A DNA stretch of 64,000 nucleotides from Candidatus Nitrospira nitrosa (GTDB lineage: Bacteria > Nitrospirota > Nitrospiria > Nitrospirales > Nitrospiraceae). The translations under genes and the position numbers were made by a program. The first letter of the stretch is position 1. Each line of letters opens with the position of its first letter. The stretch lies in the NCBI RefSeq assembly GCF_001458735.1, contig NZ_CZQA01000001.1, positions 1,674,001-1,738,000 of the forward strand, in the 5' to 3' direction. Below the pieces are notes generated by a model. The model did not search any database. It saw only the letters and a program-made list of their open reading frames with translations, and was not told where the DNA came from. Shown piece by piece: positions 1 to 64,000 of this stretch.

Positions 1-173
1 AGCGCATCGATCTTGGTGGCGAATCGCCGGAACAGGTTGCGAAAGAACTCAAGATATCTCGGAACAATCTCACGGTTCGCTTGCACCGAGCCCGTCAATC
101 CTTGCGGGCTTCTCTCGAAGACGCCTGCGGGATCTGCAGTAAGCACGGATGCCTCAACTGTTCCTGTGGATAA
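1..173 (+). CDS. RNA polymerase sigma factor, C-terminal end with Cys-rich tail (partial)
   Basis: Only the C-terminus is in the window; codons run in frame from base 3 to a TAA at 171-173. The first ~40 residues form sigma region 4 (helix-turn-helix with SPEQVAKELKISRNNLTVRL, then an LHRARQSLR recognition helix). The last ~15 residues are Cys-rich (CGICSKHGCLNCSCG: five Cys and one His). ECF sigma factors of the CorE type in Myxococcus carry a C-terminal Cys-rich domain that senses copper or cadmium directly, without an anti-sigma factor. The copper ATPase and multicopper oxidase that follow fit such a role, which is inferred. The N-terminal half is outside the window. Confidence 0.85.
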   Translation, partial: RIDLGGESPEQVAKELKISRNNLTVRLHRARQSLRASLEDACGICSKHGCLNCSCG

Positions 174-345
174 CAGGTTGCCACGTCTCTCCAACTCGCA
201 TCGGTCTCGGTGGTTGTCCCCGTATTTTTGCCCCCTAATCATGTGTGTCTCTTAGTCTTCTGTAATATTTGACGACCTGCTCCGTCTGTAATGCTGAAGG
301 CGACAATAAGTCGCCGTACGGGATACAATGAAAGGAGTTGGACGC

Positions 346-3165
346 ATGGTGAATGAATCATCGGGCGGATGTTGCGGGAGACTGCATGCAGGACATGATC
401 ATATGAGCAAAGATATTCAAGACACCCATGACGCTTCGCGTGCTCACACGAAGACGGAGATCGATCCCATTTGCGGGATGAGTGTCGATCCAACCGGCGC
501 AGCGGGTCAGTATGATTATAAAGGTGCAACCTACTATTTCTGTGCGGTGTCGTGTTTGGAACGATTTCGCGCGGATCCCGAGCGTGCATTGAGCAAGAAG
601 CCGGTCAATCTCGTCACCATGCCTTCTTCGAGAAAGCCGCTTCCCATGATGCAGCCGACCGAGCACGCTGAGATCGATCCGGTGTGCGGGATGACGGTTG
701 ATCCAGCCACGGCAGCGGGCCGATACGAGTATCAAGGGAAGACCTATTATTTCTGTGCGCTGTCCTGTCTGGCGCGATTCCGTGCACATCCAGAAGAGGT
801 GCTCAGCAAAAAGAAGCCATTGCCGATGATGCAGCCGACCGAGCATGCCGAGATCGATCCGGTCTGTGGGATGACGGTGCAACCTACCACAGCTGCCGGG
901 TCGTACGAATATCGAGGGGAACGGTATTATTTCTGTGCCACGCGGTGTCTCGAAAAATTTCGTGACGATCCCGAGTATTACCTGCTTCCGCCTGACCAGC
1001 GAGTCCCCAAACCTGTTGCGGTCCCTGCCGGTGGCGTCGTCGAGTATGTCTGTCCAATGGATCCGGAGGTGCTGGAGACGCAACCGGGTGCCTGCAGGAT
1101 TTGTGGGATGGCGCTTGAGCCCAAAGTAGTTTCGGCTGAGGACGTCGGCAATCCTGAACTGGAGGACATGAGCCGGAGATTCCGGATCTGCTTGGGACCG
1201 GCGGTGTTGGTGATGTTCATCGCCATGTCCGACATGATTCCCGGCATGCCGCTCCACCATCGGTTCGGAGGGGAGGTGCTGAACTGGGTGCAGCTGCTGT
1301 TGGCCACGCCGGTGGTACTTTGGGGCGGAGCCCCGTTCTTTCAACGGGGATGGGCCTCCATCGTGAACCACGCGCCGAACATGTTCACGCTGATCGCCAT
1401 CGGAACCGGGGCTGCCTTTGGGTACAGTATTCTGGCGACGCTGCTGCCGACGCTCCTGCCTGCATCCTTTCATCGACCCGATGGAACCGTGGCTGTCTAT
1501 TTCGAAGCAGCCGCCATGATTACGGTGCTGGTATTGCTCGGACAGGTGTTGGAACTGCGGGCGAGGAGTCAGACGAGTTCCGCGATCAAGAGTCTCTTGC
1601 GACTGGCTCCGGCGACAGCCCGACTCGTCCGTCCGGATGGGAGCGAGGAAGATGTTCCCCTGGATCAGGTGCATGTGGGAGACCGGTTGCGCGTACGACC
1701 AGGGGAACGTGTGCCGGTCGATGGGCTGGTGGTGGAAGGGAGTACCTCGGTCGATGAGTCAATGATCACGGGGGAATCGATTCCCATCGCGAAGGAGATC
1801 GGAGTGTCCGTGACTGGTGGGACGATGAACGGCACCGGGAGCATGCTCATGCGGGCGCAACGGGTTGGTCGCGAGACGTTGCTGGCAAGGATCGTCCAGA
1901 TGGTCAGCGATGCGCAGCGGAGCCGTGCTCCGATTCAACGCGTGGCCGATGTGGCAGCGGGATACTTTGTCCCGCTTGTCGTGTCGGTGGCAGTTCTGAC
2001 CGCTCTTGCCTGGGCTCTCTGGGGGCCTGAGCCCAAGCTGGCCTATGCGCTTGTGAATGCCGTGGCGGTACTGATCATTGCCTGCCCCTGCGCCTTGGGC
2101 TTAGCGACGCCCATGTCCATCATGGTTGGGACAGGACGAGGGGCGACAGCAGGTGTGCTCGTGAAGAAGGCGGAAGCGCTTGAAGTCTTGGGCAAGGTGG
2201 ATACGATCGTGTTCGACAAGACCGGAACATTAACCGAGGGGAAGCCGGCCTTGATGACCGTTCATCCGACTCCTGCCTGGAGCGAGTCGGACCTGCTCCG
2301 TTTGGCGGCGAGTCTTGAGCAGGGAAGTGAGCATCCGCTGGCGGGGGCCATCGTGGCCGGCGCGCGGAGCCGCAAGATCCCCACGGTTGCGTCCGGACAG
2401 TTCCAATCAACCACCGGCAAAGGAGTCTCCGGTCTTGTTGAGCAGAATTCTGTTGCCATCGGGACGGCGTCCTTCTTGAGGGAGACGATCGGTGTGACTG
2501 CTGGTGAGCTGGCCACACTTGAGGCAGAGGCAGATCGACTTAGGCAAGAAGGACAGACCGTCGTCTTTGTGGCAATCGATGGAAAGGCTGGAGGGTTGTT
2601 GGGTGTGGCGGATCCGATTAAGGCCTCGACCGGAGACGCAGTCCGCCTATTGCAAGCCGATGGCCTTCGGCTGGTGATGTTGACTGGGGACCATCAGCAG
2701 ACGGCCAACGCTGTGGGCAGACAACTAGGCCTCGACGATGTCAGAGCCGGAGTGTTGCCCAACCAGAAAGGCGAGGTTGTCGCCCGATTGAAAGCAGAGG
2801 GTCGAATTGTGGCGATGGCAGGGGACGGAGTCAATGATGCGCCGGCTCTGGCCCTCGCCGATGTCGGCATTGCGATGGGAACCGGTGCCGACGTGGCGAT
2901 TGAGAGTGCGGGGATGACGCTGGTCAAGGGTGATCTTCGGGCGCTGGTTCGGGCCAGACGGTTGAGCAAAGCGACGATGCAGAATATCCGGCAGAATCTC
3001 TTTTTTGCCTTCGTCTATAACCTCGTGGGTGTGCCGGTCGCGGCTGGAGTGTTGTATCCATTCTTTGGCTTGCTCCTGAGCCCGATGATCGCCAGTGCCG
3101 CGATGACGTTCAGCTCCGTCTCCGTGATCTCCAACGCACTTCGTTTACGTAGACTGGCGCTCTAA
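346..3165 (+). CDS. Cu+-translocating P1B-type ATPase with three N-terminal YHS domains
   Basis: Exports Cu+ (or Ag+) across the inner membrane using ATP. An in-frame ATG lies at 328, but AAGGAG at 332-337 sits 8 nt before the ATG at 346, so I start there (939 aa). Order: His/Cys-rich leader ([11 protein letters not shown]), three YHS domains (about residues 40-85, 110-155 and 170-215, each with DPxCGM and YYFC..C), a heavy-metal-binding domain near 234-258 (YVCPMDP..CRICGM), then the ATPase core. The core shows TGES, CPC in a membrane helix (about 580-582), the DKTGT phosphorylation site (Asp near 624), SEHP, MLTGD and GDGVNDAP. The YN and MTFSS signatures in the last two helices are those of Cu+ pumps. 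Classic HMA CxxC domains are absent and replaced by YHS/HMBD. It lies directly upstream of the multicopper oxidase. Confidence 0.93.
526..885 (+). repeat. Internal 180-bp tandem duplication encoding YHS domains
   Basis: The stretch from 634 recurs from 814, exactly 180 bp later. Both copies encode the same linker plus domain start ([20 protein letters not shown]). The second and third YHS domains are therefore a recent in-frame duplication; the first copy is more diverged. Outer limits are approximate. Confidence 0.8.
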
Positions 3166-3193
3166 TCACTCTTGGGCATACCGCTCAACGAAG

Positions 3194-5002
3194 ATGAATG
3201 ACCCGGTAATATCCAGACGTCTCTTGCTCAAGCGAGCAGCGGCGTTGGGATTGCTTGCCACAACACAGCGGTTTTTTTCTGCTTGCACGACAACGTCTCC
3301 GCTTCCGACCACTCAGACCGGCCTGCACGCTTCGACGCTTCGCGGCGAGGTCATTGACCTCCTCATTGGTGAAACAGCCTTTACGGTGGATGGGAAGACC
3401 GGCATTGCCGCAACGATCAATGGGACCATCCCTGGCCCGTTGATCCGTTTAAAGGAAGGTCAGGACATCACGATCCGTGTGACGAATCAGTTGATGGAGG
3501 ATTCGTCGATTCACTGGCACGGAGTCCTCCTGCCCTCGCATATGGATGGAGTTCCTGGGGTGAGCTTCAGGGGCATTCAGCCGGGAGAGACCTATCACTA
3601 CCGTTTCGTCGTCAAGCAGAGCGGGACCTACTGGTATCACAGCCACTCCGGCGGTCAGGAATTGCAAGGGATGTATGGGGCGATGATCATCGACCCTGTT
3701 GAACCGGACCCCTTTCAGTATGACCGGGAGTATGTCGTCATGCTTTCGGAGTGGAGCCATGAGTCCACGGAAGTCATGATGGACCACCTCAAGAAGTCCT
3801 CCGGCTATTATAACTTCCAGAAGCGGGATGCTCGGGAGTTTCTCGCCGACGCGAAACGTTGGGGATTGTGGCCGACGATGCGGAATTATGTGATGTGGGA
3901 CGAGATGCGGATGGATCCCACCGACTTTGCCGATGTGACCGGTGCAACCTTCACGTTCTTGATGAATGGGCTGCCTGCTGCGGCCAATTGGACAGGTCTC
4001 TTTCAACCGGGGGAACGGGTGCGGCTGCGCTTTATTAATGCTGCCGCCATGACGTTTTATGACGTTCGCATCCCAGGGTTGACTATGACGGTGGTCCAGG
4101 CCGACGGCCAAAATGTGCAACCGGTTTCAGTTGAGGAGTTTCGTTTCGGTCCCGCAGAAACCTACGACGTACTGATTCAGCCAACCGAGGATCGTGCCTA
4201 TACGATCTTTGCCGAAACCATGGATAGGAGCGGGTACGCTTGTGGAACCCTTGCCACTCGTCCTGGAATGCGAGGAGAAATCCCCAAGCGTCGTGCCCGT
4301 CCACTTCGGACCATGGAAGATATGGGAATGGTGGATCACGGTAACGGACATCACGCTCCTGCTCTGGAATCGTCGGTGCCGACTTCGACTCATGGCATGA
4401 TGCAAGGGAAACCGTCCGCCAATGTGGGGGGTGAACAGCATGACGGACAGCACCATTCAGCAATCCCAGGGGCAACGCCAGTAAAGCATGGGGCCGATCA
4501 CCACGGGACCGGTAACCAAACGGTGGCCGAGTACTCCCAAAGCCGGATGCATGAACCGGGCAGAGGACTTGAGCAGGCGGTCAGGTCTGTCCTGGTCTAC
4601 ACCGACTTGAAGAGTCTGGTGCCGTATTCAGACCAACGAGCACCGGAGCGAGAGATCGAGTTGCATCTCACCGGCCATATGCAGCGGTACATGTGGTCAT
4701 TCGATGGAAAGACATACTCTGATGCACCGGAACCAATACGTTTTCGCTACGGTGAGCGAGTGCGACTGACCTTTGTCAACGACACGATGATGGAACATCC
4801 GCTTCACTTGCACGGAATGTGGATGCATCTCGAAAACGGTGCAGGCGCCTATCTTCCTCGAAAACATACGGTCATCGTCAAGCCAGCTGAACGGTTGTCC
4901 GTCGTTGTCAGCGCCGATGCCCCAGGGCCTTGGGCCTTTCACTGTCATCTCCTCCTGCATATGGAAGCGGGGATGTTCCGCGTTGTTCAGGTGGATCCAT
5001 AA
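3194..5002 (+). CDS. copA: Copper-resistance multicopper oxidase, CopA family
   Basis: Periplasmic multicopper oxidase expected to oxidise Cu+ to the less toxic Cu2+. The 602-aa product starts with a Tat signal (SRRLLLKRAAALGLL) running into FFSACTT. All copper-ligand blocks are present: HWHG and WYHSHSG in the N-terminal cupredoxin domain, and HPLHLHGMW and HCHLLLHMEAGM at the C-terminus, giving the type-1 His-Cys-His-Met and the type-2/3 histidines. A Met/His-rich insert at about residues 375-440 (repeated HG, HH and GMM) is typical of CopA-type copper-resistance oxidases and probably binds extra Cu+. It starts 28 nt after the ATPase gene and is followed by copB, so a copper operon is likely. 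'copA' here means the pco/cop oxidase, not the ATPase. Confidence 0.93.
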   Translation: MNDPVISRRLLLKRAAALGLLATTQRFFSACTTTSPLPTTQTGLHASTLRGEVIDLLIGETAFTVDGKTGIAATINGTIPGPLIRLKEGQDITIRVTNQLMEDSSIHWHGVLLPSHMDGVPGVSFRGIQPGETYHYRFVVKQSGTYWYHSHSGGQELQGMYGAMIIDPVEPDPFQYDREYVVMLSEWSHESTEVMMDHLKKSSGYYNFQKRDAREFLADAKRWGLWPTMRNYVMWDEMRMDPTDFADVTGATFTFLMNGLPAAANWTGLFQPGERVRLRFINAAAMTFYDVRIPGLTMTVVQADGQNVQPVSVEEFRFGPAETYDVLIQPTEDRAYTIFAETMDRSGYACGTLATRPGMRGEIPKRRARPLRTMEDMGMVDHGNGHHAPALESSVPTSTHGMMQGKPSANVGGEQHDGQHHSAIPGATPVKHGADHHGTGNQTVAEYSQSRMHEPGRGLEQAVRSVLVYTDLKSLVPYSDQRAPEREIELHLTGHMQRYMWSFDGKTYSDAPEPIRFRYGERVRLTFVNDTMMEHPLHLHGMWMHLENGAGAYLPRKHTVIVKPAERLSVVVSADAPGPWAFHCHLLLHMEAGMFRVVQVDP

Positions 5003-5012
5003 CCAGCCGGAG

Positions 5013-5897
5013 ATGGGATCAGTGGGTAGAACGATCCAACAATGTTGGGGGAGGTTCATCGCCTGTGCCCTGAGTATAGGCGTGGGCGTGGGAACTGTTG
5101 CCGCGGAATCTGAGCACAGACATGAGCATGGGGCTTCTGTTTCCGAGAGTACGATGACGGTCAAGCCGAGCCAGACACAGGACAAGTCTCAGGTGTATGG
5201 AGTTTCACAACCGGATTGGCCCAGTCCTGTGAACGACCAGGAACGCCGTCTGTTCACATTGGTGGATGTGCTGGAATATCGCCCCCGCACTGGGGGAGGG
5301 GGAAGCAATAGTGATTACCGGTGGGACCTCGAAGGCTGGTACGGCGGCGATCACCACCGACTCTGGTTCAAAAGCGAAGGGCAGCGGGATACCGCGTTCA
5401 AGGCCGACTATGATGTGGACTTCCAATTGCTCTATGGTCGATTTCTCTGGAAGCATTACGACATTCAAGCCGGTGCTCGAATGGAAACACAGTCGTTTCG
5501 TGGTGGGAATGTGACACGCGGTATGGGGGTGATCGGGCTACAGGGAATCGTGCCCTACAACTACGAGTTCGAATCGGCGCTGTTCATTGATCAGCGTGGT
5601 GCTGTTTCGGCGAGATTGGCTTATACGAAAGATTTCTTGCTCACGCAACGGCTGATCCTTCAAGGGCGATTCGAAACCAACCTGGCAATCCAGCGAGTGG
5701 AGGAGTTTACGACCGGCTCGGGCCTCAACAATCTTGAATTCGGCGGTCGCCTGCGCTACGAGATCCGCCGGGAGTTTGCTCCGTACGTCGGTCTGTCGCT
5801 GGACCGTAGCTACGGGGAAACGGCGACATTGGTGCGTCGGCAGGGCGGAGATCCGAGCCAGATTCGATTCGTGGTCGGTGTGAGGATGTGGTTCTGA
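5013..5897 (+). CDS. copB: CopB-type outer-membrane copper-resistance protein
   Basis: Outer-membrane protein of the cop/pco copper-resistance system. The frame is open well upstream inside copA, but a signal peptide (RFIACALSIGVGVGTVAA) begins only after 5013. ATG 5013 and GTG 5022 are both possible; GTG 5022 has better spacing (9 nt) from CCGGAG at 5007-5012. About 294 aa. After a short His-containing linker (EHRHEHG) comes the family core, DLEGWYGGDHHRLWFKSEG, then alternating beta strands ending with the aromatic VVGVRMWF, typical of outer-membrane barrels. It follows copA by about 10 nt, in the usual copA-copB order. Confidence 0.9.
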   Translation: MGSVGRTIQQCWGRFIACALSIGVGVGTVAAESEHRHEHGASVSESTMTVKPSQTQDKSQVYGVSQPDWPSPVNDQERRLFTLVDVLEYRPRTGGGGSNSDYRWDLEGWYGGDHHRLWFKSEGQRDTAFKADYDVDFQLLYGRFLWKHYDIQAGARMETQSFRGGNVTRGMGVIGLQGIVPYNYEFESALFIDQRGAVSARLAYTKDFLLTQRLILQGRFETNLAIQRVEEFTTGSGLNNLEFGGRLRYEIRREFAPYVGLSLDRSYGETATLVRRQGGDPSQIRFVVGVRMWF

Positions 5898-5932
5898 ACG
5901 GAAAGAGCACCACAATTGTTCGGGAGCGTTGA

Positions 5933-7156
5933 TCAGCGATCGCTGACGGTGCGAATGGCTGCCGAACGCAGGACCACTCCGAATATCGCCAGCCCGGAGA
6001 AAATCGCACCGGCGTAGAATGTGACTGACGCGCCCAGCCCATCCCACAGTAGGCCTGCGAGGACACTGGCAACGAACATGGCGAGTCCGCTTGCCAGGTT
6101 GAATAATCCATAGGCGGTTCCGCGTAGATCAGCCGGAGCCGTGTCGGCCACCATCGTGGCCAGTAGACCTTGTGTGATGCCCATGTGCAGTCCCCACAGG
6201 CTCACACCCAGGAGCGCGACTTCCCAATGGCCGTGCATGGCCAACACCAGGTCAGCCCCGATCAAGATCATCAGCCCAATGACGAGCAATTTTGTGTGGC
6301 TCATGCGGTCCGAGAGTTTGCCGAAAGGGTAGGCTGAACCGGCATAGACGAGATTCATCGCAACCATCACGAGCGGGGTGAGCGCGAGGGGAACCCCTAC
6401 CTGGTTGGCACGAAGTACGAGAAAGGCTTCACTGAATCGGGCAAGCGTGAAGATGGCCCCGATCCCAACCACCCACCAATAGGCAGGTCCCAAGCGGGAG
6501 AGATTTTCCCATCGGATCGGGTTCACGCGGCTGCGATCCTGTCGAGTTGACGGCTCCTGAACTCCAACAACTAATAGCGCCACCGACAGGATGCCGGGAA
6601 TGACGGCGACCCAAAAGACCGCGCGGAAGTCATTGGCCCACAGTACCATCAACAAGGTTGCCAGTAGGGGGCCGAGGAAGGCGCCGACCGTATCCAGAGC
6701 CTGCCTCAGACCGAAGGCCGCACCGCGAAGGTGAAGGGGCGCAATATCGGCGACCAACGCGTCTCGTGGTGCACCACGGATCCCCTTACCGATTCGATCT
6801 AGGAGGCGAGCGGTTAGGACGACTCCGAGGCTGGAGGCCAGCGCAAACAGTGGTTTGGTCACTGTTCCCAAGGTATAGCCAAAAACAGCGAGTTCCTTTC
6901 TTTTTCCAAGATAGTCACTGAGCGTGCCGGAAAAAATCTTCACCATCAACGCAAGGGACTCGGCCAAGCCTTCGACGAAGCCTACGGCAGTGGCACTAGT
7001 TCCAAGCACTGTCACCATGAACAGCGGAAGGAGGCTGTGGATCATCTCCGATGAAACGTCCATCAAGAGGCTGACGAATCCGAGGACCCAGATACCGCCT
7101 GGGAGCTGTTGGTTGGGTCGGTCTGACGGCAAAGGAGGAGCCATACGATTTCTCAT
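5933..7156 (-). CDS. Major facilitator superfamily transporter
   Basis: A 407-aa polytopic membrane protein with 11-12 hydrophobic segments. The loop-2/3 MFS signature is visible (GTLSDYLGKRKELAVFGY) and again in the second half (AYPFGKLSDRMSHTKLL). A conserved block GLRQALDTVGAFLGPLLA belongs to a family of uncharacterised bacterial MFS exporters often found near metal-resistance genes. The substrate cannot be read from sequence. It is convergent with copB and transcribed away from the His-rich gene at 7250, so it is not part of either copper operon by strand. Confidence 0.88.
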   Translation of the reverse strand: MRNRMAPPLPSDRPNQQLPGGIWVLGFVSLLMDVSSEMIHSLLPLFMVTVLGTSATAVGFVEGLAESLALMVKIFSGTLSDYLGKRKELAVFGYTLGTVTKPLFALASSLGVVLTARLLDRIGKGIRGAPRDALVADIAPLHLRGAAFGLRQALDTVGAFLGPLLATLLMVLWANDFRAVFWVAVIPGILSVALLVVGVQEPSTRQDRSRVNPIRWENLSRLGPAYWWVVGIGAIFTLARFSEAFLVLRANQVGVPLALTPLVMVAMNLVYAGSAYPFGKLSDRMSHTKLLVIGLMILIGADLVLAMHGHWEVALLGVSLWGLHMGITQGLLATMVADTAPADLRGTAYGLFNLASGLAMFVASVLAGLLWDGLGASVTFYAGAIFSGLAIFGVVLRSAAIRTVSDR

Positions 7157-7249
7157 GAACGTCTTGCTGAGACCTTACCGCGAATGTGACGGACAAGTAA
7201 AAGCCCCTCAATTGATGGCCTTCGGCTACTGTGTTAATCTTAAGATGTA

Positions 7250-7711
7250 ATGAATTTGACATGTACATCGCTCGGTTATTTCCGGATGGCTGTCCTGGTG
7301 TGGGCCTCCCTGTGGATGCTGGCCGTTCCCTTATTTCATGTGCATCCAGACGCGGACCATCTTCATGGACAAGCAGGTCATTTCCATGGTGGGACTATTC
7401 ATACGGTCATGTCGCCTGACCTTGAGTGCGAGGGGGAGAGCCATCCGTCGTTTGCCCCCAATTCGCATGACAACGGGGCCACGGTCGCCGGAGGGGGACA
7501 TCGGCATATCGAAATCGGTTTCTCACTTCTGACTGATTCAGATCGTAAGTTGTTCAATCCCCTTTTGAGCCAGGCCCATGCTCTCGTGTCTGTCGCGGCA
7601 TGGAAACTGGAAGCCAGCGTTTCGCAAGAACCACAAGCCATCACGCTGTTTTCCCTTGCACGATTGATTCACGGTTTGCCCTTCCGTGGTCCACCCACTT
7701 TTCTCGCGTAG
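7250..7711 (+). CDS. His-rich exported protein ahead of a heavy-metal RND system
   Basis: No family recognised with certainty. The 153-aa product has an N-terminal hydrophobic helix (MAVLVWASLWMLAVPL) followed by a His/Asp-rich segment (HVHPDADHLHGQAGHFHGG), another HRH and scattered His up to about residue 85. This suggests a periplasmic or membrane-anchored metal-binding peptide. ATG 7286 is an alternative start that keeps the helix. It lies about 80 nt upstream of the czcB-like gene on the same strand; small His-rich ORFs commonly precede Czc/Cus operons. Role as metal scavenger or chaperone is inferred. Confidence 0.7.
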   Translation: MNLTCTSLGYFRMAVLVWASLWMLAVPLFHVHPDADHLHGQAGHFHGGTIHTVMSPDLECEGESHPSFAPNSHDNGATVAGGGHRHIEIGFSLLTDSDRKLFNPLLSQAHALVSVAAWKLEASVSQEPQAITLFSLARLIHGLPFRGPPTFLA

Positions 7712-7792
7712 CGCTCTTGTCCGTTTATACTCTCTAAGACAGCCTCAACACGCACCTTGGGCGACCAGCCCCCGGGCGACTGGAGAATGGTC

Positions 7793-9013
7793 ATGATCTA
7801 TTCCTGGAAGTCTCTCGTGCCAGGATGTGCAGTACGGCTTATCGTCCTTCTTGTGGTCTTCCTCTCGTCTGTGTCGTGCCAACCGCCTCAGGACGAGGGA
7901 CAGAAACGGCCGGCTCAAGCGACTGCGCCCGAGACTCAAGCCGGTGTGATTGAACTGCCGGAAGGGACTTCAATGCTCTCACAGATTCATACTGAGCGGG
8001 TGGGGCACCGTTCCATGCGAATGTCGCTGAAGGCGCAGGGGGGCAAGATTTTGCCCAATGAAAACCGGCTGGCCCATCTGGGCCCGCGAGTGCCGGGACG
8101 CATTGTGGCCGTCTATTCTAATCTTGGAGATCGGGTGGAATCCGGTCAGCGGCTGCTATTGCTCGATAGTCCGGCGTTTGGCGAGGCTCAGTTGGAATAT
8201 CGCAAGCGGCGGACGGCAATGAGGGTGGCGGAGAAGGCTTTTGAACGGGCCAAAGCGCTCTCAGGCGAAGGCGCGATCGGAATCAGCGAATATCAGCGGC
8301 GTGAGGCTGAGCATGAAAACTCCAGGGCCGAGCTCTACGAAGCAGAAGAGAAACTTCACTTGCTGGGGATGGCGGAAAGGGAAATCCAGCGCCTGTCTGC
8401 CGAACAATTGCCCCATGCCGAGGTGGCCCAGGTGTTTCTGCGGGCTCCCTTCTCCGGTGAAATCATCGAACGGAATGCCACGGTCGGAGAGGTGGTCGAT
8501 TCGAGTAAAACCCTCTTCACCGTAGCGGATCTTTCCACCGTATGGGTTCGAGCGGACTTCCCGGAACAGCAGATCGGGAAACTGAAAGCCGGCCTTGCTG
8601 TGGAAATTCGGGTCGCGGCCTACCCAGAGACGATATTTCAGGGCGACATTACCTATATCGGCGCCATGATCGATCCGGCCACGAGGACGGTGACGGCACG
8701 TTTGCAGATTCCTAACTCAGACCGGCGGTTACGTCCGGAAATGTTTGCCGAGGTAACGGTGCACACGCAGGAACAATCGGTCCTTGCCGTACCGCGTGTC
8801 GCGTTGCAGCAAGTCGGGACCCGGACCATGGTATTTGTCACAAGAGGCCCACGTCGGTTTGAATGGCTCGAAGTAACACTCGGTGAGTCGTCGGAGGAAT
8901 ACGTCGAGGTCAAGGCCGGACTGAAGGAAGGCGATGAGGTCGTGACGGAAGGCAGTTACGCGCTGAAGTCCGAAGCGCTTCGCGGGCAGATGTCCATGGG
9001 AGGTCCGCTGTGA
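7793..9013 (+). CDS. czcB: Heavy-metal RND efflux periplasmic adaptor (CzcB/CusB type)
   Basis: Membrane-fusion protein linking the inner-membrane RND pump to an outer-membrane channel. The frame opens at a TTG at 7757, but GGAGA at 7782-7786 stands 6 nt before ATG 7793, giving MIYSWKSL and a lipoprotein signal with lipobox SSVSC (406 aa). A barrel-sandwich/lipoyl half (RVPGRIVAVYSNLGDRVESGQRLL), a coiled-coil hairpin (about 120-190), the second lipoyl half (APFSGEIIERNATVGEVV) and a beta-barrel domain follow. Its TGA overlaps the GTG of the pump gene (GTGA), indicating translational coupling. Metal specificity cannot be decided from the sequence. Confidence 0.9.
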   Translation: MIYSWKSLVPGCAVRLIVLLVVFLSSVSCQPPQDEGQKRPAQATAPETQAGVIELPEGTSMLSQIHTERVGHRSMRMSLKAQGGKILPNENRLAHLGPRVPGRIVAVYSNLGDRVESGQRLLLLDSPAFGEAQLEYRKRRTAMRVAEKAFERAKALSGEGAIGISEYQRREAEHENSRAELYEAEEKLHLLGMAEREIQRLSAEQLPHAEVAQVFLRAPFSGEIIERNATVGEVVDSSKTLFTVADLSTVWVRADFPEQQIGKLKAGLAVEIRVAAYPETIFQGDITYIGAMIDPATRTVTARLQIPNSDRRLRPEMFAEVTVHTQEQSVLAVPRVALQQVGTRTMVFVTRGPRRFEWLEVTLGESSEEYVEVKAGLKEGDEVVTEGSYALKSEALRGQMSMGGPL

Positions 9014-12000
9014 TCGAGCGGCTGATCCGTACCTCGCTGGAACAGCGGGTCATCGTGCTGTTGGCGGCGGTCGTCGTGAGTATCGGTGGAGTGGTTGCGT
9101 TCCGTCATCTGCCGATCGATGCGTTTCCTGATGTGACACCGGTCCAAGTCCAAGTCATTACCCGCGTCCCGTCTCTGGCGCCACCAGAAATCGAGCGCCT
9201 CGTGACGTTTCCACTTGAGATCGAATTGATTAACTTACCAGGGAAAACAGACCTCCGATCGGTTTCACGGTTCGGGATTTCTGTGATCACGGTGGTGTTT
9301 GAGGAGTCGGTCGATAGCTATTTTGCCAGGCAGTTGGTTTTGGAACGGCTGGTTCAGATCCGTGCACAGTTGCCGCCGGGGGCTGACCCCGTCCTCGGGC
9401 CTGTGAGTACCGGGCTCAGCGAAGTCTTCATGTACCTCGTGGAGGGGCCATCACAGAGCCTTCAGGAATTACGGACGCTTCATGACTGGGTGATTCGTCC
9501 GATGCTGCGGGCTGTGCCAGGGCTGGCGGATGTCGATACCCTGGGTGGACTATCGAAGCAGTACCACGTGCTCGTGGATCCTAATCGCTTGACCAGCTTG
9601 GGTCTGACATTGCGACAGGTTCAGGCAGCGGTGACCGAGAATAACCAAAATGCAGGCGGCAGTTACATCGAGCGAGGCGGCGATAAGTTGGTGGTCTATG
9701 GCCAGGGGCTGGCACGTTCGGCTGAAGATCTGGAACGCATTGTCGTGACGGCCCGGCAGGGAACGCCGATTTACCTACGGGATGTGGCGGAAATTCGTCA
9801 GGGACATGCGGTTCGTTTGGGAGGGGTCACACGAGACGGAACCGGCGAAGTGATGCAAGGTATCGCCGTCATGCTGCGCGGGGGAAATAGTCGACAAGTT
9901 GTTTCCGCCGTAAAGGAGAAGGTGGGAGTGATCAATCGGCTGTTGCCGGATGGTGTCACCATCAGGTCGTTCTATGACCGTATTGAACTCGTGACCCGGG
10001 CGCTTGAAACGGTCGAGCGGGCTTTGCTGGAGGGTGCCGTTGTTGTGGTTCTCGTGCTCTATCTGTTTCTGCGAAATCTGCGAGGTGCGCTGGTCGTCGC
10101 CCTGACCTTACCGCTTGCGACGCTGACCACGTTCTTGATTATGCAACGGATCGGGCTCTCGGCAAATCTGATGTCTTTGGGCGGGTTGGCCATTTCACTG
10201 GGGATGATCGTCGACGCCGCGATTGTGCAGGTGGAAAATATCGAACGGCATTTGAGCGAACGTTCCAACGAACACACCTCGTTCGCCACCGTATCGGAAC
10301 GGCTTCCCCTGGTGCTTCGGGCCGTGCTGGAGGTGCGACGGCCGAGCCTGTTTGGAGAATTGATCATCGCGCTCACCTTCGTTCCCTTGCTCACGCTCCA
10401 AGGGATTGAAGGCAAGATGTTTATTCCGCTGGCTATGACGGTGGTCATCGTTCTTCTGAGTTCCCTCGCGCTCTCGATGACGGTCGTACCGGTGTTGGCG
10501 GTCGTATTCATGCGGCCGCGATCCGTGGGGGAGGCAGGGGCGGTCTTGGCAACAGGTCGGAAACTGTATCGGCAACTGTTGGAGATAGCCATTCGTCGAA
10601 CGTCCGTGATTGTGACGGGAGCCGCCATGGTGCTGGTGGGAGGTGTCGCGCTCATACCCTATATCGGACGCGAGTTCGTGCCGATCATGGACGAAGGATC
10701 GATTGTGGTGAATTTGGTGCGGCTGCCGAGCATCGGTCTCACCGAATCACTGAAGATTTCTGGGCAGGTCGAGCGGTTGTTGCTGGAGCTTCAGGATGTG
10801 CGTTCGGTAGTGACCCGCACCGGCGCCAATGAATTAGGGACGGATCCGATGGGAATGGAGCTCAGCGACATGTATGTCTTGCTCAGGCCGGAATCCGAGT
10901 GGAAGGCCCGCAGCAAACATGAAATTGAACAACTGATACGTCAGCGACTGGGACAGGTGCCAGGCATTGCCTTCGGGTTGTCACAGCCGATCGCGATGCG
11001 TGTGGACGAACTGGTGTCCGGCGTTCGTTCGCAGGTGGCAGTCAAGCTCTTCGGAGATGACCTCGATATCTTGCGGGCGAAAGCGGATGAGATCGCTCGT
11101 GTGCTGCGCCAAGTGAAGGGCATCTCCGATCTTCGCGTCGAACAAGTCTCGGGACTTTACTATTTGAAGCTCGACGTCGATCGATCCAAGGTGGCGCGTC
11201 ATGGAATCAATGTGGCCAATATCACGGAAGTGATCGAAGCCGTCGGTGCCGGGATCCGTGCCGGAGACGTCTATGAAGGGCAACGGCGATTTCCAATCCT
11301 GGTGCGATTTCCAGATGACCGACGAGGCGACATTGACTCAATTAAGGCCCTCTGGGTGACGGCACAGGACGGCGCTCGGATCCCTTTGCGGGAGTTGGCT
11401 GATATTCAAATCGTGGAAGGGCCGGCTCAAATCAGCCGTGAACAGGCCAGCCGACGAGTGGTGATCGAGGCAAACGTGGTCGGGAGAGACCTGGTCGGGG
11501 CTGTGGAGGAAGCTCAGGGAGCCGTGGCCGGTCGGGTGCAATTGCCGCCTGGTTACTATGTGACTTGGGGAGGACAATTTGAAAATCAGCAACGGGCGAT
11601 GGCTCGTCTGGCAATTGTGGTTCCGGTGGTCATCGGTCTGATTGGGTTGCTCTTGTTTCTCACATTCGGAAATCTCAGGCAGGCAGCGCTTATTCTCCTG
11701 GCGATCCCCTTTTCGATGGTCGGTGGTCTGGTCGCGCTGCTCATCGGGGGACTCTATCTGTCGGTTCCAGCCTCCGTCGGTTTCATCGCGCTGTTCGGCG
11801 TCGCGGTGCTCAACGGAGTGGTGAAGATCGCTTACATCAACCAATTGCGACAACAGGGGCTGTCCCTCGATGAGGCGGTTGTGACCGGCATGGTCCTACG
11901 GCTTCGTCCGATCTTGATGACGGCACTGGTCGCGGCTTTGGGGCTGACACCGCTGTTGTTGGCAAGTGGGCCTGGCTCGGAAATTCAGCGGCCGCTGGCA

Positions 12001-12120
12001 ACCGTGGTGATCGGCGGATTGATGTCATCGACCCTGTTGACGTTGATCGTGTTGCCGGTGTTGTATCGGTGGATTGAGGAACGTGTCGAGAAGAAAACCC
12101 GAGGCGTCGCGCTTTCATGA
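9010..12120 (+). CDS. czcA: Heavy-metal efflux RND pump (CzcA/CusA family)
   Basis: Proton-driven inner-membrane pump of 1036 aa, full length for the HME-RND family. It starts at GTG 9010, overlapping the adaptor stop by 4 nt. N-terminal TM1 is followed by FPDVTPVQVQV and APPEIERLVTFPLE, typical of CzcA proteins. The TM4 relay region reads SLGMIVDAAIVQVENIERHL, with the buried Asp of the proton pathway. The motif DELVSGVRSQVAVKLFGDD in the second porter half is also family-typical. No CzcC-type outer-membrane gene is adjacent, so the channel must be encoded elsewhere or shared. Divalent (Co/Zn/Cd) versus monovalent (Cu/Ag) transport is not resolved; the surrounding copper genes favour copper only by context. 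Confidence 0.93.
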   Translation: MIERLIRTSLEQRVIVLLAAVVVSIGGVVAFRHLPIDAFPDVTPVQVQVITRVPSLAPPEIERLVTFPLEIELINLPGKTDLRSVSRFGISVITVVFEESVDSYFARQLVLERLVQIRAQLPPGADPVLGPVSTGLSEVFMYLVEGPSQSLQELRTLHDWVIRPMLRAVPGLADVDTLGGLSKQYHVLVDPNRLTSLGLTLRQVQAAVTENNQNAGGSYIERGGDKLVVYGQGLARSAEDLERIVVTARQGTPIYLRDVAEIRQGHAVRLGGVTRDGTGEVMQGIAVMLRGGNSRQVVSAVKEKVGVINRLLPDGVTIRSFYDRIELVTRALETVERALLEGAVVVVLVLYLFLRNLRGALVVALTLPLATLTTFLIMQRIGLSANLMSLGGLAISLGMIVDAAIVQVENIERHLSERSNEHTSFATVSERLPLVLRAVLEVRRPSLFGELIIALTFVPLLTLQGIEGKMFIPLAMTVVIVLLSSLALSMTVVPVLAVVFMRPRSVGEAGAVLATGRKLYRQLLEIAIRRTSVIVTGAAMVLVGGVALIPYIGREFVPIMDEGSIVVNLVRLPSIGLTESLKISGQVERLLLELQDVRSVVTRTGANELGTDPMGMELSDMYVLLRPESEWKARSKHEIEQLIRQRLGQVPGIAFGLSQPIAMRVDELVSGVRSQVAVKLFGDDLDILRAKADEIARVLRQVKGISDLRVEQVSGLYYLKLDVDRSKVARHGINVANITEVIEAVGAGIRAGDVYEGQRRFPILVRFPDDRRGDIDSIKALWVTAQDGARIPLRELADIQIVEGPAQISREQASRRVVIEANVVGRDLVGAVEEAQGAVAGRVQLPPGYYVTWGGQFENQQRAMARLAIVVPVVIGLIGLLLFLTFGNLRQAALILLAIPFSMVGGLVALLIGGLYLSVPASVGFIALFGVAVLNGVVKIAYINQLRQQGLSLDEAVVTGMVLRLRPILMTALVAALGLTPLLLASGPGSEIQRPLATVVIGGLMSSTLLTLIVLPVLYRWIEERVEKKTRGVALS

Positions 12121-12174
12121 TCTCCGATAGGGTTCGCTTGTGGGACACGAATATTGTCGGCGAAGGAGGTAGCG

Positions 12175-12504
12175 ATGTCGCTTCCTAGCTCAATCGGGCT
12201 TTTTATCCTGGCCGGTTTGTGTGAAATCGGTGGCGGGTATTTGATATGGCTTGCGATCAGGGAAAACCAACATTGGTTGTATGCTGCAGCGGGCGCGTTG
12301 GTACTGAGTCTGTATGGAATTATTCCCACCCTGCAGCCGGCTCACTTCAGCCGTGTTTATGCGGCATATGGCGGCATGTTTATCGTGCTGTCCTTACTCT
12401 GGGGATGGGGCATCGACGGAGTTCGGCCGGATCGTTATGATGCGGTAGGGGCTCTGCTCTGTTTGGTCGGCATGATCGTCATGATGTACGCTCCTCGGAC
12501 ATGA
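12175..12504 (+). CDS. ynfA: YnfA (UPF0060) family small membrane protein
   Basis: A 109-aa protein with four hydrophobic segments. The family block GLCEIGGGYLIWLAIRE is at the N-terminus, PTLQPAHFSRVYAAYGGMFI in the middle and RYDAVGALLCLVGMIVMMYAPR at the end. I start at ATG 12175 because AAGGAGGT (12163-12170) is 4 nt upstream; the frame opens earlier at 12154. YnfA resembles small multidrug-resistance transporters and often travels with metal or drug efflux genes. It follows the RND pump by about 55 nt on the same strand and may be the last gene of that operon. Confidence 0.92.
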   Translation: MSLPSSIGLFILAGLCEIGGGYLIWLAIRENQHWLYAAAGALVLSLYGIIPTLQPAHFSRVYAAYGGMFIVLSLLWGWGIDGVRPDRYDAVGALLCLVGMIVMMYAPRT

Positions 12505-12600
12505 CGGAAGGGACAGCGGGTGGAACGGATGAGCGAGCCCGGGATCTCTAGTCGAACGGCAACGCAGTTGGCATAAACGAAAGACCGTAAGAACCCTTGC

Positions 12601-13266
12601 TCAGCGTTCAATCTGGAGCTTCAAATCATCAAAATAGGTCACGGCATCTGATTTGGTCCAGAGTCCGATCTGGCCGGTCGTAAAGGTCTGATCGCAGAGG
12701 TCAAATACCTGCTTCCCGTCAAAAAAGACTCGAATCTGACATCCATTCGTGATCACGCGAAGACGATGCCACTGGCGGACATCAATGATCTGATCGAAGT
12801 TCTTCAGCATATGCCGGACGCCCTTCACGACCCGATAGATGCGAATATTCTGCTCCAGCGGATTGGCTCTCGTCAGGTAGTAGTTGCGGTCGTCAGTGGC
12901 CCGCCAGATGAGGCCGCCTCCCATATCGGCTTTCCCGTCGATCGGCAAGAGTGAGACGTGAAGCTCGAGGTCGGATGCCGTGGTCCCATTCATGAGCACC
13001 GTTTTATACGCATGTTCGGCCCCCTTTCTCAGGAGCTGAGCCAGCACGTGCGGAGAGCTCTTGGCCTGATCGGTCTGAATCACTTTCCATTCTCCGGCAG
13101 GCCGCCCATCAAACAAGGTGCCCACCTGGAACTCAGCGGGAAGTGTATCCGTGGGATCATTGTCGAAGGTCCACACGTGGGTTGTATTCTCTCCGGAGGC
13201 CCCGCTCGCCGGCATGGCTATCACCAGCAGGCTAAACAGGAGAAGTTGTTGGAGTGAGAAGCTCAT
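12601..13266 (-). CDS. Secreted concanavalin-A-like (DUF1080/LamG-type) protein
   Basis: A 221-aa exported protein with signal peptide LLLFSLLVIAMPASGASG. The body has the jelly-roll pattern of the DUF1080/LamG group (the '3-keto-disaccharide hydrolase' family): GGGLIWRATDDRNYYLTRANPL, then a carbohydrate-type WHRLRV, FFDGKQVFDL and GQIGLWTKSDAVTYFDDL near the C-terminus. Enzymatic activity is not shown; many members are binding modules. It lies 3 nt downstream of the 13270-14007 gene on the same strand, so the two are almost certainly co-transcribed. Confidence 0.75.
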   Translation of the reverse strand: MSFSLQQLLLFSLLVIAMPASGASGENTTHVWTFDNDPTDTLPAEFQVGTLFDGRPAGEWKVIQTDQAKSSPHVLAQLLRKGAEHAYKTVLMNGTTASDLELHVSLLPIDGKADMGGGLIWRATDDRNYYLTRANPLEQNIRIYRVVKGVRHMLKNFDQIIDVRQWHRLRVITNGCQIRVFFDGKQVFDLCDQTFTTGQIGLWTKSDAVTYFDDLKLQIER

Positions 13267-13269
13267 AGC

Positions 13270-14007
13270 TCAGAGCCAGGTGACTTCTTCCCAACAGAGG
13301 TGGACAAAGGTCTCAAAGGGGGGAAAGTTGTCGACGTTTTGTTCTTTCGACCGCACCCACAGATCGATTTCCATACCGGCCGGGTCGGTTTCGCCGCCTG
13401 GCAGGATGCGTTTAGTTGGGTAGCGGACCTCGTGGGTCTTGGGATCCCGTGAGCGCTCCATCACCATGAAGTGTGCGTCGTAGTCTTTGTAGAGCACTTG
13501 GTCATCCCGATACATCGTGGCGGTACCCCAGCCGCCCAAGTACAACCAGGTTTTCGGATAGAGGGGGTCACCGTTGTTGGAATCCCCATGCTCATAGATC
13601 CTGGTGGCAATGCCGCCGTCCTGGAACGGAGCTTTCCCAGCAAATCGATCAAATACGATTCGATATCGAGTAGAACCTTCAATGAATTTGGCTACCACTT
13701 GCCCAGTGTTGGTTAGTTCATTCACCTCGATGTCAATGGCCCCTTTTACAGACGTCAGATGTTTACCTCGGTAGTCGAGGTGGTCCCAGGGGGGACTATC
13801 GCTCATGCTGCCGATGAGAGTTGCCCGATCCCCCTTGAGGCGAAACTCGCCTGAATAGTAAGGATGTTCAGTGGCTTTAAAAGTCCTGGTGCCTTCATCT
13901 CCCTTGGGGGTTCCAAACTTGCCCTCTTCGGCTTGTCCTGAAGCGGTAAGAATTTCTGCACCAGTCATAAGCAGAATAAGTGCCAGAACGTTTGCGAGAC
14001 GTGTCAT
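13270..14007 (-). CDS. Secreted protein of unknown function
   Basis: Not recognised. 245 aa from the ATG at 14007, chosen because GGGGAGG sits 4 nt upstream on the minus strand. A signal peptide is visible (LANVLALILLMTGAEILTASG). The mature part is beta-rich and polar, with a Gly/Asp region (FQDGGIATRIYEHGDSNNGD) and a Trp-rich centre (YLGGWGTATMY). No catalytic motif stands out. It forms a two-gene operon with the DUF1080-like protein (3-nt gap), suggesting the two act together outside the cytoplasm. Confidence 0.7.
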   Translation of the reverse strand: MTRLANVLALILLMTGAEILTASGQAEEGKFGTPKGDEGTRTFKATEHPYYSGEFRLKGDRATLIGSMSDSPPWDHLDYRGKHLTSVKGAIDIEVNELTNTGQVVAKFIEGSTRYRIVFDRFAGKAPFQDGGIATRIYEHGDSNNGDPLYPKTWLYLGGWGTATMYRDDQVLYKDYDAHFMVMERSRDPKTHEVRYPTKRILPGGETDPAGMEIDLWVRSKEQNVDNFPPFETFVHLCWEEVTWL

Positions 14008-14326
14008 CGTGCCTCCCCTTGACGATAGCCACATTCATCAGCTGAATCACAGAAGATGAAGCCTCGATTGATCATGGTAACACAGGGGTGCGACTGCCTT
14101 ACAGTACGCTATGTTGGCGGCGCTCAGGCTCACACGGTATTTACAGGCCTTGTGACGGTGGGTACTATCGTAGTCATGAGTCGCGCAATGGGTCAGCAGA
14201 AGGTCTCATCGCAGGAATTCAATGACGTCATAGTGAATTGTGAATGCGTGTGCTCATTGTGCGTGATAAGCTGGCGCACGATATTGCGATGATTTCAGAA
14301 TAGTAGGTTAGATAGAAGGCGTATCA
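14008..14326. other. Intergenic region between divergent genes
   Basis: This 319-nt gap separates the minus-strand secreted-protein gene from the plus-strand protease. A 78-codon frame at 14056-14292 has no ribosome-binding site and no recognisable product, so I do not call it. Promoters for both divergent genes are expected here but I cannot place them confidently. Confidence 0.5.
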
Positions 14327-15742
14327 GTGCAAAGAAGCCTAGGAAGTGTCGTGCAGGGTGTGGCCTGCGGAATCTTTGTTGGTCTGGTGGTTCCTGGTTT
14401 AGGACTGGCCGGGACGCAACAGATCCCTCCAGCAACCGGTCACGATTTGCAGGGGCAGGTCAAGGCGACCGCCAATAAAGTGATTCCGGCGGTGGTCAGC
14501 ATTGCGTCCACGGTCATGGTGCGTGATCAGTCGTTCAGCGACGAAGCCTTGCCGTTCGGTCTGTTTAAGGAGCCACCCGCCCGCCGGCAGTACGGGCAAG
14601 GGTCCGGTGTGATCGTGACGCCGGATGGCTATATTGTGACCAACAATCATGTCGTGGCTGACGCCGTCGATGTTGAAGTGATTTTAGCGGATCGTCGCCA
14701 ATACAAGGGGAAGGTGGTGGCGACGGACCCTAAGACCGATGTGGCGGTGGTGAAGATCCATGCGTCGAATCTTCCAACCGCGGCCTGGGGGGATTCGAGC
14801 CAACTGGCTGTCGGCGACTTTGTGCTCGCGATCGGGAACCCCTTGGGATTGAGCCGTACCGTCACGTTCGGCATTGTGAGTGCGGTCGGGCGGGCCGATG
14901 TTGGCGTGGCGGATTTTGAAGACTTCATCCAGACGGATGCGCCGATCAACCCGGGCAATTCCGGGGGAGCTCTGGTCAATACAAATGGTGAGTTGGTCGG
15001 CATCAATACGGCGATCGCCAGCCCCACCGGTGGCAGTGTGGGCGTCGGGTTTGCCATTCCCAGCAACATGGCCCGTGCCGCCATGCAGAGCCTCATCAAG
15101 ACGGGCCGCGTGGTGCGCGGTTTTCTGGGCGCGTCGACGCAGGATGTCAGCTCCCCTTTAGGAAAGATCTTTCGCCTCCCGGACGTCAAGGGCGCAATCG
15201 TGACGGACGTGCATGCCAAGGGATCCGCTGAACGGGCCGGCTTGAAACGCGGCGATGTCGTGGTGCGTTTCGATGGGCGGGAGATTATGGACAGCGGCCA
15301 ATTACGCAACCTGGTGGCGCAAGCGCCGATCGGGAGTAAACATCGTGTGGATCTCATTCGAGACGGCAAGCAATACCAGGCCGATCTGGTTATTCAGGAA
15401 GCGCCGCGTGAACGGCCGAAGAAAAGTCAGGCGGCCTCCTCAACCGCCTCGACCGTGCATCCGTTGGCGGGCGTGGTCTTCGACGATGTGACGCCTCCCT
15501 TGGCCCGGCAGATGGATTTGCCGGTGAGCAGCGGCGTGGTTGTGACAGATATTGAAGAAGGCAGTCTTGCCGAAGCCTCCGGTTTGCAACCGGGTGATGT
15601 CGTCCTGGAACTAAACCGACAGCACATCAACAGTTTTGCGATTCTCCAACGTCTTGCCGAACCCATCAAGCCAACCGATCTTGCTCTCTTGCTCGTGAAT
15701 CGCCAGGGGAATGTCATGTACGTTCCGATTCAGGGAGAGTAG
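14327..15742 (+). CDS. degP: Do/HtrA family periplasmic serine protease with two PDZ domains
   Basis: Periplasmic protein-quality-control protease of 471 aa, starting at GTG 14327 with AGAAGG 7 nt upstream. A signal peptide (about 1-30) leads into the trypsin-like domain with triad His108 (VTNNHVV), Asp138 (DPKTDVAVVKI) and Ser212 (NPGNSGGAL). PDZ1 spans roughly 265-360 (GAIVTDVHAKGSAERAGLKR) and PDZ2 roughly 380-465 (SGVVVTDIEEGSLAEASGLQ). The architecture fits DegP/DegQ/MucD; paralogues cannot be separated by eye, so the symbol is approximate. It appears to be a single-gene unit. Confidence 0.93.
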   Translation: MQRSLGSVVQGVACGIFVGLVVPGLGLAGTQQIPPATGHDLQGQVKATANKVIPAVVSIASTVMVRDQSFSDEALPFGLFKEPPARRQYGQGSGVIVTPDGYIVTNNHVVADAVDVEVILADRRQYKGKVVATDPKTDVAVVKIHASNLPTAAWGDSSQLAVGDFVLAIGNPLGLSRTVTFGIVSAVGRADVGVADFEDFIQTDAPINPGNSGGALVNTNGELVGINTAIASPTGGSVGVGFAIPSNMARAAMQSLIKTGRVVRGFLGASTQDVSSPLGKIFRLPDVKGAIVTDVHAKGSAERAGLKRGDVVVRFDGREIMDSGQLRNLVAQAPIGSKHRVDLIRDGKQYQADLVIQEAPRERPKKSQAASSTASTVHPLAGVVFDDVTPPLARQMDLPVSSGVVVTDIEEGSLAEASGLQPGDVVLELNRQHINSFAILQRLAEPIKPTDLALLLVNRQGNVMYVPIQGE

Positions 15743-15870
15743 GGATCGAGACGGCTTCTGCCAGCAAGACAGAGGCCGCGAGATTTGAAGCCCCGACAGG
15801 GTCAGAGTCTATGGGTCACAATAGTTCCTCATCGTTTCAATCTTAATCAGTTACAGAGGAGGCAGAGAAA

Positions 15871-15890
15871 GATAAAGATAAAGATAAAGA
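15871..15890 (+). repeat. Short GATAAA tandem repeat
   Basis: Three GATAAA units and a partial fourth stand in the gap between the protease gene and the convergent membrane-protein gene. This is a simple-sequence tract in non-coding DNA; no function is evident. Confidence 0.6.
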
Positions 15891-15945
15891 CCTGGTGATA
15901 CCAGGCTGGACAGGATAGTTCTGCCACAGTTGAGCAGCACTACAA

Positions 15946-16878
15946 TTAGGGGAGACGCACGCCGTTCCTCCTTAGGAATCGACGGAGGATCCTGTAACAA
16001 TACGGTAAGAGTATTGAAAGACCGAGAAAAGATAAGATTCCATTACGAGTTTTGGTTATTTCTTCATAGCGCCTAATTTCGTCCCCTATCAAGAAAACTC
16101 CAGGTGGCCATAAATGATCTATAAGGCTGTCCGAAAATATGCTCGACACTACAAACGTGGTAGAGCCGATGAGAAGAAGTGTACTGAAAAGGTACGTGTC
16201 GTGGACAATGAAGCGGCTAAAAGTGAGTGGCTGGGTCGCGGGGTTTCTTTTGCTCCAAGAATTGCGGTACTGCCAATAAAGAAGAAGCCCAATAACTGTA
16301 ACGGCAGTGCAAGCTGTAAAAAATGAAACAATTACCTGCCATGCCCAACGCGGTAATCCGTAGTTGATGAGCATGCTTTCCATATGCTTTGTAATGTCTG
16401 CCTGGGTGAGATAGACCCAGTCACGGCTATTGCCTGATATGGCATATGCAAGGCCTTCATCAAAAGCCCTTGTCGAAAATTCAAGCTCGATTCTTGGACC
16501 ACCGTAATGCGGCGAGCATTCGATGGAATTCAATTTCATCGAAATATAGACAATGGTCTGCGGACCTCTGTTCATTTCGCTCAGAATTGGTTCAAGGTCC
16601 TCGGTTTCATAAGAGGTGTTATCTGAAAATTTTGCCTGATACAGAACCCTTTTATTCTGGCATGTTTCCGATCCTCTCTTTTCAATAAGTTCTCTGAGTT
16701 TCCTTATGCTCTTCTCATCTGCGAGAAACGGCTGCTTGATCCGGTTCGACACCGAAATTTGCAATGTGGAGGGCTTAGGCTCTTCGGCTAGAATTTCAGA
16801 ATGGCTTAATCCCAGTATCAGTATTGGGATTAGCAGTCGTATGAATATGACTGAAGTCATTTGATGAGGGAGAATCAT
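15946..16878 (-). CDS. Membrane protein of unknown function
   Basis: Not recognised. From ATG 16878 (GGGAGA 9 nt upstream on the minus strand) the product is 310 aa; the frame extends to a GTG at 16911. A signal-like helix (VIFIRLLIPILILGL) is followed by an extracytoplasmic domain of about 150 aa with three Cys, then three transmembrane helices in the C-terminal half and a strongly basic tail (RILRRFLRRNGVRLP). It looks less GC-rich than neighbouring genes and has no same-strand partner, so it may be a recent acquisition. Confidence 0.6.
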   Translation of the reverse strand: MILPHQMTSVIFIRLLIPILILGLSHSEILAEEPKPSTLQISVSNRIKQPFLADEKSIRKLRELIEKRGSETCQNKRVLYQAKFSDNTSYETEDLEPILSEMNRGPQTIVYISMKLNSIECSPHYGGPRIELEFSTRAFDEGLAYAISGNSRDWVYLTQADITKHMESMLINYGLPRWAWQVIVSFFTACTAVTVIGLLLYWQYRNSWSKRNPATQPLTFSRFIVHDTYLFSTLLLIGSTTFVVSSIFSDSLIDHLWPPGVFLIGDEIRRYEEITKTRNGILSFLGLSILLPYCYRILRRFLRRNGVRLP

Positions 16879-17172
16879 ATACCAGATTTCTCCCGCAAGG
16901 AAACTCTGCACTCAGAAGGTAGAGTTGCAGATTCGCAGCTTCTGCTGGTCTGATGGAAATATCAATTGCTTTACCTTGCACGACAAGCATTTGGTTTTTC
17001 CCGATTGAACCTGCTGCAATGGCTGAGGATCGAGGGGGGTGTTAGGTGAATCACGCGAGTGCGGTTGCGACTACCGCCAGCCTGGCGAGACCCGATCGGT
17101 TGTTTAAGGAGCTGTGGCGGAATCTTACGCAGAAAGTATGTCTGAAGCTCACATAGCAAAGGATAGAGTTGT

Positions 17173-17901
17173 ATGAGCGTGTCGACACAAGAGGTTGCCG
17201 TTATCGCCGGTGTGGGGCCTGGATTGGGTGCGTCTTTGGCGCGCAAGTTTGCCCGTGAAGGCTGCGCCATCGCGCTGTTGGCCCGTTCGGCTGATTTTTT
17301 GAACCGCCTGGCAGAGGAACTGCGTCAGTCTGGGGCGCGCGTGCTTCCAGTGTCGGCGGATCTGACGGATGCCGAAGCCGTGGCCAAGGCGTTTGCTCTG
17401 GTGCGTAGCAAGCTTGGGCCTGTCTCCATCCTGATCAATCATGTGGGCAGCGGAGTGTGGGGCGGGTTCAATGAGTTAACGGCGGAGGGGTTCAGGTCCA
17501 CGTGGGAACGATGCGCTCTGGCAGCCTTTCTCTGTTGCAAACAGGTCGTGCCCGATATGATTGCTCGCAGCGGTGGAAGCATTCTGTTTACGGGAGCTAC
17601 GTCATCCATCCGGGGGCGGAACGGTGCGCCTGCCTTTAGTAGCGCCAAGTTCGCCGTCCGCGGGTTGGCCGATTCCCTTGCGCGGGAGTTATGGCCGCAG
17701 GGTATCCATGTCGCACACATCCTTGTGGATGGGGTGATCGATACGGCTGCCGTGAGAGCCGAGCTGGCTGCTGGAACCAGCGAACCATTGCTGAATCCGG
17801 AGGACATGGCCGAGACCTATTGGGCGTTGACCAGGCAGAAGCCCGGCGCCTGGACCTTCGAGTTGGAATTGCGACCGCCAGGCGAGGCCTTTTTCGTGTA
17901 G
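17173..17901 (+). CDS. Atypical short-chain dehydrogenase/reductase (SDR) without catalytic Tyr
   Basis: A 242-aa Rossmann-fold protein. The N-terminal nucleotide-binding motif reads AGVGPGLGASLARKFAREG, and an Asp after strand 3 (SADLTDAE) follows the SDR plan. The usual YxxxK active site is replaced by FSSAK: the Lys is present but Tyr is Phe. The SDR_c10-like subgroup, which has the block ELWPQGIHVAHILVDGVIDT, is known to lack the normal tetrad. The protein may therefore bind NAD(P)H and a ligand without classical dehydrogenase chemistry. A purine-rich AAAGGA lies about 10 nt before the ATG. It appears monocistronic. Confidence 0.88.
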   Translation: MSVSTQEVAVIAGVGPGLGASLARKFAREGCAIALLARSADFLNRLAEELRQSGARVLPVSADLTDAEAVAKAFALVRSKLGPVSILINHVGSGVWGGFNELTAEGFRSTWERCALAAFLCCKQVVPDMIARSGGSILFTGATSSIRGRNGAPAFSSAKFAVRGLADSLARELWPQGIHVAHILVDGVIDTAAVRAELAAGTSEPLLNPEDMAETYWALTRQKPGAWTFELELRPPGEAFFV

Positions 17902-17985
17902 ACCGTTTCGGTTGTGACTGTTCATGCAGGATAGGATCAATGGAGGGTGCATTTAGCCTCACAGGGTTTCTCATGTGAGCGTCTG

Positions 17986-18103
17986 TCATATCGGGAATAG
18001 CTGAAGATCGAACACCCGTTCGGTGAACCAGACAAGTGCGATGGCAATCACAGCCAGTGAGCCGCCGGTGAGGACTAATCTTGGGTACGACCCAAAACGG
18101 ACA
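17986..18103 (-). pseudogene. Orphan 3' end of a hupE-like gene
   Basis: Read on the minus strand this encodes an intact C-terminal tail, SYPRLVLTGGSLAVIAIALV followed by WFTERVFDLQLFPI and a TGA at 17986-17988. The functional hupE-like gene at 19411-20532 ends with almost the same residues (SYPRLVLTGGSIAVIAIALV, WFTERAFDLQLFPV). DNA differences are mainly synonymous, so the two copies diverged as functional genes before this one was cut. Upstream homology fades near 18103-18115. The pair brackets the XRE/Fic module. Confidence 0.85.
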
Positions 18104-18115
18104 GACGGTTATTGT

Positions 18116-18307
18116 GACGTAGGTCCTTAATCGGACTATTTTTTCTGGCCTCTATTGGTAAGCCCTGCCGAGCTAATATTAATTAGTGCAGTTAAATCAT
18201 ATAGTTATTTAAATTTAATACTGAAAGAAATAAATTAAATGACATATTAATACTGTGAGCGGTATATTTATGCATATATTGAGATTGTAAATAGTATAAT
18301 TATTTCC
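18116..18307. promoter_or_regulatory. AT-rich region upstream of the XRE/Fic module
   Basis: This stretch is far more AT-rich than the rest of the window (for example around 18170-18300). It starts near a weak hairpin with a T-run (GTCC...GGAC, then TATTTTTT, at about 18122-18142) and ends at the ATG of the XRE gene. It probably contains the promoter and operator autoregulated by that protein. No clean -35/-10 pair or palindrome can be assigned. Confidence 0.5.
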
Positions 18308-18766
18308 ATGAAACACAAATTCATAACTGTGCTTGATGACATCACGCTATCAGGGCTAACGGTGTGGTCATCTAGAAACAAAAGCAAACTCATCGTGGGG
18401 GACTGGATACGCTTGCTCCGAAATCGGCTACGAATGACACAGGCTGAACTCGCTCACCGCGCCCATATTACGCAGCCGAACCTCGCCGCGATTGAGTCTG
18501 GAAAAGTTGATCCTCAAGTAGGGACACTCCGCCGAATTTATGAAGGCTTAGGCTGTGAGCTCAACCTCGAACCTCTACTGCACAAGCCACTGGAAGAACT
18601 CGTCAGAGATCGTGCCCGAGCTGTGGCCCTCACACGACTGAAACAGACGATGGGAACCATGGCACTTGAAGACCAAGCTCCTGACAAAGACACATTCAGG
18701 CAGCTTCTTGAAAAACGTACCGACGATCTCCTCCGCAGTCCTCGTAAACGACTACCCACTCGATGA
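18308..18766 (+). CDS. XRE-family regulator, 'mobile mystery protein A'
   Basis: A 152-aa protein with a central XRE helix-turn-helix at about residues 37-95: IRLLRNRLRMTQAELAHRAH, then ITQPNLAAIESGKVDPQVGT. The C-terminal half is helical and charged. The 'mobile mystery' A family is always paired with protein B, a Fic-domain protein, in scattered mobile contexts. Here the TGA overlaps the ATG of the Fic gene (ATGA), as in toxin-antitoxin pairs. It likely represses its own AT-rich promoter and neutralises or controls B; that role is inferred from gene organisation. Confidence 0.88.
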   Translation: MKHKFITVLDDITLSGLTVWSSRNKSKLIVGDWIRLLRNRLRMTQAELAHRAHITQPNLAAIESGKVDPQVGTLRRIYEGLGCELNLEPLLHKPLEELVRDRARAVALTRLKQTMGTMALEDQAPDKDTFRQLLEKRTDDLLRSPRKRLPTR

Positions 18767-19386
18767 CCATAGCGGACGAAATACAGCCCGAGGGGGAAAC
18801 TTCGGGTGATGACATCTCAGGGCTCATTCTTGTTCAGCTCAAGACAAGAGCGGAACGAAATGTGGCCGAAGCACAGGCCATTAGTTTGGCCTATGACAAA
18901 TACATCTTTGAAGCCCGCAGGAAGAAACAGGGCGCACGATGGCTCACCGATAAGTGCATCCGCGCAGTCCATCAAGACATGTTGGGAGCAATATGGGATT
19001 GGGCCGGGAACTACAGGACGGAAAACCTCAATATCGGTATGGACTGGCGCCACATACCGGAACAGGTTCGCTTGTTATGCGATGATTTTCTCCACTGGGA
19101 CTCTGCAACGTCAACGATGCCGATTTTAGAAGTCGCCGCACGGCTTCAGAATCGGCTGACGAAGATTCATCCCTTCAGAAATGGGAATGGAAGACATGCA
19201 CGATTGATCACCGATATCTTCTTTCATTCCCGTCGACATCCCTTGCCGGAATGGCCCCAAACCCACCTGATGTCTGAAGGCCATCAAATCCGAGCGCAGT
19301 ACGTCGCCGCCATGCGGGACGCCGATCAAGGCGACTTCTCCTCGTTGGTGAAATTCTTTGAATATTGCCTGCCCAGCTGTTCCTGA
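18763..19386 (+). CDS. Fic-domain protein, 'mobile mystery protein B'
   Basis: A 207-aa Fic protein. The catalytic loop HPFRNGNGRHAR (about residues 136-147) matches HxFx(D/N)GNGRxxR exactly, with catalytic His136, so it should transfer AMP or another nucleotide-derived moiety to a target protein. The upstream helix WDWAGNYRTENLNIG is also family-typical. I see no (S/T)xxxE(G/N) inhibitory motif inside this protein. Its start overlaps the stop of the XRE gene by 4 nt. It ends 25 nt before the stop of the convergent hupE-like gene. Confidence 0.9.
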   Translation: MTIADEIQPEGETSGDDISGLILVQLKTRAERNVAEAQAISLAYDKYIFEARRKKQGARWLTDKCIRAVHQDMLGAIWDWAGNYRTENLNIGMDWRHIPEQVRLLCDDFLHWDSATSTMPILEVAARLQNRLTKIHPFRNGNGRHARLITDIFFHSRRHPLPEWPQTHLMSEGHQIRAQYVAAMRDADQGDFSSLVKFFEYCLPSCS

Positions 19387-19410
19387 TAAGTGCGAATCGT
19401 CATTAATCCG

Positions 19411-20532
19411 CTACACAGGAAACAGCTGAAGATCAAATGCCCGTTCGGTGAACCACACGAGCGCAATGGCGATCACGGCTATCGATCCTCCAGTGAGGAC
19501 CAATCGCGGGTATGACCATGAGCGGCGGATTACATAGGCGAGGGGTAAGAAGGCGGCGACGATGGCGAGCTGGCCGATTTCCACGCCGACGTTAAAACTG
19601 ACCAGACTCAGTAACAGCGAATCGTGAGGCAGCCCGAGATCGGTGAGCACGGCGGCGAAGCCGAATCCATGAATCAGGCCGAATCCAAATGCTACGATCC
19701 AGCGGCGACTTGCCATCATTGGGTACAAATTACCAAGCCCGGCCAGCACGACCGAAGCTGCGATAGTCGATTCCACTAATCGCGACGGAAAGCGAACGAC
19801 ATTCAGCGTGGCCAGGCTCAATGTCAGCGAATGGGCCAGGGTAAAGGCCGTGACGATGCTGACAACATTGCCGCAGACTCCTTGAAACTCGCCGGCCGCT
19901 TGCCAACGACCTTCCGAACGAACCAATACTGCCGGCAATAACAGAGCGAGTAAGAACAGCACATGGTCGAATCCCAGCCAGATATGCCAGATGCCTTCGT
20001 GAATGAATTGGCGGCTTTCATCCCAGCGTGATCGTTCGGCGATCGAAAATGTTTGGAGCGGAGTTTCTCGGCTGAAGATGGCGGTGCTGGTTTGTCCGCC
20101 TTGTACCAGGCGTAAGAGCCCCTTGTGTTGCGCATCAATATCAAAGAGCAGTCGGTAATCCGCATGGAGCCGTTGGATTCTCTGGCCACAATCGGCATGA
20201 AAGCGCAGAACCGAATAGGCTCCATCCGTATGAGAGTCGATGAGTTGTTCCAGAATCTCAGTTGAGCACGTTCCGATATCAGTGGACAGCGTAAGGCGAG
20301 AGGTGGCGTACGCGCTGATTTCGTCATGCTTGCTTCGGACTTCTCTCCACGTAATCTGTCCATCTCCATCACTATCTAATCCAATCGCATTATCGAGATC
20401 ACGTAGCGCGATGTCCCACTGGCCGACAATCTGCTCATGCTGAACAGACAGTGAGAGATAGCTGTCACTGGGCTTATGGGCCCAAACGGGGACCGTCAGG
20501 AGAAGCCATGCCAAAACAAGAAGGATGCGCAT
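19411..20532 (-). CDS. HupE/UreJ-family membrane protein with N-terminal EF-hand
   Basis: A 373-aa protein from ATG 20532 (AGGAGG about 10 nt upstream); start and upstream stop overlap as TGATG. A signal peptide ending VPVWAHKPSD exposes an N-terminal extracytoplasmic domain with an EF-hand-like loop (DSDGDGQITWREV, about residues 45-57). The C-terminal ~190 residues are the HupE/UreJ-type membrane domain with about six helices and conserved His (HIWLGFDHVLF, GLIHGFGFAAVL). This family is linked to metal (nickel/cobalt-type) handling, but the substrate of this branch is not established. It is the last gene of the lipoprotein-DUF4331-TPR-hupE unit. Confidence 0.85.
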   Translation of the reverse strand: MRILLVLAWLLLTVPVWAHKPSDSYLSLSVQHEQIVGQWDIALRDLDNAIGLDSDGDGQITWREVRSKHDEISAYATSRLTLSTDIGTCSTEILEQLIDSHTDGAYSVLRFHADCGQRIQRLHADYRLLFDIDAQHKGLLRLVQGGQTSTAIFSRETPLQTFSIAERSRWDESRQFIHEGIWHIWLGFDHVLFLLALLLPAVLVRSEGRWQAAGEFQGVCGNVVSIVTAFTLAHSLTLSLATLNVVRFPSRLVESTIAASVVLAGLGNLYPMMASRRWIVAFGFGLIHGFGFAAVLTDLGLPHDSLLLSLVSFNVGVEIGQLAIVAAFLPLAYVIRRSWSYPRLVLTGGSIAVIAIALVWFTERAFDLQLFPV

Positions 20533-21725
20533 CAGAGTGGTACCTCCTGAATTTGTTTTGCGAGTTGTTGCAACCGAAAGTCTTCCACGTGGTTGGTCTT
20601 TAACCAATCAATTATAGGCTGGGCCGCTGATCGCCTTCTGTCGGCTAATGCACATTCGAGGAGGATCCTGGCGTCGGCTGGTTCGCGTTGCACATTCCAA
20701 TTAGCTTGGGCCAGGGGCAGCGCCTTCTTAGCATCCTTGAGCAACGCTAACGTGAAGCGTGCTTCTTCTCGGACATGGACCGAAGTACCCCGCTCCCGAC
20801 TGGCGGCAAAGCGGGCGGCAAGTTCAGAGACATGGCTCTTGGATGAGGATATATCCAGTGTCTGTTCTGCGAGCGTGAGGCGGAGCAGGAGTCCATCGGC
20901 TCTTGTCTCCGAGCGGAGCAGTGAGACGACATCTTGATGACGGCCTTGATCCAGCAAAAAATCCGCATAGGCACCCAATAAATACTGATCCTTGATGCCT
21001 GACTTGAAGGCCTCTGCGAAATACTGCTCGGCGGCTCGTATCGCTCCAATGCGTGCGCTTGTCTCTGCCAGGATTGTCGTAATCCAGATCCGCTCGCGGC
21101 CGATGAGTTTTTTGTCCGCAAGCATCGGTTGAAGCAGCTCGCGGGCTTTCATTGAGTGGCCTGTGACAGCTGCAATATCACTCAAACAACCAAGTAGCAC
21201 ATGAGCAGCAGCTAACCGCGCAAGGCGCTGGCAGGCTCGGTGTGCGTCGTCGTAGTGAGCCTGGACTTGAAGGATGGCCGCTTTGGTCAGCCAGGCCTGG
21301 GCATTGGTCGGTTCTACGGCCAGCACCTGATCGAGATCAGCCAAAGCTTGATCGAATTCATGGGCATTCTGCCTGATCGTCGCCCGTAACAGGAGTATCT
21401 CCGGTGGTGGAGTCGCCTCGTTCCACCAGGGACTGAGAACGGCCTGTGCTTGTCCAATGAACCGGGGATCGCCTTCTGATCGGGCTTGTTCGATGTAGCG
21501 AGCGGCCAGTTTTGCAGCAGACTCAAAGTTGCGAGGATTTTGCCGTACCTTCGTACGTAACGTGGCAAGCTCCCGCGAGACTGGATCAGATCCCTTGAAA
21601 CTGAGTCGTTCGAGGACCTGTGCATCGTCCATGGGGAGATAGGGTTCAGGGTAAGCGGGGTGAATCCGAATCATCGTCACCCACCCGAATAGGATAAGCA
21701 TCAGAAACAATGGGAGTCGAACCAT
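20532..21725 (-). CDS. TPR-repeat protein, membrane-anchored
   Basis: A 397-aa product from ATG 21725 (MVRLPLFLMLILFGWVTMI, a signal anchor); the frame is open to 21839 but without a signal. The rest is helical, with several tetratricopeptide units, for example EFDQALADLDQVLAVEPTNA followed by QAWLTKAAILQVQAHYDDA. It probably acts as a periplasmic scaffold for assembly or interaction. Coupled to hupE by the TGATG overlap and preceded by the DUF4331 gene; a TPR protein beside DUF4331 and HupE suggests a shared cell-envelope function. Confidence 0.82.
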   Translation of the reverse strand: MVRLPLFLMLILFGWVTMIRIHPAYPEPYLPMDDAQVLERLSFKGSDPVSRELATLRTKVRQNPRNFESAAKLAARYIEQARSEGDPRFIGQAQAVLSPWWNEATPPPEILLLRATIRQNAHEFDQALADLDQVLAVEPTNAQAWLTKAAILQVQAHYDDAHRACQRLARLAAAHVLLGCLSDIAAVTGHSMKARELLQPMLADKKLIGRERIWITTILAETSARIGAIRAAEQYFAEAFKSGIKDQYLLGAYADFLLDQGRHQDVVSLLRSETRADGLLLRLTLAEQTLDISSSKSHVSELAARFAASRERGTSVHVREEARFTLALLKDAKKALPLAQANWNVQREPADARILLECALADRRRSAAQPIIDWLKTNHVEDFRLQQLAKQIQEVPL

Positions 21726-21935
21726 AGGGCTACTCGCGTGAATAGGTGATGGGACTGCGCATGACAATCTGCGCGCGATCCAGGCTCCGAGCAAACTGCA
21801 TCGGGAAGACTCGTGGCAGAAGCGAGACGGCGTTCTCATCGATGCGATCGAGGCCCGAACTCTTTGCCCCCGAGGAATTCAACGACGCTCCTTCTTCTGA
21901 CACCCAGGATTCATAGCGTTGCGTGCTCCCGTCGC

Positions 21936-21960
21936 GGGTGCCGCAGAAGCTGCGGCACCC
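21936..21960. other. Perfect 11-bp hairpin between the DUF4331 and TPR genes
   Basis: GGGTGCCGCAG and CTGCGGCACCC pair perfectly around a 3-nt loop, 12 nt after the DUF4331 stop on the minus strand. There is no T-run after it, so it is more likely an mRNA-stabilising or attenuating hairpin than a strong terminator. It would let DUF4331 be made in larger amounts than the TPR and HupE proteins. Confidence 0.6.
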
Positions 21961-21971
21961 GATGGTGGTGA

Positions 21972-23462
21972 TTAGAATGCTTCTTTGGGATCGATATGCC
22001 GACGGTCTCGTCCATCGAACGGCGTTGGGAGGAATGGAAACTCCATCGCGATCCCGTTGGCGGTCTTGTTGCTGCCGACTGTCCCGACATTGAAATTCAC
22101 GCCGTCTCCCAGGTTCGGGACGGCTGGGTTGCTCAAGATCCCAGCCACAAGGCGGAGCGCCACATCCGTGACGTCGTCGTTCGGGCGTCGGCCGTTCGGC
22201 CAGCCGGCCTTATCCGGCGTTGCGTTGCCGCTTGCATCATGGGCCAGTGGGCCTAGTCGTCGCTGTCCCCCGGCTGGGGTCGGTGGGACATCCAGATCGA
22301 CGCGTAAGAGGTCGGCAAGCACTTCGTTGGTCTTTCCTGAGCCGCACACGGATGGTCCTGGTGCATAACGAAGCAAGGCATTCACGAGATCTTCGCGGTT
22401 TGCCGTCGGGAAGCCCGTGCCGAATACCATATTAAGCGCTGTTGCCAACGCCGAGTTGCAGTAGAACGGAACAAAGTCGTTCTCATCTTCGGCGTCCGTA
22501 GCGTTCCACTTGTCCTTCATGTTGGTCGCGATGATCAACTCGTTGACGAGGGGGTTAGCCATGCGGGCCACTTGGACAAAGCGGGTGCTGTTGTCACGAT
22601 CGCCGTTCTTTCTGAGGACGCTGACCTTCGGGCGGCTTGTGCTGGCATAGGCGCCGAGCACTTTATTGCCGTTTGGACCGAGGAGTTCGCTGATCGGAAT
22701 CTCCAGTGCGATTGTGTTGACGTTGAAGCCGCTGAACGTATCGGCTGTGCCGGCGCCCGGAGCTCCCACGATGATTGTGTCATTGGCATCGTCGGCATTC
22801 GACAGAATCGGTGAGATGTGGAGGTTCAATGTGTCGAATGTCCCTCCCAGGTCGATGTAGAAGGTCTCATCCCGTTGACCTGCAAAGATTCTCCCGCCGT
22901 TTTTCAGAGGGTAGATCCCCTTCTCGGCGAGGTCTTCATATTTCGGCATGGTTCGTGGTCCGACATTCGATGGAACGGCATACATGACCCCGGTTCCAAG
23001 ATCCTTCGGTCGGTGCCCATAGCGAACTTCCGTCACCGTGTAGCTTTGCCGCAAGAGCAGCCCTTCAGACCCGTTCCCACTGAGGGCCATGATCGGTGGT
23101 AAGGCAACATAGGATAGCGGGAAGACGTTGCCTGGCTGTCGGATCTCCGTCTTGAATCGCACTTGATAGACGATGTTCGCCGCGATGTTGTTTTTATTGT
23201 TGTCGATGTGAATCTCGTAGAGCACGTCGTCGGCAAAGTTGAAGTAATTGGGGCCGGACCCCGGCTCCTGGCTCGGAATGACGTTCATGACGAGCACGGC
23301 GTTGTCGGGGTTCTGCCAGCTCCGGAAGAAATAGAAGTCCGTGATATCAGCGGCAGGATCGTTGGTAATTAATGGGGCCTCGCGATGACTGGCTGCCAAG
23401 ACCGGCGTCGCCAACAGCATGACCAGGGCTGTGCACAGAAGTGGTCGAAATTGAGCAAACAT
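21972..23462 (-). CDS. Secreted DUF4331 protein
   Basis: A 496-aa exported protein with a clear signal peptide (LLCTALVMLLATPVLA) followed by SHREAPLI, the hallmark start of mature DUF4331 proteins. Further family blocks are DITDFYFFRSWQNPDNAVLVM and GPNYFNFADDVLYEIHIDNN. GPNGNKVLGAYASTSRP is in the middle and HIDPKEAF at the C-terminus. The biochemical role of DUF4331 is unknown. A strong AAGGAGG precedes the ATG. It follows the small lipoprotein gene by 42 nt and precedes the TPR and HupE genes on the same strand. Confidence 0.9.
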   Translation of the reverse strand: MFAQFRPLLCTALVMLLATPVLAASHREAPLITNDPAADITDFYFFRSWQNPDNAVLVMNVIPSQEPGSGPNYFNFADDVLYEIHIDNNKNNIAANIVYQVRFKTEIRQPGNVFPLSYVALPPIMALSGNGSEGLLLRQSYTVTEVRYGHRPKDLGTGVMYAVPSNVGPRTMPKYEDLAEKGIYPLKNGGRIFAGQRDETFYIDLGGTFDTLNLHISPILSNADDANDTIIVGAPGAGTADTFSGFNVNTIALEIPISELLGPNGNKVLGAYASTSRPKVSVLRKNGDRDNSTRFVQVARMANPLVNELIIATNMKDKWNATDAEDENDFVPFYCNSALATALNMVFGTGFPTANREDLVNALLRYAPGPSVCGSGKTNEVLADLLRVDLDVPPTPAGGQRRLGPLAHDASGNATPDKAGWPNGRRPNDDVTDVALRLVAGILSNPAVPNLGDGVNFNVGTVGSNKTANGIAMEFPFLPTPFDGRDRRHIDPKEAF

Positions 23463-23504
23463 GGAATCCTCCTTATTGAACGCACGTAGGTTTCTTGGTT
23501 TGTA

Positions 23505-23726
23505 TTACAGGTCCGGGAGTAAAGCCGGAACCGGTTCAGACTCTGCTTGGCCGACCAGCGAAGCCTCCTCAGCAGTCAGGGCATCTGATTGGGCCATGCG
23601 CTGCTCTTCTACGGCGGCAGTCGGTCCGCTGGGGGTGATGACCGGCACGTTGTCGTTCCCACTGCAGCCGGACAACAGTCCGACGGCACAGACGACGCCT
23701 AACGGCCATAACATGGGTCGTGTCAT
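23505..23726 (-). CDS. Small lipoprotein heading the DUF4331 operon
   Basis: A 73-aa precursor with a lipoprotein signal (MLWPLGVVCAVGLLSGC; lipobox LSGC, Cys near residue 21). The mature part is short, acidic and low in complexity. GAGGGAGC lies 5 nt before the ATG. No known family. As first gene on the minus strand, divergent from the sigma factor at 23962, it is probably the first product of that regulon. Confidence 0.7.
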   Translation of the reverse strand: MTRPMLWPLGVVCAVGLLSGCSGNDNVPVITPSGPTAAVEEQRMAQSDALTAEEASLVGQAESEPVPALLPDL

Positions 23727-23961
23727 GTCTCTGCTCCCTCTCTACATGGTGAAATGCTACTGTCGCCTACATTTGTCCTAAGCACCTGCCGGCGGTCTGT
23801 TCATCACTACGAGAGGATTTCAAGATTGGATGTATGCGTCCGAGCCGGTTGGCTTGTGGGGGTATGGGGGCGGTGCTATAGTCCGCCTATCGTCACACGA
23901 TAGATCCAGCTCGCAATCCAATTCTTCCCTGTTACTCGTAGAGCTTCATGGGGAAGACCGT

Positions 23962-24564
23962 ATGTCGACCATGACCATAGAACCGACCAAACTGGATCAA
24001 GACCACGAGTGGGCCCAACTTATTGCGCACACCGCCCAGGGTGATCAGGCTGCGCTGGCCACGTTTTATGATCGTACAAGCCCACAGGTGTTTGGCTTTA
24101 TCTGCAAAATCCTCAACAACCGAGAGGCTGCGGAAGAAGTCACCTTGGATGTCTACACGCAGGTGTGGCGACAGGCTCATACGTACGATCAAACCAGAGG
24201 CGCGCCCGGGGCATGGCTGATGACGGTGGCCCGAACAAGAGCCATCGACCGGCTGCGTGCCAGGGCTACCGAATATGGGCGCCTCGAATCATTGGACGCA
24301 GTCGAGTTATTCGCCAGTTCCGACGAGACGCCGGAAGAGAATGTGGAGGGCGAGGAACGCCGTCGATATGTCCAAGAGGCCTTGGCTGGGCTGACGGCTG
24401 AACAACGGCAAGTTATTGCCTTGGCCTATTTTTATGGATTAAGCCAGAGTGAGATTGCCGAGAAGCTGCAAGTGCCGCTCGGCACTGTAAAGACACGAAT
24501 GCGATCCGGCCTGATCAAATTGCGGGAGGCTCTGGCACCATTCGAAGCGGGTTTACAGCTATGA
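23962..24564 (+). CDS. ECF sigma factor (SigK-like)
   Basis: A 200-aa ECF sigma factor. The frame is open from 23830, but a purine-rich GGGGAAGA stands just upstream of ATG 23962, where the conserved sequence begins. Region 2 is at about residues 25-95 (FYDRTSPQVFGFICKILNNR, GAPGAWLMTVARTRAIDRLR) and region 4 at 130-185 (LAYFYGLSQSEIAEKLQVPL, GTVKTRMRSGLIKLRE). It is coupled (ATGA overlap) to the next gene, a cupin-type anti-sigma factor, and lies divergent from the lipoprotein-DUF4331 operon, which is its likely target along with its own promoter. Confidence 0.93.
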   Translation: MSTMTIEPTKLDQDHEWAQLIAHTAQGDQAALATFYDRTSPQVFGFICKILNNREAAEEVTLDVYTQVWRQAHTYDQTRGAPGAWLMTVARTRAIDRLRARATEYGRLESLDAVELFASSDETPEENVEGEERRRYVQEALAGLTAEQRQVIALAYFYGLSQSEIAEKLQVPLGTVKTRMRSGLIKLREALAPFEAGLQL

Positions 24565-25448
24565 CCGAGACGAAGTTGCCGGAAGAACTGGAAGAACGGG
24601 CGATGCTGTATGCTCTTGGAGTCCTGGATCCAGAGGATCGTCGGGCGTTTGAGTTAAGACTCCAAGGTGAACCAGCTCTCCTGCGGCAAACGGCAGCAGC
24701 CTATCAAGCGACCGGTTATGTCCTCAGTACGCTTGTGGCTCCTGTGACACCGCCCTCCACCCTTCGTGAGCGGCTGGTTCGGCAGGTTGCGGAAGAAGCC
24801 GCCCGAGAAGTCGAACAGTTCGAGCTGGCCGCCAACACCGTGGCTTTAGGATCGACCCCGGTCAAGCCTCGGGACTCAGTACGGGAGCGGCTCCTTTCTC
24901 AAATCCAAACGCATTCGGCTGTCCGACTTGTTGTCAATGAGTCGGTACCCGTTTTGGGAGATATCGCGAGTCGGGCGAGCGATGAACGGGTGAGTGAAGA
25001 AAAGATAGACGTATCGCAGGATGCGGCCCCCTTGCCCACGTGGTTGTCCTCCGGCTGGACAGCCGTTTCAAACTTTGTGAGAACGCTTCTGATTCGTTCC
25101 ATGATTCCTCGACCGTCTTCAGGTGGGCTCACTTTCGTCAAGGCGTCGGAGGGAGCCTGGCGAGAAATTGCCCAGGGGGTGACGGCCAAATTGCTCGCGT
25201 TTGACCCGGTTTCTCGTAGGACCACGACGCTCCTTCGCTTTCTTCCCGGTACCAGCTATGCCCCGCATCGTCATGCTGCGGTCGAAGAACTTTATGTGCT
25301 TGAAGGCGGGTGTTCCATTGCCAGTCGTGAGATGGCGGTCGGTGATTATCACCGAGCCGAAGCCGGGACCGTGCATCACGATACTTCGACCGAGGAAGGA
25401 TGTCTCCTCCTCGTGATCTCCTCTCCCCAGAACGAGATGTTGAAATAG
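24561..25448 (+). CDS. Anti-sigma factor with C-terminal ChrR-like cupin
   Basis: A 295-aa protein, start overlapping the sigma stop by 4 nt. The N-terminal ~60 residues (EELEERAMLYALGVLDPEDR) are the RskA-type sigma-binding domain. Two short repeats follow (PPSTLRERLVRQV, PRDSVRERLLSQI). The C-terminal ~110 residues form a cupin with metal-ligand pattern HRHAAVEELYVLEG and a later HH, as in ChrR, where Zn2+ and oxidative signals control sigma release. There is no obvious membrane helix, so it is probably cytoplasmic. Sensing of oxidants or reactive species is likely but inferred. Confidence 0.88.
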   Translation: MTETKLPEELEERAMLYALGVLDPEDRRAFELRLQGEPALLRQTAAAYQATGYVLSTLVAPVTPPSTLRERLVRQVAEEAAREVEQFELAANTVALGSTPVKPRDSVRERLLSQIQTHSAVRLVVNESVPVLGDIASRASDERVSEEKIDVSQDAAPLPTWLSSGWTAVSNFVRTLLIRSMIPRPSSGGLTFVKASEGAWREIAQGVTAKLLAFDPVSRRTTTLLRFLPGTSYAPHRHAAVEELYVLEGGCSIASREMAVGDYHRAEAGTVHHDTSTEEGCLLLVISSPQNEMLK

Positions 25449-25599
25449 TTCGTGGCCGATGGGCCGGTCTTCGCTGAGTCCTCAATCCAATCGGAACGAA
25501 TCTACGTACTATATGTAGAGGTGGAAAACGCCGGTTGATTCTATGACATGACGGTGCTATTAAATACAAATTCGTGCCACTGCCAGGAAGGAGGCGGCG

Positions 25600-26016
25600 G
25601 TGAAAAAACTGGTCCGATTCGGCGTCTCGCTCGATCATCATTTATTGGACGATTTCGATAAGCATATTGAACGGAGAAACTACACCAATCGTTCGGAAGC
25701 GTTGCGTGATCTCATTCGCGACAACCTCGTCGGTCAAGAATGGGATGAGAACAAAGAAACGGTCGGTACGATCACGTTTGTTTACGACCATCACGTACGA
25801 GACCTGACAAGCAAGTTGACGGACATTCAGCATGACTACCATGGTCAAATTCTCTCAGGGATGCATGTGCACCTCGATCATGACCATTGCCTTGAAGTGT
25901 TGGTTGTCAGAGGCAAAGGGTCGGACATTCGAAAAGTTGCCGACGCACTCGTGAGTGTGAAGGGTGTGAAGCATGGAAAGTTGACGATGACGACCACAGG
26001 AAAGGGTCTAGACTAA
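25600..26016 (+). CDS. nikR: NikR nickel-responsive regulator
   Basis: A 138-aa ribbon-helix-helix repressor, GTG start with GGAAGGAGG upstream. The DNA-binding domain is residues 1-45 ([34 protein letters not shown]). The ACT-like domain carries the square-planar nickel ligands: His89, His91 and Cys97 in HVHLDHDHC, and His78 from the partner subunit in IQHDYH. It sits 3 nt before the DUF3842 gene and about 550 nt upstream of a TonB-dependent receptor, so it probably controls nickel uptake there. An imperfect palindrome (CTACGTA-CTA-TATGTAG) near 25502-25518 is a possible operator. Confidence 0.93.
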
Positions 26017-26019
26017 ACC

Positions 26020-26445
26020 ATGCGGGTCTGCGTGATTGATGGCCGAGGCGGGGGGCTGGGTTCCCGGTTAGTGGCGGGGTTACGGGCCACGCTGGGTGTC
26101 AATTGCCAAATCCTTGGGTTGGGAACCAACCTTGCGGCGGCAGAGGCAATGCGGGAGGCCGGAGCTGAACCAGTTGCATCCGGGGTTGACGCCATCTCTA
26201 AGACGGTGCCGACGGTGGATGTCATCGTGGCCTCGTTAAACATGATCTTGCCTGGTGCCATGTTGGGTGAAGTGACTTCTGAGGTCTCAAAAACGATTCT
26301 TGAGGCAAAGGCCAAGAAGGTGCTGTTGCCGCTGAATCGAGTCCAGATAGAAATCGTGGGGACCGAAGGCCGCACGATGGATGTGTTGATTGACGAGTGC
26401 CTCTCCCGAGTCCGTATCGCCGTACGGGCGACCGGCCAAGCATAA
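26020..26445 (+). CDS. DUF3842 family protein
   Basis: A 141-aa cytoplasmic protein beginning 3 nt after nikR, so co-transcribed. The family signature is clear: VCVIDGRGGGLGSRLVAGL at the N-terminus (a Rossmann-like Gly-rich loop), ILGLGTNLAAAEAMREAGAE, then VDVIVASLNMILPGAMLGEV and AKKVLLPLNRVQIEIVGTEG. The function of DUF3842 is unknown. Linkage to NikR and a TonB receptor suggests a part in nickel homeostasis, by context only. Confidence 0.88.
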   Translation: MRVCVIDGRGGGLGSRLVAGLRATLGVNCQILGLGTNLAAAEAMREAGAEPVASGVDAISKTVPTVDVIVASLNMILPGAMLGEVTSEVSKTILEAKAKKVLLPLNRVQIEIVGTEGRTMDVLIDECLSRVRIAVRATGQA

Positions 26446-26569
26446 CAACATTCCTATCCGTTCTGAGTTGCGAGACCACGAGGGTCTATGCCGGTCGATG
26501 AGCCGACTGTCGAGAAACCATCGTGGGCGTCTCATCCGTCCACGCCGTTTATGATGAGGAATGGTGGAC

Positions 26570-28615
26570 ATGACACGAACAGTAATATGTGTGCTTGCTC
26601 TTGTACTGGTTCTCAGTTCGTGGGGAAAAGCCAGGGGGCATGACCCAGATGAACCTGAACTGGAAATTCCTGAGATTACTGTCATTGGCGAAAAGCCGGT
26701 CGCGGCTTCTTCTCAGCAATTCATCCCTGATAAAGAGATTATCCTGCAGCCTCAAGGTCGCCCAGCCCAGGTCCTTCGCCTGATTCCTGGCTTCGTGGCC
26801 GTGGAACATTCCGGCGGCGCCGGAAAGGCTGATCAATACTTCCTCCGAGGCTTCGACGCGGATCACGGAACAGATGTCGGCTTCTTCCTTGATGGCATGC
26901 CGATCAATCTGCGCACGCATGCGCATGGGCAAGGCTACACGGACCTCAATTTCATTATCCCGGAGACGATCCAGGGAGTTGATGTGCACAAGGGGGCGTA
27001 TCTACCGGAGTATGGTGATTTCGTGACGGCGGGAGCGGTGAACTTTCGGACCCGTGATGTGGTGAAGGAGGGCGTCATTCAAGGAGCCGGTGGGGAATAT
27101 AGCACGCAGCGGTACTTACTGATGTTCTCTCCGACCAAAGACCGTGTGCGCACGCTATTCGCCGCCGAAGGGTTTTACACGAACGGTCCGTACCAGAACA
27201 ATAATCAGTATCACCGAGCGAATTTGTTCGGTAAAGCCACCACCAGCTTGACTGGGCGGGATGAACTCAGCCTGCAGGGTACCTTTCTTCAGTCCCGATG
27301 GGACGGCTCCGGCGAGATTCCGTTTCGTGCCGTGAGCACGGGGCTCTTGAACCGGTTTGGCTCCATCAATCCGTATGAAGGGGGTAATACGCTCAGAACC
27401 ACCGGCCAACTCAATTATCACTACGACACGACGACCGGGGGGCAATTTTTCGCGAATGCTTATGGCCAGTATTACCGACTCGATCTGTTCACGGACTTCA
27501 CATTTTTCCTGAACGATCCGACGAATGGTGACGGCTTTGCGCAATACGATCGTCGGGTCATCTATGGCGGCGATATCGGGTACAAGCAGCGGGTCAACAT
27601 TCTGGGCATGCCTGTGATCGGGACTGTGGGGTTTCAAACAAGAGTGGACGACGTGCATACAAAATTGGGAACTCAGACCCTGCGGGTTCCGACAGGTACC
27701 ACGATCGACAGCGATGCGCGCAGCGTGTCCTATTCTCCATTCGTGAAGGGGGAAATCCAACCGTTCTCATGGCTGAGGTTTTCAGGAGGTGTGCGGGGCG
27801 AGTTCTTTACATTTGATGTCGGCAACCGGTGCGCCATTTGTGCCGAGCGACCAGATGGACGAAAAGGTTCCGGGATGGTCCTCCCCAAAATGAGCATGAT
27901 TCTAGGGCCTTGGGCCAGAACGGAGTTCTTTGTCAACTATGGTGAGGGGTTTCACAGCAATGATGCGCGATCAGCAGTGTCGATTGGGGCCGCACCGCTT
28001 GCCCGATCTCAAAATTATGAGGTGGGGATCCGTTCGAAGCCCTGGGGGCCGGAAGGTCTCGAATTGAGTGCTACGGCATGGCGACTGGATCTTAAGTCGG
28101 AACTCGTGCTGATCGGCGATGAGGGGACAACGGAGATCCGTGGAGCGACGAGACGGCAGGGAGTCGAAGTTGCTGCCAGAGGCAAGGTATGGGGTCCGCT
28201 CTATGTTAACGGAAGCTTTACCTGGACGCATGCGGAGTTTCGCAATGGGGATGCGATCCCATTGGCACCGGAATACACCGCCTATGGTGCAGCGATTCTG
28301 CAATGGCCGGAAGGGTTGACCTCCCAACTGCAAGCTACCTATCTCGGAGTTCGTCCGCTGGTTGAAGATCGGAGTATCAAGTCGCCTTCATGGATTACGT
28401 TTGATCTCTCTGAGCGCTATCGGATTCCCGTGAAATTACCGCATGGGCGGCTTGAGGCGTTTCTCTTCGTTCAAAATCTGTTCAATACTAAGTGGGAACA
28501 GGCAATTTTTGCATTCGAGTCGCGTCTGCGAACTGAGCCGACCGGAGTGACGGACATTCACTTTGTGCCGGGCAATCCTCGGACGGTGATGGGGGGGCTG
28601 GCCTGGTACTTCTGA
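26570..28615 (+). CDS. TonB-dependent outer-membrane receptor, possibly for a nickel compound
   Basis: 681 aa from ATG 26570 (GAGGA 9 nt upstream; an ATG at 26561 abuts it). Signal peptide CVLALVLVLSSWGKARG, a TonB box (IPEITVIGEK), a plug domain (about 60-170: GFVAVEHSGGAGKADQYFLR, FFLDGMPINLRTHAHGQGYT) and a 22-strand-type barrel ending in LAWYF with a terminal Phe. The plug has His-containing loops (THAHGQG). Position after nikR-DUF3842 suggests uptake of Ni2+ or a nickelophore, unproven. No inner-membrane transporter gene follows; the next gene is a DNA repair enzyme. Confidence 0.88.
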   Translation: MTRTVICVLALVLVLSSWGKARGHDPDEPELEIPEITVIGEKPVAASSQQFIPDKEIILQPQGRPAQVLRLIPGFVAVEHSGGAGKADQYFLRGFDADHGTDVGFFLDGMPINLRTHAHGQGYTDLNFIIPETIQGVDVHKGAYLPEYGDFVTAGAVNFRTRDVVKEGVIQGAGGEYSTQRYLLMFSPTKDRVRTLFAAEGFYTNGPYQNNNQYHRANLFGKATTSLTGRDELSLQGTFLQSRWDGSGEIPFRAVSTGLLNRFGSINPYEGGNTLRTTGQLNYHYDTTTGGQFFANAYGQYYRLDLFTDFTFFLNDPTNGDGFAQYDRRVIYGGDIGYKQRVNILGMPVIGTVGFQTRVDDVHTKLGTQTLRVPTGTTIDSDARSVSYSPFVKGEIQPFSWLRFSGGVRGEFFTFDVGNRCAICAERPDGRKGSGMVLPKMSMILGPWARTEFFVNYGEGFHSNDARSAVSIGAAPLARSQNYEVGIRSKPWGPEGLELSATAWRLDLKSELVLIGDEGTTEIRGATRRQGVEVAARGKVWGPLYVNGSFTWTHAEFRNGDAIPLAPEYTAYGAAILQWPEGLTSQLQATYLGVRPLVEDRSIKSPSWITFDLSERYRIPVKLPHGRLEAFLFVQNLFNTKWEQAIFAFESRLRTEPTGVTDIHFVPGNPRTVMGGLAWYF

Positions 28616-28694
28616 ACGGCGAATGTGCCATAGTGAATGGTCGATGAGGAATTGAAAGTTTTGGCTCTGACATTTACCATTCTCCATTATTGCC

Positions 28695-29282
28695 ATGCCA
28701 ATGACTCTTGCTCGAGCCTTTTTCAATCGCCCCACGTTGACCGTCGCCCATTCGCTGGTCGGCAAGTACCTGGTTCGTGAGAATGGGACGAGAGCTATTG
28801 CTGGAAGAATCATCGAAGTGGAAGCGTATATCGGTACAGAAGACAAGGCTTGTCATGCATCGAAGGGGCGGACGCCAAGAACAGAAGTCCTGTTTGGTCC
28901 CCCGGGGATGTCGTACATCTATTTGATCTACGGTATGTACCACATGCTGAATGTCGTGACGGAGCGGGAAAAATTTCCTGCCGCCGTGTTGATCCGTGCC
29001 ATTGAAGTGGATGGCGAATTGATAGATGGTCCGGGAAAGCTCTGCCGCGAGCTGGGTATCGATCGGTCATTGCATCGAGTTGATCTGACACAGGGACGAG
29101 CTATCTGGTTCGAAGATCGAGGTCAGAGAGTCCCTCGCAATCAGGTGGGCACCTTTCCGCGGATTGGAGTGGACTACGCAGGGCTGTGGGCAAAAAAACC
29201 CTGGCGGTTCCGGTTGATTCAGGAAGACGGCCGTACGAACAGTTCCCTTAGGAAACACAAAGCAAAGGGGAAGTCCCTCTAA
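28695..29282 (+). CDS. mpg: DNA-3-methyladenine glycosylase (AAG/MPG family)
   Basis: A 195-aa base-excision repair enzyme that removes alkylated purines. Family blocks are visible: ARAFFNRPTLTVAHSLVGKY, RIIEVEAYIGTEDKACHAS (active-site Glu in VEAY) and RTEVLFGPPGMSYIYLIYGM. RAIEVDGELIDGPGKLCREL and RIGVDYAGLWAKKPWRF follow. Length is normal. It lies about 80 nt after the TonB receptor gene and ends at a strong terminator. Confidence 0.95.
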   Translation: MPMTLARAFFNRPTLTVAHSLVGKYLVRENGTRAIAGRIIEVEAYIGTEDKACHASKGRTPRTEVLFGPPGMSYIYLIYGMYHMLNVVTEREKFPAAVLIRAIEVDGELIDGPGKLCRELGIDRSLHRVDLTQGRAIWFEDRGQRVPRNQVGTFPRIGVDYAGLWAKKPWRFRLIQEDGRTNSSLRKHKAKGKSL

Positions 29283-29296
29283 AGGACTTCCCCTTT
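29264..29296. terminator. Bidirectional hairpin terminator
   Basis: AAAGGGGAAGTCC and GGACTTCCCCTTT pair as a 13-bp stem around a 7-nt loop. It overlaps the mpg stop and lies between two convergent genes. A/T-rich stem ends give short T-runs on both strands, so it can stop transcription from either side. Confidence 0.85.
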
Positions 29297-29320
29297 CTGT
29301 ATCGCATCGGTCAAAACTGG

Positions 29321-29686
29321 TTAGTCGATTTTGCGGTCGCCGGTGATTTTGGTGGCAGAGGTCACAGGTGGAGCGATCGTGATCTGTGGCCCCTCCACAT
29401 GTGGAAGTCTGCCGGCTCCCTGTCCTTCGGTGATGCGTGCATTGTCCGTCTTCATCAGTTTCTGCTCAGCGTTCTTGACCGAATCTGCCGACTTCAGCAG
29501 CGTGGAGGCTCCATGCGCATCCGGCTGGCCTGGATCGTTCGCGGTCGGCTGGCCTGTGACAGGGCTGCCCGAGTTCTTCATCGGATAGCCTTCATGCTTG
29601 GGCAGCAGTGCTGGGTTGGCTGAAGCCATGGAAAGACCGAACAGAACTGCGGAGGCTGTGGCAACTACAGCAGTGACAAGTTTCAT
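29321..29686 (-). CDS. Small exported protein of unknown function
   Basis: 121 aa from ATG 29686 (GGGAGAA 5 nt upstream). Signal peptide KLVTAVVATASAVLFGLSMA; the mature part is polar, rich in Pro, Gly, Thr and Asp, with no Cys and no predicted core, so it may be unstructured. No family recognised. It is convergent with mpg across the 29264-29296 terminator. Confidence 0.65.
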   Translation of the reverse strand: MKLVTAVVATASAVLFGLSMASANPALLPKHEGYPMKNSGSPVTGQPTANDPGQPDAHGASTLLKSADSVKNAEQKLMKTDNARITEGQGAGRLPHVEGPQITIAPPVTSATKITGDRKID

Positions 29687-29843
29687 ACCCGTTCTCCCTT
29701 TGAGATAGAAGAGTGAATGAGGATCACACAATGACGGCGTAGCTTCGTTGCACAATGGTACCGATCGAATCATAGCGATCGGTAGCCGTTTCTGTCAAAC
29801 AGGCAAAGCCTTCCGAGGGTGAGTCGAGATGAAGAGTCTCGGG

Positions 29844-31691
29844 TCAACCTGGACGGCGCGGAGGTCGCCGACCTCGTCCACGGTGGCGGAACGCTGGTCC
29901 TCGACTGACACCAGGGAGGCGGATGGTCACAGTAGTGCCTTCATCGGTCGCACTGCCGATCGCAATCGTCCCATGGTGTTCCTCGATGATTTTCTTGACG
30001 CTGGGCAGTCCTAGCCCGATGCCCGACCGCTTCGTCGTGAAAAACGGCTCGAAGACTTTATCCACGATTTCAGCCGGGATGGGCACCCCGTTGTTCTTGA
30101 TCAGAATTTGCACCTCGAATCCGCGCCCAGCCCGATGTTGTGTGACGGCGATCGCGAGATGACCACCTGGAGACATGGCCTCGCAGGCGTTTCTGAAAAT
30201 GCTCAAGAAGGCCTGCTGAAGCTTCGCTTCATCACCACGCACGGGAGCGATGATGTTGGCATAGTCTTTCGTGACTTGAATGCGGGTTGCCTCAAGATCG
30301 GTTCCGACTACCACCAACGCGCTCTCAAGCACTTCTGGAATTCGGCAGAGATGCCGGTTTAGCTCCAGCGGCTTGGCGAAATCGAGGATTTCGTTAAGGA
30401 TCGCCTCGATCCGGATCAAGTCGCGCATGGCGTTTTCCACCCGTGTCTGAGGATCGAAATCAAGAATCCCCTCACCGGTCACTTCTTCCAATTGTGATCG
30501 TATAGAGGCCAAAGGTTCACGGATCTCCGTCGCCAAAAATGCACTGAACTCCCCGATTGCCGATTGGCGTTCTTGCTTTCTGATACTCGGCTCGGAAGGT
30601 GTCGAGGAAACGGACTGAGGACTTGGTGACCCAATCTCAGTGGGTGGAGCCGGGGCTGGGGCTTGAGGCGCCGGTGTTTGTAAGAGATCGGCAAGTTGAA
30701 CGATCGTAGGTTCCAGCGTGCGGGCATCGGTCGTTTGATAGCGTTCCGGATCCTTTGCCCCCAGCGTGAGGGTGCCGCCGACTTGCCCTTTGACGAAAAA
30801 TGGGATGACGAGGGATGACTGAAAGCGGTCCTTAAAAAGCTGTTTGTGATCGAGAAAGCGGCCCTGAGTGGAGGCCAGGTCATGATCCACGCGCGGCTTG
30901 CGGTGGCGCACGGCCCATCCGGCGGCAGAACTATCCAGCGTGAGACGTTGACCGGGCTTCAGGTCCTTCTTCGCGTCCCGTTGATCAGCCTTGACATCAC
31001 CAACAACTCCCAAGACTTCCACATTTCCCGCCAGCGGATCGTAGTAACAGGCCCAGGCTCGGTCGTAGGCCACGGACTGGTTGGCTTCCGTGAGGACTGC
31101 CTCAACTTTCGCCTGCAGCTCCGGCGAGAAGTGCTTGATCATGGGCGGAAACAAGTCGCCTCCAGCTGGTTGGGGAGGCGCGGCTTCCTGCGTCACGTAC
31201 GGACGGCTGAGCACCGCAGCGGTATTGAACAAGCCCTCGCGATCCAATGCTTTGGTCATCCCCTCACACATTTGGTCTAGCTGTGATCGGTCTTTCTTGG
31301 AAAAGGCCGCGCCTTCTTTCCTGCCGATCACCAGACAGCCGTATATACGAGTGAGATGGCGCAGTGGCACGACGAGCAAGGACTTGGCGCCGGGTGTAAT
31401 CAACCGCAAATGGACGGTGCGCCCACTGTCGGAATCCGCTGTGTTTGGGCTCAGGGCTGCGGCGTTTTGTGTCGAAAGGGTACGAAGAATAGCTTGAACA
31501 TCTCGAGGTGTAAACCCACGTGAGGCATGCTCAACGAGAGGGCCGTTTTCCTGATGGAAGATTGCCGCCAACACCGAATCCGTGCCGATCTCATTCAGCG
31601 CGGCATTCAACGTCCGTTGAAGAAGTGTTTCCGGAGCCGGTTTCGTTTGAGGAGTCGCCGTGGTCATACGTTTCACTACAAGAGAGCGCAT
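29844..31691 (-). CDS. GAF-domain histidine-kinase-like protein lacking the phospho-acceptor His
   Basis: A 615-aa cytoplasmic protein with two GAF-type sensor domains (about 30-145 and 195-340), a Pro/Ala linker (340-360), a DHp-like region and a HATPase domain. The H-box reads EFSAFLATEIREPLASI: where kinases have HE(I/L)RNPL, this has Thr388-Glu. The ATP-binding domain looks intact: N-box FRNACEAM, a G1-like IKNNGVP, the F-box EPFFTTK and GIGLGLPSVKKI. It may be a pseudokinase or a partner in a heterodimer. No response regulator is adjacent. An odd Arg/Gly/Pro tail (GRGRRPPRRPG) ends the protein. Confidence 0.88.
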   Translation of the reverse strand: MRSLVVKRMTTATPQTKPAPETLLQRTLNAALNEIGTDSVLAAIFHQENGPLVEHASRGFTPRDVQAILRTLSTQNAAALSPNTADSDSGRTVHLRLITPGAKSLLVVPLRHLTRIYGCLVIGRKEGAAFSKKDRSQLDQMCEGMTKALDREGLFNTAAVLSRPYVTQEAAPPQPAGGDLFPPMIKHFSPELQAKVEAVLTEANQSVAYDRAWACYYDPLAGNVEVLGVVGDVKADQRDAKKDLKPGQRLTLDSSAAGWAVRHRKPRVDHDLASTQGRFLDHKQLFKDRFQSSLVIPFFVKGQVGGTLTLGAKDPERYQTTDARTLEPTIVQLADLLQTPAPQAPAPAPPTEIGSPSPQSVSSTPSEPSIRKQERQSAIGEFSAFLATEIREPLASIRSQLEEVTGEGILDFDPQTRVENAMRDLIRIEAILNEILDFAKPLELNRHLCRIPEVLESALVVVGTDLEATRIQVTKDYANIIAPVRGDEAKLQQAFLSIFRNACEAMSPGGHLAIAVTQHRAGRGFEVQILIKNNGVPIPAEIVDKVFEPFFTTKRSGIGLGLPSVKKIIEEHHGTIAIGSATDEGTTVTIRLPGVSRGPAFRHRGRGRRPPRRPG

Positions 31692-31847
31692 TGTAGCCGG
31701 ATCGGTGACGAATAGCTACTCTCTCTGAGTAATCATGACATTCTGCGATCCGTTCGAATCGCTTTCACGTGTGACAGGATAACAACGTCAGCGGGGTACT
31801 CTTTGGGACAACACTTGAGATTGATTGTTATGAAGGAACGAGGACCG

Positions 31848-32363
31848 TCAATCCCGCGGCATTTTGTCGGGATCGAGCTCAACCAACCGCAGGCGACCAT
31901 TCCCGATATGATCCGTCTTATAAATGCGAGGGCCGATCTGGATGGTTCCAACCAGAAGATTGCCGGTGATCACGAATGTAAAATCCCCTTGTATGGGCGG
32001 TTTGAACGTTCCACGGATGACAGCGGTGTCGTTGATTCGAGAGACCGTGGAGGAGACGTCGAGTTCTGGGTTGGTATTGTCGAAGAGTTCAACGGTGATC
32101 ATGGGAAGGGGTCTGGCTCCTGCATCCTTGAGAACTTTAAGGAGAGAAAGGTCCAACTCGATTTCTCGACTGCGGAGCATCCATGGTTTTTTCGGTGTTG
32201 GAGACTGGGTAATTGTCGGAGGATTCAGAACGGTGTGCCATAGGCTTTTTGGTCCGGATAACTCGTCGGCCCGCGCCATTGGGCCGGCGAGGCTACCTAA
32301 CAGCAGGGTAAGGAGAAGAAGGTTGAATTGTCGAACGGCTGATTGTGGTTTTGAGTCACACAT
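31848..32363 (-). CDS. Exported stand-alone relative of the adjacent protease propeptide
   Basis: A 171-aa exported protein with signal peptide LLLLTLLLGSLAGPMARA. Its C-terminal ~85 residues align with the propeptide of the protease gene just upstream (32454-34028). Shared landmarks are LFD near the start, an RG pair, D.T..I.G, GTI..G.R.YK (GTIQIGPRIYK versus GTIVSGQRLYK), and RLVELDPDKM versus RLVEIDDDAM. It has no catalytic domain. It may be an inhibitor, an external chaperone for protease folding, or a decayed duplicate. It follows the protease by 90 nt on the same strand. Confidence 0.75.
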   Translation of the reverse strand: MCDSKPQSAVRQFNLLLLTLLLGSLAGPMARADELSGPKSLWHTVLNPPTITQSPTPKKPWMLRSREIELDLSLLKVLKDAGARPLPMITVELFDNTNPELDVSSTVSRINDTAVIRGTFKPPIQGDFTFVITGNLLVGTIQIGPRIYKTDHIGNGRLRLVELDPDKMPRD

Positions 32364-32453
32364 GGTGTTTCTTCATTTCGATCCCATCTCGTGATGTCTG
32401 TGGGAGTCAAGAGCAGGGAGAACCGAAACTCGATCCTCCCTGCATCCTATCAG

Positions 32454-34028
32454 TTAAGGAGTTGGCGCGGGAGACTTTCCGCGCGATGTTCCCGGAGCAT
32501 CTTTTCGAGGCTTATTGGGAGCATTGTCATCCATGTCGTCATCCGAGTCATCGTCTGCATCATCGTCGAGGTCGTCTCGAGAGTCAGGACGGACGTCCCT
32601 CAATCTACTCGGTGCGGTGGCAGCAGAGGTCGTGGTGCTTGCGCGCCAGGCGGCAATGACATTTCGAACTTCGTTCATCGAACGGGCATTGTCCGCAGAC
32701 TTGGAAGGATTGATTGCGTAATCGATTCCGGCTGGTCGGCCGTTGATCAGGATCTTCGGGTTGGAAAAATACTTGACCCGTGGGCATGACACGGTCGGGC
32801 AGGGGTAGGCCATAATCGTCCGAAATTTTCCAATTGGGTCCCGATAGCCATAGGAGTAGGGGTAGACGCCTGTGCCTCCGGACTCCCGATCGTGGGCATC
32901 CCCCATATTGTGTCCCAGTTCATGGGTCAGGGTATTGTTCGAGATACAGTCGCGGTCTGTCACGCTAAAGGCGTAAGAGGCAAAACTCGCGCGCGGGCCG
33001 TTTGCCATAACATAGGCAATTCCGCAATAGGCTCCGCCGTTGTCGACGATGAGTGTGACGAGATCGGCCTTGTATTGATCGCGTAAGGTATGCACCTGAT
33101 CCATGAAGCCATCGCTCGTACTGCGGAGACGGACTAGATCGGTATTCATGTTGCCGGTTTCCGTATAGGCGACCTCGGCAGTCCGCACCAGACGGAGCCG
33201 CATGGCGATTTGGCTGTTTTGGTACGCTTGATTCGCCAGATCGACACTCATCGCAATCAACGCATTCATGGCGGACAGGCCACCCTGCTTTATCCGTGCC
33301 GTGGTGGTGTAGACGACCATCAGGTCGACGATGGTGTTCGTCGTTGTGGCGGCGGCTGTGGTGACGCTTTCGGTCGTGGCGGTTGTTTCGGAGTGCTTGA
33401 GTTTTGGTTCCGGTGCAGGAGGCTCTGCAGGGGTCCCATCGTCTGGTACGACGAGCGGATGGTGATCCGGACGCATGGCGTCGTCGTCAATTTCGACGAG
33501 ACGATGACGGTTATCCTCGGTCGGCTCAATTTTGTAGAGCCGTTGACCTGAGACAATTGTCCCCGCCATCTTCTTGCCTCGTACAGACAAGGTAACATCG
33601 CTGTCCTGGTCACCTCGCACCCGCCCACGCCACACCTTCGCCTTATTGCGATGGATTTCTGGTTCATCGAGTTCGAGTGTGCGTGTGCCGGCATCGAAGA
33701 GGTTCAGGGAGATGTCCTGTTTCGACTCTTTGCGGGAGAGTTTCATGGCTTCCAACGCAGCGGGATTGAGCCCCATTGTATGGTGTCGGCGCACCCATTG
33801 CTTCGAGAGCTGAGCCGGCGGAAACGCCTGGTCGATCGCAGGAGGGATACCGCTGGGTGTTTCCACAAAGAGCGGGACCGGCGATCCTGTTGATGCGCAG
33901 AGTCCAATCGTCGGAATGCTGAGGGTTGCAGCGAAGAGACCGAGGAGTATCGCGCGTGGAACCCAAGACGAACGGCGACGTGTTCGATGGCCTCTCGATG
34001 AGTGTTGCAATGGCAACATTGGCTTCAT
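32454..34028 (-). CDS. Secreted reprolysin-like zinc metalloprotease with propeptide
   Basis: 524 aa from ATG 34028: GGGAGGTT just before it lies inside the alternative ATG at 34040. A basic signal peptide (RRRSSWVPRAILLGLFAATL) is followed by a propeptide (about 100-190), a Thr/Pro linker and a metzincin catalytic domain. The zinc site HELGHNMGDAHD (His369, Glu370, His373, His379) and Met-turn TIMAYP are present. Two Cys pairs probably form disulfides. The C-terminal ~40 residues are a very acidic Asp run followed by Pro/Lys, perhaps a Ca2+-binding or cell-wall tail. Metzincins are autocatalytically activated by propeptide removal. Confidence 0.87.
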   Translation of the reverse strand: MKPMLPLQHSSRGHRTRRRSSWVPRAILLGLFAATLSIPTIGLCASTGSPVPLFVETPSGIPPAIDQAFPPAQLSKQWVRRHHTMGLNPAALEAMKLSRKESKQDISLNLFDAGTRTLELDEPEIHRNKAKVWRGRVRGDQDSDVTLSVRGKKMAGTIVSGQRLYKIEPTEDNRHRLVEIDDDAMRPDHHPLVVPDDGTPAEPPAPEPKLKHSETTATTESVTTAAATTTNTIVDLMVVYTTTARIKQGGLSAMNALIAMSVDLANQAYQNSQIAMRLRLVRTAEVAYTETGNMNTDLVRLRSTSDGFMDQVHTLRDQYKADLVTLIVDNGGAYCGIAYVMANGPRASFASYAFSVTDRDCISNNTLTHELGHNMGDAHDRESGGTGVYPYSYGYRDPIGKFRTIMAYPCPTVSCPRVKYFSNPKILINGRPAGIDYAINPSKSADNARSMNEVRNVIAAWRASTTTSAATAPSRLRDVRPDSRDDLDDDADDDSDDDMDDNAPNKPRKDAPGTSRGKSPAPTP

Positions 34029-34615
34029 GTAACCTCCCATGTGTGTGTAAGTGAGTCAATGAGAGCATTCCAAAGCAAGGCGCATGCCGTCTTGCGTGAC
34101 GACTCATACTCAATGGCTCGAGCTCACACTTTATGCAGTATCAACTGTGTTCAACGTTGGTACACACAGTATTTGCTGGTGAACGGAGTAGAAAGCTTTT
34201 GCGCAACATGTAAAAAGTGAAGGTTGTGCCATACGTAGAAACGCAAGCGGGGGTTGGTCGCTCGTCCTTGGAAGGTAAGTAATTCACCAGATCAGGCCTC
34301 GGGGGATGCTCCGAGCCTTCCAGTCGTGTCCAGGAGAGGGCTTGTCATCGAGGAATCGTCAGCGATAGGGGGTGGTCTCAACCAGATCCATCTCGTGCGA
34401 TTCTCACTTGGTGACAAAGGTCAGTGGCATGTTCCAGATCATCGGCATTCAGAAATTTTCATCACTTATGGACGGGTGAACAATGGTAACCGGCGAGAGG
34501 GTCGCGGGCATGGATGTTTCCGCATAAGCAGAAATAAGAAACGTGAGATCGTAGGCGCCTTCGATTCTAGATAGAGAAACAATTCTCATAACAAGACAGA
34601 AAAGAAGGGAACGCC
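34029..34615. other. Long non-coding stretch upstream of the protease gene
   Basis: About 590 nt without a gene I can support. The 34254-34574 frame opens at TTG, lacks a ribosome-binding site and resembles no family. The protease promoter should lie in the first part on the minus strand, but no clear -35/-10 pair was found. Confidence 0.45.
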
Positions 34616-34750
34616 ATGTTTGAGGATATTGCGATGATACCAATCTTGGCCTCAATCAACATGCTCGCGCTGTTCATGTATGACATCGGTCGATCAGGAC
34701 AGGAAGGAGACTACCGGAGGCATGTCGCGTATGAGCATCACGATGAATAA
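34616..34750 (+). CDS. Possible 44-aa membrane micro-protein
   Basis: A short open frame from ATG 34616 to TAA 34750, with AAGGGAA 5 nt upstream. The product has one hydrophobic helix (IAMIPILASINMLALFMY) and a charged, His-containing tail (HVAYEHHDE). Size, ribosome-binding site and membrane helix make it plausible, but there is no homologue I recognise and no partner gene. Confidence 0.4.
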   Translation: MFEDIAMIPILASINMLALFMYDIGRSGQEGDYRRHVAYEHHDE

Positions 34751-34889
34751 CGTGCGAATCGGCAAGGGTGTGGACGCGTAATGGTCACTGGTTCTTTTTC
34801 AAAGGGCATGGCATGCCGATGACGTATTTCGGCGCGCCTTCATGATTTCCTGGAGGCTCCCGGTATCCCTTCTTTATCACTGCGCGGGC

Positions 34890-35348
34890 TCAATCAGGAT
34901 TGATGATCTTGGGTGGCCGACGAGGTTCCTCCTGAAGATCAGGAGGGAGACGGCGGTCAACCGTCCAGCCGTTGAGGACTGTTGTGACCAAGCTGATGAC
35001 CAGCGCACCACCGACGGAAGCCCAGAATCCTGAGACCGTGAACCCCTTCACGAAAAACGCGGTCAGTTCAAGCAGCAGCGCGTTCAGCACCACCAGAAAG
35101 AGTCCAAGTGTAACGACGATCAGCGGCAACGTGAGCAGAAACAGGATGGGGCGAAGGATCAGGTTTAAGAAGGTCAAGACCAGTACGGCGGCCATACCGG
35201 CACCGAAACTGTTGGCCTCCAATCCAGGAACAATGGCGATGGCCAGGAAGACGGCGATACCGGTGATGAACACCCGCATAAAGGCCTGGCGTAACCCACC
35301 GTGAAAGGGCGACTCATGGACGGCTCGTGCGAAGCGAAGGGTCGGCAT
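34890..35348 (-). CDS. Phage-holin-like (4-TMS) small membrane protein
   Basis: 152 aa with four hydrophobic segments in the pattern of the '4TMS phage holin' superfamily (chromosomal, not phage): FITGIAVFLAIAIVPGLE, AAVLVLTFLNLILRPILFLL, LPLIVVTLGLFLVVLNALLL and GALVISLVTTVLN. The LNLILRPIL(F/L)LLTLP stretch is diagnostic. The ATG at 35279 is an alternative start. Function in non-phage bacteria is unknown. It is the last gene of the minus-strand terpenoid operon, 3 nt after the preceding gene. Confidence 0.85.
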   Translation of the reverse strand: MPTLRFARAVHESPFHGGLRQAFMRVFITGIAVFLAIAIVPGLEANSFGAGMAAVLVLTFLNLILRPILFLLTLPLIVVTLGLFLVVLNALLLELTAFFVKGFTVSGFWASVGGALVISLVTTVLNGWTVDRRLPPDLQEEPRRPPKIINPD

Positions 35349-35351
35349 GGC

Positions 35352-35774
35352 TTATCGTGGAGGTGGAGGAATGCTGCCCGGTGAATAGTGCACGACCGTC
35401 GCGGTGACTTTCTTGTTTTTCTCATCTCTTGACGCTTCGATGATGACGCGGTCGCCGACGGCAGGTGGGTCGAGTGATTTCGGGTTGTTTTTGTTCTTGT
35501 ATTTGACCTGCTTGGTCAGCAGGACTGATACGACCTGTCCTTTCGCAGTTTTCACATCAATGTGCTTCTCATCGATGGATGTCACGATCCCCAGCACGTG
35601 CAGGAGTTCTGGTACGGGGGCTAACGCCAGCAGGCAGAACGATAAGGCGGTGAGGAGCAGGATACCGCCTGAGGGAGATCGACTGCGACCTGGTCCCACC
35701 GCATGATCGAACACAGTATGCCCGTGTCGGGAGTGGTCTCGATCAACGGGGTGTGAGTACATCTGTCTGGCCAT
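35352..35774 (-). CDS. Exported DUF5666-like small protein
   Basis: 140 aa from ATG 35774 (AAAGGGA about 9 nt upstream); a GTG at 35837 overlapping the previous stop as GTGA is also possible. A membrane or signal segment (GGILLLTALSFCLLALAP) precedes a small beta domain: GIVTSIDEKHIDVKTAKGQV, VGDRVIIEASRDEKNKKVTA. This alternation and spacing resemble DUF5666 or OB-like periplasmic domains. No enzymatic motif. In the terpenoid operon by position only. Confidence 0.7.
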   Translation of the reverse strand: MARQMYSHPVDRDHSRHGHTVFDHAVGPGRSRSPSGGILLLTALSFCLLALAPVPELLHVLGIVTSIDEKHIDVKTAKGQVVSVLLTKQVKYKNKNNPKSLDPPAVGDRVIIEASRDEKNKKVTATVVHYSPGSIPPPPR

Positions 35775-35833
35775 TGCGATGATTCCCTTTGGCATGACAC
35801 TCATCTGACTATACAAATTCTTTGGGCTGAATG

Positions 35834-36652
35834 TCACCCATGCTGTTTGGCATGGTGTATGGAGTGGCGGATAACAAGGCGAGTGGTCAAGATCATAAGG
35901 ACCGGGAGATGCATCAGCAACCCGCTGATACCCATGAACGTTTCACCGATCCAAAATGTCATGCCGAGGTTAAAGGCTAGGACGCCGTAATATAACCCGA
36001 TCCCGAGTAGGAGGCGCTGAGTCATCGATGGAGATATTGTGAGTGGAGCGAGTCGTTGATCCAATGGAGCATACAGCGCCAGCGAAATCAGTCCGACGAC
36101 CGCCCATCCCACATAGTTCGCGAAGGGGACGCCGAAGTGCCACCCTGGATCAGGGTAGTCATAAATTTTCCCCAAGAACCAACGGTCACCACGCAGGGCT
36201 ACGGGATCGATCACCATATCGATGAAGGCAAACAGCAAGGCAGTCAGGCCAGAGATCGCCAAACTTGTGCGGACAGTTAGATCGAAGCGTAGGGGCTTGA
36301 GAGGAGACCGGTCGTGCTTCAACGTAACATCAAACGGAAGTAGGAGCCCAAGTGCCACACAGTAGGCGGCAAAGAGGAGGAAGCTGAATGAGATGGAATC
36401 CATGAACGGCACGTCAAAAAAATAGAGCTCTTGTCCGATCGTCGAACCATTATAGAAGTACCACCCAAAGGGGATGCCGGTTCTGGTCGACGAAAATTCA
36501 CAGACAAAGGCAGTCGCCCAACTAATAAGCCAGAACCGCCAGGTTCGTGGCCAGCCGATCAGCTTGATGGCGGAAAAGAGAAAGGCGGCAAGAAAAATAA
36601 AGACATAGGGTCGGAGGAGAATGGTCTTGAAAAAGAGGACGAGGTGTTCCAT
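35834..36652 (-). CDS. cruF: Carotenoid biosynthesis membrane protein (CruF/DUF422 family)
   Basis: A 272-aa polytopic protein with about seven helices. Family marks are ATAFVCEFSSTRTGIPFGWY near the start, YFFDVPFMDSISFSFL, and FIDMVIDPVALRGDRWFLGK with its DPV block in the middle. CruF-type enzymes hydrate the 1,2 double bond of acyclic carotenoids (1',2'-hydratases); this branch could also be another terpenoid hydratase. It lies between the epimerase gene (24 nt) and the DUF5666-like gene, downstream of the prenyl-diphosphate synthase, which supplies substrate. Confidence 0.8.
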   Translation of the reverse strand: MEHLVLFFKTILLRPYVFIFLAAFLFSAIKLIGWPRTWRFWLISWATAFVCEFSSTRTGIPFGWYFYNGSTIGQELYFFDVPFMDSISFSFLLFAAYCVALGLLLPFDVTLKHDRSPLKPLRFDLTVRTSLAISGLTALLFAFIDMVIDPVALRGDRWFLGKIYDYPDPGWHFGVPFANYVGWAVVGLISLALYAPLDQRLAPLTISPSMTQRLLLGIGLYYGVLAFNLGMTFWIGETFMGISGLLMHLPVLMILTTRLVIRHSIHHAKQHG

Positions 36653-36675
36653 TCAATGGGAGTTTGAGGTGGCCG

Positions 36676-37659
36676 TTATGCGTACCCGTGGGATTTGAAC
36701 CACCGGACGGCCTTGCCCAGGGCAACTTCGGGAGGATGCTGCGGCAGTCCAAGTTCTCGGATTGCCTTGCTGCAGTCATAGTGCATCTTGTATTTGGCCA
36801 TCTTCACGCCTTCCAGCGGAATGCGCGGAGGGAGACCCGTCACATTGGCAAACCAGTGATTGAGGTAGGCGAGCGGAAGCACCGCACCCCGTGGGAGTTT
36901 TACGGATGGCGCTTTGAGCCCGGTCAATCGGCTGAGGATCTCAAACACTTCACGAAGCAAGAGATTCGTAGAGCCGAGAATATACCGTTCGCCCTGGCGG
37001 CCTTTCTCCATCGCGAGCAGATGGCCGGTCGCGACGTCATCCACATCGATGATGTTCATCCCGGTTTCAATGTAGGCCGGCATTCGCCCCTTCATGAAAT
37101 CGACAATCACCTGGCCGGTGGGCGTCGGTTTGACGTCGCCCTCTCCGACCGGGGCGCTGGGATTGACGATGACCACCGGCAAGCCTTCCTTGGCCAGCTT
37201 GTGCACCTCTTGTTCAGCCAAGTATTTTGAACGCTTATAGTGACCGGCCATTTGTTCAAGAGAGACCGGTGTCTCTTCTGTTCCGAGCCCCCCACCAGGT
37301 GGTAAGCCGATGGCCCCGATGGTGCTGCAATAGACGGTCCGTTCCACGCCAACTTCGCGTGCAGCCTCCAGTAGATTTCTGGTGCCGACCACGTTGACGT
37401 CATAAAAGATGGAGGGGGCTTTGGCCCAGAGGGCGTAGTGTGCCGCGACGTGGTAGAGCTGGCGGCAGTTGCTGAGCGCGACTCGAAGTGATGCGGGGTC
37501 GCGCAAATCCCCTGCGGCTCGTTCTACCGGAAGACCCTGTAGGTTTGTGAGGTCGGCTTCAGGTCGCGCCAAGACACGAACCTCGACCCCGGCTCGTACA
37601 AGGGCCCTGGCAACCGCAGCTCCAACAAACCCGGTTGCGCCTGTGACGAGAGCTTTCAT
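36676..37659 (-). CDS. hpnA: NAD-dependent epimerase/dehydratase, hopanoid-associated HpnA type
   Basis: A 327-aa extended SDR protein. N-terminal VTGATGFVGAAVARALVRAG binds NAD(P); the active site shows CSTIG (Ser) and HYKRSKYLAE (Tyr and Lys of YxxxK). Later blocks INPSAPVGEGDVKPTPTG-like, MNIIDVDDVATGHLLAMEKG and ERYILGS match HpnA, the epimerase associated with hopanoid loci. The operon with IspA supports terpenoid or glycolipid modification. HpnA's substrate is not settled in the literature I know. Confidence 0.88.
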   Translation of the reverse strand: MKALVTGATGFVGAAVARALVRAGVEVRVLARPEADLTNLQGLPVERAAGDLRDPASLRVALSNCRQLYHVAAHYALWAKAPSIFYDVNVVGTRNLLEAAREVGVERTVYCSTIGAIGLPPGGGLGTEETPVSLEQMAGHYKRSKYLAEQEVHKLAKEGLPVVIVNPSAPVGEGDVKPTPTGQVIVDFMKGRMPAYIETGMNIIDVDDVATGHLLAMEKGRQGERYILGSTNLLLREVFEILSRLTGLKAPSVKLPRGAVLPLAYLNHWFANVTGLPPRIPLEGVKMAKYKMHYDCSKAIRELGLPQHPPEVALGKAVRWFKSHGYA

Positions 37660-37746
37660 TGAGGAGAGCGAACGGCAGGTGGCGCATAACTGACAGCAAA
37701 AAACCCTAATCCTATGTTTGCGCCATAAGCCATATGCGATGAGCTC

Positions 37747-38646
37747 TTAGTTTTTGCGAGCCGTGATATATCGCGCGATCTCGCGCAGCGGGTCGGCAGA
37801 AGAGCCGAAGGACGATAAGCGGGTGATCGCACGAGTGACACAGTCGTCGGCCAGCTTCTTTGCTCCATCCACTCCGTAGAATGTGGGATAGGTTTTCTTC
37901 CCACGTTCCGCATCGGTATTAGGATTCTTCCCCAACTCTTCACGAGTGCCGGTGACGTTCAGCACGTCATCCGCGATTTGAAATGCCAGGCCGATGTCTT
38001 CGGCGTAGCCGGTCATATCATCGAGCTGGCGGTCGTTTGCCCCGGCGGCAATGGCGCCCATGCGGACCGCAGCGCGCATCAGCATGCCGGTTTTATGCTT
38101 GTGAATATTCTGAAGCATCGGGAGGTCGATGTCTTTATTTTCAGCCTGGATGTCGAACACTTGGCCACCCACCATGCCCATATTGCCGGACCCAAAGGCC
38201 AATTCCTGAATGATACGGACTTGCCGCAAGGGATCGCAGCCTTTCATAAGATCCGGTCGGCTGACCAAGTCGAAGGCCATCGTCAGGAGCGCGTCGCCAG
38301 AGAGGATGGCCATGGCTTCGCCATAGACTTTATGGTTCGTCGGTTTTCCACGACGAAAATCGTCGTTGTCCATTGCTGGCAGGTCATCGTGGATCAGCGA
38401 GTAGGTGTGGATGAGCTCCAAAGAACAGGCAACGGCCATCAGGCCGGGAGGTGTCTGGTCAAGGGCCTGCGCCGCCGCGATCGTCAAAATCGGTCGAACT
38501 CGTTTCCCGCCGGCCATCAGGCTGTAGCGCAGACTCTCATGCAGCGTCGTCGGCGGGGTGACGGACGGAGGCGCGATGAAGTCCAGAAATCGATCAACGT
38601 CGATCCGCTTTTGTTCAAGGTAGTCGGCGATGTTCATGACGTTCAT
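37747..38646 (-). CDS. ispA: Polyprenyl (farnesyl/geranylgeranyl) diphosphate synthase
   Basis: A 299-aa trans-prenyltransferase that extends DMAPP with IPP. The first Asp-rich motif is HDDLPAMDNDDFRRG, the second FQIADDVLN; GGKRVRP and the Lys-Thr region GKKTYPTFYGV are also present. A two-residue insertion between the aspartates (DDxxxxD) is the bacterial farnesyl type. ATG 38637 is an alternative start. It heads a minus-strand operon (ispA-hpnA-cruF-DUF5666-holin-like), feeding carotenoid or hopanoid production. Confidence 0.93.
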   Translation of the reverse strand: MNVMNIADYLEQKRIDVDRFLDFIAPPSVTPPTTLHESLRYSLMAGGKRVRPILTIAAAQALDQTPPGLMAVACSLELIHTYSLIHDDLPAMDNDDFRRGKPTNHKVYGEAMAILSGDALLTMAFDLVSRPDLMKGCDPLRQVRIIQELAFGSGNMGMVGGQVFDIQAENKDIDLPMLQNIHKHKTGMLMRAAVRMGAIAAGANDRQLDDMTGYAEDIGLAFQIADDVLNVTGTREELGKNPNTDAERGKKTYPTFYGVDGAKKLADDCVTRAITRLSSFGSSADPLREIARYITARKN

Positions 38647-39014
38647 CTTTCAAATGATCGGTCAATTCGCGCGGAGAGTAACAAACAAGGAAGGATGAGT
38701 CAAACAGGAGCGATGGGCAATTATCCATCGTGCTCGGTGAGTCTTGACGGAGAGTCTCGATCGATGGAAAATGCGCCCTCTCTCATCAATATGCCCGTTC
38801 AATATGAAGGTGATGGAAGAAAATAATAAATCTCCAAATCCGGCTGAATATCATTGGTCTGGCGGGGGAATGGTAGAAGTGCCTACAACAGGTGATTCGT
38901 TCCGGGTTGGTCTTCGATATCGATGCGGCTGCATTGTGTTAGCCAGTCGCTGGACTTCATGGAGTGCCTGGAGCACAACGACGAATATCTGAAGCGAACA
39001 AACGGGAGGAAGCC
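38647..39014. other. Divergent intergenic region
   Basis: About 370 nt between ispA (minus) and the secreted-protein gene (plus). Only unsupported short frames were found. Promoters in both directions are expected; I cannot pinpoint them. Confidence 0.45.
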
Positions 39015-40784
39015 ATGATGTTGAAAATTCGCGTGGACATGTTTGGAGGAGTAGCTGCAATGGGCTTGCTCGCCTGGGTTCTCTTAGCCTCTCCTCAGGT
39101 AGAGGCGGGTAAAGATGGACGAGGTGGTTCTCATGGTGACGTCAGATATGAATTATGGGCGAGTGACCAGTCCAATACCGTGGTAGGCAAAGGTGCACTC
39201 GGTATTGACGGCAGTCTCCTGTGGATTTGGGATAATAAGACAATTGAGAAACAGGTAGACGGTGGCCGCTCTGCTGCACCAATGCCTTGCGCTGGCACTG
39301 CTGCACCTTGCGACACCAATTTGGTGTTTCCTGCCGGGCTTCCCGAACACAACGAGTTCAACGCTCCCACCGGGAATGTGCGCCCGCCGGCGGGCCGTCT
39401 TCATTCTGCTTTTATTGATCCACAACAGAAATATGCGCTCCTGAGTTTCTTTGCGCCAGGTGGTGGGATGATCGGGGTGATGGATGCTGAGACGAAAGAA
39501 GCTGTCGCGTTGTTTCGTGCGACTCAGACTGGTACTGGACGGACGAACCACATGAGTTTTTGGCGGCACGACGGATTGGCGATTTTGGTTTGTAATCTGG
39601 ATGGGCGGATCGTGGAACGAATTGATGTCACACGGGATGCCACTGGTCGTATTACAACCCTGAGCTACAACATGAAGGCTGGTTTGGGAGTTGGGAAAGG
39701 GCAAACCGTTGTGGAACCACCACGAGTCTATCTTGGTAGCAATGCGGTGGGGCATCCACTGATCGGCAGCATCCAAGTCGGGACTTCTGATTTCAGTGAT
39801 CTGACGCCGAACGGATTCTGTAAAGAGAACGGTTGCACCACTGGCCCAAATGGGTCCTCCGGTGGGCGTCCCAATAATGCGATTCTCTGCCCGATCCCAG
39901 CCAATAACAACGCCTTGGTGTATGTGACATTAGCCGGTGGAGGCTTGCTCGTGATCGATTCGAGTACGACACCGATGGCGATCGTTGCTGAGTATGGCAA
40001 CGAAGTAATCAATGGTGCCGGGTGTGCCGGTACCCAGGCCAACGGGCTCATTCATCTGGACGGAGGGGTTTCGGCTGGTGTGGCGGGACTTACTCAATCC
40101 ACGTATGCGGTGTATGTGCTTCCTCACGCGGCCTTTCCCTTTGCGCCTGAACATAATTCCGAGAACCAGCCTCTCCCCGTTGTTGTGATCAAGGATCCGA
40201 CAAACACACTGACGAATGGAAATCATGATCATAGCGGCGTGTCCTCTAACGACACAGGGCAAATCCCTGGCACGACCACGCGCCGTGATGCCCATGGTGT
40301 AGTTGCTACAGTGGATGAAAAGTACGTGCACACGGGAGATCGGATTCAGAATAAAGTCGAGGTGGTCAAAACGAGGGGACAGTCGAAACCGGCGGCGATC
40401 TACGATCTCACCTCAGAAAACGGTGAAGGGCGAGGTGTTGGCCCCTGCCTGGCAGCCAGCGTGACGGATGATCCCTCGATGCCATTGAATGATCCGGCAC
40501 CCGATCTGATTTCGCGAAGCCCGAATGGAGATTATTTGTTTGTTGCATTGCGTGGACCTGCACCTGTGACGGCCAACCATGCTGCACAAGGGAGTTGCCC
40601 CGGTGTTGGAGTCATCAAGCTTGAGCAGGGGGGTAAGTCCGGCAGGTTGTACAGTGTCATCCGCACGACCAACACAGTTGATACGGCTCCCAGCTCACCT
40701 CCGGGCGGATATGCTTATACCGGCAGAGAGCGATCGGATATACATTTTGTGGATATTCGGATCGTTGGTGAATCGACAGACTGA
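39015..40784 (+). CDS. Large secreted protein of unknown function, beta-propeller-like
   Basis: 589 aa from ATG 39015 (GGGAGGA 4 nt upstream; ATG 39018 equally possible); the frame upstream to 38964 is not used. Signal peptide GVAAMGLLAWVLLASPQVEA. The mature chain is Gly/Asn/Thr-rich, with repeated strand-turn units such as VYVTLAGGGLLVIDSSTTPM, LVCNLDGRIVERIDVTRDAT and DVRYELWASDQSNTVVGKG that suggest a beta-propeller. Four or more Cys occur in pairs (CAGTAAPC, CKENGC). A His/Asp patch (GNHDHSG) could bind metal. Family not identified. Confidence 0.7.
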   Translation: MMLKIRVDMFGGVAAMGLLAWVLLASPQVEAGKDGRGGSHGDVRYELWASDQSNTVVGKGALGIDGSLLWIWDNKTIEKQVDGGRSAAPMPCAGTAAPCDTNLVFPAGLPEHNEFNAPTGNVRPPAGRLHSAFIDPQQKYALLSFFAPGGGMIGVMDAETKEAVALFRATQTGTGRTNHMSFWRHDGLAILVCNLDGRIVERIDVTRDATGRITTLSYNMKAGLGVGKGQTVVEPPRVYLGSNAVGHPLIGSIQVGTSDFSDLTPNGFCKENGCTTGPNGSSGGRPNNAILCPIPANNNALVYVTLAGGGLLVIDSSTTPMAIVAEYGNEVINGAGCAGTQANGLIHLDGGVSAGVAGLTQSTYAVYVLPHAAFPFAPEHNSENQPLPVVVIKDPTNTLTNGNHDHSGVSSNDTGQIPGTTTRRDAHGVVATVDEKYVHTGDRIQNKVEVVKTRGQSKPAAIYDLTSENGEGRGVGPCLAASVTDDPSMPLNDPAPDLISRSPNGDYLFVALRGPAPVTANHAAQGSCPGVGVIKLEQGGKSGRLYSVIRTTNTVDTAPSSPPGGYAYTGRERSDIHFVDIRIVGESTD

Positions 40785-40857
40785 AGCGTACACCCAGTCG
40801 GATATCACCTGATTGTTGGATATGGGCCACTGGTGAAGGGGCGAGGCAGGGGCTTGC

Positions 40858-40887
40858 TTGTTTTTCACGCGATTGCCCCGCTATACT
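40858..40887 (+). promoter_or_regulatory. Sigma-70-type promoter for a probably leaderless transcript
   Basis: TTGTTT, 18 nt, TATACT. The -10 box ends 8 nt before the ATG at 40896, so transcription should begin at or just before the start codon. No ribosome-binding site is seen there, consistent with a leaderless mRNA. Confidence 0.6.
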
Positions 40888-40895
40888 GCCGCCCC

Positions 40896-41186
40896 ATGAG
40901 TATTCGAAAAGCTGGTGGTGAGTGGGAGCCGATGACGCTTCCGGTTTTAGCGCGTCTCTGTCGGGTGTGCCAAGAGGATCTTTATCGGGACAAAACCATG
41001 CTTCGCGGAGGCTGGTCCCGATGTACGGTCTGTGACGAATTTGTCCATTACAGTTGTCTTGCCAGTGGGAAAGTCTCTTTTTTGAAAGCCAGACCGCGGG
41101 TGTGCAAGGCCTGCCGTGCCGTGCGGGAGGGAGGTTCTGTTCCTTCGGTGAACAACGATGGGTCCCCCGCGGCAGCCATGCCCTGA
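40896..41186 (+). CDS. Small C4HC3 zinc-finger (PHD-like) protein
   Basis: 96 aa from ATG 40896 (ATG 40932 is an alternative). The core is a cross-brace zinc-finger pattern: CRVC, 17 residues, CTVC, 4, His, 2, Cys, 15, CKAC. This is exactly the spacing of PHD-type fingers (C4-H-C3), which are common in eukaryotes and rare in bacteria. It may instead be a bacterial double zinc ribbon that fell into this spacing by chance. Two zinc ions are expected. It is followed at 41253 by another CxxC protein on the same strand. Confidence 0.7.
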   Translation: MSIRKAGGEWEPMTLPVLARLCRVCQEDLYRDKTMLRGGWSRCTVCDEFVHYSCLASGKVSFLKARPRVCKACRAVREGGSVPSVNNDGSPAAAMP

Positions 41187-41252
41187 GTTCTGGTTCTCTT
41201 CTGCTCCTGTCCGATTTCCAGAAGGGGTCAGCTGAACAATTGGTGAAGGCTT

Positions 41253-41654
41253 ATGGCCGACTCACCGTTGACTGAGGCGATCATGACACAGGTGATTCGC
41301 AGTGGGGCGTTTCTCCAGCAATGCTGGTCGGTTCATCCCCTCTGTGTGACGGTCAAGCGAGTAACCGAAGAAAACGCAGTGGTTCTCCTCTGCAGTTCCT
41401 GCAAGTCGGCCCATTATTTGAATATTGCAACTGTCACAGCGATCGCCTCGTCAGCGCAGCAGGCGGCTGTAGAAGTGGCTTCCCGAGACGAACCGCCTGG
41501 GGAAGACTATCTCAAGGCCTGCGTCACTGCCCATGCTGCCTCGCTCACGCTTCGGGAGATGGATGTGTTTCAGGATCTGGTGCGGCTCCGTTGTGCCGAC
41601 TGCCGGCGTCTGTACGATGTGACGGTCTCGGTATTTGAAACGCGCCAAAAATAG
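41253..41654 (+). CDS. Small protein with two CxxC motifs
   Basis: 133 aa, no family recognised. Two similar halves are visible, each with a CxxC in a hydrophobic strand: LLCSSCKSAHYLNI and LRCADCRRLYDVTV, about 65 residues apart. Together they could form one four-Cys zinc ribbon. It is 66 nt downstream of the PHD-like gene; the two could work together. Confidence 0.6.
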   Translation: MADSPLTEAIMTQVIRSGAFLQQCWSVHPLCVTVKRVTEENAVVLLCSSCKSAHYLNIATVTAIASSAQQAAVEVASRDEPPGEDYLKACVTAHAASLTLREMDVFQDLVRLRCADCRRLYDVTVSVFETRQK

Positions 41655-41708
41655 AGGGGAGTTGTCAGCTAATAGCCAGAATTAGCGAGTTCTTTCCCAT
41701 GTAATGCC

Positions 41709-42329
41709 ATGCTCCAGTCACTTGCGTTTACCGATGATGAGACGACATTGCTGGCCGATACGCAGTTGTTTCGAAAAAAGGCTACCGTCACGGCGAAGAT
41801 CCGACGCATGCTGGAAGGGACGCGCCAAGCACTACAGGCCGACCTTGACGCTGTTACGCTCGTCAGTCCTCCCGGTTTTGACTCAAAGGTCCATCAACTG
41901 GTGAAAGGGGAGCACCTGGAAGATTTCCCCTATCAGTACCTTGATTACCCCAAACACTTCCAGGGCGGGAATACGTTCACGTTTCGGACGTTGGTCTGGT
42001 GGGGGCATTACGTGGTGTGCGCCATGCTATTGGAAGGCGATGGACTTCGGCACTATAAGCAACAACTTCTTGGGCGATTTCACCAAGTGGCGGGAAGAGG
42101 GTTGGAATTGTCGCTGGCCCCGGCGCTTTGGGAGTGGAAACGCGGAGAGGGTTATACCTTTCCGATCACGCATGACCGAAAGGCCCAGATTGCCGCTATC
42201 GTAGCCGAGCGATCACTGATCAAGGTGCTGCGGTGTGTTTCTTTTGAGGATCTACGCATTCGGAATGGGGAACTCCCTCATATAGCCTGTGAGACATTTC
42301 GGACGATACTTCCCATCATTATTCACTAA
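41709..42329 (+). CDS. Conserved-type cytoplasmic protein of unknown function
   Basis: 206 aa. Helical N-terminal third (LFRKKATVTAKIRRMLEGTR), a central Trp/aromatic block (FQGGNTFTFRTLVWWGHYVV) and a final WEWKRGEGYTF region. The mix of Asp/Glu-rich start and aromatic core looks like a globular enzyme or binding domain, but no catalytic motif is evident. Codon use resembles the neighbours, so it is probably a real gene. Confidence 0.6.
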   Translation: MLQSLAFTDDETTLLADTQLFRKKATVTAKIRRMLEGTRQALQADLDAVTLVSPPGFDSKVHQLVKGEHLEDFPYQYLDYPKHFQGGNTFTFRTLVWWGHYVVCAMLLEGDGLRHYKQQLLGRFHQVAGRGLELSLAPALWEWKRGEGYTFPITHDRKAQIAAIVAERSLIKVLRCVSFEDLRIRNGELPHIACETFRTILPIIIH

Positions 42330-42343
42330 CCATGTAATCCTAA

Positions 42344-42372
42344 TTGTCTCCGAGGCTCAACTTGGGTAGACT
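42344..42372 (+). promoter_or_regulatory. Promoter upstream of the lipoprotein gene
   Basis: TTGTCT, 17 nt, TAGACT. The upstream TTG of the open frame lies inside the -35 box, so translation must begin downstream at GTG 42413, where GGAGG stands 5 nt before it. Confidence 0.6.
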
Positions 42373-42412
42373 GTGCCCACTACTATGTCCCAACTTTGAC
42401 AGGGAGGCGCCT

Positions 42413-43060
42413 GTGAAGCCATCGTCGTTGCGAGTTCTTGGCTGTGCCATCATGGGGGCGGCTATGTTGGCTGGTTGTCGGGGAACGGGAGAGGTACGGA
42501 CTCTCGACTTGCGTGAAAAGCTGCCAATGGTACAGGTGACCGACATCGAGCCGGTCAAGATCGTCATTGAACCCTTTGAGGATCGACGGACGGACAAAAG
42601 CCGTGTCGGGACACGCACACATCTTTGGGGGGGAACGACGTATTTCAATGTGCCGGGCGATCGACTCGCCGAGATGCTCACGCAGCGGCTCGCCGACCGA
42701 TTGAAAACCCGTGGGTGGAATGATCGTGTCTGGAACGTGCGTGTCGCTCCGGCCGGCGCGGTGCCCGATGCGGACATCGTTATCAGTGGACAGGTCCAAG
42801 ATTTCTCGGCGAGCGCCAAGAGCCGGGTCTTTTCGACGGTGATTGAAACCAGCAGCCGCTTTCACGTACAGGCGCAAAATCAGTCGGATCACAGCACCAC
42901 CATTCGAAGAGTGGAAGGGGCCCGGTCGCGAACCGTCTTTTGGTTCAACAATGACGACGTGCAGGAGCAACTCTCCGCCACCTTACGGGATGGAATCGAG
43001 CGGCTGCTGGGCGACACGATGATCGAGCGTAAGGCGTTGAGATCGGTACGGCAGAAATGA
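42413..43060 (+). CDS. YajG-like outer-membrane lipoprotein
   Basis: 215 aa from GTG 42413 (see promoter at 42344). Lipoprotein signal with lipobox MLAGC. The mature domain follows the YajG pattern: VKIVIEPFEDRRTDKSRVGT, DRLAEMLTQRLADRLKTRGW, ADIVISGQVQDFSASAKSR. Related lipoproteins act as auxiliary factors of envelope transport or peptidoglycan enzymes; role here unknown. The genes that follow on this strand do not obviously share its function. Confidence 0.75.
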   Translation: MKPSSLRVLGCAIMGAAMLAGCRGTGEVRTLDLREKLPMVQVTDIEPVKIVIEPFEDRRTDKSRVGTRTHLWGGTTYFNVPGDRLAEMLTQRLADRLKTRGWNDRVWNVRVAPAGAVPDADIVISGQVQDFSASAKSRVFSTVIETSSRFHVQAQNQSDHSTTIRRVEGARSRTVFWFNNDDVQEQLSATLRDGIERLLGDTMIERKALRSVRQK

Positions 43061-43146
43061 GCAGAGACGCCCATCGAATCTGATGTGGGCGCCAGTGTGC
43101 GCATCATGCGGTCTCTGATCTCGGGGCACGCTAAAGGAAGTAATCC

Positions 43147-44208
43147 GTGCGAGAGCGGCGGTGGGAAACGACGGCGCCATTGAGTTTTCAGCAAGCTCTC
43201 GCAGTCGGGGAACGGCTGGCGGCTCTGGGGTTGAAACCTGTCTCGCCGGCTCAGGATGTCATTTGTTACGTCGAGGAATGGACGGTCTCGTCTCTCGATG
43301 CCATCGATCAGCTTGATCCGTGGGCGACGGAAGATGTCACGCTGATCCATGTACGGGAGGGGTGGCGCGGGGATTTCTTTCTCCTATCCGGTGCCTATCA
43401 TACGGTCTACCAGCGTCATCAAGACATCGGGACCTATTGCTCCATCAGCCATCCCTGGCGCATCCGAGAGCGCCTGCGATTTCACGAGCCGCGCGCCATG
43501 TGCTGGATCGGATTTCGCCATGCCCATTCGTTCATTCGAATCCGGCTTCAAACGAGCCAGGTCATCGCACCAGGGGAAACGCGGGGTGATACGGACCGGA
43601 TGCGATGGCTGGACGAGCGGCGAGCGGCATTTCTGGAAGCGATTACCCTCTTAGATCTCCCAATCGAAACCTACGTCGAAAAGGAGGCCGTAGTCCTGCG
43701 ACCCATCGACACGTCTTTTCCGTTCTTCTGCTCCTGGCCTGATGCGTTTGGCCCTTGCCAATTTGAGTACAATACGTCCGATGCGTTTGAGTTCCTCGTC
43801 CCATCCAGCAAGCTCGCAGAGACGTTCCATCCTGAACCGGCCGGGGTTCGAACCTATCTGACGGGGTTTTCCGAAGCGGCGTTGGCCGAGTTCCAAGCCA
43901 TCGAGCCGAGTGCCCGGCTTATGTATCGATGCTCGGTCCACTGCCCGCTGGATGAACTCCCTGAGATATTAACGGCGATCGGGCCTGATGGGGTCCTCTA
44001 CGCCACGCTCTGTGAGTTTCAAACACAGACGCTCTTACCCGACCGGGGCGATGCTTCTGCGATCATCGGTATTGTTGGAGGTCATCAACAGTTCAAGGTT
44101 GAAGTACGTCTCAACCAAGCGCCGCTCCCAGAGGACAATATGGCACCATGGTTGGAACGATTGATTGGGTATCCGGTCGTATATGCGCCGCTGCCCGCCT
44201 TTGTGTGA
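43147..44208 (+). CDS. Large conserved-type protein of unknown function
   Basis: 353 aa, GTG start with AAAGGAAG about 6 nt upstream. No signal peptide or membrane helix. Rich in aromatic residues and Cys (ICYVEEW, FFCSWPDAFGPC, YRCSVHCPL). The sequence GFRHAHSFIRIRL and repeated HP/HCP pairs could be metal-binding, but no family motif was recognised. It could be a cytosolic enzyme; substrate not inferable. Confidence 0.6.
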   Translation: MRERRWETTAPLSFQQALAVGERLAALGLKPVSPAQDVICYVEEWTVSSLDAIDQLDPWATEDVTLIHVREGWRGDFFLLSGAYHTVYQRHQDIGTYCSISHPWRIRERLRFHEPRAMCWIGFRHAHSFIRIRLQTSQVIAPGETRGDTDRMRWLDERRAAFLEAITLLDLPIETYVEKEAVVLRPIDTSFPFFCSWPDAFGPCQFEYNTSDAFEFLVPSSKLAETFHPEPAGVRTYLTGFSEAALAEFQAIEPSARLMYRCSVHCPLDELPEILTAIGPDGVLYATLCEFQTQTLLPDRGDASAIIGIVGGHQQFKVEVRLNQAPLPEDNMAPWLERLIGYPVVYAPLPAFV

Positions 44209-44418
44209 CGGCACGCTGAAAAAGATTTCCAACGTGGTTCTCGCTTCGGAAAACCCATCACCGTATCCCAGAGGGTACCCTTTCGGTACTGTTCTCGTCT
44301 GCGCCTCGTTGAGGGACCTTGTCGAGTATCCAGAGAATCCGTCTCTGACATGGGGTAGGTTGCCGGGCGATTCAGTACGTGGATTGAATAATCGAACGGG
44401 ATTTCGCACAGGAACGGC

Positions 44419-45528
44419 ATGAGTCCTCTGGTCAAAGTTCAGTCGCTTCTCACAAAACCGTTCATGCCGGCTGTGTTTTTCCTCTCCGGCGTGACGTACG
44501 ATACGCTGACGCTCACGCGGATAGACCGGCTTCAAGATAACCTCATCCTCCTGCTGTATCTTGCCATGCTTGGGGCCTTGATTGTGATGACAGGACGACT
44601 CGGGATCGAGTCTCCGCCGGATCCTGAACAGCTTGCGGCATCCTCACCCTTCATGCGCTGGGTGTTGGAGAGCCGTCCGTACTATCCTATGGCCAGTCAG
44701 TTTCTATTAGGCAGCCTCTTCAGTGCCTATACGATTTTTTATTCGCGAAGCGCCACCTTCTCCGGTACCGCAGTGTTCTTTGCCCTGCTGATCCTGCTCT
44801 TGGTGGCCAATGAGTTCTTGCGTGACCGACTCTCGAATCTTCGATTACTCATCAGCCTCTATGCGGTGGTCTGCTTTGCGTTCTTCACGTTCTTCTTGCC
44901 CGTGATCACCGGCTATATGAATGCGATAGTTTTCGCAATCGGGGCTCTGCTGAGCGTCGCGGTGATCTTACGCGTGGCTCAGTTGATCTATCGAAACAAT
45001 CCAGACCGATCACGAGAGGAGGGCATCGGTGTCACTGTTCCCGCTGCGGCGTTGATCGGGATTCTGGTCGGGTTTTATTTTTTGAATTGGATTCCTCCCG
45101 TACCGCTCTCGCTGAAGTTCGGAGGGATCTATCATGACGTCAAGCGACCCGGAGCCCAATTCGAATTGGCGTTTGAAAGACAGTGGTATGAGTTCTGGAA
45201 ACAATCAGATACCACGTTTCCCTCCAATACCCCGATCTATTGCTTCACGGCTGTGTTTGCTCCCGTCGATCTCAATACCACAATTCATCATCACTGGTAC
45301 TATCGTGCTAATAGTAACCGGTCTTTTTCACATGCAGACAAAATTCCACTCAAAATATCCGGTGGTCGAGAGGGAGGCTACCGTGCATACAGTTTCAAGC
45401 AGGGCCTGGATGTTGGTGAGTGGCGTGTGGATGTCGAAGCCAAAGACGGACGCATTCTCGGGCGCGTATATGTGGATGTGGTTGACCAAGGCGATGCACA
45501 ACCGACGCTGGCGACCATCTCCTATTGA
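44419..45528 (+). CDS. DUF2914 membrane protein
   Basis: 369 aa with about seven N-terminal hydrophobic segments (1-225) and a C-terminal DUF2914 domain (about 260-360): IHHHWYYRANSNRSFSHADK and GEWRVDVEAKDGRILGRVY, both family-typical. DUF2914 is thought to be an envelope-facing domain of unknown role. Start ATG 44419 has no strong ribosome-binding site. Confidence 0.85.
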   Translation: MSPLVKVQSLLTKPFMPAVFFLSGVTYDTLTLTRIDRLQDNLILLLYLAMLGALIVMTGRLGIESPPDPEQLAASSPFMRWVLESRPYYPMASQFLLGSLFSAYTIFYSRSATFSGTAVFFALLILLLVANEFLRDRLSNLRLLISLYAVVCFAFFTFFLPVITGYMNAIVFAIGALLSVAVILRVAQLIYRNNPDRSREEGIGVTVPAAALIGILVGFYFLNWIPPVPLSLKFGGIYHDVKRPGAQFELAFERQWYEFWKQSDTTFPSNTPIYCFTAVFAPVDLNTTIHHHWYYRANSNRSFSHADKIPLKISGGREGGYRAYSFKQGLDVGEWRVDVEAKDGRILGRVYVDVVDQGDAQPTLATISY

Positions 45529-45537
45529 GGTGGTGTC

Positions 45538-45879
45538 ATGAAACGCCTCCGCGATTTGCAGCTACTCGAAGAACCGAGAAGCGGAGGGGCGAGAAGTTCA
45601 ACGAGGAGACCACGTTGTCTCTATTCCCGAACCTTTCTGAACAAAGACGAAGAGGTGAGGATTCAGGAAAGGCAGATCAGGTCTCTGCCGATAGAAGTGC
45701 TCCGAGTCGTCGGCAATGCTATCCTGCTTGAGCACACAACTCGACTTGGTAGCCGCCAGGCGGTTGCTGGCGTGGAACGCATGCTGATAGGCATGAAAAT
45801 CGCCAACTATCGGAAGGTTTCCCTCAGTCTCCCCTCGAGCCCATCGCGACAAAGACGTCCCTGGGTTTATTCCCGCTGA
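45538..45879 (+). CDS. Doubtful ORF downstream of DUF2914
   Basis: 113 codons from an ATG with GAGGTGG nearby, 10 nt after the DUF2914 stop. The product is basic, low in hydrophobic core and unlike any family I know. An opposite-strand frame (45598-46101) is open across the same DNA. The region may be a decayed gene or non-coding; I list it only because the ribosome-binding site and spacing are good. Confidence 0.3.
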   Translation: MKRLRDLQLLEEPRSGGARSSTRRPRCLYSRTFLNKDEEVRIQERQIRSLPIEVLRVVGNAILLEHTTRLGSRQAVAGVERMLIGMKIANYRKVSLSLPSSPSRQRRPWVYSR

Positions 45880-45934
45880 TGCGGGGCTAGTGGTTGAAGT
45901 CTGGTTGCGGGCGATAGTGGGGGAGGGTAAAGTG

Positions 45935-46306
45935 ATGACTGCTATGAGCAAACGGACCTTATCGGCATGTCCCTCGAGCCCCAACTGCGTCTCAACCCAA
46001 GCGACTGATGAGGAGCATGCGATCGCACCGTTCCGGTACGCAAAGGCTCGTGCCGAGGCAAAGGAATTCCTCAAGGTTATAATGGCGACGTTGCCGCGCA
46101 CCAGGTTAGTCGATGAGGACGACTCGTATCTCCACTATGAGTTCACGACCCTCTTGCTCCGCTTCGTGGATGACGTCGAGTTTCTCTTCGACGAAACCAC
46201 CAAGACTATTCACTTCCGTTCTGCTTCCCGCACCGGCTATAGCGATCTTGGTGTGAACCGGAAGCGGATGGAGCAGGTGCGGACATTGGTGTCGGGAAAA
46301 CTCTAG
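45935..46306 (+). CDS. DUF1499 family protein
   Basis: 123 aa from ATG 45935 (GGGAGGG at 45921-45927). The family signature SACPSSPNCVSTQATDEEHAIAP-like N-terminus is clear (CPSSPNCVST), followed by FRYAKARAEAKEFLKVIMA and LHYEFTTLLLRFVDDVEFLFD. The C-terminal block IHFRSASRTGYSDLGVNRKR is also diagnostic. DUF1499 proteins have no established role. No obvious partner gene. Confidence 0.88.
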   Translation: MTAMSKRTLSACPSSPNCVSTQATDEEHAIAPFRYAKARAEAKEFLKVIMATLPRTRLVDEDDSYLHYEFTTLLLRFVDDVEFLFDETTKTIHFRSASRTGYSDLGVNRKRMEQVRTLVSGKL

Positions 46307-46631
46307 TCTGCATTGTTCGTGAAGGATTCTCCTTCCCTCGCAGACGTGTTGTTCTTTAAGTCTTCGATTGGCCGCTTCACCCTTCGTCGACACCAGGTTT
46401 CATAGTTCTCCCGCCATTGAGTAATAGGGTTGTCTGGTCGTAACTAGGAGTTCAACATGAATCAAGCTTCGACCGGTTTGGGACGGCCTGGATCGGGTAC
46501 GTGTGAGATACTGTCAACAGAGAGGTGAAGTACCTGGGGAACTCATGAGTGTATGGAGGTGACGATTCCGCCTACGCAGAACATGCAAAGGTCAGCTTCC
46601 AGAGAGTAAAATAGCAAGCACAGTCATAGGG
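46307..46631. other. Intergenic region with one micro-ORF
   Basis: 325 nt without a supported gene. An ATG at 46457 has a good ribosome-binding site (AGGAG, 7 nt upstream) but reads only 23 codons to a TGA at 46526-46528. It may be a truncated gene or a leader peptide. Confidence 0.35.
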
Positions 46632-46796
46632 TTATGGCTTGGATGTCACGCGACGGGTGTGCTGAAAAATGCACTTAGGGCAGGTGTAATGGATAAACTG
46701 TTTTCCCCCGACCAGTCGTTTGGTCATAAGCACTTTGCACCAGGTGCAAAGGCGATCCGGCAATTCAATTCGAGGTACGTCTGATGTAGAGACCAT
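46632..46796 (-). CDS. Small zinc-ribbon protein
   Basis: 54 aa from ATG 46796 (AGGAAG about 10 nt upstream); the frame is open to 46832. One CxxC pair (LCTWCKVL) and a second (YTCPKCIF) about 25 residues apart would bind one zinc. The C-terminus is basic (HTRRVTSKP), compatible with nucleic-acid binding. No family identified. Confidence 0.6.
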   Translation of the reverse strand: MVSTSDVPRIELPDRLCTWCKVLMTKRLVGGKQFIHYTCPKCIFQHTRRVTSKP

Positions 46797-46966
46797 GCTG
46801 CCTATTCTTCCTGAGCGTCGAGACCTTGTCAACTAATCGATGAAGGCCTTCCTACCGGAGCCAAAATATTCTTTATCATCCCATACGATTAGAAGAAAAC
46901 ATGGTATAGTTCACGCATGACAGGTTCTGTCTTTTCAACCATCTTACAGAAAGGGACCCCCCCTCT

Positions 46967-47407
46967 ATGAGTACCTCGGCTAGTTCCGAGTCCACCATCT
47001 TACCATCCACTGCCCCTGAGGCTGCTGCCCGTCCTATCCAGGATATGGTGGGAAGCGGCAAAGCCTGGGGACTCTGCACTGCTGTTGACCTCCACGACTG
47101 CAATCCTGAGCTTATTCGAGATGCTGAATATATCAAGCGCTATGTGATCGAGCTCTGCGAGCTCATCGAAATGAAACGCTTCGGCGAATGTCAGGTCGTC
47201 GATTTTGGTGATGGACCTGTGGCCGGGTATTCGATGGTGCAGCTGATTTCCACATCCTTGATCAGCGGCCATTTTGCGAACGCCACCAACCACGCCTACC
47301 TCGACATTTTCAGCTGCAAAGGGTATGATCCCACCGTTGTGGAATCGTTCTCAAAAGAGTTTTTCGGTGCCCGTCGTAGTGTTGCGACGGCCACGCTCCG
47401 CTACTAG
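46967..47407 (+). CDS. speD: S-adenosylmethionine decarboxylase (SpeD) family proenzyme
   Basis: Pyruvoyl enzyme family that decarboxylates S-adenosylmethionine for spermidine synthesis. 146 aa. Aligning with Bacillus SpeD, the self-cleavage serine is Ser97 (ISTSLIS), the processing His is His102 and the catalytic Cys is Cys117 (YLDIFSCKG); all three are kept. The residue before the scissile bond is Thr instead of Glu, and the surrounding LISGHFANATNHAYLDIF differs from standard SpeD. No speE is nearby. A neofunctionalised SpeD with another substrate is possible. Confidence 0.75.
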   Translation: MSTSASSESTILPSTAPEAAARPIQDMVGSGKAWGLCTAVDLHDCNPELIRDAEYIKRYVIELCELIEMKRFGECQVVDFGDGPVAGYSMVQLISTSLISGHFANATNHAYLDIFSCKGYDPTVVESFSKEFFGARRSVATATLRY

Positions 47408-47429
47408 ACTCTCATCCGCATTGAGATCG

Positions 47430-47466
47430 CGTCGGGGGCGCAGAGTTGGCGCCCCCGACGTGTTTT
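47430..47466 (+). terminator. Rho-independent terminator after speD
   Basis: CGTCGGGGGCGC and GCGCCCCCGACG form a perfect 12-bp stem with a 7-nt loop, followed by TGTTTT. It lies 22 nt after the speD stop and separates speD from the SCP2 gene. Confidence 0.92.
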
Positions 47467-47482
47467 ATAAACCCTAATTATC

Positions 47483-47839
47483 ATGGGTATGATTACAGCT
47501 ATGAAAGTCACGACCATCAATGAGGTGCTTCACTCCCTACCCGACAAGCTCGACAAGTATGCTGCGGAGGGTCTCGATGCCGTCTATCAGTTCGATCTCC
47601 AGGGGCATCAAGGTGGGCAGTATCACCTGCTGGTGCAGAATGGGACCTGTGTCGTGAAAGACGGCGTTCATGCTGATCCCCACGTGACCTTGTCGATGAC
47701 CGGTGAGGACTGCATCAGGGTTCTGAATGGACAATTAAGCGGAATGATGCTGGCCATGTCAGGTCGGTTGCAAGTCGCCGGGGATGTTGGACTGGCCATG
47801 CAGCTGAAATCCCTGTTCCCCAACATCACTGAGGATTGA
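47483..47839 (+). CDS. SCP2 sterol-binding-domain protein
   Basis: A 118-aa SCP2/PF02036-like domain protein (ATG 47501 is an alternative start): AVYQFDLQGHQGGQYHLLVQ, ADPHVTLSMTGEDCIRVLNG and SGMMLAMSGRLQVAGDVGLA are family-typical. In bacteria such proteins bind lipids or acyl chains; several act beside ubiquinone or lipid pathways. It is convergent with the RND operon. Confidence 0.88.
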   Translation: MGMITAMKVTTINEVLHSLPDKLDKYAAEGLDAVYQFDLQGHQGGQYHLLVQNGTCVVKDGVHADPHVTLSMTGEDCIRVLNGQLSGMMLAMSGRLQVAGDVGLAMQLKSLFPNITED

Positions 47840-47844
47840 TGTCG

Positions 47845-50800
47845 CTACTCCGGCGTCGCCACGGCAGTTGGCGTCGCTGGTATGGAATGGTCCCGCTCTG
47901 CTTCCAGATTTCTCGGCACCCACTCTTCTAAAATCATATACAGCGTTGGGATGAGAAAGATGGTGAGTAAGGTGGAGACACTCAGGCCTCCCACCACTGC
48001 TCGTGCAAGGGGTGCGTTCGTTTCCCCGCCGGTTCCCAGCCCGATTGCCATGGGCAGGAGCCCAAAGATCGTTGCCAGTGAGGTCATGAGAATCGGTCGC
48101 AACCTCGTGCGGGCGGCGGCCACCACGGCGTTCTGTAGGAGCGCCCCTCGGCGTCGTAACACGTTGGTGTAATCGACCAGTAACACGCCGTTCGAGACAA
48201 CAATCCCAAACATCATGATGATGCCCATCAGCGATGCGGTTGAAAGCGTCGTGTTGGTAAGGAACAGGATCAAGATGACGCCAGGGAAGCCCATGGGCAC
48301 TGAAAACATGATGATGAACGGATCGATGAGCGATTTAAATTGAGCGGCCATCACCATGTAGACCAGTAGGAGTGCCAGTATGATTGCGAACTGCATCCCC
48401 TGAAAAGTTTCACGCTGTTGTTGAATTTGCCCGGCCAGCTTGATGCTGAATCCTGCCGGCAGCTGAAGTCCTGAAAAGGCTGACTCCAGATCGTCGGCAA
48501 TCTCGCCGAGTGTGCGAGTAGTGGGATTGGCAGTCAGGTGAATCACACGCTGGAAATATTTGCGATCGATTTTGACCGGGCCCGCATTCAGTTTGAGCGA
48601 TGCCACATTCTTCAGCAACACGGGGTCGCCGGTTTTGCTCGTGAGGAGGATGTTTTCCAGATCGGAGAGATTGGCGCGGTGCTCTTCGGCTAACCAGGCA
48701 CTGATGAAATACTCGTTTCCGTTGTATGGGTCTGTGTAGATAATGGGGTCGGTTTGGCCATTCCCGTTCAAGGAAAAGAGTACGGTATTGGCCACATCCG
48801 CCTCACTGATACCGAGGAGTGCGGCTTTTTCTCGATCGACCGTGACATTGATTTCCGGGTAGTTTTCTTCCCGGCTGGGTTCGATATCGGCCAGACCGGG
48901 AGTCCGCTCCATGATCTCCTTGACCCGCGCGATGACCTCCCGTGCTTTGTCAAAATCATACCCATAAATTTCGACATCGACGGCTTTTTGTGACCCAAAG
49001 CTAGTGACGCGTTTGACGATCCCCCCAGGGTCGAAATACATCGAGACACCGGGAAACAGTTTCACGATCTTTGGGCGGACGTCATTCAAGATGTCGACTT
49101 GGCTCCTAGTCCGTTTTTCCGGTGAGACCAAATACACTTGAATCGATGAGGTATGAGGCCCGGTATTGGGGTTAAACAGTGACGAACGGCCCTGAGACAA
49201 GATGCCGGTACTGGAGACAATGGTTTCCAGTTCATTCGAAGGGATGACCGTACGAAGGACCCGCTCGACTTCCGTGACTTGCTGCTCGGTCCGTTCCACT
49301 CGTTGGCCGACCGGAGCCCGCAGGACGATGCGGAACTGACTCTCATCGGACACAGGCAGGAATTCCGTCCCGATCAGGGGAATCAAGGTGAGTGAGCCCA
49401 GAAAGATCAGCAGAACCGCGAGGATGAAGATACGGCGGTGCCCGAGTACCCACCGCAAGGAATCTTCGTAACTCCTATCGATCGAGTCATAGCGGTGGCG
49501 GCTCCATTCCATGAGTGCAACCAGCCAGCCTGGCATCGTTCGATGGGCTTCTTGTTCAGGACGGAGGAATTTGTAGCAGAGAGCAGGTGTGACGGTGCGG
49601 GAGACCAAGAATGATGTAAAGAGCGCGATCGCAATGGTGACCGTCAAGGGAATCAGCAATAGGCGTGCGATACCGACAACGAAAAACATGGGGAGAAAGA
49701 CCACCACGGTCGTCACAGTCGATGCCAAAATCGGCATGGCCACTTCTCGGGCGGCATTGAGGATACTGTCCCACCGGCTGGGGTTGGTATTGAGGTGCCG
49801 TTGGATATTTTCCAGTTCCACGATGGAGTCATCGACGAGTCGACCGATGCCGAGAGCAAGTCCTCCAAGCGTGAAGACGTTCAAGGTTTGTCCTGTGAAA
49901 TAGAGCACGATGAAGGTGACCAGCATGGAGAGAGGAATGGCGACGGAGACGATCAGGGTGCTCGTCAGGTTGCGCAGAAAGATGAAAATCACTGCTGCGG
50001 CCAATAATGAGCCGTGAAGGGCTTGTTCGACGAGATTGCGGATGGACTGGCGTATATAGAGCGATTGGTCAAACGAAATGGTGAGATTCACTCCCTCCGG
50101 GACTCCAAGTATCTTGGGTATGGCTGCACGTAGGGCATCCACAACTTCGACCGTATTGGCGATCGGTTGTTTGTTCACACGAAGGAACACGGATCTGGCC
50201 CCGTCTGCGTGGACGATATTGGTTTGAATATCAGACGAATCGGTCACGGTTCCCACATCACGCACCCGGACTGGGTTGCCTTGCGGATTCACCTTGATGA
50301 TGACGTCTTGGATCGGCTCCACGGTGCGAAATTGATTGTTGGTAAAGACGTTGTAATCAAGATTGCCGGCTTTGACATCGCCGGAGGGGAGAATGACGTT
50401 TGAGGCTTTGACGGATTTCACGACATCGAGAATCGAAAGCCCGCGGGCACTCAGCAACGCAGGGTCGAGATTGATATTGATTTGGCGGATTCTCCCGCCT
50501 TCGACCGTGGCTGCAGCGACATTCGCGATCTGTTCGATTTGCGGGGCGATGGTGTTGTACGCCAGATCGTACAGGGCTCGTTCGTCCAGTTCGTCACTCG
50601 CCACCGACACGATGGAGACGGGGATATTGGACACGTCAAACTTGACGATAAAAGGCTGAAGAATGCCTGGCGGGAGACTATTTAAAATCTGGGTAATACG
50701 CTGCATGACCTCCATCTGCCCAACGTTGATATCGGTCCCCCAGTTGAACCAGATCTGCACAGCTCCAAGGCCCTGTTTGCTGAATGATTCGACATGCTCG

Positions 50801-51030
50801 ACATTGGATGCAGAGCTCACCGCTTTCTCGATCGGGTACACGACACTTTGTTCGATATCGAGTGGAGGGGCTCCTTTATAGATGACGCCGACAAACGCAA
50901 CGGGGACCTGAATTTGGGGGAAAAGATCCACCGGCAAGCGTTGAAGGGCCGTGAACCCCAGCACGACCATCGCGAGCGAGAGCATGAGGATGCCGATACG
51001 ATTGCGCAATGCGAGAAGGGTCAACCACAT
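47845..51030 (-). CDS. RND multidrug-type efflux pump (HAE1/AcrB family)
   Basis: 1061 aa, full length. Starts MWLTLLALRNRIGILMLSLA then LPVDLFPQIQVPVAFVGVIY. The TM4 region reads FTLGGLALGIGRLVDDSIVE LENIQRHL-like, with the two adjacent Asp of the proton relay in place. It is closer to hydrophobe/drug pumps (MdtB/AcrB group) than to metal pumps such as the one at 9010. It is the last gene of a TetR-adaptor-pump operon; no outer-membrane channel is encoded nearby. Substrate unknown. Confidence 0.92.
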   Translation of the reverse strand: MWLTLLALRNRIGILMLSLAMVVLGFTALQRLPVDLFPQIQVPVAFVGVIYKGAPPLDIEQSVVYPIEKAVSSASNVEHVESFSKQGLGAVQIWFNWGTDINVGQMEVMQRITQILNSLPPGILQPFIVKFDVSNIPVSIVSVASDELDERALYDLAYNTIAPQIEQIANVAAATVEGGRIRQININLDPALLSARGLSILDVVKSVKASNVILPSGDVKAGNLDYNVFTNNQFRTVEPIQDVIIKVNPQGNPVRVRDVGTVTDSSDIQTNIVHADGARSVFLRVNKQPIANTVEVVDALRAAIPKILGVPEGVNLTISFDQSLYIRQSIRNLVEQALHGSLLAAAVIFIFLRNLTSTLIVSVAIPLSMLVTFIVLYFTGQTLNVFTLGGLALGIGRLVDDSIVELENIQRHLNTNPSRWDSILNAAREVAMPILASTVTTVVVFLPMFFVVGIARLLLIPLTVTIAIALFTSFLVSRTVTPALCYKFLRPEQEAHRTMPGWLVALMEWSRHRYDSIDRSYEDSLRWVLGHRRIFILAVLLIFLGSLTLIPLIGTEFLPVSDESQFRIVLRAPVGQRVERTEQQVTEVERVLRTVIPSNELETIVSSTGILSQGRSSLFNPNTGPHTSSIQVYLVSPEKRTRSQVDILNDVRPKIVKLFPGVSMYFDPGGIVKRVTSFGSQKAVDVEIYGYDFDKAREVIARVKEIMERTPGLADIEPSREENYPEINVTVDREKAALLGISEADVANTVLFSLNGNGQTDPIIYTDPYNGNEYFISAWLAEEHRANLSDLENILLTSKTGDPVLLKNVASLKLNAGPVKIDRKYFQRVIHLTANPTTRTLGEIADDLESAFSGLQLPAGFSIKLAGQIQQQRETFQGMQFAIILALLLVYMVMAAQFKSLIDPFIIMFSVPMGFPGVILILFLTNTTLSTASLMGIIMMFGIVVSNGVLLVDYTNVLRRRGALLQNAVVAAARTRLRPILMTSLATIFGLLPMAIGLGTGGETNAPLARAVVGGLSVSTLLTIFLIPTLYMILEEWVPRNLEAERDHSIPATPTAVATPE

Positions 51031-51119
51031 ATAGATTGATGAAAGGTGTAGGGATAGACGTCAGCGACCGAGTCATGAAGGGCAAATAGCAATCGTGTCA
51101 CCCCGTTGCGTTTCACGTT

Positions 51120-52307
51120 TTACATCTCACTTTTCACTGCATCCAATGGTTGGGTTTGCACCGGTCTTCCGTCGTGTACCAAGTCTTTACCAGATACGAT
51201 GACCGATTCATTGCCTGTCAACCCCTTGGTGATCTCAATGCGATTGCGGCTGCGTGCTCCGACCTCAACTTCGACGCGTCGGGCTTTCCCGTCTCGAACC
51301 ACATAGACGTATTGGGTTTCTTCCAGCCGGCTCACGGCATCGATGGGGATCTGTAAGGCTTGGCGGTGGGTTCCCACCAGGACTTCGACTCGAGCAAACA
51401 TGCCTCCTTTGAGCCGCCGGTCACCGTTCGGGAGATCGACCTCTACGGTCATGGTACGGGTTGCGCGATTCAAGGCTTGGACAATGCGCGTCACCGTTCC
51501 TTCGAAGACATGGTCTGGATAGGCTTCCGCGCGAAGCTCAGCCTTTTGTCCAACTTGCACGAGCGGGATATCTCGTTCAACGACCTCAATCAACACGCGG
51601 ACGGTATTGATATCATGGAGACTCATGATGCCCCGCGACATCGTGGACGTGCTCGCGGTTGCGCTGCTGACATACGCACCGGTATCAAGATTCCGTTCCG
51701 CAACATAGCCCTCAAAGGGGGCTCGGATGTACGAGTAGGTCAAGTTTCTCTCCGACTGGGCCAGTGCAACCTCCATTTGATTGACTTGGGCTTGGAGTGA
51801 ATCTTGTGCGGCCCTGGCGGCATCCAGGTTGACCTGAGCATTATCCAAATCCTGCTGAGACACGAATTGGTCTTTGATGAGAGTCTGCATACGATCGAAC
51901 GTCAGCTTGGCGTTACGAAGGACGGCATCCTGTTGTGCGACTTTTGCCTTAGCGGCCGAAAGGTTGGCTTTGGCTTGGTTCACGGCATGGTGATAGTCCG
52001 TATGGTCAATTTCAACGAGTAACTGGTTGGTTTTAACAAAATCACCTTTATCGACATGCAGCATGGCGATATACCCGTCAACCCGGGAGAAAATGTTGAC
52101 GACCTGATAGGGGGAGATATCCGCTGTATAGGCTAAGCGAATGTCGATGTCTGCCCGAATCGGTGGTGCAATCCCTACCGTGACCACACGCGCTCTCACT
52201 GTGTCAGTTTTGGCACCGGTGGTGAGGCGCAGGACCACCAGACCAATGACTGCCAGAACAACGATCATGCCTAGAGCGATCAACGGATGACGAGCAAGTC
52301 GGCGCAT
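51120..52307 (-). CDS. RND periplasmic adaptor (membrane-fusion protein)
   Basis: 395 aa. A signal-anchor helix (LIALGMIVVLAVIGLVVL) is followed by the MFP domains: barrel-sandwich half with VVNIFSRVDGYIAMLHVDKG, a long coiled-coil hairpin (about 100-190), the second half YIRAPFEGYVAERNLDTGAY and a beta barrel with MFARVEVLVGTHRQALQIPI. It lacks a lipobox, so it is probably membrane-anchored. 31 nt after the tetR gene and about 90 nt before the pump gene. Confidence 0.92.
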   Translation of the reverse strand: MRRLARHPLIALGMIVVLAVIGLVVLRLTTGAKTDTVRARVVTVGIAPPIRADIDIRLAYTADISPYQVVNIFSRVDGYIAMLHVDKGDFVKTNQLLVEIDHTDYHHAVNQAKANLSAAKAKVAQQDAVLRNAKLTFDRMQTLIKDQFVSQQDLDNAQVNLDAARAAQDSLQAQVNQMEVALAQSERNLTYSYIRAPFEGYVAERNLDTGAYVSSATASTSTMSRGIMSLHDINTVRVLIEVVERDIPLVQVGQKAELRAEAYPDHVFEGTVTRIVQALNRATRTMTVEVDLPNGDRRLKGGMFARVEVLVGTHRQALQIPIDAVSRLEETQYVYVVRDGKARRVEVEVGARSRNRIEITKGLTGNESVIVSGKDLVHDGRPVQTQPLDAVKSEM

Positions 52308-52337
52308 ATCAGGATTGGATCATGATGGGTTGAGTCA

Positions 52338-52961
52338 TTACCGAATGAGGCCGTTGAGGAACAGGGAGACATATTCCTCTACGGTCGCCTCATGAGTCAG
52401 ATGCATGGGTAAACCCAGAATGTCATGGAGCAATCCATGATGGACCATGATACCGAAAAAAGCTCTCGCCGCAAGCACTGGATCCACTGGGCGGTAGGCA
52501 CCCTCATTGATACGTTGTCGGATATAGCCCGCAAGGAGATCATGAAATACTCGATACTGTTGTTGAAAAAACATATCCGACATCGCATGACCTTCTAACG
52601 CACTGAACAGGAGTAGCCGAAATAATATCGGGTCTGCTCCCTTTCTGATTCGATAGCCGGCAAGCAACATGAAGAGTCGCCTATCGTCTCGCTTCGCGGC
52701 AGCCTCTTCAACCGATTCCTGTAGTCCGGTGTAATCGGTTTTCTCAGAAAGGATGGCCGAGTACAGTGCGTGCTTGGTAGGGAAGTGCTTAAAAAGCAGT
52801 GCCTCGCTGACACCTGCTGCCAGCGCGATTTGTTTTGTTGTGGTCCCGCTAAAACCGTTCGTCGCAAAGAGTGATGCTGCTGCGCTGATCAAGCTCGCCT
52901 GCCGTTGATGACCTGGCGTCCTCGCTGGTTGCCGGCGAGCCGGTTTGACAACGTTGTTCAT
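52338..52961 (-). CDS. TetR-family repressor of the RND operon
   Basis: 207 aa from ATG 52961. The helix-turn-helix domain is at about residues 20-65 (LISAAASLFATNGFSGTTTK, QIALAAGVSEALLFKHFPTK), with a helical ligand-binding domain after it. A frame extension to 53021 exists, but a perfect palindrome lies immediately upstream of ATG 52961, which fits an operator rather than coding sequence. It is the first gene of the operon and probably represses both itself and the efflux genes until an inducer binds. Confidence 0.9.
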   Translation of the reverse strand: MNNVVKPARRQPARTPGHQRQASLISAAASLFATNGFSGTTTKQIALAAGVSEALLFKHFPTKHALYSAILSEKTDYTGLQESVEEAAAKRDDRRLFMLLAGYRIRKGADPILFRLLLFSALEGHAMSDMFFQQQYRVFHDLLAGYIRQRINEGAYRPVDPVLAARAFFGIMVHHGLLHDILGLPMHLTHEATVEEYVSLFLNGLIR

Positions 52962-52965
52962 GGCA

Positions 52966-52983
52966 GGTGAGTAAGCACTCACC
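52966..52983. promoter_or_regulatory. Palindromic TetR-type operator
   Basis: GGTGAGT-AAGC-ACTCACC, a perfect 7-bp inverted repeat with a 4-bp spacer, centred about 14 nt upstream of the tetR ATG on the minus strand. Its TGAGTnnnnACTCA core resembles AcrR/TetR operators. Autoregulation is inferred. Confidence 0.75.
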
Positions 52984-53132
52984 AAGGTAGCACGTCGTTT
53001 GATTGAAAGGCAAGATTTCATCAGAACTTGGTATCACTGGTATTGAAAGGGCTGATCAGCTCGCGATGACCATCTCGCGAACGGGATGGTCATCGCAGAG
53101 GGGTTGAAGACCAATTGAAGGAAACGAATCGA

Positions 53133-53516
53133 CTACGCTTGGCCGACTGAATGGGTGTGAAGAAATGACCGCAGTCTCTCGCCATCAGAGAGGCTGAGGT
53201 CATTGAATACGACACCAAATAAGGAGCCGCTACTCCAAACGACCGTCGACTCCAGAATGGATAAAGGCTCATCCCGATCGGAAAGATACAAGAACAATGT
53301 CAGCTCCATGCCCACCGGGACACGAATATCACCACGAAGACCGAGGCCACTTTCCGAGAGGTCCACTATGGTCCCGTCTCCAATGAGCACATCCTCACCA
53401 GACACTCCCGAGTACATGAGCCCAAAAGAGACGCTCTTTCTTGATGCTCTGCGGCGCTCAATTGAGTGGTGGGATTGATGTGGTTTAAATCGGGCCGTTC
53501 CCCTTGCCTGTCTCAT
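53133..53516 (-). CDS. PilZ-domain protein
   Basis: A 127-aa single-domain protein. The c-di-GMP motifs are RxxxR (ERRRASRKSV, about residues 20-28) and DxSxxG (DLSESGLGL, about 51-59). The rest is a beta barrel ending in an amphipathic helix. It is expected to bind cyclic di-GMP in the cytoplasm. One of four PilZ genes in 53-62 kb. Confidence 0.88.
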   Translation of the reverse strand: MRQARGTARFKPHQSHHSIERRRASRKSVSFGLMYSGVSGEDVLIGDGTIVDLSESGLGLRGDIRVPVGMELTLFLYLSDRDEPLSILESTVVWSSGSLFGVVFNDLSLSDGERLRSFLHTHSVGQA

Positions 53517-53922
53517 GGATGTCCCTCCTGATTGATTCGATAACCGTAGCTCATTGCCGTGCTCCCTCCCGATTCTGTTCCTCCTTCCTTGAGTGTCTAA
53601 GACAAGTTTCCGCTTTCCGCCAGGTCATCCGTTTGCCTATTTGTTGCAGATCTCATCGGTTTTGGAAGGCTACTGTCAGGTTCAAGGCTAGCGTGGTAAG
53701 GCATCTTTGCCCTCCCTCTTATGTGGGGGGAAGAACCCATCCAGAGGTTGGGGCATCAGCGGTATGTGAAAGGTCGTGAGGTATCTCAACCCGTTACAGG
53801 AGTGAACTCAGTCAGGAACAGTCTTATTCCTGCTGAGCCGAGGGCTGACTAACGAAAATCTCAGATTTTCAGGTTAAAGGAACACGGCGTAAGGGATGGT
53901 TGGCCACTGTACCTGAGAGAGG
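53517..53922. other. Intergenic region between two PilZ genes
   Basis: About 400 nt. Only unsupported short frames (for example 53504-53779 on the plus strand) are present; no repeat or terminator stands out. Confidence 0.5.
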
Positions 53923-54330
53923 TTAGATCAGCCGGAAGCGCGTCCGTTGGTCGCTCACCGTATTATGGGAAATACTTTTCCAAATAAAGTTCTGAATTCG
54001 TTTCCGGTGGTCTCGGCTCAAGTCCAGAAATCGGACTGAAAACTGACTACCTGAAACCCAGACAACCAGCGCTGATTCTAACGATAATGTCGGCAATCCA
54101 TCTGGAAGTGCAATGGTAAGAGTCAGGAGGGTCCCGCGGGTGACATGCTGATCCGTGATGACGTGGCATCCGGACACCGAGATGTTTTTTGTGAGTCCCT
54201 CCCCTTGATGCGGTTGAGTGGGAACCTCGCCTGTATAGCGTACACGACAGGTAATGGCGACACGTTCGGCACATCGCTTATCGAGGGGGCTGTACTGCTT
54301 TCGTCCAATCATGATTGACTCGAGGATCAT
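53923..54330 (-). CDS. PilZ-domain protein
   Basis: 135 aa (start at 54312 also possible). RxxxR appears as RCAERVAI and the second motif as NISVSGC, then a barrel with VVWVSGSQFSVRFLDLSRD. The Cys replacing the last Gly-neighbour (SGC) is common in this local family and also seen in the 61251 gene (FGC). Expected to bind c-di-GMP. Confidence 0.85.
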   Translation of the reverse strand: MILESIMIGRKQYSPLDKRCAERVAITCRVRYTGEVPTQPHQGEGLTKNISVSGCHVITDQHVTRGTLLTLTIALPDGLPTLSLESALVVWVSGSQFSVRFLDLSRDHRKRIQNFIWKSISHNTVSDQRTRFRLI

Positions 54331-54542
54331 AACGTCAGTGGTGTGGTTTGCAAAATGAATTCAGGAATAGTGGAGCTTCACGACAAGCAACTCTCTGGGA
54401 ATGTGGGTAAGAATAGTCTAGGTGAGGGGGGAGCGAGTAAAAGGGGCCAGCAATGGGCGGGAAAGTCTTTGATTGAGGGACGAACTGCTACGACGAGAAC
54501 ATAACTCAGGCCTTCCGATTCGTCTCTGCGACTCGATAATGA

Positions 54543-55076
54543 TCAAAAAGCTGTGGTCGATGTCTCATCGGTCAATTTTTCAGGCAGGGTTCGACTTTCA
54601 AAAAATATAATGCCGCGTTCAAGCCCACCTTCAAAGCGCAACGTCACCTCCGTGTATAGTCCGTGCCAGGTGTAGACCTTGACCGAACCAGCAGCAATTT
54701 GGCCTGGTGTACGATCAAGGGGACCATATCGCGATTCCAGATAGCTCAGGATCTTGGCGTGGGTCGCGTGACCGGTATACCGCACAGTCACGCGACCAAA
54801 CTTCTTCTCAAAGGTTGTAAACCGTAGAGAGTCTACAGGGACTGTCCCGAGCATGGGAGTCCGCTCGCTCAATTCGTAGGTCTCCAAACGGCCTGCCTCA
54901 TCGATCTTTGAGTACGCTTTCATTTCTCCAAGAATCGATCCCCATGGAATCATCTCAAATCCATCAGGATCATTTGCAATCGGGGCTGCAGATGAGAAAC
55001 GGTTCGCCTCTAAGAAGGTCAGAGGTGCCAATACCGTTACGAGGAGCGCTAATCGTCCCAAGGGATGCCTCGTCAT
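54543..55076 (-). CDS. Secreted protein, tandem paralogue of the next gene
   Basis: 177 aa with signal peptide LALLVTVLAPLTFLEAN. About 45% similar by eye to the product of 55080-55610: shared FxxxPWGxIL, RVTVRYTG, FLExRYGxLDRTPGQ-like and GxxRGIIFFxSRTL. Likely a small beta-rich domain that acts in the envelope. Function not recognised. Co-transcribed with the paralogue (3-nt gap). Confidence 0.7.
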   Translation of the reverse strand: MTRHPLGRLALLVTVLAPLTFLEANRFSSAAPIANDPDGFEMIPWGSILGEMKAYSKIDEAGRLETYELSERTPMLGTVPVDSLRFTTFEKKFGRVTVRYTGHATHAKILSYLESRYGPLDRTPGQIAAGSVKVYTWHGLYTEVTLRFEGGLERGIIFFESRTLPEKLTDETSTTAF

Positions 55077-55079
55077 AAC

Positions 55080-55610
55080 TTACTCTGCAGAGTCAGTGAT
55101 GTCGTCGTTGAACCGAGGAGCAAGGGTTCGACTATCAAAGAAAATGTAGCCTCGCTCTGTTCCGGCTTGGTAGGTCAGGTTGATCTCCGTGTCGGACCCA
55201 CGCCAGGTATATTGCTGTGTGAGGCCTCGCGCCATTTGCCCTGGTACGCGATCCAATCGGCCGAAACGAGTTTCTAGAAAGTTGAGAACCTCTTTATGGA
55301 CGTCACTGCCGCGGTAACGGATCGTCACCCGTGCGAATTGGTCATCGATCGAGAGGTAGAGAATGCTGGTCATCTGAGTGTCAGCAAACGAGAGCGGATC
55401 TGTCTTAGGTCGATATTCAATGATGTGGGCGCTGGAGCGAAACGGTTCCACGTCTTGACGGGAGGACAAGATCGCCCCCCAGGGGACATCTCGAAAACCC
55501 TTCGGGTCGTCCGTCATGGATACCGCCCATGCCGAGTCTATGCCAAGCATCGGGAGGAGCATGAGCGCAGCGATCCATGGATGATGTGCCGGATGGGGGA
55601 GAGGATTCAT
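55080..55610 (-). CDS. Secreted protein, tandem paralogue of the previous gene
   Basis: 176 aa from ATG 55610 (the frame is open to 55676). Signal peptide WIAALMLLPMLGIDSAWA. Matching landmarks with its neighbour are PKGFRDVPWGAIL, ARVTIRYRGSDVHKEVLNFL, LDRVPGQMARG and RGYIFFDSRTL. The two arose by local duplication. It is divergent from the lipid-cluster promoter at 55691. Confidence 0.7.
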   Translation of the reverse strand: MNPLPHPAHHPWIAALMLLPMLGIDSAWAVSMTDDPKGFRDVPWGAILSSRQDVEPFRSSAHIIEYRPKTDPLSFADTQMTSILYLSIDDQFARVTIRYRGSDVHKEVLNFLETRFGRLDRVPGQMARGLTQQYTWRGSDTEINLTYQAGTERGYIFFDSRTLAPRFNDDITDSAE

Positions 55611-55690
55611 CGTTCGGGGTGGAGTCAGGTGTATAACGAACAATCTCACGCTACCATGTGCTTGATATGAACACAACTACGCAATCTTTC

Positions 55691-55720
55691 TTGAGAACCC
55701 GCAGAGGGCTATCTTATAAT
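55691..55720 (+). promoter_or_regulatory. Sigma-70-type promoter of the putative phosphonolipid operon
   Basis: TTGAGA, 18 nt, TATAAT. The -10 box overlaps the ATG at 55719, so that ATG cannot be the start codon of the downstream gene; the transcript begins near 55727 and translation at GTG 55770 is likely (AGGA 8 nt upstream). Confidence 0.75.
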
Positions 55721-55769
55721 GCCCCGGCTTCCGCGAGTGTCTATTGGCTTGGTATGCAGGACATCTCTT

Positions 55770-56267
55770 GTGATTGACAGCGACGTGTTTGTTCAGGCCA
55801 TGCAGGATTTGGGGGTAAATTTTTTCACCGGGGTTCCGGATTCCATCCTTGGTGGAATTATCGCGGAACTCATGATTCGAAGGGTCTATATCCCGGCCGT
55901 CCGAGAGGATGAAGCGGTCGGCATGGCAGCTGGCGCATACATGGCGGGGAGGGTCCCAGCCGTTCTTATGCAGAATTCTGGGCTCGGGACTTGTTTGAAT
56001 ACACTCATGTCGCTCAACTTGATCTATCGCCAGCCGTGTCTGCTGATTGTGTCATGGCGGGGCCAAGGTGAAAGCGATGCGCCCGAGCATCTTGTGATGG
56101 GCGAAGTCATGCCGCAACTGCTTGAGACAGTGAGGATTCCCCATCGCACATTGACCGAAAAAACAGCCGTCGAAGATTTGCGCTGGGGCATCGATACCTT
56201 GCGGAAGAGGCAGATCCCCGTCGCGCTTGTCCTGACAACGGGTGTGGTGAGGGGATTGCACCCATGA
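55770..56267 (+). CDS. Phosphonopyruvate/sulfopyruvate decarboxylase-type subunit alpha
   Basis: 165 aa from GTG 55770. This is the pyrimidine-binding (PYR) half of a thiamine-diphosphate decarboxylase: GVPDSILGG, VREDEAVGMAAGAYMAGRVP (the conserved Glu that activates ThDP), MQNSGLGTCLNTLMSLN. ThDP enzymes of the Ppd/ComDE group decarboxylate phosphonopyruvate to phosphonoacetaldehyde, or sulfopyruvate. Here the enzyme is split into two genes, like archaeal ComD/ComE; bacterial Ppd is usually one chain. The PhnW-like gene that follows favours the phosphonate reading. Overlaps the beta subunit by ATGA. Confidence 0.85.
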   Translation: MIDSDVFVQAMQDLGVNFFTGVPDSILGGIIAELMIRRVYIPAVREDEAVGMAAGAYMAGRVPAVLMQNSGLGTCLNTLMSLNLIYRQPCLLIVSWRGQGESDAPEHLVMGEVMPQLLETVRIPHRTLTEKTAVEDLRWGIDTLRKRQIPVALVLTTGVVRGLHP

Positions 56268-56845
56268 GACCTGAAGAGGGCACTCTGATCAGTCGGGCTC
56301 AGGCGATCGCGACCTTGTTGGAATTGTTGACCGATCAACCCGTCGTGATCTGTAATGGGTTCCCTTCGCGGGAGGCACACAAGATTGCCGATCGCCCCAC
56401 ACATTTTTATATGATTGGATCTATGGGGAATGCCGCTGCGATTGCACTCGGCGTCGCATTGGCGAAGCCGAACAAGCAGGTGGTGACGTTCGATGGGGAC
56501 GGGAATGTGCTGATGGGAATGGGGACACTTGCGACGGTTGGTGCGTTGCGACCAAGGAATTTTATCCACGTGGTGTTCGACAATGAAGTGTATGGGACGA
56601 CGGGGAATCAGCCTACGATTTCTAATGTGGTGCCGCTGGACAAGGTCGCCAAATCAGCCGGCTATGTGAATGTGGAGCGGGTACTTGATCGTGACGATCT
56701 TATCTACGAGTTTAAGGATATGCTGAAGAAAGATGGTCCCAGTTTGTTGCTGATCAAGGTCAATGAGTTTGTCGAAGATGCAGGCCGTGTCGTGCATGAC
56801 CCCTTCGTCATTACCCAGCGGTTCATGAAAGCGATTGAGGGGTAG
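56264..56845 (+). CDS. Phosphonopyruvate/sulfopyruvate decarboxylase-type subunit beta
   Basis: 193 aa, the ThDP-diphosphate-binding (PP) half. GDGNVLMGMGTLATVGAL to VVFDNEVYG is the Mg2+/ThDP motif (GDG followed by N about 27 residues later). GSMGNAAAIALGVALAKP and GYVNVERV are also typical. Start overlaps alpha by 4 nt, so the two halves are made together and should form an alpha-beta complex. No PEP mutase gene is visible in the window; the source of phosphonopyruvate would be elsewhere. Confidence 0.86.
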   Translation: MRPEEGTLISRAQAIATLLELLTDQPVVICNGFPSREAHKIADRPTHFYMIGSMGNAAAIALGVALAKPNKQVVTFDGDGNVLMGMGTLATVGALRPRNFIHVVFDNEVYGTTGNQPTISNVVPLDKVAKSAGYVNVERVLDRDDLIYEFKDMLKKDGPSLLLIKVNEFVEDAGRVVHDPFVITQRFMKAIEG

Positions 56846-56958
56846 GGGCACGGCAAACGTCCCTTGTGCTCGCTGACCGCGCATGATCGCAATGTGCTCG
56901 GTCAATGCGCGCAGTGAAGGGAAGTTGGTTAGGCTCCTATGAAAGGGAGGAGAGAAGA

Positions 56959-58041
56959 ATGGTTCTCCTGAATCCAGGTCCGGTCAATGTCTCAGAGCGT
57001 GTTCGTCAAGCGCTCGTGAAGCCCGACATCTGCCATCGAGAATCAGAGTTTTCCGAGCTGCTTCATCGTATCCAAACCAAACTGCTCACGGCTTTCGTTC
57101 CTGGGGCTGAATCGGAATACGTGGCTGTCCTTATGACGGGGTCAGGGACCGCAGCCGTCGAGGCCGCATTAATGTCGTCGCTTCCCCATGGTAAGCGCAT
57201 GCTCATCCTCAACAACGGCGTCTACGGTGAGCGGATGTCTCAGATCATTGGACTCCATCGCTTGGGAGTAAGCGAGCTGAAGTATGAGTGGACGGTTCGT
57301 CCCGATCCCGAACGGCTGCTTCTTGCCCTCCGTCAGCATCCAGAAGTGCATGTCGTGGGCATGGTGCACCATGAGACGACGACCGGACTTCTCAATCCTG
57401 TCCACGAGATCGCTGAAATTGTCGACAATCAGAATCGCGTGTTTGTGCTTGATGCCGTCAGCGCATTGGCCGGAGAGACGCTCGATATCGGCAAGTCGCA
57501 TATCTACATGGTCGTAGGCACGGCGGGGAAATGCATTCAGGGGTTTCCCGGCGTGTCCTTCGTGCTTGTCCGGAAGGGGTTCGTCGAAAAAATGCGCGCG
57601 TACCCAAAGCGCTCGTGGTATCTCCACCTGACTCATTACATCGACAACGAAGGGCGTGGGATGATTCCGTTCACGCCGGCTGTGCAAGTCTACTACGCAT
57701 TCGACGAGGCGCTGGATGAGCTGCTTGAGGAAGGCGTATCGAATCGTATTCAACGCTATAAGAAGATGGCGACGGTGATCCGTGAACGAATGGCGAAGCT
57801 TGGAGTGAAAGCGCTTTTGCCGGTCGAACGACAATCAAATACCATTACGGCGTATCATCTGCCGGAAGGCGTGTCGTACCAAAACTTGCATGATCAGCTC
57901 AAGCAGCAGGGGTACGTGATTTATGCCGGGCAAGGCAACTTGGAGAACAAGATTTTCCGTGTCGCCAATATGGGAGCGCTGACCGAGGAGCAGTTTGGCG
58001 GATTTCTCGATGCTTTCGAACAGGCGTGTCGTCCAAGATGA
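56959..58041 (+). CDS. phnW: 2-aminoethylphosphonate transaminase-like enzyme (PhnW family)
   Basis: 360 aa from ATG 56959 (AAAGGGAGG just upstream; the frame is open to 56905). PLP fold-type I, class V. The start VLLNPGPVNVSERVRQALVK matches PhnW, with a later MTGSGTAAVEAAL. The PLP lysine lies in GTAGKCIQGFPG, the same context as in PhnW (NKCIQG). PhnW interconverts phosphonoacetaldehyde plus alanine with AEP plus pyruvate; in synthesis it would make AEP. Follows the decarboxylase on the same strand and overlaps the next gene (ATGA). Confidence 0.85.
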   Translation: MVLLNPGPVNVSERVRQALVKPDICHRESEFSELLHRIQTKLLTAFVPGAESEYVAVLMTGSGTAAVEAALMSSLPHGKRMLILNNGVYGERMSQIIGLHRLGVSELKYEWTVRPDPERLLLALRQHPEVHVVGMVHHETTTGLLNPVHEIAEIVDNQNRVFVLDAVSALAGETLDIGKSHIYMVVGTAGKCIQGFPGVSFVLVRKGFVEKMRAYPKRSWYLHLTHYIDNEGRGMIPFTPAVQVYYAFDEALDELLEEGVSNRIQRYKKMATVIRERMAKLGVKALLPVERQSNTITAYHLPEGVSYQNLHDQLKQQGYVIYAGQGNLENKIFRVANMGALTEEQFGGFLDAFEQACRPR

Positions 58042-58757
58042 AAGCGATTATTCTTGCAGCAGGAGTCGGCAAGCGGCTTTGGGAGGTCACGCAACATCGC
58101 CCCAAATGCTTGATTGAGATTGGGGGGCGATCACTCTTATACCGCTATTTGGAATCACTGGCTGCAGTCGGGATTCGGCGAGTGGACATGGTCGTTGGAT
58201 ATAAGCAGGAGATGATTCGTGCCGCAGTTGCACAGGACCCATGCGGTATCCGCGTCAACTTTCTTGTCAATGAACAATTCCAGCGTGGCAGCATCTCTTC
58301 TCTTTGGGAGGCAAGGATGCTGCTGGATGACGATGTGATCGTCATGGATGCAGATGTCCTATTTCATCGGGGGATCTTGCGTCGTCTCGCTCTGTCGCCG
58401 TTTGAGAATGCCCTGTTGATGGATGAGACCGTCAAGCAAACGGGTGAGGAGTGTATGGTGGTTGTGGCTGGGGACAGAGTGATTGCCCTCACGAAAAAGA
58501 TGCCGGACCACTACGACTATGCCGGCGAGGGGGTGGGGTTTCTTCGGGTGAGGCATGCCGACACCCCTCGGGTCGTCTCCTCTCTCCGCGGATACATCGA
58601 GAAAAATATGTGGCACATGGAGTATGAGGACGCGCTGTTGGAATATTTCCACGATGTGCGGGTGGGGCATGAGAAGATCGGAGGATTGCCCTGGACCGAG
58701 ATCGATTTTGTCAATGATATAAAGAAAGCTGAGTTGGAAGTTTTGCCAAGATTGTGA
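58038..58757 (+). CDS. CTP-type nucleotidyltransferase (PntC/LicC-like)
   Basis: 239 aa from ATG 58038, overlapping the PhnW stop as ATGA. The nucleotide-binding signature is ILAAGVGKRLWEVTQHRPKC; the metal site is VMDADVLFH and the acceptor region ends WTEIDFVNDIKKAE, as in LicC and PntC. PntC transfers CMP to 2-aminoethylphosphonate; LicC to phosphocholine. Downstream of PhnW, the phosphonate substrate is the more natural reading. It is a complete stand-alone domain, unlike the degenerate one fused in the next gene. Confidence 0.87.
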   Translation: MKAIILAAGVGKRLWEVTQHRPKCLIEIGGRSLLYRYLESLAAVGIRRVDMVVGYKQEMIRAAVAQDPCGIRVNFLVNEQFQRGSISSLWEARMLLDDDVIVMDADVLFHRGILRRLALSPFENALLMDETVKQTGEECMVVVAGDRVIALTKKMPDHYDYAGEGVGFLRVRHADTPRVVSSLRGYIEKNMWHMEYEDALLEYFHDVRVGHEKIGGLPWTEIDFVNDIKKAELEVLPRL

Positions 58758-58808
58758 GAAAGTGACAGGTGTAAGCGAATATTGTCGTGCATCGTTAGCA
58801 GTAGAACC

Positions 58809-60245
58809 ATGAGCAAAGGTATTCTTCAGAAGCGAGTCGAGATCCAAGGATTGGCGACGGCAATTTTGCTCCCGTCGGCTGGAGTGTTTGGAGGACCTGT
58901 CGGATCGGAGGTCGGCGAACTAGGTCCCCTCACCAACGTTGTTGGGATCGGCCTTTTTCAGCGAACCGTCCTCACATTGCAGCGAGCCGGGATTCGGCAA
59001 TTGATCGTTCTCTCCGGGCCCGAGGAGGAGCAGCTGAAGCATTCCCTGGCGAAAGGACCGCGTGTCACCATTCCCGTCCGTTGGATGCCGATCCGAGAAT
59101 TTCCCATTGATGATCCTCGGACATGGGAGGCCTTAGCAGCAGAGGTTCGAGGATTTGCGCTTATCGCCAGCATCAATGGCGTGTTCTCACGTGGGCTAAT
59201 TGAACAATTACGCAAGGATGTGCGCGATGGGCATGCCATCGTGGTGGCCCAACCTAGGCCACAGCCGGACGAGTTACCGACGAGTAGTGGCGTACGCGTC
59301 AAGATTCCCTATCCCGGCCTGACGGCCATGGCATCCGATCGTCTCGACGAGTCAACCCTGTTGGTCGCTGAGCTTCTCGTTGTTCCAGCTAGCCTCATGA
59401 ACGCGGCAAATGTGGGTACGTATCAAAAAGGGAGCACGCCGGTTCGTCAGTGGATCGAACAGGTTGCAGGGGATGGGCGACTGCATGTGGTGACGGCTGA
59501 GGAAAAGCGAGGGACATGGTATCAGCCGGTGCGGACATCGGAGGATGTGGGAAAAGCCGAACAGAAGTTGTTTAACTCGCTCAAGGGAGACTTTGAAGGA
59601 TTCGTCGATCGGTATTTCAATCGGAAAGTCTCTCGTGGGTTCACACGGCTGTTCCTTGAGCTCGGCCTGTCTCCCAATTCCATCACGGTCTTAGCCGGAC
59701 TTATCGGGCTGGTGGCTGCTGCGGGGTTTGGTCTGGGAACGTACAGCGCTGGTATTTTGGCAGCACTGTTGTTTCAGCTGGCAGCGGTGATTGATTGCTG
59801 CGACGGAGAAGTCGCTCGATTGACTTTTACAGAGTCGCCATTCGGGGCCTGGCTCGATATCGCCCTGGATAATCTCGTTCATATGGCAATATTCGCGGGG
59901 ATTGCTATCGGGCTCTATACGGCACAAATCGGGCAAGAGGATGATTGGGTGCCACTTGCGCTTGGTGGAGCGGCCGTGCTGGGCAATGGTATCTCGTTCC
60001 TGCTCGTCGAAAAGGCGCAAAAGATCAAAAGCTCGGTCGGATGGAGGACTCCGGCTCATGCGGCTTGGGCTACCGTAATGCTCAAAAACGTCGCGAGCCG
60101 TGATTTTTCAGTTTCCTTGATCGGGTTTGCGCTGTTCGGCCAGCTCTTTTGGTTTCTTCTGTTTGCGGCGATCGGTTCTCTCCTATTTGCCTGTGCCATG
60201 GTCTGGGTGATCCGTCCGTCTGCAGTTGCGTTACCTCGGCTATAA
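58809..60245 (+). CDS. CDP-alcohol phosphotransferase fused to a nucleotidyltransferase-like domain
   Basis: 478 aa from ATG 58809. The N-terminal ~240 residues resemble a nucleotidyltransferase fold (GLFQRTVLTLQRAGIRQLIV) but lack the LAAGxGxRL signature, so they are probably non-catalytic or recognise another ligand. The C-terminal half is a membrane CDP-alcohol phosphotransferase with the complete motif DGEVAR-x8-G-x3-D-x3-D (from CDGEVAR to LDIALD). The fusion order recalls IPCT-DIPPS enzymes. It should transfer the CMP-activated head group to a lipid or polyol, giving a phosphono- or phospholipid. Confidence 0.85.
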   Translation: MSKGILQKRVEIQGLATAILLPSAGVFGGPVGSEVGELGPLTNVVGIGLFQRTVLTLQRAGIRQLIVLSGPEEEQLKHSLAKGPRVTIPVRWMPIREFPIDDPRTWEALAAEVRGFALIASINGVFSRGLIEQLRKDVRDGHAIVVAQPRPQPDELPTSSGVRVKIPYPGLTAMASDRLDESTLLVAELLVVPASLMNAANVGTYQKGSTPVRQWIEQVAGDGRLHVVTAEEKRGTWYQPVRTSEDVGKAEQKLFNSLKGDFEGFVDRYFNRKVSRGFTRLFLELGLSPNSITVLAGLIGLVAAAGFGLGTYSAGILAALLFQLAAVIDCCDGEVARLTFTESPFGAWLDIALDNLVHMAIFAGIAIGLYTAQIGQEDDWVPLALGGAAVLGNGISFLLVEKAQKIKSSVGWRTPAHAAWATVMLKNVASRDFSVSLIGFALFGQLFWFLLFAAIGSLLFACAMVWVIRPSAVALPRL

Positions 60246-61275
60246 CTACCACGTTCCCCATCCGACTTACGTGTTGCGCTATATTTTACTTGCCGTTGGC
60301 CTCATCGTTCTCTGTCTGCTTGTTTGGAATGTAGGACCCAGCAATATCTACGAGGCTGCATCCAAACTTGGCCCCAGTACGTTGTTCCTGATCTTGATCC
60401 CATCTGTCGTGATGTATGTGATCGAGGCCTATGGATGGCACATTGTACTGGGGCAAGCGGCACAACGGGTTCCATTTTGGCGATTATTGGCGATCCGGAC
60501 GGCCGGCGAAGTTGTCAATATGACCACGCCCGCGTACGTAGGTGGTGAACCGCTGAAGGCGTATCTACTCAAGCAATACAACGTCCCCATTACAGAGGGC
60601 GCAGCATCGGTCGTGATCGCCAAGACCACGATGACGATCGCTCAGGTGGTGTTTATTTTAGTGGGGATCGCCTTGGGGTTCTGGATTTTGGGCGCGGGTA
60701 GTTCGGCGGGACAGACCATCACTGCCGGCCTGGTGAGTGTGGGGGTGCTGGTTTGTTCCATCGTGGGATTTGTGTTGATTCAGCGGCGCGGACTCTTCGC
60801 GTCCATCCTCTCAATTGTCAACACATTGGGAGTGCGGATCCGTGCGCTCGACGCGCAGGAAGAACGTCTGCGCTCTATCGACCAGACGATTCGACATTTC
60901 TACAGCCACCACCAAGGAGTCTTTTGCGCGTCAACCGTGATCTACTTCTTCGGCTGGATGGCGGAAGCGCTGGAAGTTTTTGCGATTATCTATGTTCTGG
61001 ACGGCCCGGCTACGTTGTTGTCGACCATCTCGATCGGTGCGCTTGCCGTGTTCATTAAGGGGGGAACGTTTTTCATTCCAGGTAGTTTGGGGACTCAAGA
61101 GGCCGGGAACCTCCTGCTCTTGAACGCCTTTGGTTATAGTGATGTAACGGGTATTACCTTCGCGCTATTGCGACGTTTCCGAGAACTCGTCTGGATCGGG
61201 ATCGGGTTGCTCTGCCTCGCGATGGTCGGAAAGCGGGGATTGACCGAAGATCAACGGGTTGAGAATCCTTCCTGA
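60226..61275 (+). CDS. Flippase-like integral membrane protein (LPG-synthase TM/UPF0104 family)
   Basis: 349 aa; the TTG start overlaps the previous gene by 20 nt (GTG 60271 is an alternative). Eight or so helices with the family blocks RTAGEVVNMTTPAYVGGEPL and KAYLLKQYNV in the first half and KGGTFFIPGSLGTQEAGNLL in the second. This family includes the flippase half of MprF. It could flip or anchor the lipid made by the upstream genes; that link is inferred from operon position. Confidence 0.88.
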   Translation: MRYLGYNYHVPHPTYVLRYILLAVGLIVLCLLVWNVGPSNIYEAASKLGPSTLFLILIPSVVMYVIEAYGWHIVLGQAAQRVPFWRLLAIRTAGEVVNMTTPAYVGGEPLKAYLLKQYNVPITEGAASVVIAKTTMTIAQVVFILVGIALGFWILGAGSSAGQTITAGLVSVGVLVCSIVGFVLIQRRGLFASILSIVNTLGVRIRALDAQEERLRSIDQTIRHFYSHHQGVFCASTVIYFFGWMAEALEVFAIIYVLDGPATLLSTISIGALAVFIKGGTFFIPGSLGTQEAGNLLLLNAFGYSDVTGITFALLRRFRELVWIGIGLLCLAMVGKRGLTEDQRVENPS

Positions 61276-61736
61276 ACAATCATCCGAAATCGTTCGATCA
61301 TTCGATCCCACACAAAGCCGTGGAGCCGAAAGTCTGCCGCGCGTTCAACCTTGTGGAATTGAACCCCCATGCGATTCCCCCGGACCCACCGAACTTCCGC
61401 CTCTTCCACCGCAAGCGACTGAGCCTGGTCTGGGAGGATTAATCGCACTCGCAGCGGGGTTCCCTGCTGCAGAGCATCCGTGCATTCAATGGTGCAGCCG
61501 AACACCGTCAGGTTCATGACTTTTCCCTCTGCAATGGTGTCGGTTGCGGAAAACATCACCGGGTATTGCACGGCAAGGGGGACACGATAGTGCTGGCGGG
61601 AATAGGTGCGTGTGAATTCCACGGTAGGGCAGTCTAGTCGAGCGTGTTTGCAAAAGGGAATCCCTCGTTGGTAGGACAAGGCGCGGATATTCAACGGAAT
61701 CTTGAATGGTGCGGGCAGCTCGCTGTTGGCTCGCAT
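61251..61736 (-). CDS. PilZ-domain protein
   Basis: 161 aa. A Cys-containing N-terminal part (KHARLDCPTVEF) precedes the PilZ motifs YSRQHYRVPL (RxxxR) and NLTVFGC. A barrel with VEEAEVRWVRGNRMGVQFH follows. Its end overlaps the end of the flippase-like gene by 25 nt (convergent). Its start and the stop of the upstream PilZ gene overlap as TGATG. Likely a c-di-GMP receptor. Confidence 0.85.
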   Translation of the reverse strand: MRANSELPAPFKIPLNIRALSYQRGIPFCKHARLDCPTVEFTRTYSRQHYRVPLAVQYPVMFSATDTIAEGKVMNLTVFGCTIECTDALQQGTPLRVRLILPDQAQSLAVEEAEVRWVRGNRMGVQFHKVERAADFRLHGFVWDRMIERFRMIVQEGFSTR

Positions 61737-62134
61737 CAGGCGGAATAGTGCTTGGTAAGATGCTCACGTTGCAGATGGAGAATCGTTCTAACCAAGAATT
61801 CGCGGTCTTGGGTGCTCATCCGGATGAAACGACCATGAAGACGAAAGGTGTGCGGCGTGTTGTGAATGGGCTCAACTCGCAACACTTCTATGTAGGCTCT
61901 GAAGGGTTTCTGGTCAGCCAGTAACAAGGTACAGAGGAGAATGTCATTCGCTTGAAAGGCTGTGTTAATCGTCACGCCGATTCCACCAGCACTAAGATTC
62001 ACAGGTGCCTTTGAAAAAGAGCCTTCGGACGTATCGGTCTCATGTTGAAGGCAAATGGCAAGGATACTGGTGATACGGTAGAACTCGCGGCGGTCTCTCG
62101 GGGAAGATTGCGAGGGGGGTGCATCGGGTGCCAT
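61736..62134 (-). CDS. PilZ-domain protein
   Basis: 132 aa from ATG 62134 (frame open to 62248). c-di-GMP motifs: RDRREFYRIT (RxxxR) and NLSAGGIGV (NxSxxG). The C-terminal helix FLVRTILHLQREHL is typical. Coupled to the next PilZ gene by TGATG, so the two are expressed together, possibly as partners. Confidence 0.86.
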   Translation of the reverse strand: MAPDAPPSQSSPRDRREFYRITSILAICLQHETDTSEGSFSKAPVNLSAGGIGVTINTAFQANDILLCTLLLADQKPFRAYIEVLRVEPIHNTPHTFRLHGRFIRMSTQDREFLVRTILHLQREHLTKHYSA

Positions 62135-62556
62135 GGTAATCGGAAGTATATCCAAAACGGGGGCGCCAATCCATTGATCGGTTGTCGCCGACCGCGCCGA
62201 GTCGGCGGGCGGTGAGCCAGATGGCCTACAACGAACGATTGGCGGCACTGATCAAAGAATAAGTCACATGCCAAAAGGTGTGGAGGAGAAGCTTATGTTC
62301 TCTGGTATCAGTCTAGTTACTGCGAGGTGGGGTAATCGTATGGCTAACATGGATACGATCCGATTTGACTCGTTGGTTTTCGACTCCTCCCACTCGTGCC
62401 GCCGAGACGAGTCATTTGGGTAGTTGGATCTCTCATGAGGTGTCGATCGGTTCAGCTCTTTCCTTATCTGCAACAGTCCCGGTGTTATGCGCACGCTCTG
62501 TGGTTTGAACAGAAAGAGGAGGCTCGCGATTTACAAGCGGCTGGCAGATTGTTAGG
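62135..62556. other. Divergent intergenic region
   Basis: About 420 nt between the PilZ gene (minus) and cstA (plus). A 51-codon plus-strand frame at 62268-62424 has no family and no good ribosome-binding site. Promoters for both directions must lie here; none placed. Confidence 0.4.
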
Positions 62557-64000
62557 ATGCCGCGCATGAACGCTGCGGTGAATCTGCTCTGGGTGTTTCT
62601 ATCCGGCCTCGCTGCGCTGGCGCTGGCTCATGTGGTCGGCGCGGTGAATCCCACTGAAAAAGTGAATGGACTTTGGCTGGTGGTGGCGGCGGCCTGTATC
62701 TATGTCCTGGCCTATCGGTTCTATGGCCGTTGGTTGGCCAGGCACGTCGTCGGACTCAATAATCAGCATGTGACGCCGGCGGTGCGGCTCAATGATGGCG
62801 TTAATTTCCACCCTACCAATAAAGTCGTTCTCTTCGGCCACCATTTTGCGGCGATTGCGGGAGCCGGGCCGTTGCTGGGGCCGGTGCTCGCCGCGCAGTT
62901 TGGGTTCATGCCAGGGTTTCTCTGGCTGGTGATTGGTGCGGTGCTGGCAGGGGCAGTGCAGGACTTCATCATTCTGGTGGCTTCGATGCGGCGCAATGGG
63001 CGTTCACTCCCTGAGATTGCTCACGATGAGCTCGGGTCCGTTACCGGAACGGCGACGGCTGTGGCGGTGCTCTTTATTGTGGTAGTGGCTTTGGCGGGAT
63101 TGGGGTTTGCCGTCGTGAATGCGCTCTATCACAATGCCTGGGGGACCTTTACGATTGCAATGACGATTCCCATCGGTCTGCTCATGGGATTTTATCTGCA
63201 GAAATTTCGCCCCGGTGCAGTCGTGGAAGTATCGATACTCGGTGTCCTCCTTCTGATTGCCGCAGTGCTATTCGGTCGTGTGGTGGCGCAGTCGTCCTAC
63301 GCTGGGCTTTTCGAGTTCGAGAAGCCCGCGCTGGTCTGGCTCTTGGCAGGCTATGGGTTTCTTGCCTCGGTATTGCCGGGCTGGATGTTGCTGGTGCCAC
63401 GCGGTTATCTCTCGACCTTCATGAAGCTCGGTGTAGTCTTTTTGCTGGGGCTCGGGGTGATCCTCATGGCGCCGACGATTGAGATGCCGAGAGTCACGAC
63501 GTTCGCCGGCGGTGGTGGACCGATCATTCCAGGCACGCTGTTCCCGTTTCTCTTTATCACCATTGCCTGTGGGGCGATTTCTGGCTTCCACTCACTCGTC
63601 TCATCAGGTACGACGCCGAAAATGATTGAGCTGGAGTCGCAAGCCGTAGTGGGTTATGCGGCAATGCTGTTGGAGAGTTTCGTGGGCGTGATGGCGCTGA
63701 TCGCGGCTTCGGTGTTGATTCCCGGCGATTATCTAGCGATCAATACGACGTTAGGGGCCGATGCACTCGCGATGATGGGCTTTCCCCCTTCGAGAATTGC
63801 CGAGTTGTCACAGATGGTTGAGGTGGATGTGGCAGGGCGTCCAGGCGGCGCCGTGTCTCTTGCCGTTGGCATGGCATCGATCTTTTCCGCCTTGCCCGGA
63901 ATGGCTGGTTTGATGGCCTATTGGTACCAATTTGCGCTGGTATTCGAGGCACTGTTCATCCTGACCACAATCGATACGGGCACACGTGTGGCACGGTATC
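62557..64000 (+). CDS. cstA: CstA-family peptide/pyruvate transporter (partial)
   Basis: Open from ATG 62557 (or 62566) to the window end, 481 codons, so the C-terminus is missing. Family blocks: YRFYGRWLARHVVGLNN, FHPTNKVVLFGHHFAAIAGA, GPVLAAQFGFMPGFLWLVIG and AVQDFIILVASMRRNGRSLP. CGAISGFHSLVSSGTTPKMI and TIDTGTRVARY follow. CstA is an inner-membrane transporter first linked to peptide uptake on carbon starvation and later to pyruvate. About ten helices are visible. Regulators such as BtsSR were not found in the window. Confidence 0.93.
   Translation, partial: MPRMNAAVNLLWVFLSGLAALALAHVVGAVNPTEKVNGLWLVVAAACIYVLAYRFYGRWLARHVVGLNNQHVTPAVRLNDGVNFHPTNKVVLFGHHFAAIAGAGPLLGPVLAAQFGFMPGFLWLVIGAVLAGAVQDFIILVASMRRNGRSLPEIAHDELGSVTGTATAVAVLFIVVVALAGLGFAVVNALYHNAWGTFTIAMTIPIGLLMGFYLQKFRPGAVVEVSILGVLLLIAAVLFGRVVAQSSYAGLFEFEKPALVWLLAGYGFLASVLPGWMLLVPRGYLSTFMKLGVVFLLGLGVILMAPTIEMPRVTTFAGGGGPIIPGTLFPFLFITIACGAISGFHSLVSSGTTPKMIELESQAVVGYAAMLLESFVGVMALIAASVLIPGDYLAINTTLGADALAMMGFPPSRIAELSQMVEVDVAGRPGGAVSLAVGMASIFSALPGMAGLMAYWYQFALVFEALFILTTIDTGTRVARY

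Follow-up and report, generated by a model that had tools for sequence, protein, structure and literature searches.

In the window, i.e., the whole stretch of 64,000 nt of Candidatus Nitrospira nitrosa DNA that was analysed, a gene pair for an XRE-type and a Fic-domain protein is bracketed by two diverged copies of the 3′ end of hupE, only one of which belongs to a complete gene. What kind of process leaves a gene end on both sides of a module, and does it belong to the gene pair or to the site? The preliminary description had answered in favour of an element that inserts at the 3′ end of a gene and carries its own replacement end.

Organization of the hupE region

The features of the region are given below in the direction of hupE, which is also the order in which the modules follow one another up to DegP.

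19411-20532, minus strand: hupE (HupE/UreJ_2; PF13795, 1.2e-48), with orthologues in congeners; the ORF starts with ATG at 20532, and a TTG at 20607 is also possible
19411-19526, minus strand: tail 1, the functional hupE 3′ end, which adjoins the module (profile score 108 bits)
18763-19386, plus strand: mobile mystery protein B, with a Fic domain (TIGR02613, 148.7 bits against a cut-off of 124.4; PF02661)
18308-18766, plus strand: mobile mystery protein A, the XRE-type DNA-binding partner (TIGR02612, 73.6 bits, 1.6e-20; PF01381)
18100-18307, no strand: promoter region and module-specific flank (F1), adjoining tail 2 (upstream-flank comparison)
17986-18099, minus strand: tail 2, an orphan copy of the hupE 3′ end that has a stop codon of its own (profile score 104 bits)
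17173-17901, plus strand: SDR-family oxidoreductase gene, an older module enclosed by tails 2 and 3 (PF00106; orthologue in G011)
17018-17095, minus strand: tail 3, a decayed orphan hupE 3′ end (profile and whole-genome model)
16922-16940, minus strand: conserved 19-mer R, consensus GGCTGCGAATATGCAATTC, a marker of the ancestral downstream flank
15946-16911, minus strand: gene of unknown family (cluster 30, common to G012); it lies in the second variable slot, which separates R from DegP
14327-15742, plus strand: DegP/HtrA-like protease gene, the conserved far border of the hotspot (named from the sequence, not by a family search)

The second hupE 3′ end on the far side of the XRE/Fic pair is real. 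A repeat search aligned positions 17993-18092 with 19418-19517 at 79% identity over 100 nt without gaps, and blastn gave an E value of about 1e-17. As had been described, its coding frame is intact: the translation corresponds to hupE residues 337-373 (86% identity) and ends at its own TGA (17988-17986). The differences from the consensus of the resident hupE ends are mainly synonymous, with 13, 2 and 2 of them at codon positions 3, 1 and 2, respectively. The length of 118 bp reported earlier was close, the profile match covering 17989-18099, or about 114 nt when the stop is included.

A third hupE end had been overlooked. Tail 3 (17018-17095) scored 14.9 bits with the profile, compared with 8.8 bits for the best match in 1.9 Mb of shuffled sequence; it was recovered by an independent whole-genome model search (E value 5.9e-4), and G011 also carries it at the orthologous place (L049:8108-8166). 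The SDR gene itself thus lies between two hupE ends, and its side is not the plain chromosomal side for which it had been taken. The ORFs between the tails of the window are MmsA/MmsB and SDR only, and each of these two modules, mobile mystery and SDR, is an insertion.

The bracket belongs to the hupE site and not to the mobile mystery pair

The family matches agree with the earlier reading of an XRE/Fic pair between two hupE ends. The genes are in the order A then B with a 4-nt overlap, and the stop of protein B lies 24 nt from the hupE stop (19386 to 19411); a spacing of about 24 nt to the stop of the neighbouring hupE end was observed in every tail-adjacent mobile mystery module. Protein B is above the curated TIGR02613 cut-off, and its motif HPFRNGNGR agrees with the Fic motif HPFx(D/E)GN(G/K)R except for the N at the D/E position. 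Protein A is under the TIGR02612 cut-off (122.6 bits), i.e., it is homologous but outside the strict model. Gene order, overlap and a protein B above the cut-off are as in the mobile mystery pairs of TIGR02612/TIGR02613; the differences are the low score of protein A and the hupE bracket, which members elsewhere lack. Judged by family alone, these two genes probably form a toxin-antitoxin or defence-type pair of the Fic/XRE kind, which would promote its own maintenance. The AT-richness ascribed to it holds for the promoter stretch (18160-18310), but not for the genes, which have 48-52% GC.

Protein B was found in 15 Nitrospira genomes, at the hupE site in 11 and elsewhere, without a hupE end, in four. 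In addition, no bracketing repeat was seen around three plasmid-borne mobile mystery pairs. Since mobile mystery loci elsewhere lack the bracket, it is a feature of the hupE slot rather than of the pair. The idea that mobile mystery A/B loci in general carry such a bracket was rejected on these four Nitrospira and three plasmid loci.

A probable recombination hotspot at the 3′ end of hupE in Nitrospira

We searched 79 Nitrospira genomes and compared 41 loci, i.e., the window and 40 loci from congeners. In these loci hupE and the DegP/HtrA-like gene are typically convergent neighbours with variable cargo between them. With a DNA profile built on the final 115 nt of hupE, 59 copies were detected in the 41 loci, and a genome-wide sequence model of the hupE end had matches in 54 of the 79 genomes; about two dozen of the 79 carry at least one copy that is not attached to a complete hupE. 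These orphan ends are located in the hupE-DegP interval, or in loci derived from that interval, and bracket mobile mystery A/B, a zinc-type alcohol dehydrogenase, the SDR gene and others, in modules mostly of 0.8-3.7 kb. Their upstream flanks are module-specific: F1 is common to the mobile mystery A/B modules of several species and F2 to the zinc-type alcohol dehydrogenase modules, and the flank families are mutually unrelated.

The insertion site is the 3′ end of hupE. This end is best explained as a recombination hotspot for the addition and exchange of gene modules, in which each insertion leaves another copy of the last ~115 nt of hupE, and the site is used like a swap slot. Modules accumulate at a single chromosomal position through repeated replacement of the 3′ end of a host gene, with no visible recombinase, in ecologically important nitrite oxidisers. 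In the literature covered (an incomplete set) on mobile mystery proteins, Nitrospira hotspots and hupE, such an array is not described; orphan 3′ ends of a neighbouring gene offer a simple recipe for the search of similar slots elsewhere.

The same arrangement could in principle be produced by tandem duplication of hupE, if the duplicates decayed independently of any insertion and genes landed between the copies later. Some orphans are indeed longer (67 codons in G097) or carry internal hupE parts (G012 and G085). However, a complete second hupE at this locus, which the preliminary description had named as the mark of an old tandem paralogue, was found in none of the 79 genomes, and the longest second contiguous copy was that of 67 codons in G097. 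Furthermore, module-specific junctions are common to different species, and the orphan ends keep ending at the stop codon beside a conserved flank. Decayed duplicates are thus a quite improbable origin of the array. The G097 remnant is closer to the hupE of the window than the full hupE of G097 is. In L087:9798-10976 a DUF4143/AAA ATPase gene, which matches PADLOC PDC-S01, lies between the complete hupE and this 67-codon remnant.

Orphan ends persist in genomes that lack hupE. In L177, L178, L180, L181, L183, L186 and L034, hupE was lost together with its upstream operon, and the orphan end lies beside a different gene block; in several hupE-less loci the homology starts sharply near tail column 44-55. 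Such survival, and the fact that columns 52-90 are the best kept in old orphans, would be expected if the ends were retained for a function of their own, as a terminator, an antisense or a regulatory element of the flanking module. However, detection is easiest in just this best-kept stretch, neither strand showed a conserved strong fold, and orphans carry more first- and second-position changes than residents. Several orphans, including tail 3, are badly decayed, and we give retention for function very little credence.

Empty sites and exchange of cargo

An empty site, with one hupE 3′ end joined to the SDR side, had been predicted for relatives that lack the pair, and it was found in G011 (L049). 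Here one intact hupE end is directly followed by the SDR orthologue and there is no mobile mystery pair; the SDR region is 80% identical to that of the window over 968 nt. Fully empty sites, with hupE facing DegP directly, are present in L097, L099, L100, L101 and L046. These empty sites support the earlier proposal that DNA inserted at the hupE 3′ end and brought a replacement end along. Between them, the sequenced species show every stage from empty through single and double to triple, which makes it possible to test directly in what order the events took place and whether homologous recombination or a hidden integrase was at work.

Cargo can also differ between otherwise matching sites. G027 and G059 are 91% identical in left flank and tail and have a common right flank, but one carries mobile mystery A/B and the other an unrelated 123-aa ORF. 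The 123-aa module recurs with both tails in G068 in another left context; its copies at L083:6550-7388 and L086:8035-8895 (83% identity) have different left contexts. In the mobile mystery DNA tree G027 is placed outside the group of G000, G032, G072, G006 and G097 (100/100), whereas in the DegP tree it is placed inside this group (100/99). This conflict indicates that mobile mystery A/B has moved between lineages while keeping its position.

Break points of the exchanged hupE ends

Along hupE, the identity of G031 and G018 is 98.8% up to a point 25 nt ahead of the tail; over the last ~140 nt it falls to 83%, and past the stop their sequences are unrelated, so that the hupE end and the DNA that follows were replaced together. 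This supports the suggestion that one end came from another strain. The break points in close pairs lie inside the hupE end but vary, at column −25 (G031/G018), −31 (G065/G019) and +86 (G100/G098), and a tail swap at one fixed crossover was rejected on these pairs. Between G000 and G032 the mobile mystery pair is mostly 98-100% identical, falling to 85% at the hupE stop, and hupE is a mosaic of 70-96% identity. Varying break points and mosaic identity are typical of homologous recombination.

The explanation that we favour, at about even chances, is homologous recombination inside the hupE end combined with one-sided joining. Incoming DNA from another strain would recombine by homology within the hupE end, so that hupE retains a working 3′ end, now that of the donor, and acquires the gene that lay downstream in the donor. 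At its other end the donor DNA would be joined in a homology-independent way, just inside the hupE end of the recipient, and this recipient end would become the orphan copy on the far side. Orphan ends could later serve as homology anchors, by which whole modules would move between strains and stack up. The empty sites, the G027/G059 cargo swap, the 123-aa module in different left contexts, the varying break points, the G000/G032 mosaic, the G027 tree conflict and the lack of a tyrosine recombinase in any interval all count for this explanation; homologues of comEC and dprA are present and count as weak support, because these genes are common.

Two observations at the left junctions count against it. 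Eleven of 13 junction types of the orphan ends, which were chosen by hand and are maybe not all independent, fall in two 18-nt windows (simulated p of about 0.0005), and random illegitimate joining does not predict this clustering. In addition, three unrelated module types have a short inverted repeat, TTGGG(T)nnn(A)CCCAA, at their junction; inverted repeats with arms of at least 5 bp were detected in 8 of 19 orphans, as against 1 of 34 residents, two of the eight being other nearby repeats. Non-random left junctions and the inverted repeat fit a site-specific start. An 8-bp inverted repeat around tail 2 was dropped as a candidate, as it is present only in G000 and G032.

The hupE 3′ end might then be the attachment site of a tyrosine (or other) recombinase, whose elements, each with a substitute 3′ end, decayed to integrase-less modules, accreted in tandem and were later reshuffled by homologous recombination. 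The clustered junctions, the repeated insertion at one place and the excess of inverted repeats in orphans argue for such integration, as does the extent of the homology in five unrelated junction types, which starts near codon 337 and reaches the stop codon, and precedents are described in e14/icd (PMC6379469) and in the accretion of cis-mobilizable elements (CIMEs; PMC5704250). It is harder to reconcile with the variable break points between close relatives, with orphan ends of other lengths (starting from residues 286, 307, 320 and 331) and with intact orphan tails that are only ~72-90% identical to the resident consensus. Given the outcome of the searches described below, we hold site-specific integration to be possible, although less probable than homologous recombination with one-sided joining.

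Searches for a recombinase and a carrier

No tyrosine recombinase was found in any hupE-DegP interval with 12 mutually detecting recombinase queries. Serine recombinases and transposases were judged only among the families listed for 96 cargo ORFs; in the Pfam, PADLOC and PHROG scans of these ORFs no other recombinase was present among the commonest families listed, a search in which a rare non-tyrosine type could be missed. Neither a recombinase gene nor a recognisable remnant was thus detected in the intervals, and no copy of the hupE end was found in viral contigs, phages and plasmid collections, both of which speak against site-specific integration. The dedicated inserting element of the preliminary description is hence not supported.

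The integron integrase model TIGR02249 gave a match below the cut-off in G000 and matches above it in 8 of 79 congeners. G075 and G082 have integron integrase fragments at a distance of ~5 kb from their hupE end (L099:5283-5591 and L100:12506-13242). Folding of the consensus and of eight tail copies revealed no common long hairpin, the R/L boxes having been inspected by eye only. The integron hypothesis was rejected, as G000 has no integrase above the cut-off and no attC-like fold was seen in the tail. The array is like one of integron cassettes in its single-gene modules in tandem, each with a repeat of ~115 nt and mostly in one reading direction; unlike in an integron, the repeat is the end of a protein-coding gene with no attC-type fold seen, and the modules seem to keep their own promoters. 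That the hupE 3′ end is a dedicated site at which an unrecognised Nitrospira recombinase moves single-gene cassettes in trans, i.e., an integron-like capture that uses a chromosomal coding end, seems unlikely to us.

Comparison with e14 and CIMEs

The 15-kb prophage e14 encodes its own integrase. It inserts near the 3′ end of icd in E. coli and supplies a substitute 3′ end, and the original 163-bp icd end stays on the far side (PMC6379469). The hupE modules resemble it in that they, too, have inserted close to where a protein gene ends at its 3′ side, with a substitute end and with the original end beyond; unlike e14, they are small and stacked, have several cargo types, and no recombinase was found. 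CIMEs are stretches of integrase-less DNA that are flanked by copies of an att-like gene end and lie in tandem at one target gene (PMC5704250). The hupE modules are likewise flanked by gene-end copies, arranged in tandem at one gene and devoid of detected integration or transfer genes, but there is no sign that they descend from integrative elements. When the att arrangement of CIMEs was looked for, homologous gene ends were found to bracket the module without a core of identical sequence; the junctions were variable in length, and the copies are ~72-90% identical, in contrast to the short near-identical att repeats of CIMEs. Viral, phage and plasmid collections yielded no element with the same site that might mobilise the modules in trans. 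In its logic the hupE slot is closest to e14/icd integration and to the tandem accretion of CIMEs, without a demonstrable recombinase.

The downstream flank of the hotspot

The 19-mer R has a single match in the whole genome, with 3 mismatches, 80 nt beyond tail 3. In nearly all loci that have it, single-tail loci included, it is located 20-137 nt past the last tail; it departs from this in G065, where the distance is 602 nt, and in G012, which has a second copy. Since R stays near the last tail in nearly all its loci, it marks the original downstream flank. Its core is near-palindromic (GCGAAT-N5-ATTCGC), and R could be an operator or a recombination site. The two copies in G012 (L038:8878-8896 and 12239-12257) enclose several ORFs, which gives the impression of a module that entered between 19-mers instead of hupE ends.

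Between R and DegP there is a second variable slot with changing genes (15743-16921 in the window, and in L033, L082, L083, L087, L088, L093 and L095). Its genes include putative abortive-infection proteins (PF16872, AbiP-like) in G066, with a relative in G027.
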